A stretch of 37,396 bases of DNA from Mariniphaga sediminis (GTDB lineage: Bacteria > Bacteroidota > Bacteroidia > Bacteroidales > Prolixibacteraceae): positions 1-37,396 of the forward strand of contig NZ_QWET01000031.1 in the NCBI RefSeq assembly GCF_003573545.1, in the 5' to 3' direction. The position numbers and the translations under genes were made by a program. Under the pieces are notes generated by a model that saw only the letters and a list, made by a program, of their open reading frames with translations, was not told the DNA's origin and ran no database searches. Each line of letters opens with the position of its first letter. Within the stretch, counting starts at the first letter, position 1. This document shows positions 1-37,396 of this stretch, one piece after another.

Positions 1-20
1 ATTTTAGAGTCCATATCAGA

Positions 21-80
21 GCAAGGTTTTGTTTGTTAAATATTTAAATATAAGACACTTAAATATAAACAAAACTTTGC
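21..80. other. Imperfect hairpin in the gene-free left edge
   Basis: The first 224 bases hold no gene that I can support. Bases 21-34 (GCAAGGTTTTGTTT) and 67-80 (AAACAAAACTTTGC) are complementary at 13 of 14 positions around an AT-rich 32-base spacer. This could be the terminator or leader of a gene lying off the left edge. No function is claimed. Confidence 0.3.
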
Positions 81-190
81 TTTTTTGCTAGCAATTTCTT
101 AGGTTTCTTACATCGAACTGACGTTAAGTTACGAATTATTTTGTGGAAATTCAATTCTGATTCAGACTGGTTGGTGACCTCAATAAAAAC

Positions 191-215
191 AAAAAAGACC
201 AGTTTCCTGGTCTTT
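191..215 (-). terminator. Rho-independent terminator of the tRNA-Gly unit
   Basis: On the minus strand the tRNA is followed by a 9-bp stem (194-202 paired with 207-215, AAAGACCAG/CTGGTCTTT) with a 4-base loop and then a T-run read from the A-run at 191-196. The stem is symmetric and a T-run also follows on the plus strand at 219-225, so it could work in both directions. Confidence 0.75.
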
Positions 216-224
216 AGATTTTTT

Positions 225-299
225 TGGAGCGGGAAACGGGGATCGAACCCGCGACCCTCAGCTTGGGAAGCTGATGCTCTACCGCTGAGCTACTCCCGC
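225..299 (-). tRNA. tRNA-Gly (anticodon CCC)
   Basis: On the minus strand the cloverleaf is complete. The 7-bp acceptor stem is GCGGGAG/TTCCCGC with one G-U pair, the D-arm is GCTC...GAGC, and the anticodon stem TCAGC/GCTGA encloses the loop TTCCCAA, which gives anticodon CCC at 265-267. The T-arm GCGGG-TTCGATC-CCCGT is present and the 3' CCA is encoded at 225-227. CCC decodes GGG glycine codons. The gene lies 96 bases downstream of the oxidoreductase gene on the same strand and is closed by its own terminator. Confidence 0.95.
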
Positions 300-395
300 T
301 TTTAGCAACGCCCCTATGAAATAATACCTTTTTTCACAGGGCATGCAAATTTAGAAAAATTTGGCTTGCTGCCACCTGTTGCTTAAAAATTTCTG

Positions 396-1709
396 CTACA
401 TAATGGGAAGTTTCCATTGCTCACGGTAGGTAAGACGTGTCAACTTATCGGCCGCCTCTTCCTTAAACCGTTTATCCTTATCATCCCAGTTAATGATTTG
501 TCCGGTTCGATAGGCAATATTTCCCATCTCCGAAACGATGGCAGTTTTGGCACCAATCTCTACTGAAGCATTTGGAGTTCCTCCTTTGCGGATACATTCC
601 AGAAAGTTTTCTACATGCTGGTCAAGGCCATCGCCATAATTTTCCTGTTTTTTGCCTTCAAAAAACGGCCCTTTTTTGGCATCGCTCCGGTCGGGCATGA
701 TTTCCCACCCGCCACGGTCTAGTACCATCGTTCCTTTTTCCCCAACAAAAGCTACCCCGTGTCCTTTTCCGTAGGGACCAATTCCCGGGTTCAAACCGCA
801 TTCCCACACCATAGCATGTGTTGGATAGCTATACAGAGCCTGCTGAATATCTGGCGTTTCAATAGCGCCTTCTTCATGATAATAAATACCTCCTCCGGGA
901 GAAATCTTTTCCGGCATCCCAGCATCCATGGCAAACATGGCAAAGTCGAGCAGGTGAACCCCCCAGTCGGTCATGGCTCCGCCTGCATAATCCCACCACC
1001 AGCGATGGTTATAGTGAAAGCGGTTAGGATTAAACGGTCTTTCCGGTGCAGGTCCCAACCACATATCGTAATCTACATAAGCGGGCGCTTCCCCGTCTGG
1101 CATAGCCGGGTAGGGTTTATCATATCCTTTGTAAATCCAGGCTTTTACCAAATGAACATTGCCCAGTTGCCCTGATTTGACAATCTCCGAAGCTTCAAAC
1201 CAATGTTTGGAACTTCTCTGCCACATCCCCACCTGAACTACCTGATTGGGATATTTTGAGGCGGCCTTCACCATAGCATAACATTCTTCAATGCTATGCC
1301 CCATAGGTTTTTCCACATACACATGCTTACCAGCTTCCAGGGCCGCCATCATTATATAAGCATGCCAGTGGTCGGGTGTACCAATAATAACGGCATCTAC
1401 CTCAGGGCTATCAAGCATTTCTCTAAAATCAGAATAAAGCACCGGCTTCTTTTCGGTCATCTTTTCAACCTCAGCCGCCCTCGATTCCAATATATTCGAA
1501 TCTACATCACACAATGCAACGCAATCCACATTGTTCTCTTTCCTAAGGAAACTTTTAAGGTTACTAAACCCCATGCTGCGGCAACCAACCAAACCTACTC
1601 CCACTTTTTCTCCTGGCGAGGCACAGGCATTCATTATTGTCGGGAAAGTGCTGATAGCTGCTGTGGCAAGGGCTGAGTTTTTAATAAATTTTCTTCTGTC
1701 TGAATTCAT
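396..1709 (-). CDS. Tat-exported Gfo/Idh/MocA family oxidoreductase
   Basis: This 437-aa protein belongs to the NAD(P)-dependent Gfo/Idh/MocA dehydrogenase family. The chosen ATG gives an N-terminus starting MNSDRRKFIKNSALATAA, a twin-arginine signal followed by a hydrophobic stretch, so export by the Tat system is predicted. A Rossmann motif (VGVGLVGCRSMG) follows, then the family EKP motif (HVYVEKPMGHS) with the catalytic-type lysine and a conserved DWGVHLLDFAMF segment. The open frame runs 106 codons further upstream, but that extension overlaps the divergent regulator gene and has no protein-like features. Such exported members are common in Bacteroidota and usually act on sugars or sugar acids. 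The substrate cannot be read from the sequence. The neighbours give no pathway clue, and the gene is divergent from the TetR operon. Confidence 0.9.
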   Translation of the reverse strand: MNSDRRKFIKNSALATAAISTFPTIMNACASPGEKVGVGLVGCRSMGFSNLKSFLRKENNVDCVALCDVDSNILESRAAEVEKMTEKKPVLYSDFREMLDSPEVDAVIIGTPDHWHAYIMMAALEAGKHVYVEKPMGHSIEECYAMVKAASKYPNQVVQVGMWQRSSKHWFEASEIVKSGQLGNVHLVKAWIYKGYDKPYPAMPDGEAPAYVDYDMWLGPAPERPFNPNRFHYNHRWWWDYAGGAMTDWGVHLLDFAMFAMDAGMPEKISPGGGIYYHEEGAIETPDIQQALYSYPTHAMVWECGLNPGIGPYGKGHGVAFVGEKGTMVLDRGGWEIMPDRSDAKKGPFFEGKKQENYGDGLDQHVENFLECIRKGGTPNASVEIGAKTAIVSEMGNIAYRTGQIINWDDKDKRFKEEAADKLTRLTYREQWKLPIM

Positions 1710-1817
1710 AATATGCGTTAATTGAATTTTGTAATGAAAAGGGTAAAGATAAAGGTTCTGGTTATGAATAGGAAACTCACATCTGTTTATTTTCCGCTTT
1801 CTCTGATAAAAATCAGT

Positions 1818-1839
1818 TTTGAATGACCGGTCATTCAAA
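1818..1839. promoter_or_regulatory. Perfect palindromic operator, probably for the TetR regulator
   Basis: A 22-bp perfect palindrome is centred between 1828 and 1829; its inner 18 bases are TGAATGACCGGTCATTCA. It lies between the divergent oxidoreductase gene and the TetR gene, 89 bases before the TetR ATG. This is the size and position expected for an autoregulatory TetR-family operator. A weaker related site, TGACCAATCGTTCA (1895-1908, about 10 of 14 symmetric positions), lies nearer the start codon and may be a second half-occupied site. That the adjacent TetR binds it is inference. Confidence 0.65.
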
Positions 1840-1928
1840 GTTAACATTAATTTAACGCAAAAAAATTGCAGTACATGAAAGTGGCTCATACCTTTGACCA
1901 ATCGTTCAATCAAAAAAAATACAACGAA

Positions 1929-2540
1929 ATGCCTCGGAGTCCAAAACAATTTGATAAAATCAGAAAACAGAAAAAACAGCTTATTATGGATACGGCGCTG
2001 GAACTTTTTGCCGAAAACGGGTTCCACGCCACATCCATGAGCCAGATTGCAAAAAAAGCAGGAATATCTAAAGGACTCGCCTACAACTACTTTGAAAGCA
2101 AGAATAAAATACTCGATGAGATTATAACGACAGGCTTCGACACGATATTTTCCAACTTTGATTTAAACAAGGATGGAGTATTGACTAAAGAAGAGTTTAA
2201 ATTTTTCATAAACAAAAGCTTTCAGGTGCTTAGGGAAAATCTTCGCTACTGGAAACTATATTATTCAATTACTCTTCAGCCAAAAGTTGCTGAGTCTTTT
2301 CAAAGCGAATACCTCGAAAGGGCAAAACCAATTTTTTCCATGTTCTATCAATTTGCTGAATCCATGGGAAGCAAAGATCCGGAGTCGGACGTAATCGCAA
2401 TAAGCGCCTTATTTGAAGGAAGTTATATATTCGCAATAACATCTTCGGAATTTTTTCCAATAGATAAAATGGAAAAAGTAGTACTCAATACATGTTTTCG
2501 AATCATAAGTAACCAAAAAGAACTAAACGATGAAAGCTAA
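1929..2540 (+). CDS. TetR/AcrR family regulator with an EF-hand-like loop
   Basis: This 203-aa protein has an N-terminal TetR helix-turn-helix (residues about 16-60; ELFAENGFHATSMSQIAKKAG, then ISKGLAYNYFESK). The ATG at 1929 (MPRSPKQF) was preferred over an upstream ATG at 1866, because TetR proteins rarely carry a 21-residue lead and the upstream part overlaps a possible operator. At residues 78-89 the sequence DLNKDGVLTKEE matches the canonical 12-residue EF-hand loop: Asp at 1 and 5, Asn at 3, Gly at 6, a hydrophobic residue at 8 and Glu at 12. It sits where the ligand-binding domain begins. The stop codon overlaps the next gene by 11 bases, so the regulator is translationally coupled to the operon it probably controls. 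The effector is unknown; calcium or another divalent ion is possible. Confidence 0.9.
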   Translation: MPRSPKQFDKIRKQKKQLIMDTALELFAENGFHATSMSQIAKKAGISKGLAYNYFESKNKILDEIITTGFDTIFSNFDLNKDGVLTKEEFKFFINKSFQVLRENLRYWKLYYSITLQPKVAESFQSEYLERAKPIFSMFYQFAESMGSKDPESDVIAISALFEGSYIFAITSSEFFPIDKMEKVVLNTCFRIISNQKELNDES

Positions 2541-3273
2541 GTTAATTTTATCAATACTAAGTCTTTTCAGCCTTTTAGCAGGGGCACAAAACGTTGAAGA
2601 AATCGTTCGGCAGGCTGATGAAAAATTCAGGGGGGAATCGAGCCGGGGCACAATAACTATGATTATTGAGCGCTCAACCTGGTCCCGGGAAATTTCGATG
2701 AAAAACTGGACCCTTGGCAATGAATACTCCCTTATCTATATTACCGCGCCAGCCAAAGAAAAAGGGCAGGTATTTCTGAAGCGAAAAAATGAAATGTGGA
2801 ACTGGGTGCCAACCATCGAGCGAATGATAAAAATTCCTCCCTCCATGATGATGCAGTCGTGGATGGGCTCCGATTTCACCAATGATGACCTGGTACGCGA
2901 ATCATCGCTGGTAAAAGACTATACGCACAAACTAGCAGGAGAGGAAATGATTCAGGGGTACGATTGTTACAAAATAGAACTCTCCCCAAAACCCGATGCG
3001 CCGGTTGTGTGGGGAAAAATCTTCATGTGGATTTCGAAGGACAAATACTTCTGGTTGAAAGCGGAATATTACGATGAAGATGATTACCTGGTCAACACCG
3101 AAACCCTTTCGGAAATAAAACGCATGGACGACCGCGAAATGCCTACCCGGCTCGAAATGATTCCCGTCGATAAGGAGGGGCAAAAAACAGTCTTGATTTT
3201 TGACGAGATAGAGTTTAATATCAACTTAAAAGAATCATTCTTCTCTCAACAAAATATGAGGAGAATTAGGTAG
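2530..3273 (+). CDS. LolA-like outer membrane lipoprotein-sorting protein
   Basis: This 247-aa secreted protein starts with a signal peptide (MKAKLILSILSLFSLLAGAQ) and resembles the COG2834-type family related to LolA. These are periplasmic half-barrels that carry lipid-modified cargo. The segment MQSWMGSDFTNDDLVRESS and the aromatic-rich core (KNEMWNWVPTIERMIKIPPSMMM) are typical of this family rather than of housekeeping LolA. It overlaps the TetR stop by 11 bases and is followed after 51 bases by the first permease gene. The likely role is shuttling a lipid or lipoprotein delivered by the adjacent ABC transporter across the periplasm. The cargo is not known. Confidence 0.85.
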   Translation: MKAKLILSILSLFSLLAGAQNVEEIVRQADEKFRGESSRGTITMIIERSTWSREISMKNWTLGNEYSLIYITAPAKEKGQVFLKRKNEMWNWVPTIERMIKIPPSMMMQSWMGSDFTNDDLVRESSLVKDYTHKLAGEEMIQGYDCYKIELSPKPDAPVVWGKIFMWISKDKYFWLKAEYYDEDDYLVNTETLSEIKRMDDREMPTRLEMIPVDKEGQKTVLIFDEIEFNINLKESFFSQQNMRRIR

Positions 3274-3324
3274 CAAACCGCAGTTACAATTGTAAAGAAT
3301 CAAACCATTCAATAAGTAACAAGC

Positions 3325-4545
3325 ATGAAAACAAGCATTAAACTGGCATGGAGAAATCTCTGGCGAAACCGGAGACGGACCATTATTGCCATCTCCTCCA
3401 TTGTTTTCAGCGTACTGCTAGCCTCGTGGATGCGTTCCATGCAAGAGGGCTCTTATGCCAGCATGATTGACAATGTAGTGAAATTCTACTCTGGTTACCT
3501 GCAGGTACAGGACACTGCATACTGGGAAGAACGTACACTTGAAAACACTATCGAGGTTACACCCAATCTGAAAAACCAGATTGAACGCATAGAGGATGTG
3601 ACACTTGTTTCGAACAGGCTGGAATCTTTTGCACTGGCAGCCAATCACCAGCACAGCAAACCAGCCATGGTACTGGGTATTGAACCCGAAGCCGAAGACC
3701 GGATTACAGCCATTTCAAAAAAAATAAAAGACGGCGCCTTCCTGCAAACAGGTGACAAAGGTGTTGTGCTGGGTAAAGGTCTTGCCGATTTTCTGAGCCT
3801 GGGAGTGGGCGACACGTTGGTGATGATTGGACAGGGCTATCATGGCATCAGTGCCAACGGCCTGTTCACCATAAAAGGAATTCTCGATCACCCCAATCCG
3901 GAATTCAACAAACGACTCGTTTTTATGGAAATCGAAAATGCCCGTGAGTTTTATTCAACGTATGGATTGTCCTCCTCGCTGGTGATAATGACAGATGACC
4001 ACTATGAAGTAGGACATCTCAAAAAAAATATCGGAGCTATTTTACCTTCAGATAAAACAGTAATGACCTGGCAGGATATGCAACCGGAAGTTGTTCAAAT
4101 GATAAAAAGCGACCGAGCCGGAGGCATTGTTATGCTGGCCATTCTTTATATGGTTATTGCCTTTGGCATGTTTAGCGTGGTAATGATGATGGTTAAAGAA
4201 CGACAACGTGAATTCGGGGTTATCCATGCCGTGGGAATGAAAAAGCAAAAGCTTTCGGTTATTGTTTTTTGGGAAACCGTATTTATTGGCATAGCAGGGT
4301 GTATCATCGGGCTAATTATCAGCTATGCTTTTTGTATTTGGTTTTACTACCACCCGCTTCCACTCACCGGGGAAACAGCTGAAGCTTATATCCAGTATGG
4401 TATGGAACCTTATATGTTCTTTTCGCTGAAACCATCGCTCTTTTACAACCAGATGATTCTGGTATTTTTTATCAGTGTTTTTATTTCGCTTTTTCCGGTC
4501 TTCAACATTCATCGCTTAAAAATTACAAAAGCGTTACGGGCCTGA
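3325..4545 (+). CDS. LolE/FtsX-type ABC transporter permease, first of a pair
   Basis: This 406-aa inner-membrane protein has the MacB/LolC-E topology. A membrane helix near residues 18-38 follows the cytoplasmic WRNLWRNRRRT motif. A large periplasmic domain comes next, then three membrane helices near 264-292, 311-342 and 376-396, with the FtsX coupling segment VKERQREFGVIHAVGMKK between the last three. The gene lies between the LolA-like gene and the second permease gene (47 bases). With the LolD-type ATPase downstream, the two permeases would form a heterodimeric mechanotransmission exporter that hands cargo to the LolA-like carrier. This is inference from gene order and from LolCDE. Confidence 0.87.
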   Translation: MKTSIKLAWRNLWRNRRRTIIAISSIVFSVLLASWMRSMQEGSYASMIDNVVKFYSGYLQVQDTAYWEERTLENTIEVTPNLKNQIERIEDVTLVSNRLESFALAANHQHSKPAMVLGIEPEAEDRITAISKKIKDGAFLQTGDKGVVLGKGLADFLSLGVGDTLVMIGQGYHGISANGLFTIKGILDHPNPEFNKRLVFMEIENAREFYSTYGLSSSLVIMTDDHYEVGHLKKNIGAILPSDKTVMTWQDMQPEVVQMIKSDRAGGIVMLAILYMVIAFGMFSVVMMMVKERQREFGVIHAVGMKKQKLSVIVFWETVFIGIAGCIIGLIISYAFCIWFYYHPLPLTGETAEAYIQYGMEPYMFFSLKPSLFYNQMILVFFISVFISLFPVFNIHRLKITKALRA

Positions 4546-4592
4546 AAAAAAATTTACTGGCGCAGTTTTCAAATACAGAAAAACTTAAAGGT

Positions 4593-5813
4593 ATGATTTG
4601 GTCAATTGCATGGAGAAATATCTGGCGAAACAAGCTTCGCAGTATTATAATGATTGTGGCGATCACCCTTGGATTATTGGCCGGGGTATTCTCTACTTCA
4701 TTTATGCAGGGACTTGTTGACGCCCGCATTGAATCAGCTACCAAAACAGAACTGGGACATTTACAAATACATGCCCCGCATTTTCTTGAAAATAATAACA
4801 TCGTTTACACCATTCAGAATTCAGGAGAGTTGGTATCACAAATCGAATCGCTCGATTCCGTAAAAGCGGTTGGCCGGCGGTTGATTGCCGAACCGTTTAT
4901 TATGGCAGCCCACGGAACCGGCGGAGGGAAGCTAATAGGAGTGGAACCCGAGCAGGAAAAAAGAGTTACCGATATTTGGGAACACATCATCGCCGGCACT
5001 TACTTAGAACATGAAAGCCGGATACCTCCTGTGGTAATTGGCGAAAAACTGGCCAAAAAACTTCGGTTGAAAGTAGGTTCCCGTATAAACGTACAAATGG
5101 TTGACCGCCGCGGCAACCTGTCGCTGAAAGGCTACCGCATCAGTGGTATTTACCGTACAACAAATACCAGCTACGATGAATCAACCCTGTTTGTTAAGTA
5201 CGAAGACTTGCAAGCACAACTGGGCATGGAAAAAAACACCGCGCATGAAATAGTACTTTTGTTGGAAAATGGAGACGAGGCGCCTGCTGTAAAACCTCAA
5301 GCCGAAAAACTGGCCGGCAACAATGTAGTTGAAACCTGGAAAGAACTGAGTCCGGAAATGTCGTTGCTAACCGATTCCATGGATCAGTATATGTACATTT
5401 TTATCCTGATCATTTTACTGGCGCTCTGTTTCGGAATCATCAACACCATGCTGATGGCCGTTTTGGAGCGGGTCAAAGAAATCGGGATGCTGATGGCAGT
5501 AGGTATGAACAAACGCAAAGTTTTCCTGATGATTATTCTGGAAACTGTATTGCTCACGGTTACCGGCGGAATCTTTGGAATTTTAACAGGAGCCGGAATA
5601 ACGAAAATATTTGAAACAACACCAATTAATCTCTCAATGTTTGCCGAGGGACTTGAAAGCCTCGGGTATGCATCAGAAGTTTACACCTCGGTGCAAAATG
5701 AGTCGCTTGTTACCATTGCGATCCTTGTGGTAATTACCGGAATTGTTTCAGCCATTTACCCGGCAAGAAAAGCGTTGAAGCTAAACCCGGCAGAAGCTAC
5801 GAGGACGGAGTAG
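4593..5813 (+). CDS. LolC/FtsX-type ABC transporter permease, second of a pair
   Basis: This 406-aa protein is the same length as its upstream neighbour and has the same topology: helix near 14-38 after AWRNIWRNKLRS, a periplasmic domain, then helices near 265-290, 310-335 and 372-392. The coupling segment is VLERVKEIGMLMAVGMNK and the C-terminus ends with the typical YPARKALKLNPAEA. The two paralogues share the WRN(I/L)WRN start but differ clearly elsewhere, which suits an asymmetric LolC/LolE-like pair. The ATPase gene follows after 91 bases. Confidence 0.87.
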   Translation: MIWSIAWRNIWRNKLRSIIMIVAITLGLLAGVFSTSFMQGLVDARIESATKTELGHLQIHAPHFLENNNIVYTIQNSGELVSQIESLDSVKAVGRRLIAEPFIMAAHGTGGGKLIGVEPEQEKRVTDIWEHIIAGTYLEHESRIPPVVIGEKLAKKLRLKVGSRINVQMVDRRGNLSLKGYRISGIYRTTNTSYDESTLFVKYEDLQAQLGMEKNTAHEIVLLLENGDEAPAVKPQAEKLAGNNVVETWKELSPEMSLLTDSMDQYMYIFILIILLALCFGIINTMLMAVLERVKEIGMLMAVGMNKRKVFLMIILETVLLTVTGGIFGILTGAGITKIFETTPINLSMFAEGLESLGYASEVYTSVQNESLVTIAILVVITGIVSAIYPARKALKLNPAEATRTE

Positions 5814-5904
5814 AAAATGCATAAATAATTAAAACAGAAAAGAAACAAATAATTTATTCAGTTTGACTTAAAGATGAATTGATGCATTCAAAAATTGAAA
5901 AAAA

Positions 5905-6597
5905 ATGAAAATAATTGAAATTAAAAACCTGTATAAAACCTACGAGGACAATTCTGTCCCCGTCCACGCAGTAAATGGCGTGGACCTTTCCATTGAAGAA
6001 GGGGAATTTACGGCAATTGTAGGCCCGTCCGGTTCAGGAAAAACCACGCTATTAAACATTGTGGGGGGACTGGACAATGCAACGGAAGGCAGCGTATTTA
6101 TTGACGGAGTAGATATAAGTAAACTTTCATCGCGTAAAATGACCGATTTCCGGATGCACAAAATTGGCTTCGTATTTCAGGCCTACAACCTGATTCCGGT
6201 GCTAACCGCCAAAGAAAATGTAGAATTTGTTATGCACCTGCAAGGAGAAAAAAAAGCGAAGCGCGATGCCCGTGCAAGCGAATTATTAAAAGCAGTGGGA
6301 CTGGGCACAATGATGGATCGGCGCCCGTCGAAACTTTCCGGCGGCCAGCAACAACGGGTAGCTGTAGCCCGGGCACTGGCATCGAAGCCAAAATTTGTAC
6401 TGGCCGATGAGCCTACTGCCAATCTCGATTCAAAATCAACAGAAAACCTGCTCGACATTATGGAGCAACTTAATAAAGAGGAAAAAATTACGTTTATATT
6501 TTCAACTCACGACCAGCGCGTGGTAAACAAAGCACGGCGTGTGGTGATGCTTGAAGATGGAAAAATAAAAAGTGATCTCAACAAAAACCAGGGATGA
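5905..6597 (+). CDS. LolD/MacB-type ABC transporter ATP-binding protein
   Basis: This 230-aa ATPase is of the FtsE/LolD/MacB class. Walker A is GPSGSGKTT at residues 40-48, the Q-loop is FVFQAYNLIP, the signature is LSGGQQQ at 144-150, Walker B is FVLADEP at 164-170 followed by TANLDS, and the switch histidine is in STHD. It would power the two upstream permeases. Its TGA overlaps the ATG of the next gene (ATGA at 6594-6597), which shows tight coupling to the CAP-domain and barrel genes. Confidence 0.93.
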   Translation: MKIIEIKNLYKTYEDNSVPVHAVNGVDLSIEEGEFTAIVGPSGSGKTTLLNIVGGLDNATEGSVFIDGVDISKLSSRKMTDFRMHKIGFVFQAYNLIPVLTAKENVEFVMHLQGEKKAKRDARASELLKAVGLGTMMDRRPSKLSGGQQQRVAVARALASKPKFVLADEPTANLDSKSTENLLDIMEQLNKEEKITFIFSTHDQRVVNKARRVVMLEDGKIKSDLNKNQG

Positions 6598-7283
6598 AGC
6601 GAAAAGTAATTTTTCTGATGATTCTGTTTTTTCAATTTTCCGGAACAAATTCCGGAGAAAAGATAAAAAGTTCAGTATGGGATGTTTCTCTATTGAACAC
6701 AGCATTGGAGGCAAATTACCTTTCAACACTCGAAAAGGAGATAATTCTCGAAATCAACAAACTGAGAACCAACCCTGAAAAATACGCGACCGAGTATATT
6801 GCACCGCTGGCCAAACGCTATAACCGTCGGCTGCTTTACTATCCCGGCGATCAGCCATTGCTTACCAAAGAAGGTGTAAATGCTCTTTATGAATGTGTGC
6901 ACGACCTTAAACGCCAGCAACCTCTTTCCCTGATTTATCCCAGCCCGGGTTTAACCAAAGCCGCCCGCGACCATGTAAACGACCAGTCGAAAACCGGACG
7001 AACAGGACACCAGGGCTCTGACCGCAGCGGAATGCGGGAGCGCATTGAACGACATGGCGAATGGCAGGTTCGCATTGCCGAGAATATTGCCTATGGAGGA
7101 AAAACGGCACAGCAAATTGTAATCTATCTACTCATAGACGATGGGGTTCGTGACCGCGGCCACCGCAAAAACTTTCTGAATCCGGATTTCAGAGTGGTGG
7201 GAGTTGCTGAAGGAAATCATCCCCAATTCAAAAGGATGACAGTAATGGACTTTGCCGGAGGATTTAAAACAACCGAACAATGA
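6594..7283 (+). CDS. Secreted CAP (SCP/PR1)-domain protein
   Basis: This 229-aa protein has an N-terminal signal-like stretch and a CAP domain. Motifs in order are IILEINKLRTNPEKYA (first helix), SPGLTKAARDHVNDQSKTGRTGH (metal-site histidine region), GERI-like RERIERHG, IAENIAYG, and DDGVRDRGHRKNFLNPDF with the second conserved histidine, ending in the VVGVAEG strand. Bacterial CAP proteins are secreted; some bind lipids or sterols and some have other roles. Its place inside an ABC/LolA-like operon, coupled on both sides by 4-base overlaps, suggests a part in handling the transported molecule. That role is inference. Confidence 0.85.
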   Translation: MKRKVIFLMILFFQFSGTNSGEKIKSSVWDVSLLNTALEANYLSTLEKEIILEINKLRTNPEKYATEYIAPLAKRYNRRLLYYPGDQPLLTKEGVNALYECVHDLKRQQPLSLIYPSPGLTKAARDHVNDQSKTGRTGHQGSDRSGMRERIERHGEWQVRIAENIAYGGKTAQQIVIYLLIDDGVRDRGHRKNFLNPDFRVVGVAEGNHPQFKRMTVMDFAGGFKTTEQ

Positions 7284-8458
7284 AGGTATTAAAATACATT
7301 TTACCACTTTTCCTGTTGATTAGTTCATCCTCTTTTGCACAACTACAAAAACTAACACTGAATGGCTATGTAAAAGACCTTTACATGTATTACAAACCAG
7401 ATAATCCCTTTCCGGGAATTAACGCCAACCATCTCTCTTCCAATCTTATCCACAATCGACTAAACTTCAGGTGGTATGCCTCGGATGAATTTACGATTGC
7501 TCTCGAAGCCCGGAACCGTCTTTTTTGCGGACAACTCATACGCGAATTCCCTCTCTACGAAAAATTTGTAAATACCGACCCCGGATATATTGATCTGGCA
7601 GAAACAGTTGCCTCGGGCAAAGGCTGGTTTTTACACACAATGATAGACCGGGCCTGGGTTGATTTTACAAAAGGAAATTGGCAAATCACCGCCGGACGCC
7701 AACGTGTCAACTGGGGAATTAACCTTGTCTGGAACCCCAACGACATTTTCAATACTTTTTCCTATTTCGATTTCGATTACGAAGAGCGCCCTGGATCGGA
7801 CGCATTGAAAGTCAGGTATTACACTGGCGTCACTTCTTCAGCTGAAGTGGTTTATAAAATAGGACGTAATGAAATAGACAATAACACAGAATCAACTTAT
7901 GCAGTGAGGTACCGTTTTTCCAAATTCAGTTACGACTTTCAGTTCCTTGGCGGCCGGATGCCTGAAGACTTTGTGCTGGGAGGCGGCTGGATGGGCGATA
8001 TCAAAGGCGGCGGTTTCCGGGGAGAAATTTCATGGTTTATTCCGCGTGAAGAAGACAATGGAAGTAAGGAAGCGCTGGTGGCAACCGTTTCCGGCGACTA
8101 CACCCTAAAAAACAGTTTGTACCTTCATGCTGCTATTCTTTACAACAGTTTGGGAGCTACCGGAAAAGCAGGAACCCGCGAATTTTTCGATCAGAATATT
8201 TCAGCCAAAATGCTTTCGCCGGCACGCTGGAACCTGTTTGGGCAACTCTCCTACCCTTTCACCCCGCTTTTTTCAGGCAGCTTCTCCGGGATGCTGAACC
8301 CCTCCGATGGTTCGTCCTACTTTGGCCCGTCATTTACCTACTCGCTGGGCAATAATCTGGAACTGATGTTCACCGGACAGCTATTTTTCGGAGAAGAAGA
8401 AACTGAATACGGCGAACTGGGTAAAGCATTGTATGGCAGGCTAAAATGGGCATTTTAA
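7280..8458 (+). CDS. Predicted outer-membrane beta-barrel protein
   Basis: This 392-aa protein has a signal peptide (ending SSFAQ). The rest is rich in alternating aromatic/polar strands and ends in a terminal phenylalanine (LYGRLKWAF), as outer-membrane barrels do. The segment GRQRVNWGINLVWNPNDIFNTF resembles motifs of DUF1302/alginate-export-like porins, but I do not recognise the exact family. It begins inside the CAP gene stop (ATGA at 7280-7283) and closes the operon. In context it could be the outer-membrane end point of the LolA-like route, or its receptor. Confidence 0.75.
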   Translation: MKVLKYILPLFLLISSSSFAQLQKLTLNGYVKDLYMYYKPDNPFPGINANHLSSNLIHNRLNFRWYASDEFTIALEARNRLFCGQLIREFPLYEKFVNTDPGYIDLAETVASGKGWFLHTMIDRAWVDFTKGNWQITAGRQRVNWGINLVWNPNDIFNTFSYFDFDYEERPGSDALKVRYYTGVTSSAEVVYKIGRNEIDNNTESTYAVRYRFSKFSYDFQFLGGRMPEDFVLGGGWMGDIKGGGFRGEISWFIPREEDNGSKEALVATVSGDYTLKNSLYLHAAILYNSLGATGKAGTREFFDQNISAKMLSPARWNLFGQLSYPFTPLFSGSFSGMLNPSDGSSYFGPSFTYSLGNNLELMFTGQLFFGEEETEYGELGKALYGRLKWAF

Positions 8459-8533
8459 AATCTAAATTTAATAACACAATCCTTCAAATTCATTTTCCCT
8501 TTTTTGGTATACGTCACAAACTTTTATCCATTA

Positions 8534-10633
8534 TTAATTCCTTTTTTTTTGTGTCTCAATAGAGTATGCAACATAAAAAAAGCCGTCATTATTACTTCTG
8601 TCAAAGTCGTTTATCTTCAACTCCAATCTTCCAGAGGCAGGCGCAACAATGGTACGGGCGTTTCCGATATAAAACCAGTTCCCTTTATCAATTCGACCGA
8701 TTAAGCTACCGTGTTTGTGCCTGCTGCTTATGCTATACAATTCAAAACCATTTACCCCGGCCGGGGATGCTGAACCGGCCATAAAACCTAAAGTTACCGA
8801 GCCCCAGGCACTAAATGTAATAACATCACCTTCATTTAAACGAATATCGGTAATGTTAGAATAAGAATTTACTTTCAACGTGTTATGGTTTAATCTTTCG
8901 GTAGAAACGACTCCACTTGCATCGAAATTACCTAATGCCGATACTTCCAATGTACCATCATCAATTTCATAATAGTATATAGTTCCTCCACTTTTTATAT
9001 ATTGTGATGATTCTTTCAACAAACTGACATTACCTTCCTTTTTGTTGAAGTAGGGATTTGTTCTTTCGCGGTATTCGCTGTTCAATTCCATCGCATAAAG
9101 TTCAATAATATCTCTCGGTGCATTTGGGAAAATACACTTTGCTGCTATTGCTAATCCTCTATTATTATTGGCATTAAACTTCAATGTCTTCAATTCATAG
9201 TTTCTGTTATTTTTAAATGTATTGATATCAGCATATAAGTTTCCATTATCATTTGCCAACTCAAATCCAAAGGTTTGAACTTTAGCTATAAATCTTCTTT
9301 TATCTTCTACGCGAACAGGATTTTTGATTAATGGTACCAGGCTTAGTACTTCAAATAAATCGTCGAGAGTAGGAAAGTACGTCCCGTATTTTAAATTGAG
9401 TTCCCTCCGTTTATTCTTCACTGCCTGGACCCTCCTATTTTTAATACGCTGTTGTTCAGTGGCTATCCGGTTAATTTCCTGCTTTCTATTTCGCTCTGCC
9501 TCTACACGTTGTCTTTCCTTCGCAATAAATTCCCGGTTCCTTTCTGAAATGGCATTATGAATCTCCTTCATGTTGGAATTTTCACCAGAAACATTTGACA
9601 AGTACAAACCTTCTATATTTTTTAATTCTTCTTCTGTTTGAGCATTCTTAACCTTTACATAAATATCATTTGAAATGGAAGATATAATTTGCGTCTTCTT
9701 TTGTTCTATTTCGCCTATCAGTTCCGTTAAAAGAGCATGTTGAAGAAATGCCCCATAATCCTTATAAGTATTGCGGTAAAGCTCATCGATTTTAGCAACT
9801 CCGGTTTCATCTAAACTAATATTTTTTACCTTATTTTTCTCCATTGGGATAAGTGAACCCAATATTTCATCTGTTTTCCTCTCAATACTACGATCAACAC
9901 TTTTTATAGTCTCCCTGTCTGCTTTTGAAACGAGCAACTGATTATTGGATTTAAATGTTCTTAACGTATGCAAACTAATTAGCGAATTATTGAGCACTGA
10001 TAAGGCCTTTGATTTATCCAGTAAAGTACTGTTTGCTATTTCTGTTTCGCTTTGTTGAATTAGTTCAGCAAAGTAATCTAACTCGGATGGCAGTAGTATA
10101 CTATATTTGGTTTTTAAAAGATTTTTAGAATCATTCAATTCTGAAAATGAAACTTCCTTTCTTTTAATTTTTTCAATAGCATGATTGTAATCATTTCGCA
10201 GCAATCTGATTTCTTGTACAATTTTGACAGCCTCCCCATACCAACGATCTGTTATAAAAACAGTTCCCATGTAAAACGTTAAGCGCTTCACACTTTCAAA
10301 GTCTTTTGTAAACATCAAATCGACCCTTCCTCTGTTTAACGGACTGGAGCTGTTGCCACATTTACTGATTTTGGAGTGAATAACAGATCTTTTCCCTTTT
10401 TTCAACTTTTCAAAAGAATTACCAAAAACCGGTTTAAAATATTTGTCGGATAGCAGGTTATACTTTATCCGGTTATACGTATTGCTTCCAGAACGTAACT
10501 GTTTAAAATCGACATCAGGAAATTCGAGTTCCACACTTTGTGTCCATTCATCCAGTTTTTTGCAGTTTTGAGCCAGGGTTGTTTGGAAAATAAATTGACT
10601 GCAAATGAGAAGTGCGTAAATAAGTGATTTCAT
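8534..10633 (-). CDS. Secreted coiled-coil protein with C-terminal LecA-like domain
   Basis: This 699-aa protein of unknown function starts with a signal peptide (MKSLIYALLICSQFIFQTTLAQ). The first 370 residues are mostly helical and charged. Residues about 365-410 form a strongly charged coiled coil rich in Arg, Glu and Gln. A mixed domain follows, and the last 110 or so residues resemble the galactose-binding lectin LecA (PA-IL) fold. In order these show NEGDVITFSAWGSVTLG, a Pro-Ala-Gly-Val loop, HGSLIGRID, and INDFDRSNNDGFF at 674-686, like the calcium loop of LecA. The domain closely matches the C-terminus of the 315-aa protein in the same cluster. The partner or ligand is unknown; lectin activity is inference. 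Confidence 0.7.
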   Translation of the reverse strand: MKSLIYALLICSQFIFQTTLAQNCKKLDEWTQSVELEFPDVDFKQLRSGSNTYNRIKYNLLSDKYFKPVFGNSFEKLKKGKRSVIHSKISKCGNSSSPLNRGRVDLMFTKDFESVKRLTFYMGTVFITDRWYGEAVKIVQEIRLLRNDYNHAIEKIKRKEVSFSELNDSKNLLKTKYSILLPSELDYFAELIQQSETEIANSTLLDKSKALSVLNNSLISLHTLRTFKSNNQLLVSKADRETIKSVDRSIERKTDEILGSLIPMEKNKVKNISLDETGVAKIDELYRNTYKDYGAFLQHALLTELIGEIEQKKTQIISSISNDIYVKVKNAQTEEELKNIEGLYLSNVSGENSNMKEIHNAISERNREFIAKERQRVEAERNRKQEINRIATEQQRIKNRRVQAVKNKRRELNLKYGTYFPTLDDLFEVLSLVPLIKNPVRVEDKRRFIAKVQTFGFELANDNGNLYADINTFKNNRNYELKTLKFNANNNRGLAIAAKCIFPNAPRDIIELYAMELNSEYRERTNPYFNKKEGNVSLLKESSQYIKSGGTIYYYEIDDGTLEVSALGNFDASGVVSTERLNHNTLKVNSYSNITDIRLNEGDVITFSAWGSVTLGFMAGSASPAGVNGFELYSISSRHKHGSLIGRIDKGNWFYIGNARTIVAPASGRLELKINDFDRSNNDGFFYVAYSIETQKKRN

Positions 10634-10645
10634 AATTTTGACTGT

Positions 10646-12568
10646 TTATTCTTTAAATGAAACCGGAATTGTATAAGAAACACAGACAGGTTCGCCATTA
10701 CTTCTTCCACCTTTCAAAAAGCGCAACCGGCGTACCCGCTCCAATGCCAATTGATCAAAAATTTTATTGACGCCTCTCGAAATTTTTACATCCATTACCT
10801 GCCCGTCGGGCCCGACAACCATACTCACTAATACTCGGCCTTGTTGTCCGGTACCAATTAATTCTTCCGGATATTTAATGCGTACACTTTCCCGCAACCC
10901 TTCCTCTCCTCCTTCAAATTCCGGCATTTCTTCTACAATAAAAAGAACCTTGTCACAAACTTCATCTGCGGTTTGCTCTGTTGGTTCCACTCCATACTCA
11001 TTTTTTGCCTCGTCATCCCCTGTCAAACCTGAACGCTCAGAATCATTTTGAACCATAGCAAAAAAAGTTTTATATGCTGCCTCGCCCAGATCATAACATT
11101 TATTTGCCGCATTTAACAGAATTTCCTCACTATATTGAGTTTTCAATTCATTATAAACGGAATCAGCCAAATGAATACGGGTATTGAAATCGGCAGACCT
11201 GAAATAGGTCTTCAGCGGTTCTTCAGAAGGCGCCATCAGAATCCTCCGGGCCAGGCTTCTGGAATCTTTATTCAACAATTCTTCAAATGCAATTCTTAAT
11301 ATGGGGGACTTCACGCCTATTTCCGTTGGGGCGTAAAGTCCATGGCCAACATCATGTTTCCTTGCATTTTTTATAGCTAAAATGGCGTTTTCAACCACGT
11401 CTATACCATATAAAGTACACATGTTGTCGTAAGATTTTGCATATTCAGACATAGTAAGATGATCTCCTTCATATACAGACATCATAGTTCTGTATTCTAC
11501 AGCATAAATGTAAACGTAATATGCTTTGATACTTTCATTTGAAAGTAAGCCGATAAAAGCATCAAACGGCCGCCTGGAACCGCAGGGGATCAGCCCGGGA
11601 GGAACCGGATTTCTGTTATCGTAATCACGAACCGGAGCAACAAGTCCTAGTTCACTGAGGTCTGCGATTAAACCACCTTTGGTTTTAGAAGCATTTTTTA
11701 TTTCCAAGGCCACTTTATTTATTAATCCCTCTCCCATAGACTTCGCAAGTTCCTGGTATTCCTTCGCTGCATCCGGCCACGATTCAACATATCTCGTGCG
11801 GCGGAAAAGGGCCATTACGTATCCCGAAAGTGTTTTTTCTACAGGCAATGGCACTCCTGCGGCATCATATTCGGCAATATCACGCATTTCCCTGTATTTT
11901 CTGTATTCCTCTTTACTGCTATCCATCACTTTCTGTTTGACTGCCTGTGAGAATAAATTAAAAAAGTTGTCCTCCGTGGCTTTACCTATTTCGTTATTCA
12001 CCTTCATCACCCACCTGGTAAAATCAAGAAACGATGATTCGTATATTCCGCCATCAATAATTCCGGTTCCCAACACACTTGCTATTACTGCAATTGACGT
12101 ATTTACCCGTTCAGCATGCGACTGGAATTCTCCCGTTTTACTTTTTGTAGACGAGAATCCCATCAGCGCATATTCAAGTAAGATCATATCTTTTTGATAA
12201 AGTAAATCCCCAAATCTTTTTTTTGCTTCCTGATGGTTGTCTTTATCGGGATAAGTAGTCCAAAAATTTTGTCTCGCAGTTTCAATATCATCATTCAATT
12301 CAGCTCCCCATTGTTTTAGTTCTGCACGACTTTGTGCGAGATTATTAAGTTGCTGTCCATAAAAACTTCCAATTTCTATAGCTGCATCTTCAAGAGATTG
12401 CGCACAGATATTTTGAAACATTATCAATGCAATAAAGACGAGTGTCAAACTCCGGAATGTCCTTACTGTTTGTTTCTTTTTTACTTGTTTACCTGAATTA
12501 TTCGATTCCAATTGCATATTCTCTAAACCGTGGAACTCTATTAATTTTTTCATTCTGTTATTCATCAT
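10646..12568 (-). CDS. Envelope protein with C-terminal TonB-like domain
   Basis: This 640-aa protein has a basic N-terminus followed by one hydrophobic segment (about residues 38-57, LTLVFIALIMFQNICAQ), which is either a signal peptide or a membrane anchor. A long helical region follows that I do not recognise. Residues about 558-640 match the TonB C-terminal/energy-transducer domain (YPEELIGTGQQGRVLVSMVV, GPDGQVMDVKISRG, FDQLALERVRRLRF, ending SYTIPVSF). This domain appears in many Bacteroidota proteins that are not true TonB. The start overlaps the end of the upstream small gene by 11 bases, so the two are coupled; ATG at 12568 and 12565 are both possible. It lies 12 bases upstream of the LecA-like 699-aa gene and probably shares its transcript. 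Confidence 0.75.
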   Translation of the reverse strand: MMNNRMKKLIEFHGLENMQLESNNSGKQVKKKQTVRTFRSLTLVFIALIMFQNICAQSLEDAAIEIGSFYGQQLNNLAQSRAELKQWGAELNDDIETARQNFWTTYPDKDNHQEAKKRFGDLLYQKDMILLEYALMGFSSTKSKTGEFQSHAERVNTSIAVIASVLGTGIIDGGIYESSFLDFTRWVMKVNNEIGKATEDNFFNLFSQAVKQKVMDSSKEEYRKYREMRDIAEYDAAGVPLPVEKTLSGYVMALFRRTRYVESWPDAAKEYQELAKSMGEGLINKVALEIKNASKTKGGLIADLSELGLVAPVRDYDNRNPVPPGLIPCGSRRPFDAFIGLLSNESIKAYYVYIYAVEYRTMMSVYEGDHLTMSEYAKSYDNMCTLYGIDVVENAILAIKNARKHDVGHGLYAPTEIGVKSPILRIAFEELLNKDSRSLARRILMAPSEEPLKTYFRSADFNTRIHLADSVYNELKTQYSEEILLNAANKCYDLGEAAYKTFFAMVQNDSERSGLTGDDEAKNEYGVEPTEQTADEVCDKVLFIVEEMPEFEGGEEGLRESVRIKYPEELIGTGQQGRVLVSMVVGPDGQVMDVKISRGVNKIFDQLALERVRRLRFLKGGRSNGEPVCVSYTIPVSFKE

Positions 12569-12992
12569 TTATTAAAATACTTTCTACATAATATAATGTC
12601 AAAGGGGCACCAAGTTCCCCGGCATTCATAACATCAATTCCCTTCTTTTTAAAATCGGAAATGTACAATAAAACTTCGGCAGCATCAGTAGAATTTCCCT
12701 CATCGCCGATGGCGCCAAACATCCAAATTCCTTTGTCCGAAAAATTCCATTTCTCCCTAGTGTTATATTTCGCTTCAGCTCCATTTTCTGCAATATGCGT
12801 AATCAGTGTATTTTTGCTGTTCACTTTAAACTCAGAGCTATCTTCACCCCCTTCGTACTTTTTGTATTCACCGGTTACTGTGCCTTGTTTTTTGTGCTCG
12901 ATATAGTAACTGTGAAATGTTGTCTGGGCAATTAATTGATACTAAACAAGTAAAGCCACGCCAAATAATAAAAAAAGGATTTTTGCCTCCAT
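12558..12992 (-). pseudogene. Small secreted protein interrupted by an in-frame amber codon
   Basis: From the ATG at 12990-12992 the frame reads MEAKILFLLFGVALLV, then TAG (12942-12944), then YQLIAQTTFHSYYIEHKK, and stays open to the stop at 12558. Together this would be a 144-residue protein whose signal peptide (cleavage after IAQ) is split by the stop. The downstream open part could start at a GTG at 12824 (88 aa), but that would lose the signal peptide. The body contains FSDKGIWMFGAIGDEGNSTDAAEVLLY and has no family I recognise. It is coupled to the TonB-domain gene by an 11-base overlap. It may be a recent pseudogene, a read-through case or a base-call error. Confidence 0.6.
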
Positions 12993-13037
12993 TCAATACT
13001 ATTATTAATTCTTCATAATTTTAATATGCCCGTACCA

Positions 13038-13203
13038 TTACAACCTGAATTTATCTCTCAGGTTATCGATGATTTCCGAGAACCCCTGTTCGTAATAAGT
13101 AATTTCCCTTTAAATCTGCACGTTCCAGGTCGTTTTTAAATTCACGGCTGTTGCATCCCAGAAGAAAAAATAAAATGCTTGCTGATGCAATTACTACTTT
13201 CAT
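13038..13203 (-). pseudogene. Degenerate small lipoprotein gene
   Basis: The ATG at 13203 opens a lipoprotein-like start, MKVVIASASILFFLLGCNSR, with lipobox LLGC. The frame continues as EFKNDLERADLKGN and stops at 13063. A shift to another frame after LKG gives ITYYEQGFSEIIDNLRDKF until a stop at 13038. LERADLKG followed by a YYEQ-like segment recalls short Bacteroidota lipoproteins with KG-rich openings. The piece therefore looks like a frameshifted and truncated remnant. A genuine 46-aa lipoprotein is the alternative. Confidence 0.45.
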
Positions 13204-13243
13204 ATCTTCAACTCTTATTTGATTTCAATTTTTTTATTCTGTT

Positions 13244-14191
13244 TTAGTTTGATTTCCGGCACTCTACGGTAAAGCTCCCGGAGTTATTGCTGGGGTCCAA
13301 ATCGTTCACATACAATTTGAGATATCCGCTATTGTCTGCCGTAATGATTGTTCCTCTTCCGACATAATGCCACGCGCCATTGTCGCCAATAGTGGCCAAC
13401 AGACTTCCGTGCCGGTAATTTTTGACAATGTTGTAAATTTCGAATCCCTGAATTCCGGTAGGCCCTCCCGATCCGGCAAATACGCCAAATGTAACACGTC
13501 CGGTTGCTGCTATATTTACTTTTTCACCCCGCTCCAAATAAAGGTTGGTGCGAATTGCTCCCTTTACATTGTACCTTTCAATTTTCGGTTTTTCCCGGAC
13601 TGATTCATTCGCAACCTGTGGAGTATTTTCCCTTTGAATTTTATCCAGCGAATAAATGATACGTCTGATTTCGTCTGAATAAAATGCCCTCTTGTCCGAT
13701 GGAATTGACACCATTAAACGATAATATACATTATCTGTTTCAGCACAAGCCATGGTATAAAACGATTCGTCGTTTCCCCAAAAGGTAGCTTTCAGGTTTA
13801 CTATTTTTGCCCTCATTCCGTTAATAGTAGTTTCGGTAATTTCTGACTGCGATGAAACGGAGAAATTCTTTTTAAAGTTGGCAAGGTTGAGCTCTGTATA
13901 AAAGTTTAAATTATTAAAATTGGTTCCCAAATTGTTTTTAAGAAGTGCCTGTTGAATTTCCTGCTTTGAGTCCATAAAAATGGTCACATTAAATTTTCCT
14001 GACGGATACCGAAATGAAATTGATTTGTTATCCTGGCCGTTAGCACTTTTTTCATCCAATTCTAAAAATGAAGGCAGGCTAATCGTTATCCCGAAATAAG
14101 GATATCGAAATTTAACCCACTCTGTTTCTTTTGGATTTTGGAAAGATGTAATACTTAATAATCCAGTCAATAGTATAACAAGTCTTTTCAT
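13244..14191 (-). CDS. Secreted protein with C-terminal LecA-like domain
   Basis: This 315-aa protein has a signal peptide (MKRLVILLTGLLSITSFQ). An N-terminal domain of about 180 residues (FRYPYFGITISLPSFLE, then alternating strands) resembles small lipoprotein/PsbP-type domains. A linker follows, then a LecA (PA-IL)-like C-terminal domain from about residue 205. Visible motifs are LERGEKVNIAATGRVTFG, GPTGIQGFEIY, HGSLLATIGDNGAWHYVG and NDLDPSNNSGSF at 296-307. In LecA the corresponding loop holds calcium through Asp and two adjacent Asn; here Asp297, Asn302 and Asn303 are present, with a loop two residues shorter. It heads the minus-strand cluster that ends with the 699-aa paralogue. Confidence 0.72.
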   Translation of the reverse strand: MKRLVILLTGLLSITSFQNPKETEWVKFRYPYFGITISLPSFLELDEKSANGQDNKSISFRYPSGKFNVTIFMDSKQEIQQALLKNNLGTNFNNLNFYTELNLANFKKNFSVSSQSEITETTINGMRAKIVNLKATFWGNDESFYTMACAETDNVYYRLMVSIPSDKRAFYSDEIRRIIYSLDKIQRENTPQVANESVREKPKIERYNVKGAIRTNLYLERGEKVNIAATGRVTFGVFAGSGGPTGIQGFEIYNIVKNYRHGSLLATIGDNGAWHYVGRGTIITADNSGYLKLYVNDLDPSNNSGSFTVECRKSN

Positions 14192-14741
14192 AGTGCTTCT
14201 AATTAAATTTCAATTACAATTTACCCCTTACTATTAGTTCATAATAAAGTAGTGTAATCTCATATTTCCCCAGAACATCATCATTATTTTGATTGACACA
14301 ATCAGGGTAGGAATAAATATCTATCCTAAAAATTAGCCCTTTTCAATATATGAAAATGATATTAAAACACAAAAAGATATATTAATATTTTTCACAATTG
14401 TGCGATATAATAGGTTAAAAAAAGATGTACCCCTCGCAAAGTCTGCTATAAAATGATAGCAAAGACAGTTACTTTTTGTGCCAAAGCTGAATTATAAGCT
14501 AACGCTTAAGGTAGTTAGTGTATTTTAACTGGTAGCTAAACCTTGTATCGGAAACAATAATTTTAAATACCTCTCATCCGTCCAAGACTGAAATGCAAGG
14601 ATTTACAATGAGTACGACTGAGTCATCACAAAATAATCCCCCAAAAATTCATTTTTAAAATCCAAACCTCGATTTTTTTAAAAAAAGGTATTTAATTTGC
14701 CCTGTCAAACAGAATGCAAATTTTTATGTTGGTTCGGGAAA
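14192..14741. other. Divergent intergenic region with one hairpin
   Basis: About 550 bases separate the LecA-like gene from the arginine decarboxylase gene. No gene is supported here. Bases 14441-14449 (GTCTGCTAT) pair with 14456-14466 (ATAGC, two unpaired A, AGAC), followed by a short T-run, so a weak terminator is possible. Promoters for both flanking genes must lie here, but no convincing box pair was found. Confidence 0.35.
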
Positions 14742-16148
14742 ATGAAGAATACATACCTTGATCTTATTGAGCAGTCCTATTATTTTCCACAGGAAGGATT
14801 CGACCTGCAGGACGGCAATCTTACTTTCTACGGCGTTTCGCTGAAGTACTTAATTGATAAATACGGCACCCCGTTCAGGTTAATGTACCTTCCACGTATC
14901 GGGGATCAGATAAAGAAAGCCCGGAACCTTTTCAGGCGTGCCATGAAGGCAACCAACTATCAGGGAAGTTACAACTATTGTTATTGCACAAAATGCAGTC
15001 ACTTCCACCATGTAATAAACAAAGCACTTCAATATGGAGTGAACCTGGAAACCTCTTCCTCGTTCGATATCGATCTTATCCAGAACCTTTACAATCAGGG
15101 GAAACTGGATCAAAAGGTCAAGCTGGTACACAACGGGTATAAAACCGATGAATACATTCGTAAAATTATCGAACTTCAGGATTTGGGATTTACCAACTCC
15201 ACGATTATACTCGACAATAAAAACGAACTAAAAAAAGTCCTCAATTTCTCAAAAGGAAAAAAAGTACAAATAGGTATCCGCAAAGCCATCGATGAAGAGC
15301 CACAAAGCGCTTACTATACTTCCCGTTTGGGAATTCGTGCCTCGGAAGTTCTTGAATTTTACCGGAACAACATCCAGGGAAAAACCAATCTGGAACTGAC
15401 CATGCTCCACTTTTTTGTGGACTCAGGTATAAAAGATACCCTTTACTACTGGGGTGAATTCCAGAAATCGGTAAAACTGTACATCGAACTGAAAAAAGAA
15501 TGCAATACCCTCAACTCAATCAATTTGGGAGGAGGTTTTCCCATCCGTAGTCACCTCGGGTTTGAATACGATTATGAATACATGATCCGGGAAATTGTGA
15601 ACAACATTAAGGATGCCTGTAATGCAGAAGGAATAAAGGAGCCCGATATTTATACTGAATTTGGGAAATATACGGTGGGAGAAAGCGGTGCTACCATCTT
15701 TTCGGTACTGGATCAGAAACAACAAAACGATGCAGAGTTATGGTACATCATTGACAACAGCCTGATGAATACCATTCCCGATGCCTGGTCTATTTTCGAA
15801 AAGTTCATTCTTCTGCCCATCAACAAATGGAATAATGAGTACACTCGTGTGAACATTGGAGGTATTAGTTGTGATCATTCGGACTATTATAATTCAGAAG
15901 ACCTGAATCAGCAGATCATGCTCCCACGCTATTCTTCGCGCGAGAAGGAGCCGTTATATCTCGGGTTCTTCCACACCGGCGCTTATCAGGACTCCATCAG
16001 CGGTTACGGAGGCATTAAACACTGCCTCATTCCTTCGCCGAAACATGTAATCATCGACCGCGACGAAACGGGAAACTTTGTGGACTATGTGTACCGAACC
16101 GAACAAACGGTGGATGACATGTTTAAAATTCTGGGATACTCTAGCTGA
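14742..16148 (+). CDS. speA: Arginine decarboxylase (biosynthetic, fold III)
   Basis: This 468-aa PLP enzyme of the alanine-racemase-fold decarboxylase group converts arginine to agmatine for polyamine synthesis. The start at 14742 (MKNTYLDLIEQSYYFPQEGF) was chosen over a TTG at 14697. The lysine of NYCYCTKCSHFHHV fits the PLP Schiff-base position, in a Cys-rich variant of the usual YAxKxN. LGGGFP is the glycine-rich phosphate-binding loop, ISCDHSDYY carries the active-site Cys-Asp of the other subunit, and FFHTGAYQDSISGYGG is the C-terminal motif. The length is shorter than that of the roughly 630-aa E. coli SpeA and fits the Bacteroidota form. A strong terminator follows at 16162, so it appears monocistronic. 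Specificity for arginine rather than a related diamino acid is likely but not proven by sequence. Confidence 0.8.
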   Translation: MKNTYLDLIEQSYYFPQEGFDLQDGNLTFYGVSLKYLIDKYGTPFRLMYLPRIGDQIKKARNLFRRAMKATNYQGSYNYCYCTKCSHFHHVINKALQYGVNLETSSSFDIDLIQNLYNQGKLDQKVKLVHNGYKTDEYIRKIIELQDLGFTNSTIILDNKNELKKVLNFSKGKKVQIGIRKAIDEEPQSAYYTSRLGIRASEVLEFYRNNIQGKTNLELTMLHFFVDSGIKDTLYYWGEFQKSVKLYIELKKECNTLNSINLGGGFPIRSHLGFEYDYEYMIREIVNNIKDACNAEGIKEPDIYTEFGKYTVGESGATIFSVLDQKQQNDAELWYIIDNSLMNTIPDAWSIFEKFILLPINKWNNEYTRVNIGGISCDHSDYYNSEDLNQQIMLPRYSSREKEPLYLGFFHTGAYQDSISGYGGIKHCLIPSPKHVIIDRDETGNFVDYVYRTEQTVDDMFKILGYSS

Positions 16149-16161
16149 ATAAAATAAATAA

Positions 16162-16187
16162 TTTAGGCCCGGAAATCCGGGCCTAAA
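16162..16187. terminator. Terminator between convergent speA and ssb
   Basis: An 11-bp perfect stem, TTTAGGCCCGG paired with CCGGGCCTAAA, has a 4-base AAAT loop. It lies 13 bases after the speA stop. T- and A-rich flanks on both sides suggest it serves both convergent genes. Confidence 0.8.
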
Positions 16188-16230
16188 TATTTAAATACTG
16201 CGGGGGACTACTTAGGGCAGCTTTCTTCTG

Positions 16231-16578
16231 TTATATCTGTTCGCTTTTTTTGTCCAGCATCATCAGAGAATTGACAACTATCTCTGAGATGTACTGTTTT
16301 TCTCCGTTTTTATCTTCGTACGACCGGTTGGTCAACTTTCCTTCCATAGCAATTTCCGAACCCTTCTTGAGGTAATTCTCCACCACCTCGGCTTGTCTTC
16401 CCCATGCCACCAACCGGTGCCAGGTGGTTTCTGATACTTTCTTTCCACTTTGATCGTAGTAAATTTCGTTGGTTGCTATAGAAAAATTAGCAACAGTTTT
16501 TCCGCTGTCCAGCTTTCTCACCTTTGGATTATCGCCAAGATGTCCGATAAGCCTGACACTGTTTCTTAACGCATTCAT
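16231..16578 (-). CDS. ssb: Single-stranded DNA-binding protein, short form
   Basis: This 115-aa protein is one OB fold of the SSB family: NSVRLIGHLGDNPKVRKLDSGKTVANFSIATNE at the N-terminus, TTWHRLVAWGRQAEVVENYLKKGS in the middle, and EGKLTNRSYEDKNGEKQY near the end. It stops shortly after the fold (SEQI) and lacks the acidic C-terminal tip that recruits partner proteins in housekeeping SSB. It is therefore likely a secondary paralogue. It is transcribed away from the zinc-ribbon gene across a repeat-rich promoter region. Confidence 0.88.
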   Translation of the reverse strand: MNALRNSVRLIGHLGDNPKVRKLDSGKTVANFSIATNEIYYDQSGKKVSETTWHRLVAWGRQAEVVENYLKKGSEIAMEGKLTNRSYEDKNGEKQYISEIVVNSLMMLDKKSEQI

Positions 16579-16618
16579 GATTTAAAGTTTTAATTAATGA
16601 TAGAACGAAATTGTAATT

Positions 16619-16626
16619 CAAAAGTA
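16619..16626 (-). promoter_or_regulatory. Candidate -7 box of the ssb promoter
   Basis: On the minus strand this reads TACTTTTG, matching the Bacteroidota TAnnTTTG -7 consensus, about 41 bases before the ssb ATG. No clear TTTG lies at the usual 19-base spacing, so the call is tentative. Confidence 0.35.
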
Positions 16627-16662
16627 ATCGTAGCGAAAAAGAATAGTCGGTAAACAAATAAT

Positions 16663-16704
16663 TGTAAACGGATATAAACATTTGTAAACGTTTACAAACG
16701 GATA
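16663..16704. promoter_or_regulatory. LacI-type palindrome and repeated half-sites
   Basis: TTTGTAAACGTTTACAAA at 16681-16698 is a perfect 18-bp palindrome with a central CG, the shape of LacI-family operators. Its half-site recurs just upstream as TTGTAAACGGATAT (near 16662-16675), and the right half continues as ACAAACGGATAT (16695-16706), so the 12-base unit is nearly repeated. It lies between divergent ssb (start 16578) and the zinc-ribbon gene (start 16749). No LacI-family gene is in the window, so the binding protein is unknown. Confidence 0.5.
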
Positions 16705-16748
16705 TTTTTTTGTACATTAGCTATTTATATACTTTTAGAGATACTCGC

Positions 16749-17117
16749 ATGGAGGAAAGAAAATGCTTGGAATGTGGTGAACAGCTTCGGGGACGAGCCG
16801 ACCAAAAATTTTGCAGCGATGCCTGCCGGAACGCATATAACAACAAAAAAATGAGCGGCTCAACCAACTACATTCGAAAAATTAACCGGATACTGAAAAA
16901 GAATTACACCATCCTGAAAGAACTAAACTATAACGACAAAACCACTACCTATAAAAACGCCTTGATGAAACAGGGGTTCAACTTCAACCACTTCACCCAT
17001 ATTTACAAAACCCGTAACGGGCGCATTTATTATTTTTGCTACGACCAGGGCTTTTCGGTTCTGGAAAACGACAAATACCTGCTGGTAAGGAAAGAAGGAC
17101 TGGTTGGAAGTATTTAA
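16749..17117 (+). CDS. Small zinc-ribbon protein
   Basis: This 122-aa protein starts at MEERK with a zinc ribbon, CLECGEQLRGRADQKFCSDAC, giving two CxxC-type knuckles (Cys-x2-Cys and Cys-x3-Cys). The rest is a basic helical region (NYIRKINRILKKNYTILKEL) and a C-terminal strand-rich part with many aromatic residues (IYKTRNGRIYYFCYDQGF). The family is seen as hypothetical in Bacteroidota. A nucleic-acid-binding role is plausible from the ribbon and basic helices only. An upstream start at 16710 is possible but adds a non-conserved-looking lead. Confidence 0.75.
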   Translation: MEERKCLECGEQLRGRADQKFCSDACRNAYNNKKMSGSTNYIRKINRILKKNYTILKELNYNDKTTTYKNALMKQGFNFNHFTHIYKTRNGRIYYFCYDQGFSVLENDKYLLVRKEGLVGSI

Positions 17118-17211
17118 CGCTAATTTTTTTACCTCTGAAATATTCCTTAGCATATAAATGGTGGGGAATTTAATATATAATGAAAAGATGAAAAGCTCAA
17201 CCTACAACGGA

Positions 17212-17922
17212 ATGAAAAACAAACTACGTATCCACTCTTTGGAACATATCTCTTTTGAAGGATTGGGTTGTATTAAAGAATGGGCGGTTAAAAAGGGGCA
17301 TCAACTCAGTTACACACATTTTTACCAAAACGACAAACTCCCTGACTTGAAGGAAATCGACTGGCTAATAGTGATGGGTGGCCCGATGAGTATTCACGAC
17401 GAACAGAAATTTCCCTGGCTGAGAGAAGAAAAAAAGTTTATTAAAAGTGCCATTGACGCACAAAAAACGGTCATTGGAATTTGTCTCGGTTCGCAACTGA
17501 TCGCCCATGTTCTGGGGGCCAGAGTTTATAAAAACCCGTTAACCGAGATTGGCTGGTTCGACATTGTCAGAACAGAAGAAAGTTACCCGTCTGATTTGCT
17601 GGCTGGTTTTGAAGAAAAATGGAAAGTTCTTCACTGGCATGGCGACACATTCGAGATCCCATCAAAGGCTGTTCACCTTTTTCAATCCGAAGCCTGCAAA
17701 AACCAGGGATTCCTTTTTAACCAACGTGTGTTGGGATTACAGTTTCATTTTGAAATGACAGAACAAGGACTAGAAAAAATGTTCGTCAATGAAAATGAAA
17801 AACTACCCGTAGGTGTGTTTGTGCAGTCGCAAGAGGAAATCCTTTCTCAAAAGAAATTCATCGCAGGCAACAACGAAAAAATGTTTTTGATCCTGGATAG
17901 ATTAGACGGGAATCAATTTTAG
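17212..17922 (+). CDS. Class I glutamine amidotransferase-like protein (GuaA-type domain alone)
   Basis: This 236-aa protein has the GATase1 fold. The nucleophile is Cys91 in VIGICLGSQLIAHVLG, and the catalytic His179 and Glu181 are in LQFHFEMTE. The oxyanion-type segment is IVMGGPMSIHDEQKFPWL. There is no synthetase domain, so it is a stand-alone member of the group annotated as GMP synthase-like amidotransferase. Such proteins may act on gamma-glutamyl substrates. Starts at 17158 and 17188 also exist; 17212 was chosen because the fold begins at once (KLRIHSLEHISFEG). The substrate is unknown. Confidence 0.82.
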   Translation: MKNKLRIHSLEHISFEGLGCIKEWAVKKGHQLSYTHFYQNDKLPDLKEIDWLIVMGGPMSIHDEQKFPWLREEKKFIKSAIDAQKTVIGICLGSQLIAHVLGARVYKNPLTEIGWFDIVRTEESYPSDLLAGFEEKWKVLHWHGDTFEIPSKAVHLFQSEACKNQGFLFNQRVLGLQFHFEMTEQGLEKMFVNENEKLPVGVFVQSQEEILSQKKFIAGNNEKMFLILDRLDGNQF

Positions 17923-17929
17923 GTAAAAA

Positions 17930-18027
17930 GAATGTCGTTTAGTTAATAAATTCAGGGGGTATCCTCTGCCGCCCTGAACCCTGCGCTGGTATGGTTAAAA
18001 CCTCCCAGCCTTAACTAAACGACATTC
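17930..18027. repeat. 98-bp element bounded by 17-bp perfect inverted repeats
   Basis: GAATGTCGTTTAGTTAA (17930-17946) and TTAACTAAACGACATTC (18011-18027) are perfect inverted copies. Inside are two more hairpins: TTCAGGG/CCCTGAA (17951-17957 with 17972-17978) and GCTGG..GGTT/AACC..CCAGC (about 17984-18009). The whole would fold as a long stem closed by a two-arm junction. It fills the space between the convergent amidotransferase and GH105 genes. It could be a strong bidirectional terminator, a miniature transposable element with terminal repeats, or a structured RNA. No target-site duplication is obvious. Confidence 0.7.
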
Positions 18028-18048
18028 AAATTAAATATCTCTGTTTTT

Positions 18049-19155
18049 TTATTCCTCTAACTTGATAATCTCACTGCCGGCCAGTAAAAAAGCTCCGGTA
18101 CCATAAACTTCCCAACTCTCAGCAGAGAAATTTTTCCGCGGATCAGCGCCAATGGGCTGTACCCACCCTACCCTGCCGTCAGGCTGAATGAGCGAATTCA
18201 ATCCGACCCAGGCTTTTTCTACAACCGGAAGATATTTATCTTTATCGAGAAGACCATTGTTGATTCCCCAGGCTAAAGCATAAGTATAAAATCCGGAACC
18301 ACTGGCTTCACCGCCGGGATAGGAATTGGGATCGAGGAGGCTGGCACGCCATAAACCATCTTCCTGCTGCAGCGCAATAATTCTTTCCGCCATCTCTTTG
18401 TAGTTTTGCACATAAAAAGCACGGGTAGGCCAGTCCTCGGGCAATTCCTGAAGTACCTTTACCAGTCCACCCATTACCCAGCCATTGCCACGCGACCAAA
18501 AAATCTTTTGCCCGTTCGCTTCCTTAATCACTTCCACCTCGGGTTCATCCCATTTATAGCGAATATCCCGTGCATACAAATGTTCTTCTTTATCATAGAG
18601 CAAATCGTAACACTCGCGAAATAGTTTATCATTCAATTTCAGATACTGGTCATCATCAAGCGTAACTCCAAGCTTCACCAATACAGGAGGCGCCATAAAC
18701 AAGGCGTCGCACCACCACCAGGTACATTTATGAATACCTTCTATTTTATACGGTGTAATCATAAACTTATCCAGTGAGTCAATAAGCGGCTGGATCATCC
18801 TCTTTTCACCAGCAACCTGGTACATATCAATGTAGCTCTGACATATTGCATAATCGTCTGCATGTTGCAACCTCGGTCCCGGGCTCCACCTGTTTGCCTC
18901 ACCCATAGCATAAATTGCCTTGTAAATATTTTCATTTTCAAGGGTTTGGTAGGCTGCAGATACGCCGGCATAAAAAGCCCCATTAGTCCAGTCATAAAGT
19001 TTATGTTTCGGATGGTGTAATTGCCAGTCAAGTGCACCCTTCATTTTATTTTTAATATACAAGGCTTCAAAAAGTTCTTCATTTCCTTTTCTTTGTGCCA
19101 TGGATGCGCCTGCTAATAAGCTGATCGCCAAAAATGTTGCTACTAATTTTTTCAT
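18049..19155 (-). CDS. Glycoside hydrolase family 105/88, unsaturated rhamnogalacturonyl hydrolase type
   Basis: This 368-aa exported protein has a signal peptide (MKKLVATFLAISLLAGASMAQ). It belongs to the alpha/alpha-barrel GH88/GH105 group, which removes unsaturated uronic acid from the ends of lyase-cleaved polysaccharides. WTNGAFYAGV, LQHADDYAICQSY and TWWWCDALFMAPP (Asp150, the position of the catalytic acid in YteR) are visible, as is WSRGNGWVMGGL with the barrel tryptophans. GGEASGSGFYTYALAWGINNGLL and the C-terminal SAESWEVYGTGAFLLAGSE are family typical. The ATG at 19155 was preferred to a TTG at 19161. No lyase is adjacent; expression is probably set by the LacI-type operator in its promoter. 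Confidence 0.88.
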   Translation of the reverse strand: MKKLVATFLAISLLAGASMAQRKGNEELFEALYIKNKMKGALDWQLHHPKHKLYDWTNGAFYAGVSAAYQTLENENIYKAIYAMGEANRWSPGPRLQHADDYAICQSYIDMYQVAGEKRMIQPLIDSLDKFMITPYKIEGIHKCTWWWCDALFMAPPVLVKLGVTLDDDQYLKLNDKLFRECYDLLYDKEEHLYARDIRYKWDEPEVEVIKEANGQKIFWSRGNGWVMGGLVKVLQELPEDWPTRAFYVQNYKEMAERIIALQQEDGLWRASLLDPNSYPGGEASGSGFYTYALAWGINNGLLDKDKYLPVVEKAWVGLNSLIQPDGRVGWVQPIGADPRKNFSAESWEVYGTGAFLLAGSEIIKLEE

Positions 19156-19182
19156 TATCAATGCTGTTTATCGATTTTGCTA

Positions 19183-19213
19183 CAAGTATATGCAATCGAT
19201 TGCAATTTTCAAA
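19183..19213 (-). promoter_or_regulatory. Promoter with LacI-type operator in the spacer, upstream of the GH105 gene
   Basis: On the minus strand TTTG (19210-19213) is followed by exactly 19 bases and then TATACTTG (19183-19190), a near match to the Bacteroidota TTTG-N19-TAnnTTTG promoter. The spacer contains TGCAATCGATTGCA (19191-19204), a perfect 14-bp palindrome with a central CG, typical of LacI-family operators. A repressor bound there would block RNA polymerase. The start codon is 28 bases downstream of the -7 box. The regulator gene is not in the window. Confidence 0.72.
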
Positions 19214-19284
19214 GAAAAATAAATAAATTTAGACCGTACACTGCGTAAAATTATTTTTAACAATGTGTTTTTGAATTCCCCTGC

Positions 19285-19316
19285 ATTGCACGGAAAAAAA
19301 TTAATCACTATCATTG
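19285..19316 (+). promoter_or_regulatory. Candidate promoter of the histidine operon
   Basis: ATTG at 19285-19288, a 20-base spacer and TATCATTG at 19309-19316 approximate the Bacteroidota TTTG-N19-TAnnTTTG promoter. Transcription would start near 19323, about 14 bases before the leader peptide ATG, the right place for an attenuator transcript. Confidence 0.5.
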
Positions 19317-19336
19317 CAAAAAAATAGGAACAGATT

Positions 19337-19381
19337 ATGAATTACGGACTGGGACATCACGGCCATCATTACAGAACCTGA
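19337..19381 (+). CDS. hisL: his operon leader peptide (His-rich, 14 aa)
   Basis: A 15-codon frame encodes MNYGLGHHGHHYRT and a TGA. Four of 14 residues are histidine, in two His-His pairs (19355-19360 and 19364-19369). It lies 230 bases upstream of hisG and directly before a terminator. Scarce charged tRNA-His would stall the ribosome at these codons. The symbol follows the E. coli leader by analogy; there is no sequence similarity beyond the His codons. Confidence 0.82.
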   Translation: MNYGLGHHGHHYRT

Positions 19382-19462
19382 CGGTTGGTAGGTTGAGGTT
19401 GTTTCGTCGTATACTCGAAAGATATTGAACCAGGGCTTGCCAATTCGGCAGGCTTTTTTTTT
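19375..19462 (+). promoter_or_regulatory. Transcription attenuator: antiterminator and intrinsic terminator
   Basis: The terminator stem GCTTGCC (19435-19441) and GGCAGGC (19447-19453) has a 5-base loop and is followed by nine T (19454-19462). Bases 19383-19394 (GGTTGGTAGGTT) can instead pair with 19434-19445 (GGCTTGCCAATT): 12 pairs, of which about six are G-U, covering the left arm of the terminator. A small AACC/GGTT hairpin (19375-19378 with 19383-19386) spans the leader stop codon. A ribosome finishing at the stop codon would cover 19383-19394 and let the terminator form; a ribosome held at the His codons would leave it free for antitermination. Confidence 0.75.
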
Positions 19463-19570
19463 GAAATTACGTTTTTATAAATCTATGAAAAGTGTAAAAA
19501 CTCAATATCGAATAAAGCGACCAGAAATCTGTTCTGATAAAACAAATTGAAAATTAAAAAAACACAGAAT

Positions 19571-20428
19571 ATGGAAAAGCTAAAAATTGCCATGCAAACC
19601 AAAGGCAGGTTAAACGAAGATTCCATGCAATTAATCCGGGAATCCGGTATTGACCTGGCTGTTGGAAGACGAAAACTGGTTTCAGAAGCGGGAAACTTCC
19701 CTATGGAAGCGCTGTTTTTGCGCGACGACGATATCCCGCAAACAGTAGCCGACGGAGTAGCCGATGTAGGTATAGTAGGTGAAAATGAGATGCTGGAAAA
19801 AGGAGAGAACGTGGTTATTGCCAAAAGACTGGGATTCAGCAAATGCCGTTTATCGCTGGCTATCCCAAAATCGATGGAGTATTCCGGCACCGCATTTTTT
19901 AATGGTAAAAAAATTGCCACCTCCTACCCCAATATCCTGCAAAAATTCCTGGATGAACATAACATAAAAGCCGAAATCCATGTCATTACCGGATCGGTAG
20001 AGATTGCACCGGGAATTGGACTGGCAGACGCCATTTTCGATATTGTCAGTTCCGGCTCCACACTGGTTAGCAACCGGCTGAAAGAAGTTGAGGTAGTTAT
20101 TCATTCTGAAGCCGTGCTAATTTCAAAACCAAACCTTTCTCAGGAAAAACAGGAGATTCTGGATGAACTGATATTTCGGATGGAGTCGGTACAGCGGGCT
20201 GAAGGGAAAAAGTATATTTTGTTGAACACGCCCAATGAAAAAATTCAGGAGGTAGCCAGTTTGTTGCCCGGAATGAAAAGTCCAACCGTAGTGCCTTTGG
20301 CAAAGGAAGGCTGGAGTTCGATGCATTCGGTTATTGCGGAGAATGATTTCTGGGAAGTCATCGGAAAGCTAAAAAAGGCCGGTGCAGAAGGGATACTGGT
20401 AATCCCGATTGAAAAAATGATTTTTTAA
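19571..20428 (+). CDS. hisG: ATP phosphoribosyltransferase (long form)
   Basis: This 285-aa enzyme joins ATP and PRPP, the first and feedback-regulated step of histidine synthesis. KLKIAMQTKGRLNEDSMQLI is the N-terminus. GVADVGIVGENEMLE and the PRPP-binding DAIFDIVSSGSTLVSN with its acidic pair mark the catalytic domain. The C-terminal 75 residues (MKSPTVVPLAKEGWSSMHSVI) are the regulatory HisG_C domain, so this is the long, self-sufficient form that does not need HisZ. The ATG at 19571 was chosen over a TTG at 19547. It is first after the attenuator, 40 bases from hisD. Confidence 0.96.
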   Translation: MEKLKIAMQTKGRLNEDSMQLIRESGIDLAVGRRKLVSEAGNFPMEALFLRDDDIPQTVADGVADVGIVGENEMLEKGENVVIAKRLGFSKCRLSLAIPKSMEYSGTAFFNGKKIATSYPNILQKFLDEHNIKAEIHVITGSVEIAPGIGLADAIFDIVSSGSTLVSNRLKEVEVVIHSEAVLISKPNLSQEKQEILDELIFRMESVQRAEGKKYILLNTPNEKIQEVASLLPGMKSPTVVPLAKEGWSSMHSVIAENDFWEVIGKLKKAGAEGILVIPIEKMIF

Positions 20429-20467
20429 CTTGAAACATCTGATTAAAAATTATTTGGTACAGCTATT

Positions 20468-21763
20468 ATGAAAACGTTCGTCAATCCTGAAAAAAGCCGC
20501 TGGTCGCAAATCCTGCAGCGCCCGTTGATGGATGTCTCCGGCTTGTATGAAACAGTACAGGGAGTACTGAATGAGATCAAACAAAAAGGGGACAGCGCTT
20601 TGCGCAAATACACACTCCAGTTCGATGGTGTGGATCTGGAGAAGTTACAGGTATCGGAAGAAGAATGGACAGAAGCAGAACGGCAGGTCGAACCTGAACT
20701 AAAAAAAGCCATTGAACTGGCAGCAAACAATATTGAAAAATTTCACGGTGCGCAGAAAACGGAAATCCGGAAAGTGGAAACAATGCCGGGGGTTAGCTGC
20801 TGGCAAAAAGCCGTCCCCATAGAAAAGGTAGGCCTGTACATTCCGGGAGGAACCGCGCCGCTTTTTTCTACGGTACTAATGTTGGCTATTCCGGCACGCA
20901 TAGCAGGCTGCAGAGAAATCGTGTTGTGCACTCCACCGGGGAAAGACGGATCTGTTCACCCTGCGATTTTATTTGCTGCAAAATATTCAGGAGTAAAAAA
21001 AGTTTTCAAACTAGGCGGCGTGCAGGCCATTGGAGCCATGGCTTACGGAACTGAGTCGGTACCAAAAGCAGACAAAATTTTCGGGCCGGGAAATCAATAT
21101 GTAATGGCAGCAAAACAACTGGTTAGTATAAACGAGGTTGCCATTGACATGCCCGCCGGGCCTTCGGAGGTGATGGTTGTTGCCGATAAATCAGCCGACC
21201 CGGCTTTTATCGCTTCAGACCTGCTTTCTCAGGCCGAACACGGTGCCGACAGTCAGGTAGTGCTGGTAACCAACAACGAAGAACTGGCTGAGCAGGTAAA
21301 AGCGCAAATTAATCTTCAACTCGAAAAACTTCCCCGAAAAGAACTGGCTGAAAAATCACTTAAAAACAGCGTACTCATTGTGATGGAAGATGAACAGAAA
21401 ATCGTTAATTTAATCAATGAATATGCACCGGAGCACCTGATTCTTTCTACTAAAAACTACAGCGAACTGGCTGAAAGAGTGTTCAATGCAGGGTCGGTTT
21501 TTCTTGGAAATTATACGCCCGAAAGTGCCGGGGACTATGCCTCCGGCACCAACCATACCCTGCCAACAAATGGTTGGGCAAGAAGTTACAGCGGGGTCAA
21601 CCTCGACAGTTTTATAAAAAAAATCACATTTCAGGAAATAACAGAAGAAGGATTAAAATCCATCGGACCGGCCATTGAAACCATGGCTGCTGCGGAACAA
21701 CTGGAAGCGCATAAAAATGCGGTAACGTTGAGGTTGAAACGAATTTTATTGGATGAAGGGTGA
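20468..21763 (+). CDS. hisD: Histidinol dehydrogenase
   Basis: This 431-aa zinc enzyme oxidises histidinol to histidine in two NAD-dependent steps. PIEKVGLYIPGGTAPLFSTVLM, KVFKLGGVQAIGAMAYGT and FGPGNQYV form the NAD site. DLLSQAEHGADSQVVLVT contains zinc-ligand Gln and His residues, and YAPEHLIL and SGTNHTLPT carry the catalytic Glu-His and a further zinc ligand His. Length is normal for the family. It follows hisG at 39 bases and is read as part of the same transcript. Confidence 0.97.
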   Translation: MKTFVNPEKSRWSQILQRPLMDVSGLYETVQGVLNEIKQKGDSALRKYTLQFDGVDLEKLQVSEEEWTEAERQVEPELKKAIELAANNIEKFHGAQKTEIRKVETMPGVSCWQKAVPIEKVGLYIPGGTAPLFSTVLMLAIPARIAGCREIVLCTPPGKDGSVHPAILFAAKYSGVKKVFKLGGVQAIGAMAYGTESVPKADKIFGPGNQYVMAAKQLVSINEVAIDMPAGPSEVMVVADKSADPAFIASDLLSQAEHGADSQVVLVTNNEELAEQVKAQINLQLEKLPRKELAEKSLKNSVLIVMEDEQKIVNLINEYAPEHLILSTKNYSELAERVFNAGSVFLGNYTPESAGDYASGTNHTLPTNGWARSYSGVNLDSFIKKITFQEITEEGLKSIGPAIETMAAAEQLEAHKNAVTLRLKRILLDEG

Positions 21764-21788
21764 CCTTTAATTAGTGCTGTGTTATCCT

Positions 21789-21832
21789 GAATGTGCTCCA
21801 GGTAACTGGGAACATTGCCGGAACAGGTCCGG
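21789..21832 (+). other. Two small hairpins between hisD and hisC
   Basis: The 123-base gap contains AATGT..CCAG/CTGG..ACATT (about 21790-21815) and CCGGA/TCCGG (21818-21822 with 21828-21832). No T-run follows, so they are not obvious terminators. They may affect mRNA stability within the operon. Confidence 0.3.
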
Positions 21833-21886
21833 TATTACATTTTGAATGAATTGAAGAGGACAATGAAAACGAAATAATAGATATCA

Positions 21887-22918
21887 ATGAACTTAGACAA
21901 TCTTTTACGCAAGAATATTAAAACCCTGCAACCATATTCATCCGCACGCGATGAATACACCGGTGAGGCGATGGTCTTTCTGGATGCCAACGAGAACCCG
22001 TTTAACTATCCGTATAACCGGTATCCGGATCCGCTGCAAAGGGAACTCAAGGAAAAAATTGCCCGGCTGAAAGGAGTAACACCGGAACAAATATTTCTGG
22101 GAAATGGCAGCGACGAACCCATCGACCTGCTTATTCGTGCTTTCTGCGAACCGGGCGAAGACGCTTTGGCGATAATTGATCCCACCTACGGAATGTACCA
22201 GGTAGCGGCAGGTATCAACAACGTGAATGTTAAAAAAATATCGCTCACGGAAAGCTTTGAACTGGATGCCCGGGAACTTTTAAAAAACACCGACGAGAAA
22301 ACAAAATTGGTTTTTCTCTGCTCACCCAACAACCCCACCGGAAACTGCCTCGACAAAAACGCTGTTCTCGAAGTGGTGCAGAATTTTCCGGGCATTGTAG
22401 TGCTTGACGAAGCATACATCGACTTTGCTCCGGGAAAATCGTTGCTACCACAACTAAAGGAGTTTCCGAACCTTGTGATTCTGCAAACATTTTCCAAAGC
22501 CTGGGGAATGGCAGGAATCCGGCTGGGAATGGCATTTGCCTCTCCCGAAATTATTTCGGTTTTTAATAAAATCAAATATCCGTATAACCTGAATATTCTT
22601 ACGCAGCAGAAGGCACTGGAACTGATTGAAAACAAAAAGCAAACAGAAAAGTGGATAAAACTGCTTATCGCTGAACGGGAAAAAATGACAAAATTATTAC
22701 AGGATTTCCCATTCGTCGAACACATATATCCTTCAGATGCCAATTTTATCCTGGTAAAAATGCACGATGCAAGGGGAGTTTATGAATATTTGAAAGAAAA
22801 GGGTGTAATTGTACGTGACCGTTCCAAAGTCCATCTTTGTGCGGAAAGCCTGCGAATTACCATCGGAACCTCCGAGGAAAACGGGCAATTATTACTGGCG
22901 CTGAAAGAATTAATTTAA
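21887..22918 (+). CDS. hisC: Histidinol-phosphate aminotransferase
   Basis: This 343-aa class I/II PLP aminotransferase converts imidazole-acetol phosphate and glutamate to histidinol phosphate. FLDANENPFNYP is the substrate-binding start and LGNGSDEPIDLL the phosphate region. CSPNNPTGN and VVLDEAYIDF surround the PLP ring, and Lys204 in TFSKAWGMAGIRLG is the Schiff-base lysine. LRITIGTSEEN near the end holds the phosphate-binding arginine. It sits between hisD and hisB in the same orientation, as expected in Bacteroidota. Confidence 0.96.
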   Translation: MNLDNLLRKNIKTLQPYSSARDEYTGEAMVFLDANENPFNYPYNRYPDPLQRELKEKIARLKGVTPEQIFLGNGSDEPIDLLIRAFCEPGEDALAIIDPTYGMYQVAAGINNVNVKKISLTESFELDARELLKNTDEKTKLVFLCSPNNPTGNCLDKNAVLEVVQNFPGIVVLDEAYIDFAPGKSLLPQLKEFPNLVILQTFSKAWGMAGIRLGMAFASPEIISVFNKIKYPYNLNILTQQKALELIENKKQTEKWIKLLIAEREKMTKLLQDFPFVEHIYPSDANFILVKMHDARGVYEYLKEKGVIVRDRSKVHLCAESLRITIGTSEENGQLLLALKELI

Positions 22919-22991
22919 ACAAGTTCAATTTTTCAAATAATCACCCTATTTTGAAATACGAAACGTTGAACGTTAAACATTAAACTTTTAT

Positions 22992-24113
22992 ATGAAAAAG
23001 GCACTTTTTATCGACCGTGACGGTACGCTGATTTGCGAGCCGGAAGATGAACAAATTGATTCGCTGGAAAAGTTGGAGTTTATCCCGGGGGTTTTCCGCA
23101 ACCTGTTTAACATCCGGAAAAACCTGAACTACGAATTGGTAATTGTCTCTAACCAGGATGGCTTGGGAACAGCTTCCTATCCTGAAGAAACCTTCTGGCC
23201 GGCTCAAAATAAAATGCTGAAAGCTTTCGAAAATGAAGGGGTTCTTTTTGACGATATCTTAATTGACAAAAGCACTCCCGAAGAAAATGCCCCCACCAGA
23301 AAACCACGGACCGGTCTTATGGGAAAATATATGAGCGGCGACTACGATTTGGCAAACAGTTTTGTTATTGGAGACAGACTGACAGACATTCAACTGGCAA
23401 AAAACCTGGGCGCAAAAGGAATTCTCATTAACGACGGAAGTTTAACCCAAGAGCTGGAAAAACAAGGGTTGGCAGAACATTGTGTGCTGGTTTCAGGCGA
23501 CTGGGACGACATTTACGCCTGTGTAGCAGCGCCTGAACGGACTGCCGAAGTGAAACGCACTACCAAAGAAACCGATATTCTCGTTAAGCTAAACCTGGAT
23601 GGTTCGGGGGTATGTAACATTTCGACCGGGCTAAGCTTTTTCGATCACATGCTCAACCAGATTGGCAGGCATGCCGGAGCCGACCTCAGTATCTCGGTAA
23701 AAGGTGACCTTGAAGTTGATGAACACCACACCATTGAAGATACGGCGCTGGCATTGGGGGAAGCTTTCCAAAAAGCAGTGGGCGACAAAAAAGGAATGGA
23801 ACGCTACGGTTTCTGCCTGCCTATGGACGATTGCCTTGCACAGGCAGCCATTGACTTTGGCGGACGTCCCTGGTTGATTTGGGAAGCTGAGTTTAAACGC
23901 GAAAAAGTGGGCGACATGCCTACCGAAATGTTTATGCACTTTTTCAAATCCTTTTCCGATGCGGCGCGCTGCAACCTCAACATAAAAGCAGAAGGTACAA
24001 ACGAACACCACAAAATTGAAGCTATTTTTAAAGCGCTGGCCAAAGCCATAAAAATGGCTATTAAAAGGGATTTATATAATTTTGAGTTGCCTACAACAAA
24101 AGGTTCTTTATAA
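22992..24113 (+). CDS. hisB: Bifunctional histidinol-phosphatase / imidazoleglycerol-phosphate dehydratase
   Basis: This 373-aa fusion carries an N-terminal HAD phosphatase (FIDRDGTLI with the nucleophile Asp, later [12 protein letters not shown]) over residues 1-165. A C-terminal IGP dehydratase from about 180 has manganese-binding DEHHTIEDT and NEHHKIEA, plus [19 protein letters not shown]. The zinc-binding cysteines of the E. coli phosphatase loop are replaced by [12 protein letters not shown], so the phosphatase lacks that zinc site. It catalyses steps 7 and 9 of histidine synthesis. hisB is the last his gene before the insertion of unrelated sequence. Confidence 0.96.
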
Positions 24114-24124
24114 ATTTTAGGGGA

Positions 24125-24158
24125 ACTCTGCGAAAACTCAGCGTTCTCTGTGGTAAAA
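24125..24158 (+). repeat. Direct repeat copy 1 flanking a gene remnant
   Basis: ACTCTGCGAAAACTCAGCG followed by TTCTCTGTGGTAAAA is repeated exactly at 24412-24445 (34 bp). Copy 1 continues into TTTACCGCAGAG, which pairs with CTCTGTGGTAAA to make a hairpin. Repeats of this CTCTGCG.../CGCAGAG style are widely found beside GxxExxY genes, and the remnant between the copies fits that. Confidence 0.8.
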
Positions 24159-24226
24159 GTTTACCGCAGAGGAATCAGAGAAAACGCAAAGAAAACAGAG
24201 AAAGAGAGTAAAATGCATACAGAAAA

Positions 24227-24379
24227 ATGACTGAAAATGAAATAACGGATACGATCATTGGATGTGCCATTAAAGTTCACCGAAACTTAGGTCCCGGTCT
24301 GCTTGAATCAGCATATCAGGAATGTTTATTTTATGAAAATGTTCATTTGTTAGAGTACCGTCTTGATTCTGTATATTGA
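24227..24379 (+). pseudogene. Truncated GxxExxY protein gene
   Basis: A 50-aa frame reads [20 protein letters not shown], then [17 protein letters not shown], which is the conserved start of the GxxExxY family (GPGLLESAY carries the name motif). The family is about 125 aa, so the C-terminal two thirds is missing; the tail after LFYE is not family-like. Its 34-bp flanking direct repeats at 24125 and 24412 suggest the unit moved or recombined here. It is probably not functional. It splits the his cluster between hisB and purU. Confidence 0.75.
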
Positions 24380-24411
24380 AAATAAAATTTTTGAAATAAA
24401 ATCTCTGGGGG

Positions 24412-24445
24412 ACTCTGCGAAAACTCAGCGTTCTCTGTGGTAAAA
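24412..24445 (+). repeat. Direct repeat copy 2 flanking a gene remnant
   Basis: This is the exact 34-bp second copy of the repeat at 24125-24158, ending 11 bases before the purU start codon. Its position means that purU expression is driven through, or from within, the repeat. Confidence 0.8.
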
Positions 24446-24456
24446 AAAGTATTTAG

Positions 24457-25341
24457 ATGAAAACGATAAAACCACTCCGTGAAAAAAAGAATACAGCCAT
24501 TTTGCTGATTCATTGCCCCGACAAACAGGGAATACTGGCTACGGTCACCGAGTTTTTAAATAAAAACCGGGGAAACATTATTTACCTCGACCAGCATGTG
24601 GACCGCAAGGAAAAAATCTTCTATATGCGTGTGGAATGGGAACTGGAAGGCTTTGCCATTCCGGCAGAAAAAATCGGGGAATATTTCGACACGCTCATAG
24701 GATCGCCGCTGAATATGTACTGGCGTCTCTATTTTTCGGATGATATCCCGCGAATGGCACTGTTTGTTTCCAAAATGCCGCACTGCCTGTTCGACATACT
24801 GGCCCGATATGCTGCAGGTGAATGGGATGTAAACATACCGTTCATCATCAGCAACCACGAACTGCTGAAACCTGTTGCCGACAGGTTTGGCATCGACTTT
24901 CATTTTTTCCCGGTTACAAAGGACAATAAAGACGAACAGGAGAAACTGGAAATGGAACTACTGAAAAAGTATAAAATTGATTTTGTGGTACTGGCCCGTT
25001 ATATGCAGATTCTCTCCCAAGACTTTGTAAAACAGTTTCCCAATAAAATCATCAATATACACCACTCATTTCTGCCGGCATTTGCCGGGGCCAAACCGTA
25101 CCATGCTGCCCACGAAAGGGGCGTAAAAATTATTGGCGCTACCAGTCACTACGTTACTTCTGAACTGGATGCCGGCCCTATCATTGAACAGGACGTAACC
25201 CGCTGCAGCCATGTAGACACCGTTGAAAAACTCATCCGTAAAGGACGCGATTTGGAAAAAATTGTGCTTTCACAGGCTGTTTACAAACATTTACAGCGCA
25301 AAATCCTTGTTTATAAAAACAGAACGGTGGTTTTTAATTAA
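24457..25341 (+). CDS. purU: Formyltetrahydrofolate deformylase
   Basis: This 294-aa protein releases formate from 10-formyl-THF, feeding PurT and balancing one-carbon folates. An ACT domain covers residues 14-90 (ILLIHCPDKQGILATVTEFL), followed by a formyltransferase-fold domain with VSKMPHCLFDIL, VVLARYMQIL, NIHHSFLPAFAGAKPY and TSHYVTSELDAGPIIEQD. These hold the conserved Asn-His-Asp catalytic set. It lies between the repeat-flanked remnant and a hairpin-rich gap, so it may be its own transcription unit rather than part of the his operon. Confidence 0.93.
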   Translation: MKTIKPLREKKNTAILLIHCPDKQGILATVTEFLNKNRGNIIYLDQHVDRKEKIFYMRVEWELEGFAIPAEKIGEYFDTLIGSPLNMYWRLYFSDDIPRMALFVSKMPHCLFDILARYAAGEWDVNIPFIISNHELLKPVADRFGIDFHFFPVTKDNKDEQEKLEMELLKKYKIDFVVLARYMQILSQDFVKQFPNKIINIHHSFLPAFAGAKPYHAAHERGVKIIGATSHYVTSELDAGPIIEQDVTRCSHVDTVEKLIRKGRDLEKIVLSQAVYKHLQRKILVYKNRTVVFN

Positions 25342-25347
25342 TTGGTT

Positions 25348-25427
25348 ATGAAACGAACATGAATTTTAATTCTTTAAATTCACAAACAAGAAGAATTAAA
25401 ATTGACTTAGGTCGAACTTCGTTTCAT
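25348..25427. other. Long two-part hairpin downstream of purU
   Basis: Inner arms AATTTTAATTCTT (25362-25374) and AAGAATTAAAATT (25391-25403) pair perfectly over 13 bp. Outer arms ATGAAACGAA (25348-25357) and TTCGTTTCAT (25418-25427) pair perfectly over 10 bp. The unpaired bases between the two pairs are uneven (4 and 14), and no T-run follows. It may end or slow purU transcription, or be a mobile or repeated fragment. Confidence 0.55.
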
Positions 25428-25471
25428 CGGGAGTTACATCGAATACAAAAGAAATAAACAATTTTAATGAG

Positions 25472-26020
25472 ATGAAAGCAACATTAACACTTTTTGCATT
25501 AGCAGGTTTTTTTGTTTGGGCAAATGCACAGTCAACCGGAATTCCCCGGCAGGAAATCCCGGCAGATTACGGATACATTGTAAAAATCGGACAGCAAATG
25601 CCGGATATTGAACTGATGCTGACCGACGGAACAACCATAACGACAGACGATTTAAAAGGGAAAGTGGTAATGTTGCAGTTTACAGCAAGTTGGTGTGGTG
25701 TCTGCCGGCGCGAGATGCCACACATCGAAAATGAAATCTGGCAAAAACACAAAAACAATGAAGATTTTGTGCTGATTGGCATTGACATGGACGAACCATT
25801 GGAAACAGTAAAAAAATTTGCAGCAAAAATGGAAATCACCTACCCATTGGCACTCGATCCCGGCGGAAAAATTTTTTACACCTTTGCCGCAAAAGGAGCA
25901 GGGGTTACCCGTAACGTCATCATCAACCGGGAAGGTAAAATTGTTTATATGACCCGGCTTTTTAAAGAGGAAGAATTTAATGAAATGAAAGAGGTAATTA
26001 ATTTGTTATTGGAAAATTAG
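25472..26020 (+). CDS. Secreted TlpA-like thioredoxin-family protein
   Basis: This 182-aa protein has a signal peptide (MKATLTLFALAGFFVWANAQ) and an AhpC/TSA-thioredoxin fold. The motif WCGVC (Trp74, Cys75, Cys78) sits in LQFTASWCGVCRREMPH. The family strand pattern follows (FVLIGIDMDEPLE, the cis-proline-type region near VTRNVIINREGK). It probably reduces or shuffles disulfides, or helps heme/cytochrome maturation, in the periplasm. It lies between purU and hisH with no clear functional link to histidine. Confidence 0.86.
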   Translation: MKATLTLFALAGFFVWANAQSTGIPRQEIPADYGYIVKIGQQMPDIELMLTDGTTITTDDLKGKVVMLQFTASWCGVCRREMPHIENEIWQKHKNNEDFVLIGIDMDEPLETVKKFAAKMEITYPLALDPGGKIFYTFAAKGAGVTRNVIINREGKIVYMTRLFKEEEFNEMKEVINLLLEN

Positions 26021-26113
26021 TTACTGGTTGCTTGTTACTGGTAAAAAACTTCATTCAATACGTAGAGAATAATTGGAAATCATAAACCAAAAACGAGAAA
26101 CAAGAAATAAATC

Positions 26114-26713
26114 ATGAACATCGTTATTATAAAATACAACGCCGGAAACATTGAATCGGTCAACAATGCACTGAACCGCCTGGGGGTTAATGCAGAAATT
26201 ACTGCCGATCCGGAAAAAATAAAAAATGCAGACAAGGTTATTTTTCCCGGAGTAGGAGAAGCCAGCACCACCATGGAATACCTCCGGGAGCACCAACTCG
26301 ATAGGCTTATTATTTCGCTCAAACAACCGGTGTTGGGAATTTGCCTGGGGTTACAACTTATGTGTTCCCATTCAGAAGAAAATGACACCACCTGCCTGGG
26401 TATTTTCGAAGAAAAAGTAAAACGTTTTGTCCCAAAACCCGGAGATGAATTCATTACCAAAGTACCACACATGGGCTGGAATGCAGTATACGATTTAAAA
26501 AGTGATCTTTTTTCACCCGAAATGGAGAACCGGTATGTTTACTTTGTTCACTCTTATTACGCCGGATTGGGCGAACATACAGCCGCTACCTGCAACTACA
26601 TCCTACCGTTCAGTGCCGCGTTGCAAAAGGACAATTTTTTCGCCACTCAGTTTCACCCCGAAAAAAGCGGAAAAATCGGGGCAGCCATTTTAGAGAACTT
26701 TTTGAAAATTTAA
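26114..26713 (+). CDS. hisH: Imidazole glycerol phosphate synthase, glutaminase subunit
   Basis: This 199-aa class I glutamine amidotransferase supplies ammonia to HisF. The catalytic Cys78 is in VLGICLGLQLM, and His181 and Glu183 in QFHPEKSGKIG. FPGVGEAST and KVPHMGWN are HisH-specific. The partner HisF, and HisA and HisIE, which usually follow hisH in Bacteroidota, are not in this window. argB follows after 15 bases instead. Confidence 0.96.
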   Translation: MNIVIIKYNAGNIESVNNALNRLGVNAEITADPEKIKNADKVIFPGVGEASTTMEYLREHQLDRLIISLKQPVLGICLGLQLMCSHSEENDTTCLGIFEEKVKRFVPKPGDEFITKVPHMGWNAVYDLKSDLFSPEMENRYVYFVHSYYAGLGEHTAATCNYILPFSAALQKDNFFATQFHPEKSGKIGAAILENFLKI

Positions 26714-26728
26714 ACGTTAAACCGAATC

Positions 26729-27496
26729 ATGGATAGATTAACAATTATAAAAGTTGGCGGGAAAGTAGTAGAAAATCCCGACTCGCTAAACGCCCTGCTG
26801 GATCAGTTTACCCGAATTTCCGGCAATAAAATACTGGTGCATGGCGGAGGCCGCACAGCCACTGACATTGCAGCCAAACTGGGCATTGAAACCGAAATGG
26901 TCGACGGGCGCCGCATCACCGGAAAGGAGATGCTTGACGTGGTAACCATGGTTTATGGCGGATTAGTCAACAAAAAAATTGTGGCCGGACTACAGGCCCG
27001 GGGCTGCAACGCTATTGGTCTCACCGGTGCCGACCTGAACCTTATCAGCGCGCGGAAACGGCCGGTGGCAGAAATCGACTATGGTTTTGTTGGCGATGTA
27101 ATAGACGTAAACAGCCGGGAGCTTCGCATGATGATTAATGAAAACGTAGTTCCGGTAGTAGCGCCCCTTACCCACGATGAAAAAGGCCAGCTTTTAAATA
27201 CTAATGCCGATACCATTGCCGCCGAACTGGCAACGGAGCTTTCCGATTATTTTAGCGTTTACTTGTTCTATTGTTTCGAAAAAACCGGCGTATTGCTCGA
27301 CCCCGAGGATAATAGCAGCGTCATCCATGAACTCGACATGCAGCTTTTCCTGCAGTATCAAAATGAAGGAGTTATTCATGCCGGGATGATACCGAAACTT
27401 GACAACGGTTTTCGGGCCAAGCGAAATGGGGTAAAAGAAGTATTGATTACGAACCCGGAGAACATGGCCGACGGAAGAGGTACACGATTGATCTAA
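26729..27496 (+). CDS. argB: Acetylglutamate kinase (amino-acid kinase family)
   Basis: This 255-aa kinase phosphorylates the N-acylated glutamate in arginine synthesis. IIKVGGKVV, LVHGGGRTATDIAAKLG, MVDGRRIT and AIGLTGADLNLI are ArgB motifs. NTNADTIAAELATEL and GMIPKLDNGF complete the nucleotide and substrate sites. In Bacteroides fragilis-type pathways the substrate is N-succinylglutamate, and this enzyme may have the same preference. It overlaps no neighbour but lies only 15 bases after hisH, so the two are probably cotranscribed, an unusual his-arg link. Confidence 0.9.
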   Translation: MDRLTIIKVGGKVVENPDSLNALLDQFTRISGNKILVHGGGRTATDIAAKLGIETEMVDGRRITGKEMLDVVTMVYGGLVNKKIVAGLQARGCNAIGLTGADLNLISARKRPVAEIDYGFVGDVIDVNSRELRMMINENVVPVVAPLTHDEKGQLLNTNADTIAAELATELSDYFSVYLFYCFEKTGVLLDPEDNSSVIHELDMQLFLQYQNEGVIHAGMIPKLDNGFRAKRNGVKEVLITNPENMADGRGTRLI

Positions 27497-27540
27497 AGTA
27501 AGAATCCCCATTTATCTGTTTAAAAAGTTATTTTGTTATC

Positions 27541-27548
27541 TATCTTTG
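27541..27548 (+). promoter_or_regulatory. -7 box of the ECF sigma gene promoter
   Basis: TATCTTTG matches TAnnTTTG exactly and lies 34 bases before the sigma gene ATG. The -33 region (TATCTGTTT near 27514-27522) is only a partial match. Confidence 0.55.
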
Positions 27549-27582
27549 TGCCTGGCTAAAAAAATAGTCCGAAAAGGGTTTT

Positions 27583-28176
27583 ATGAGAGAAGGTGGCAAA
27601 AGCAACGCAATTATTTGGGAAAGTTTTCTGGCAGGCGATAAAGAAGCGTTTGCTCATATATATAACCTGTATGTGGAATCGATGTACCGGTATGGGACCA
27701 AACTTTGCAGCGACGAAAACCTTGTAAAAGATGCCATACAGGAAATTTTTCTTGATCTTTTTCTAAAAAGGCATAAAAACAAAACCAATCCGGAAAACCT
27801 TCATTATTACCTGATTTTAGCGTTAAAAAGAAACCTCATAAAAAAACTGAAACGAAACCGGAAGTTAGTAGAAGAAGAGGATTTCGAAACGGAATTTGAA
27901 CCGGAATACAGCATCGAAAAAATCATCATTGAGGACGAAGAAGAAACCGAACTGAATCGCCGGGTAAAAAAAGTATTGAGTACTTTACCGGCCAAACAAA
28001 AAGAGGCCATCTACCTCCGTTTCAACGAATCGATGGAATACCAGGAAATAGCACAAGTATTGAATATCTCCGTAGAATCAGTAAGAAAACAAGTCTACCG
28101 CGCACTATCGTCCATACGGAAGCAGTTTGGTAAGCAGGGACCGGTCTTGTTTTTATTCAACCTGAAAAAAAGCTGA
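27583..28176 (+). CDS. ECF-type RNA polymerase sigma factor
   Basis: This 197-aa sigma-70 family protein has region 2 at about residues 20-85 (FAHIYNLYVESMYRYGTKL, VKDAIQEIFLDLFLK). Region 4 is at 125-180 (LPAKQKEAIYLRFNESMEYQEIAQVLNISVESVRKQVYRAL, a helix-turn-helix). It is of the kind paired with FecR anti-sigma and STN-bearing SusC proteins in Bacteroidota glycan loci. Its anti-sigma gene is 513 bases downstream rather than adjacent, and the gap holds several hairpins. The expected target is the SusC promoter region after 29883. Confidence 0.9.
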   Translation: MREGGKSNAIIWESFLAGDKEAFAHIYNLYVESMYRYGTKLCSDENLVKDAIQEIFLDLFLKRHKNKTNPENLHYYLILALKRNLIKKLKRNRKLVEEEDFETEFEPEYSIEKIIIEDEEETELNRRVKKVLSTLPAKQKEAIYLRFNESMEYQEIAQVLNISVESVRKQVYRALSSIRKQFGKQGPVLFLFNLKKS

Positions 28177-28689
28177 TCCCACCCCAAACAGACCTTTCGA
28201 ACCTATGGCAGGATATTCCTTTCCCTCAAAGCATCAAAAAAAACTTGTAATCGGGATTTTTTATACGATCCAAAAAATCATATTGCAAAATATGCCCTGT
28301 AGCAAAAATTTCTCCTCCTGGCCGGCCTCAGTAAAGGCTAAGGAGGAGTGGCTCCGTCCAATGATGGAGACGAGGTGGTTCATAAAAAATAAAGGAAATA
28401 TTACCACCCCGATACCACAAGTGAGCGTCTTCCTTCCCCCTCCTTGACAAAAGGAGGGAAAAAACTCGATCCGGGATTTTACAAAGCTTCCTCAGAAATG
28501 GAATTATGGTAGAAAGTGGCAAACAACAGAAATGAATCCCGCAGGCAACCACACACCGTAAAACAATAAAATACAATGGCTTATGTCAAGCCATTTATTC
28601 TTTTCCGGACAACAGTTAAAAAAAATTAAAAAAATCTGTCCATATTTTACATGCTGGTGTCCTTTTAGGTTAAATGATAAAAAAACCAC
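28177..28689 (+). other. Hairpin-rich gap between sigma and anti-sigma genes
   Basis: No gene is supported in this 513-base stretch; the short open frames here have no protein-like pattern. Three hairpins stand out. CTCCTCCT/AGGAGGAG (28312-28319 with 28341-28348) encloses GCCT/AGGC. CCCTCCTT/AAGGAGGG (28438-28445 with 28451-28458) is followed by AAAAAA. AATGGCTT/AAGCCATT (28575-28582 with 28588-28595) is followed by a T-rich run and looks like a terminator. The purine-rich CTCC/GGAG pieces resemble dispersed intergenic repeats of Bacteroidota. Confidence 0.55.
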
Positions 28690-29883
28690 ATGGGAAGTAT
28701 TAGCAAATACCTTGAAGATAAGCGGTTCATACAATGGGTATTCAACCCGGGCCATGAGTTGGATGACTGGTGGAGGTCATTTGAAACCGAAAATCCCAGG
28801 GAAAAACAAAATATTCAGGAAGCAAAAAGGATTCTGCAAAAGCTGCATACGAACAACAAAGAACTTTCTGAAGACGAAAAAATCCTGCTTTTCTCCCGTA
28901 TTCTAAAACAGGTGGAAGAACATCAGCAAAACAGAAAAACCCGCAGGTTAGTTTTAGCTTTTTCAAAATACGCCGCCATTGCTATTTTGTTTTTTTCCAT
29001 TGGAGCGCTTCTTTTCTACAAAAAGAACAATTTCAATCCGCAATTTACTGCCCTCGAAACAGCGGAACCCATTCTCGAAAATGAAGCGAGGCTCATCAGG
29101 CCCGATGGAGAAAACATTCTGCTCAGTGAAAAGAATTCGCAGATAGAACACCGGCAGGATGGCCAGGTGATAATCAATAACGATGTAATAGAAAAGGATA
29201 CCCGTCCCTCCGGCAAAAAAACTCCGGAAATGAACCAGTTGGTAATTCCGTATGGAAAAACGTCGAAACTCATTCTTCCCGACGGCACCAGGGTGCAACT
29301 GAATGCGGGAAGCCGTCTGGTATATCCTGATTTTTTTATGGATAAAACCCGTGAAGTATTTCTTGTGGGCGAGGCCTTTTTTGAAGTAGAGCACGATGCC
29401 AAACATCCTTTTGTTGTGCAGACCACCGATATCCGGATCAGAGTACTTGGTACCCAGTTCAATGTTTCGGCCTACCCTTCCGAAAATATTATTGAAACTG
29501 TACTTGCTGAAGGCAAGGTGCAGCTGGAACAAAACAATACGGGGATGTTTTCAGAAACGACCGAATTAGAACCCGGTCAGTTAGCTTCCTTCAACAAAAC
29601 AGAACGTACCACACAGCTTAAAACGGTAGATATTGAAAACTACATACTCTGGAAAGACGGGCTGCTCAGATTTGCAAGTACCGACTTAAGCCGCGTTGTT
29701 AAAAGGCTGGAACGCTATTTCAACATTCGCATAAAATACAATGATCCCTTTTTGGGAGGCATTAGAATTTCAGGGAAACTTGAGTTGGGCGACAGCCGCG
29801 AGGCAGTACTGGAAAACCTTGCCGTGGCGGCTTCCATTCATATTTCTAAAATAGGAGAAAATTATTACGAAATAAGTAAATAA
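28690..29883 (+). CDS. FecR-type anti-sigma factor
   Basis: This 397-aa inner-membrane regulator has a cytoplasmic N-terminal part (residues 1-85, WVFNPGHELDDWWRSFE and LHTNNKELSEDEKILLFSRIL). One membrane helix follows at about 95-115 (YAAIAILFFSIGALLFY). The periplasmic FecR domain has LVIPYGKTSKLILPDGTRVQLNAGSRLVYP and REVFLVGEAFFEVEHDAKHPFVV, and a C-terminal DUF4974-like part has DLSRVVKRLERYFNI. It would hold the ECF sigma factor and release it when the STN domain of the SusC partner signals substrate. A 9-bp hairpin separates it from susC. Confidence 0.92.
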   Translation: MGSISKYLEDKRFIQWVFNPGHELDDWWRSFETENPREKQNIQEAKRILQKLHTNNKELSEDEKILLFSRILKQVEEHQQNRKTRRLVLAFSKYAAIAILFFSIGALLFYKKNNFNPQFTALETAEPILENEARLIRPDGENILLSEKNSQIEHRQDGQVIINNDVIEKDTRPSGKKTPEMNQLVIPYGKTSKLILPDGTRVQLNAGSRLVYPDFFMDKTREVFLVGEAFFEVEHDAKHPFVVQTTDIRIRVLGTQFNVSAYPSENIIETVLAEGKVQLEQNNTGMFSETTELEPGQLASFNKTERTTQLKTVDIENYILWKDGLLRFASTDLSRVVKRLERYFNIRIKYNDPFLGGIRISGKLELGDSREAVLENLAVAASIHISKIGENYYEISK

Positions 29884-29886
29884 TAA

Positions 29887-29916
29887 AACCGGCAGACGCT
29901 GCAACGCCTGCCGGTT
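29887..29916 (+). other. Hairpin between anti-sigma and susC
   Basis: AACCGGCAG (29887-29895) pairs with CTGCCGGTT (29908-29916) over 9 bp with a 12-base loop. No T-run follows. It begins 4 bases after the anti-sigma stop and may be a partial terminator or an mRNA stability element between the regulator and the transport genes. Confidence 0.6.
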
Positions 29917-29962
29917 CAAATGTGTTAAATTTTAGTATTGTGTAACTTAACATTTCAAAAGT

Positions 29963-32900
29963 ATGAAAAAAAGACGAGATTGTTTTTCTCCTCATGGAGA
30001 AATCAGGAAACTTAAATTAAGTTTAAAAAAAATGAAACTAACACTAATTTTTTCTATGCTGACCCTCCTCACTTTCGGGAATGGATTTTCCCAGGTTAAG
30101 GTGACCCTACATTTTGAAAAAGCATCCATTCAGAATGTACTTGAAACAATAGAGAACCAAACCGGTTATGTATTTTTGTATAAAGACGAAATTTTTAACC
30201 CAGACCAAAAATACTCCGTGGATTTTACCGATGAACCTTTTAACGAGGTAATCAAATCGGTTTGTGAGAAAGCGGGAGTAGAATACGAAGTCCGGAGCAA
30301 CCGGCAGATTATCCTCACGGAAAAGGGACAGGAATCATTGCTGAATATTAATTTCCAGCAAAAAACGGTTACCGGCATGGTTACTGACCAAAGCGGACTG
30401 CCATTACCGGGTGTTACTGTTGTTGTACCAGGAACAACTACAGGTACCGTAACCAATGCCGACGGAAATTTCTCTTTGGCAGTTCCTGACGGCACTGAAA
30501 TCCTGCAGTTTTCGTTTGTGGGTATGCAGACACAGGAAGTGTCCATTGCAGGAAGGACTACTTTTACCGTGGTGCTGGAGGAAGAGACAATAGGGATTGA
30601 AGAAGTGGTTGCAATTGGATATGGAACAGTTAAAAGAACAGACCTTACGGGTTCAGTAGGCCAGGTTTCCAGTGATAATTTAAAAGACTTAAATATTTCG
30701 AATACGACTCAGGCATTGGCAGGACAAATTAGTGGTGTTTCAGTGCAACAGGGTTCCGGTTCACCTGGTAAAGGAGCAATAATACGCGTTCGTGGGGCAG
30801 CATCAATTACTGCTAATAGCGATCCTCTTTATGTTATTGATGGTTTCCCAATTACAGGTGATTTGTCAGTTCTTAATCCAAATGATATTGCATCAATTGA
30901 AGTGTTAAAAGATGCATCGGCATCTGCCATATATGGTTCAAGAGCTTCAAACGGCGTAATTCTTATCACAACTAAATCGGGCAAAAAGGGTGAAGCTAAA
31001 ATTCAATTTGATAGCTACGTTGGCTTTCAGACTGTTGCTAAAACCTTAGATTTGATGAATGCTCAAGAGTTTATAGAGTTGAACAGGGAAGCCTTTAATA
31101 CAAAATATATTGAAAGTGTACCAGGTGCTAAAATTACGGATCCTGTTGTAAATCGACCTTCTGGTTACCGATATAAGTATCCGGATTTTTATGATGATCC
31201 TGCAGCAGTTGCCGCAGTGGGGAATGGAACAGACTGGCAGGATGAAATTTTCAGATCTGCACCGATTCAAAATTATCAATTAAATGTTTCAGGAGGCTCT
31301 GAAAGTACAAATTACTTTTTCTCTGCCGGATATTTTAATCAGGAAGGAATTATCATAAATTCAAACTTTGAACGATTTTCATTACGTGCAAAGATTGATA
31401 CGAAGATAACTGATCGACTCACTGCAGGTATCAATTTAGCACCAAATTACTCAATAAATAATGATATAGCAGAAGGACATCCGAGTAACGGAGTTATTAT
31501 TCAGGCATTAGCTATTGCTCCATGGATACCAGTAAGATACGATAACGGTGTTTATGGTACTGCAACAGATTATGGTAAAGCTGGAGGTGATGGAATCACG
31601 GGAATAGTAAATGCGGTTGCAACTGCTACTCATACCAAAAATCAATCAAATAGATTGCAGATGTTCTCAAATGCATATGCCGAACTTTCACTACTTAGTG
31701 ATAAAAGTTTAAAACTGAGAACATCAATTGGTGCCACTATAACAAACTACAGAAGGAACTACTTCCGTGCAGCAGGTCTAATGCCAATTGCCGGAAACCC
31801 TGGTTTGGGACTACCCCAACACCGTAGAGCCGAATCAGATGCGCAAGAAACATTCAATTATTTGAACGAAAACACCTTATCGTATTCTAAAACACTTAAT
31901 GAAAAACATAATTTTGATGCAGTTGCTGGTTTTACTGTACAAAAACAAACCTGGATGCAAACCTATGCAAATGGGTCTGATTTTCCGGACGATATTATTG
32001 AGGTAATAAGTAATGCGACTATAAGACAAGGTTCGTCCAATATAAATGAATGGGCAATGATGTCATATCTGGGTCGATTAAATTACAACTATAATAACAA
32101 ATACTATGTAACTGCCTCGTTTCGTTCAGACGGTTCTTCAAAATTTGGAAAGAATAATCGATTTGGAAATTTTCCTTCAATGTCATTAATGTGGCGTGCA
32201 ATTGAAGAAGACTTTATTAAAAACGGGAATCTCTTCAGTGATTTAAGATTACGTGCAAGTTATGGTGTAACGGGTAATGATAATTTGTCAAATAATTATG
32301 CAGCAATTGGAACAATAGCTACAAGTAATTATGCATTTGGAGCTGGATCCGGAGTTATAGTAAACGGTGCCAATATGAATTCTATCTCTAATCATAATCT
32401 TACATGGGAAAAAGCATCTCAATTAGACTTAGGATTAGAATTTGGTTTCTTTGATAATAAACTGACTTTTCTGACTGATTTTTACAGTCGTAAAACAACA
32501 GACCTGTTATTGAATGTGCCGGTCCCTACAATTACTGGATTTAGTAATGCTTATCAGAACATAGGTAGAGTAGATAACTGGGGATTAGAATTTAATATTC
32601 GAGCAAATGCTATCAATACCAATGATTTTTCTTGGTTAATTAGTGCTAATTTATCAATGAACCGTAACGAAGTTAAAGCGTTAGGTCCATCAGGTGACCC
32701 AATATATTACACCGGTCAAACAAGAGGTGAAGGACATGTATTGAAAATAGGTTTTCCAATGGGAACCTTTTACGGATATGATCATATTGGAGTTTATATG
32801 AATCAGGAAATGTTTGACGAAAATCCAAAAGAAGCAACTTCTCATGTGGGTGATGCTATGTATCGTGATGTTAATGGTGATAAAGTAATCACTGCTGCTG

Positions 32901-33430
32901 ACCGTACTGAAATTGGTAAGGCTGAACCAGATTTTTATTACGGAATAAATAATTCTTTTTCCTATAAAAACTTTGATTTAGGGATACTTATTCAAGGTTC
33001 ATATGGAGGAGAGATATTACACATCGGGAAACGATATTACGAAAACTTAGAAGGAAACCAGAACCAATTAAGAACGGTATTGAATAGATGGAGGTCAGAA
33101 GAAGATCCGGGTGATGGTTGGATACCTCGCGTTCGTTCAACACCCACGGGCCAGACAAGCCAGATTTCCACTCGTTGGGTTGAAGATGGTTCATATTTGC
33201 GCGTGAATAATATAACTTTGGGGTATTCCTTTTCGAATACAACACTAAGCAAATTAAATATTGAAAATATGCGGGTAAATATTTCAGCTCAGAATCCAAT
33301 TACAATAACAAACTATTCTGGCTTCAATCCTGAAGTTAATACATCTGAAAATACGGTCTTAGCTGGATCAGACCACGGAGTGTATCCTTTATCTAAGTCG
33401 TTTACCTTAGGATTAAATATAACTTTTTGA
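29963..33430 (+). CDS. SusC-like TonB-dependent outer-membrane receptor with STN domain
   Basis: This 1155-aa receptor imports oligosaccharides with its SusD partner, powered by TonB. After the N-terminus and signal (MKLTLIFSMLTLLTFGNGFSQ), the STN signalling domain spans about residues 46-122. A carboxypeptidase-regulatory-like domain covers 133-208 (GLPLPGVTVVVPGTTTGTVT). A TonB-box-like IEEVVAIGYGTVKR is at 212-224, then the plug (QISGVSVQQGSGSPGK, YVIDGFPI), and the barrel follows to the C-terminal SFTLGLNITF. The STN domain fits regulation through the FecR/ECF pair. Base use changes near residue 235: sampled GC is about 50% before and near 30% after. This suggests the barrel was acquired separately. 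Confidence 0.95.
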   Translation: MKKRRDCFSPHGEIRKLKLSLKKMKLTLIFSMLTLLTFGNGFSQVKVTLHFEKASIQNVLETIENQTGYVFLYKDEIFNPDQKYSVDFTDEPFNEVIKSVCEKAGVEYEVRSNRQIILTEKGQESLLNINFQQKTVTGMVTDQSGLPLPGVTVVVPGTTTGTVTNADGNFSLAVPDGTEILQFSFVGMQTQEVSIAGRTTFTVVLEEETIGIEEVVAIGYGTVKRTDLTGSVGQVSSDNLKDLNISNTTQALAGQISGVSVQQGSGSPGKGAIIRVRGAASITANSDPLYVIDGFPITGDLSVLNPNDIASIEVLKDASASAIYGSRASNGVILITTKSGKKGEAKIQFDSYVGFQTVAKTLDLMNAQEFIELNREAFNTKYIESVPGAKITDPVVNRPSGYRYKYPDFYDDPAAVAAVGNGTDWQDEIFRSAPIQNYQLNVSGGSESTNYFFSAGYFNQEGIIINSNFERFSLRAKIDTKITDRLTAGINLAPNYSINNDIAEGHPSNGVIIQALAIAPWIPVRYDNGVYGTATDYGKAGGDGITGIVNAVATATHTKNQSNRLQMFSNAYAELSLLSDKSLKLRTSIGATITNYRRNYFRAAGLMPIAGNPGLGLPQHRRAESDAQETFNYLNENTLSYSKTLNEKHNFDAVAGFTVQKQTWMQTYANGSDFPDDIIEVISNATIRQGSSNINEWAMMSYLGRLNYNYNNKYYVTASFRSDGSSKFGKNNRFGNFPSMSLMWRAIEEDFIKNGNLFSDLRLRASYGVTGNDNLSNNYAAIGTIATSNYAFGAGSGVIVNGANMNSISNHNLTWEKASQLDLGLEFGFFDNKLTFLTDFYSRKTTDLLLNVPVPTITGFSNAYQNIGRVDNWGLEFNIRANAINTNDFSWLISANLSMNRNEVKALGPSGDPIYYTGQTRGEGHVLKIGFPMGTFYGYDHIGVYMNQEMFDENPKEATSHVGDAMYRDVNGDKVITAADRTEIGKAEPDFYYGINNSFSYKNFDLGILIQGSYGGEILHIGKRYYENLEGNQNQLRTVLNRWRSEEDPGDGWIPRVRSTPTGQTSQISTRWVEDGSYLRVNNITLGYSFSNTTLSKLNIENMRVNISAQNPITITNYSGFNPEVNTSENTVLAGSDHGVYPLSKSFTLGLNITF

Positions 33431-33457
33431 TATAACTAATCATAAAATTATTTACAG

Positions 33458-34939
33458 ATGAAAAAAATAATAAAACTCGGAAATATTGTTTTTATATTTC
33501 TTATTCTATACTCATGCTCTGACTTCTTAGACCTTGCTCCAAAAAATATGTTAAGCGAAGAAGTATTTTATGAAACACCAGAACAAATAGATTATGCTTT
33601 GACCGGTGCTTATTCGATACTCAGAAGTAATGGGGTAACAAAAAACTGGTATATACTGACTGAAATACCTTCAGACAATACGTATGGAGTGTTATCAGGA
33701 ACTGTTACAGACAGAGATGAATTCGATAAATTTTATTTGCGTTCATTAAATCCGTATCTGTCAGCATTCTGGAATGACGCATATTCCGGTATTAACCGTG
33801 CAAATAAAGTTATTGAGGAATTATCAGGCTCAGATATTGATGAATCATTAAAAAGTCGTTATACGCTCGAAGCAAAGTTTCTTAGAGCATTTCTTCACTT
33901 CAATCTTGTCCGAATTTTTGATGATATACCTTTAATGACAAAAACAGTTACTATACCTGAATCTTATGAAGTGATACGTTCTGATAAGAATAAAGTGTAT
34001 ACACAAATTATTGCAGATCTTACTGATGCTTCTGCTCTCCCTAAATCATACGCTTCGCAAGAAGATATTGGTCGGGCAACGTCTGGTGCTGCAAAAGCAC
34101 TGCTAGGTAAAGTTTACTTAACCATGGGTGACTATCCGAATGCTGCTATTCATCTCAAAGAGGTAATTACTTCCAACCAATATAGTTTAATAGAAAATAG
34201 TACGCCAGGTACATGTGATGGATTTGAAAAATATTTCGATCCGGATAATCATAATAACCAGGAGGCTATTTTCGAGGCTCAATTCAAAAAAGGAGGATTT
34301 GGTACCGGAAGTGGTTGGGTAAATACATTTGCTCCTGGCGCGTCTGGTGATAATGTAGTTGCAGTTGGTGGCAATGGTGATGACAATATCCCGGAAGAAG
34401 GAATGTGGGAATCTTGGGATGAAGGTGATTATCGAAGAGACTTTTCTATGGCTTTGGGGTATACAAACAAAACAACGGATAATTGGGTTAGTGCACGCCA
34501 CGTTCGTAAATATCGCGACATTCCCTATGATAATGGAGATAGTAATAATAATTGGCCATTTCTAAGGTATGCAGATGTTTTATTGATGTATGCAGAATGT
34601 TTAATTCAAAGTGGTGACTTTTCTGAAGCAGCTGAATATATTAATAAAACTCGTCGTCGTGGTTTTGGATATCAAAGTTCAGAGGTTGGTTCACCTGCTG
34701 ATATTTCAGCTAGTGGTAAAGATCAACTTCTTTTGGCAGTAGAAAAAGAAAGACGGAATGAATTGGCTTTCGAAGGTCATCGTTGGTTCGATTTGGTTCG
34801 GACTGGTCGTGCTCTTGAAGTAATGACTGCTAATGGTAAGAGCTTAAATGAAACGAATTTAATAGCTCCGATACCGCAAAATCAGATAGATGCAAATCCG
34901 AAACTTGAGCAGAATGACTATAGAATAGAACCAAGATAA
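33458..34939 (+). CDS. SusD-like surface glycan-binding lipoprotein
   Basis: This 493-aa RagB/SusD family protein has a lipoprotein signal (IFLILYSCSDFLDLAPK). LSEEVFYETPEQIDYALTGAYSIL and SGINRANKVIEEL match the family N-terminus. TPR-like helices (EAKFLRAFLHFNLVRIFDDIP) and ELAFEGHRWFDLVRTGRALEVM with IPQNQIDANPKLEQN mark the C-terminal part. It sits 27 bases after susC and would form the hinged lid of the SusCD transporter. The whole gene shares the AT-rich base use of the susC barrel. The glycan cannot be told from the sequence. Confidence 0.95.
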   Translation: MKKIIKLGNIVFIFLILYSCSDFLDLAPKNMLSEEVFYETPEQIDYALTGAYSILRSNGVTKNWYILTEIPSDNTYGVLSGTVTDRDEFDKFYLRSLNPYLSAFWNDAYSGINRANKVIEELSGSDIDESLKSRYTLEAKFLRAFLHFNLVRIFDDIPLMTKTVTIPESYEVIRSDKNKVYTQIIADLTDASALPKSYASQEDIGRATSGAAKALLGKVYLTMGDYPNAAIHLKEVITSNQYSLIENSTPGTCDGFEKYFDPDNHNNQEAIFEAQFKKGGFGTGSGWVNTFAPGASGDNVVAVGGNGDDNIPEEGMWESWDEGDYRRDFSMALGYTNKTTDNWVSARHVRKYRDIPYDNGDSNNNWPFLRYADVLLMYAECLIQSGDFSEAAEYINKTRRRGFGYQSSEVGSPADISASGKDQLLLAVEKERRNELAFEGHRWFDLVRTGRALEVMTANGKSLNETNLIAPIPQNQIDANPKLEQNDYRIEPR

Positions 34940-35030
34940 CATATCCATATTCTATTTTATACACTGTACGATATAAGTATTGAGCTTTAAGTTTCAAACT
35001 TTAGAGTAATTACTTTTCATTGATAAATAA

Positions 35031-35061
35031 CTGTCTAGTTGGCTTATAGTCAATTAGACAG
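35031..35061 (+). terminator. Terminator after susD
   Basis: CTGTCTAGTTG (35031-35041) pairs with CAATTAGACAG (35051-35061), 11 pairs with one G-U and a 9-base loop, then CTATTTT. It lies 91 bases after the susD stop, so the deacetylase and sulfatase genes probably have their own promoter. Confidence 0.65.
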
Positions 35062-35092
35062 CTATTTTAAATTTTCAGAGTGCAATCATAAT

Positions 35093-35206
35093 GATACTTT
35101 TGACCTTGGTTGGCAGGACGGAGAAATGGAAATTCATCGCATGAATACAGGTCGGGGTGTTTGCGCTTTTTATATATTTCCTGATGGGACAACCATGTTG
35201 ATTTAG
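35093..35206 (+). pseudogene. Remnant of an MBL-fold metallohydrolase gene
   Basis: The frame read at 35093-35203 gives DTFDLGWQDGEMEIHRMNTG, then RGVCAFYIFPDGTTMLI, and stops at TAG 35204-35206. EIHxxNTGRGxxAFYxFPDGTTMLIDAG is the N-terminus of secreted metallo-beta-lactamase-fold proteins found in Bacteroidota glycan loci, as I recall the family. Here the frame ends exactly where the metal-site region should begin, and no start codon precedes it. It looks like a decayed gene. Confidence 0.5.
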
Positions 35207-35219
35207 GCCTATACAGGTA

Positions 35220-35347
35220 ATGGGATTTTGATTTTCTTAAAGAAGTTAAACTCAGTTTACCTGAAACTCTGGAAAAAGTGTTCGTTAGAGCTTATCGTAT
35301 TTTATTGTCAGGAGAGATTTTCAATTTGTTGGAATTTTATGGCCAGG
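35220..35347 (+). other. Open fragment of unknown origin
   Basis: One frame reads DFDFLKEVKLSLPETLEKVF, then VRAYRILLSGEIFNLLEFYG, and ends after QDYLVKVK. It has no start codon and no family that I recognise. It looks protein-like and may be a second remnant in the 735-base gap between susD and the deacetylase gene. Confidence 0.3.
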
Positions 35348-35466
35348 ATTATCTTGTTAAAGTGAAATAAAAAAACTTGAGAGCACCGGATGTTTATCGA
35401 CTGGGTTCTTGCAGTACCTGCCAAAATTATCAGAAGCGGACATAAAAATAAAAAAAGGAGGAATAT

Positions 35467-35604
35467 ATGAATAGCCACACTAAAGTGTATGGGCGGTTCT
35501 ATTACGGTCATAAACTGAAAGCGAAGGGGGCATTTATGCCCGCAGGACAAGGGATTGAAAATATTTTTGACTGGAGTTTATCCAGATTGGACACAATAAA
35601 ATAG
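35467..35604 (+). CDS. Possible 45-aa protein with a strong ribosome-binding site
   Basis: AGGAGG (35456-35461) lies 5 bases before the ATG. That is notable, since most genes here lack such a site. The frame encodes MNSHTKVYGRFYYGHKLKAK, then GAFMPAGQGIENIFDWSLS and RLDTIK, 45 aa, soluble and basic. No family is recognised. It could be a real small protein or the end of a degraded gene like its neighbours in this gap. Confidence 0.35.
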   Translation: MNSHTKVYGRFYYGHKLKAKGAFMPAGQGIENIFDWSLSRLDTIK

Positions 35605-35674
35605 CTTTTGTCCTGGTGCCGGAATTAAAATCGGACCAAAAAATTCAATTTATATTTTTACAATAATAAAATTT

Positions 35675-36556
35675 ATGAAATTTTTAGTTGTATTTGTTTT
35701 AGTATTTTTCTCATACAATCATCTTTATAGTCAGGATAACCAGATTGATAAGGATAATAAGATCAATGTGATTGTAATCGGGGCTCATCCTGATGATCCT
35801 GATAGTAAAGTAGGAGGAACAGCAATTAAGCTTTCAAAGCTTGGGCATAATGTACTATTTGTATCACTAACAAACGGTGATGCGGGACACCAGTCTATGG
35901 GAGGAGGTGTATTAGCAAAAAGACGCAGAGAAGAAGCTTTTGAAGCAGGAAAACGCTTTGGAGTAACTTATAAGGTACTGGAAAATCATGACGGAGAACT
36001 GCTCCCAACACTAGAGCTTAGAAAAGATATAATCAGATTAATTAGGCAGTGGAATGCAGATATTGTTATTGGTCACAGGCCATACGATTATCATCCCGAC
36101 CACAGAAATACAGCTATTGCTATTCAAGATGCAGCATATATGGTCATCGTTCCAAACGTAGTGTCCGATACACCTCCATTGAAAAAAAATCCGATTTTCC
36201 TCTATACACAAGACCGCTTTCAAAAACCTTATCCTTTTAAACCTGACATAGCTATTGATATTTCTGATGTTATCGATCAGAAAATAGATGCCATGTCTGC
36301 GCATCAATCTCAATATTTTGAATGGCTTCCATGGATAGCCTCAATTGTACCACCTACTGACAAAGAAGAAAGAATTCAATGGCTCAAAAAATTTCGTGAA
36401 TTACCCATCACTCCATCTATCAGAAAGTCTTTAATTAAGTGGTATGGTGAAGAAAAAGGGGAAAAAATAATTTATGCGGAATCATTTGAAATTTGCGAAT
36501 ATGGTAGACAACCCACAGACGAAGAGATTAGAGGTATGTTTCCTATGTTAAAGTGA
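35675..36556 (+). CDS. Secreted PIG-L family deacetylase
   Basis: This 293-aa protein has a signal peptide (MKFLVVFVLVFFSYNHLYSQ). The PIG-L/LmbE zinc fold shows AHPDD at residues 37-41 and HPDH at 140-143, both part of the metal site, with LTNGDAGHQ and VLENHDGELLPT between. These enzymes remove acetyl groups from N-acetylglucosamine-type sugars. Next to SusCD and a sulfatase, it may act on an N-acetylated glycan. It is still within the AT-rich block. Confidence 0.9.
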   Translation: MKFLVVFVLVFFSYNHLYSQDNQIDKDNKINVIVIGAHPDDPDSKVGGTAIKLSKLGHNVLFVSLTNGDAGHQSMGGGVLAKRRREEAFEAGKRFGVTYKVLENHDGELLPTLELRKDIIRLIRQWNADIVIGHRPYDYHPDHRNTAIAIQDAAYMVIVPNVVSDTPPLKKNPIFLYTQDRFQKPYPFKPDIAIDISDVIDQKIDAMSAHQSQYFEWLPWIASIVPPTDKEERIQWLKKFRELPITPSIRKSLIKWYGEEKGEKIIYAESFEICEYGRQPTDEEIRGMFPMLK

Positions 36557-36666
36557 CATAAAAAAAATACCTGTAAAGTCACAATTTGTATGTGCCTACT
36601 TGTTTCATTTTTTTATAGTCATATGTGCTATCAGCAGAATAGTAAAGTTTTAAATAAATAAAAACC

Positions 36667-37396
36667 ATGAGGTTAAAAAAAATTTTAAGAGTTCATGCAA
36701 TTTTTATCCCTGCAATATTGATAGGAGTATGGAGTTGTACTCCCAAAGGTGAGCGGCAACCGGAAACAATCAGACCCAATTTTATTATTTTAATGTCTGA
36801 CAACCATAGCTGGGAACACCTGGGGAGTTATGGCGATCCGGTGCTAAAGACGCCTGCCATTGACAAGCTGGCTGCAGACGGGCTTCGTTTCAACCACGCA
36901 TACTGCTCTGCACCGTCGTGCGCCCCTGCCCGGGCCTCCATGCTGACAGGACAGGATATCTGGCGGCTGGAAGAAGCCGCCAACCTGTGGGGTGATTTTC
37001 CGGCAAAGTTTAAAGTGTTCACCCAGCTGCTGGAAGAGTCAGGCTACCTGGTAGGCCACGAAGGCAAAGGATGGGGACCTGGCGACTGGGAAGCCAGCGG
37101 TAGAACTGAAAACCCCGCCGGGAAAAAGTTTTATTCATTCGAAGAGTTTTATAACGAAAAAGAGAGGGGCCAGCCCTTTTTCTACTGGTTTAGCTCCCGC
37201 GACCCGCACCGCCCCTTTAAAACCGGCGGATGGGAAAAAGGGAACATTGATATAGATAAAATGGAAGTGCCGCCTTACCTGCCCGACACCGAAGATGTGC
37301 GTAAAGACATGGGCGACTATTATGCCGAGATTGAAAGCTTCGACAGGGATGTGGCCTCTTACCTTCAGTTACTGAAAGAGATGGGGCAGCTGGACA
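36667..37396 (+). CDS. Sulfatase (formylglycine-dependent), 3' end outside the window
   Basis: The 243 codons present encode a lipoprotein-like start (MRLKKILRVHAIFIPAILIG, then VWSC) and a type I sulfatase. IILMSDNHSWEHLGSYGD begins the metal site, and CAPAR at residues 85-89 (in SCAPARASMLTGQ) is the C-x-P-x-R motif whose Cys becomes formylglycine. HEGKGWGPGDW and FFYWFSSRDPHRPF carry further active-site residues. It resembles N-sulfoglucosamine sulfohydrolase-like members, but the subfamily is not certain. The gene is open at the right edge. The base composition changes from AT-rich to GC-rich soon after the signal peptide. Confidence 0.9.
   Translation, partial: MRLKKILRVHAIFIPAILIGVWSCTPKGERQPETIRPNFIILMSDNHSWEHLGSYGDPVLKTPAIDKLAADGLRFNHAYCSAPSCAPARASMLTGQDIWRLEEAANLWGDFPAKFKVFTQLLEESGYLVGHEGKGWGPGDWEASGRTENPAGKKFYSFEEFYNEKERGQPFFYWFSSRDPHRPFKTGGWEKGNIDIDKMEVPPYLPDTEDVRKDMGDYYAEIESFDRDVASYLQLLKEMGQLD

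Follow-up and report, generated by a model that had tools for sequence, protein, structure and literature searches.

How is histidine synthesis switched on and off in Mariniphaga sediminis? The question is raised by a 37,396-nt stretch of DNA, contig 25 of a 5.8-Mb genome and referred to here as the window, in which a short His-rich ORF precedes the genes of the cognate pathway. These genes follow the leader in the order hisG-hisD-hisC-hisB, with hisH farther downstream and possibly on the same transcript. All five were called by NCBIfam models with scores above the cut-off (Table 1); hisA, hisF and hisI were not identified among the 14 window proteins scanned. The nearest named relatives of the window HisG are Mariniphaga loci, with up to 91% identity, and many further matches are titled Prolixibacteraceae. 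In window 24457-27496, hisB and hisH are separated by purU (TIGR00655) and a TlpA/ResA-like gene, and argB (TIGR00761) comes after hisH. Farther along, sigma factor, FecR, TonB-dependent receptor and SusD genes stand in a row (27583-34939) and form an ordinary nutrient-uptake locus.

Table 1. Positions of the his leader elements and his genes in the window.
Feature	Position	Strand	Basis and remarks
Possible -33 TTG element	19286..19288	+	Sequence only; 20 nt upstream of the -7-like box
-7-like promoter box TATCATTG	19309..19316	+	Sequence
his leader ORF MNYGLGHHGHHYRT	19337..19381	+	ATG, 14 codons, TGA stop; His-rich
Strand 1, GCCATC	19362..19367	+	RNAalifold; lies in the Gly-His-His codons and is complementary to strand 2
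Strand 2, antiterminator left strand	19383..19394	+	Folds, conservation of the 2:3 pairing; core GGTAGGT 19387-19393
Strand 3, antiterminator right strand	19434..19445	+	Folds, covariation; overlaps the terminator left arm and loop
Intrinsic terminator	19432..19462	+	Hairpin 19432-19456 (loop 19442-19446); T-run 19454-19462, nine T
hisG	19571..20428	+	TIGR00070, 194.5 bits; TIGR03455, 102.1 bits
hisD	20468..21763	+	TIGR00069, 557.6 bits
hisC	21887..22918	+	TIGR01141, 371.9 bits
hisB (bifunctional)	22992..24113	+	NF003937, 525.9 bits
hisH	26114..26713	+	TIGR01855, 213.2 bits

On the evidence of its sequence, the operon is very probably controlled by a ribosome-mediated (leader-peptide) transcription attenuator. 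The original prediction had read the region as a ribosome-stalling attenuator, and this reading is supported by the identification of the his operon and by the conservation of the His codons, both stems and the T-run in relatives. Every part that it listed is present in the sequence, and its coordinates are right.

The 14-codon leader with four His that it had described carries these residues at codons 7, 8, 10 and 11. Among the 399 ATG ORFs of 8-45 aa found on both strands of the window, seven, the leader included, have at least three His within 8 codons, and only the leader has four. Upstream of the ORF, the predicted promoter-like sequence is present as TATCATTG. The TTG that precedes it is a possible -33 element. 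TATCATTG matches the Bacteroidota -7 box TAnnTTTG, a consensus also given in PMC9723704, in all letters but one. In 112/172 regions, compared with 99/860 shuffles, the related motif TAnnWTTG lies among the 70 nt that precede the leader start, at a median position of -27.

The regions upstream of hisG in relatives were compared, as had been proposed, for conserved His codons, both stems and the T-run. To count as a leader, an ORF could begin at any ATG within the 450 nt preceding hisG and had to contain three or more His in a span of 8 codons; the terminator test required that a hairpin of -9 kcal/mol or stronger with a T tail follow it. Of a first 50 genomes in which hisG was matched, 47 were compared, the own genome among them; G008, G052 and G057, whose matches are weak or partial, were set aside. 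The other 92 of the 139 genomes compared come from 212 further ones with a hisG match, among the matches listed; genomes without any match (10/60 and 34/247) lie outside the counts. His leader and terminator together were found upstream of hisG in 107/139 genomes, own included: 31/33 in the family, 14/16 in the order, 43/54 in the class and 19/36 in the phylum. The 92 were chosen mostly from the better-scoring end with some further down, so that the phylum figure is no random sample. The same combination is absent from the controls (0/139 reverse strands, 0/417 dinucleotide shuffles) and is therefore not due to chance. The short ORF rich in the codons of the operon's own amino acid was found, with or without a terminator, in 120/139 genomes (32/33, 14/16, 52/54 and 22/36 by the same ranks), compared with 1/139 reverse strands and 14/417 dinucleotide shuffles. 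When the longest ATG ORF was taken instead (else other starts), the leader counts were 31/33, 14/16, 53/54 and 21/36, with 6/139 reverse strands. Leader, terminator or both are missing in 32/139 genomes. In a set of 69 named loci that overlaps the 139 genomes (70 minus L065, whose 5' end is missing), 66 have the leader and 65 have both parts; the four others are L050, L060, L069 and L070, of which L069 belongs to Chloroflexia and L070 to Thermobaculum by title. No leader was present in the five distant hisG types sampled (L206-L210).

These counts bear on one competing explanation, namely that the ORF arose by chance and that the terminator is constitutive or belongs to an upstream transcript. 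Regulation cannot be proved by sequence evidence alone, which leaves this explanation some room. It is nevertheless very improbable, given the empty controls for the leader-terminator pair, the match between terminator arm and strand 2 across lineages described below, and the orientation of the neighbouring ORF: on the other side of the leader, ORF 18049-19161 lies on the opposite strand and is divergent, which argues against a terminator of an upstream transcript.

An intrinsic terminator lies between the leader and the first structural gene. The one predicted at 19435-19462 was confirmed, as a hairpin at 19432-19456 with nine T. The stretch 19432-19465 folds at -13.5 kcal/mol (z -3.4, 0/200 shuffles as good) and 19430-19462 at -14.0 kcal/mol. 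The antiterminator, predicted as a pairing of 19383-19394 with 19434-19445 that covers the left arm of the terminator, was recovered exactly by folding 19368-19445 (-21.1 kcal/mol). Folding 19383-19447 pairs 19384-19394 with 19434-19444 at -21.0 kcal/mol (z -3.2, 1/200 shuffles as good). By sequence and folding, the antiterminator would thus exclude the terminator and would lie downstream of a stalled ribosome. The window antiterminator is only modestly better than that formed with shuffled upstream sequence (3/100 as good, p 0.03). The fold of the whole 143-nt leader has a z of only -1.5, with 11/200 shuffles as good, a weak value that can be explained by the mutually exclusive structures. 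Free folding of the full leader favours the antiterminator; an untranslated leader might therefore read through.

Covariation was scored on an alignment of the window with 46 of 55 named loci (n=47), near-duplicates being dropped and eleven distant or odd loci having already been left out. In the terminator stem, formed by strands 3 and 4, 98.8% of cells are paired, and 6 pairs and 22 cells are changed on both sides; shuffle means are 2.1 and 6.8, and 0/500 shuffles are as high. In the antiterminator stem, formed by strands 2 and 3, 100% of cells are paired, and 2 pairs and 3 cells are changed on both sides; shuffle means are 0.1 and 0.1, and 1 and 0 of 500 shuffles are as high. Covariation within the family is thus strong for the terminator and slight for the antiterminator.

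Beyond the family, 158 regions (162 hairpins minus four weaker than -9 kcal/mol) were sorted by terminator arm into the types GGCTTRCC (92), CCCGTYTGA (33), CCCCGG (13) and others (20). The CCCGTYTGA-type regions may include the Flavobacterium psychrophilum lineage. With the best duplex picked per sequence, the mean energy of pairing between the upstream strand and its own terminator arm is -13.7 kcal/mol, compared with -10.1 kcal/mol for the arms of other sequences. Pairing across the three named types gives means of -6.5 to -8.4 kcal/mol. Inside one type the gain from the own arm is small, 1.2 to 2.4 kcal/mol (-14.5 vs -13.2, -12.8 vs -11.6 and -13.4 vs -11.0). Compared with mononucleotide-shuffled upstream sequence, own-arm pairing reaches p<=0.05 in 82% of the 158 regions and p<=0.01 in 51%, and lies above 0.05 in 18%. 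That the own arm pairs better on average suggests that the sequence of the strands has changed between lineages while their complementarity has been kept.

The sequence around the His codons is free to drift among relatives. Strand 2 has a recognisable core in 116 of the 158 regions. There the median distance from the last His codon to its start is 15 nt (10th to 90th percentile 9-18), which places it about at the expected front edge of a stalled ribosome. With this spacing, a ribosome stalled on a His codon would leave strand 2 accessible and one at the stop codon would cover it. In many relatives strand 2 is the leader's own end, encoding Gly-Arg-Leu/Gln/Pro. In this genome and in L002-L005 the stop codon comes earlier, and all or part of strand 2 follows it; L003 is the similar leader of Mariniphaga anaerophila.

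A metabolite-sensing RNA, such as a T-box or a riboswitch, could also be envisaged, the His-rich ORF then being incidental. A structured 5' region with a terminator is typical of riboswitches too. However, a search of the whole window with Rfam at gathering score returned one tRNA only and thus no family on the leader stretch, and it is the His codons that recur in relative after relative within sequence that drifts around them. We regard such an RNA as highly unlikely here.

The anatomy of the attenuator is conserved, and its strands 2, 3 and 4 covary. The mechanism that we infer from it extends to transcription start, leader translation, stalling, the role of strand 1, termination efficiency and the histidine response. 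RNA polymerase would start a few bases after the -7-like box, at about 19323, and a ribosome would begin the 14-codon leader behind it. With charged tRNA-His plentiful, the ribosome would reach the stop codon; it would then cover strand 2 while finishing, or strand 2 would pair with strand 1 after its release. In either case strand 3 would be left free, the terminator would form and transcription would end before hisG. With charged tRNA-His scarce, the ribosome would stall on the His codons and cover strand 1, its front edge falling short of strand 2. Strand 2 would then capture strand 3 as the antiterminator, and RNA polymerase would read into hisGDCB.

Strand 1 is a possible addition to the three-strand switch originally put forward. 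That switch comprised strands 2, 3 and 4; a possible fourth partner, GCCATC, had been missed. RNAalifold on the aligned sequences proposes a third stem, GCCATC with GGTAGGC, between strands 1 and 2. Since GCCATC can pair with strand 2 in this family, control could lie with a ribosome stalled on strand 1 as well as with one that finishes on strand 2. After release of the ribosome, strand 1 would provide additional termination.

A simpler version of the attenuator dispenses with strand 1: the finishing ribosome covers strand 2, and no anti-antiterminator functions. The layout would allow this, as strand 2 lies directly behind the stop codon in the window and its core begins before the stop-codon end in most of the 116 regions (median -12 nt). 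No pair of the 1:2 stem is changed on both sides among the 47 aligned sequences, and column shuffles score as well, so that covariation gives it no support. In the window the 1:2 hairpin has -5.8 to -8.1 kcal/mol in isolation, and the best fold of 19337-19398 is another structure without this stem. The stem reaches p<=0.05 against shuffles in 26% of the 92 GGCTTRCC-type and 54% of the 13 CCCCGG-type regions. In the CCCGTYTGA type it was not detected: the mean over 33 regions is -3.4 kcal/mol, and 6% of them reach p<=0.05. This lineage may therefore use ribosome occlusion alone. Against a general absence of strand 1 stands the complementarity of GCCATC and GGTAGGC, which is kept in 96.8% of cells in the 47 sequences, compared with 10-46% when the stem is slid by 1-3 columns, although the stem was proposed from the same alignment on which pairing was scored. 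Moreover, in the 44 sequences with a Gly in the His run its codon is GGC in 43, compared with 257/899 of the hisG Gly codons at these loci. This suggests that the RNA itself is under selection; the sequences are related, hence no probability is attached to the comparison. On balance, occlusion without strand 1 is a tenable but somewhat doubtful version of the mechanism.

The attenuator proposed for the window resembles enterobacterial hisL (RF00514), which also has a short His-rich ORF and mutually exclusive terminator and antiterminator upstream of hisG, with the same inferred logic. It differs in that the four His are interrupted by Gly, whereas hisL has a run of seven, and in its promoter box, which is of the Bacteroidota type. 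RF00514 gave 0 matches over the cut-off in the own genome, and none of 4 weak matches lies at the leader site. Membership of this family was therefore rejected, for want of a match at gathering score. The Bacteroid-trp RNA (RF01692), which we take to be a trp attenuator, was rejected as well, with 0 matches in the genome at E<=1, even though trpE here has Trp-rich leaders and terminators. Weinberg 2010 (PMC2864571) lists RF01692 as a probable cis-regulatory RNA of Bacteroidetes. Classical leader-peptide attenuators are described in Proteobacteria and Actinobacteria (PMC1262725, PMC2965389 and PMC4833913). They use coupled transcription and translation as a sensor, as proposed here, in other phyla.

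The original prediction knew of no established example with this leader in this group. This has to be revised: according to PMC9723704, transcript mapping in Flavobacterium psychrophilum had already given strong clues that leader-peptide attenuation acts ahead of amino-acid operons, together with a structured 5' element of hisG that is conserved in other Flavobacteriaceae genera and has no Rfam hits. These candidates belong to the same phylum, and attenuation was proposed for them too; the principle was therefore already known and its presence in the phylum already suggested. Unlike the present work, the passages of PMC9723704 consulted give no leader sequence or alternative stems for hisG. 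No paper on a his leader peptide in Bacteroidota was found by title or start of abstract, and Lopatovskaya 2010 may describe some. What is new here is the distribution, the covariation and the extra strand.

Similar leaders precede other amino-acid operons. In relatives, a Trp-rich leader with a terminator was found upstream of trpE in 17/18 regions (19 minus L238, which has a wrong frame at a contig edge) and an Ile/Leu/Val-rich leader with a terminator upstream of ilvD in 20/20 (L272-L291; in a few rows the printed ORF is probably not the true leader), with 0 reverse strands in both cases and with thresholds, as for thrA, set after viewing the leaders of this genome. Upstream of thrA this genome has a candidate leader ending GKTTTTA and a terminator, but the pair recurs in only 2/19 relatives' regions, two of which (L254, L260) are misplaced at contig edges; a thr attenuator is therefore not claimed. 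The prephenate dehydratase gene of this genome has no leader-terminator pair. Two tandem units of Trp leader and terminator lie upstream of trpE in 8 of the 10 regions inspected from 19 fetched (L224, at G000:C15, 386 to 43 bases upstream of trpE; L227-L231, L233 and L234). Tandem units of His leader and terminator lie upstream of hisG in 5/193 unique regions (L053, L057, L061, L134 and L139). Both tandem counts carry no shuffle baseline. They invite the question of what is gained from a second attenuator.

Whether leader-peptide attenuation is old and general for the amino-acid operons of Bacteroidota (his, trp and ilv in the family) is to our mind evenly balanced. It would then be a device whose strand sequences drift between lineages while complementarity and His-codon spacing are kept, which has been elaborated as tandems (for trp in 8 of the 10 relatives inspected, for his in a few cases) and which in some lineages has been uncoupled from the intrinsic terminator. 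The mechanism is a textbook one, carried by many relatives in a phylum where it is hardly documented. For histidine synthesis it provides a well-supported and testable regulatory element, and this in a large phylum in which the control of operons has received little study. Its strand sequences, which differ by lineage, look like compensatory mutants made by nature. In addition, each attenuator indirectly indicates a ribosome close behind RNA polymerase at the start of an operon. Translation in Bacteroidota is largely initiated without Shine-Dalgarno sites; if the proposal is true, transcription and translation would be closely coupled at the leaders all the same, and the phylum could serve to examine whether coupling persists when initiation is not led by Shine-Dalgarno sites.

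The uncoupling from the terminator refers to 13/139 genomes that have a His leader without an intrinsic terminator by the hairpin test. They are L181-L185 and L189 (one family), L108, L109 and L119 (one genus), and L101, L197, L199 and L202. In several of these regions a hairpin, recognised by eye, lies on or beside the last His codons, which makes another outcome, through Rho or translation, possible.
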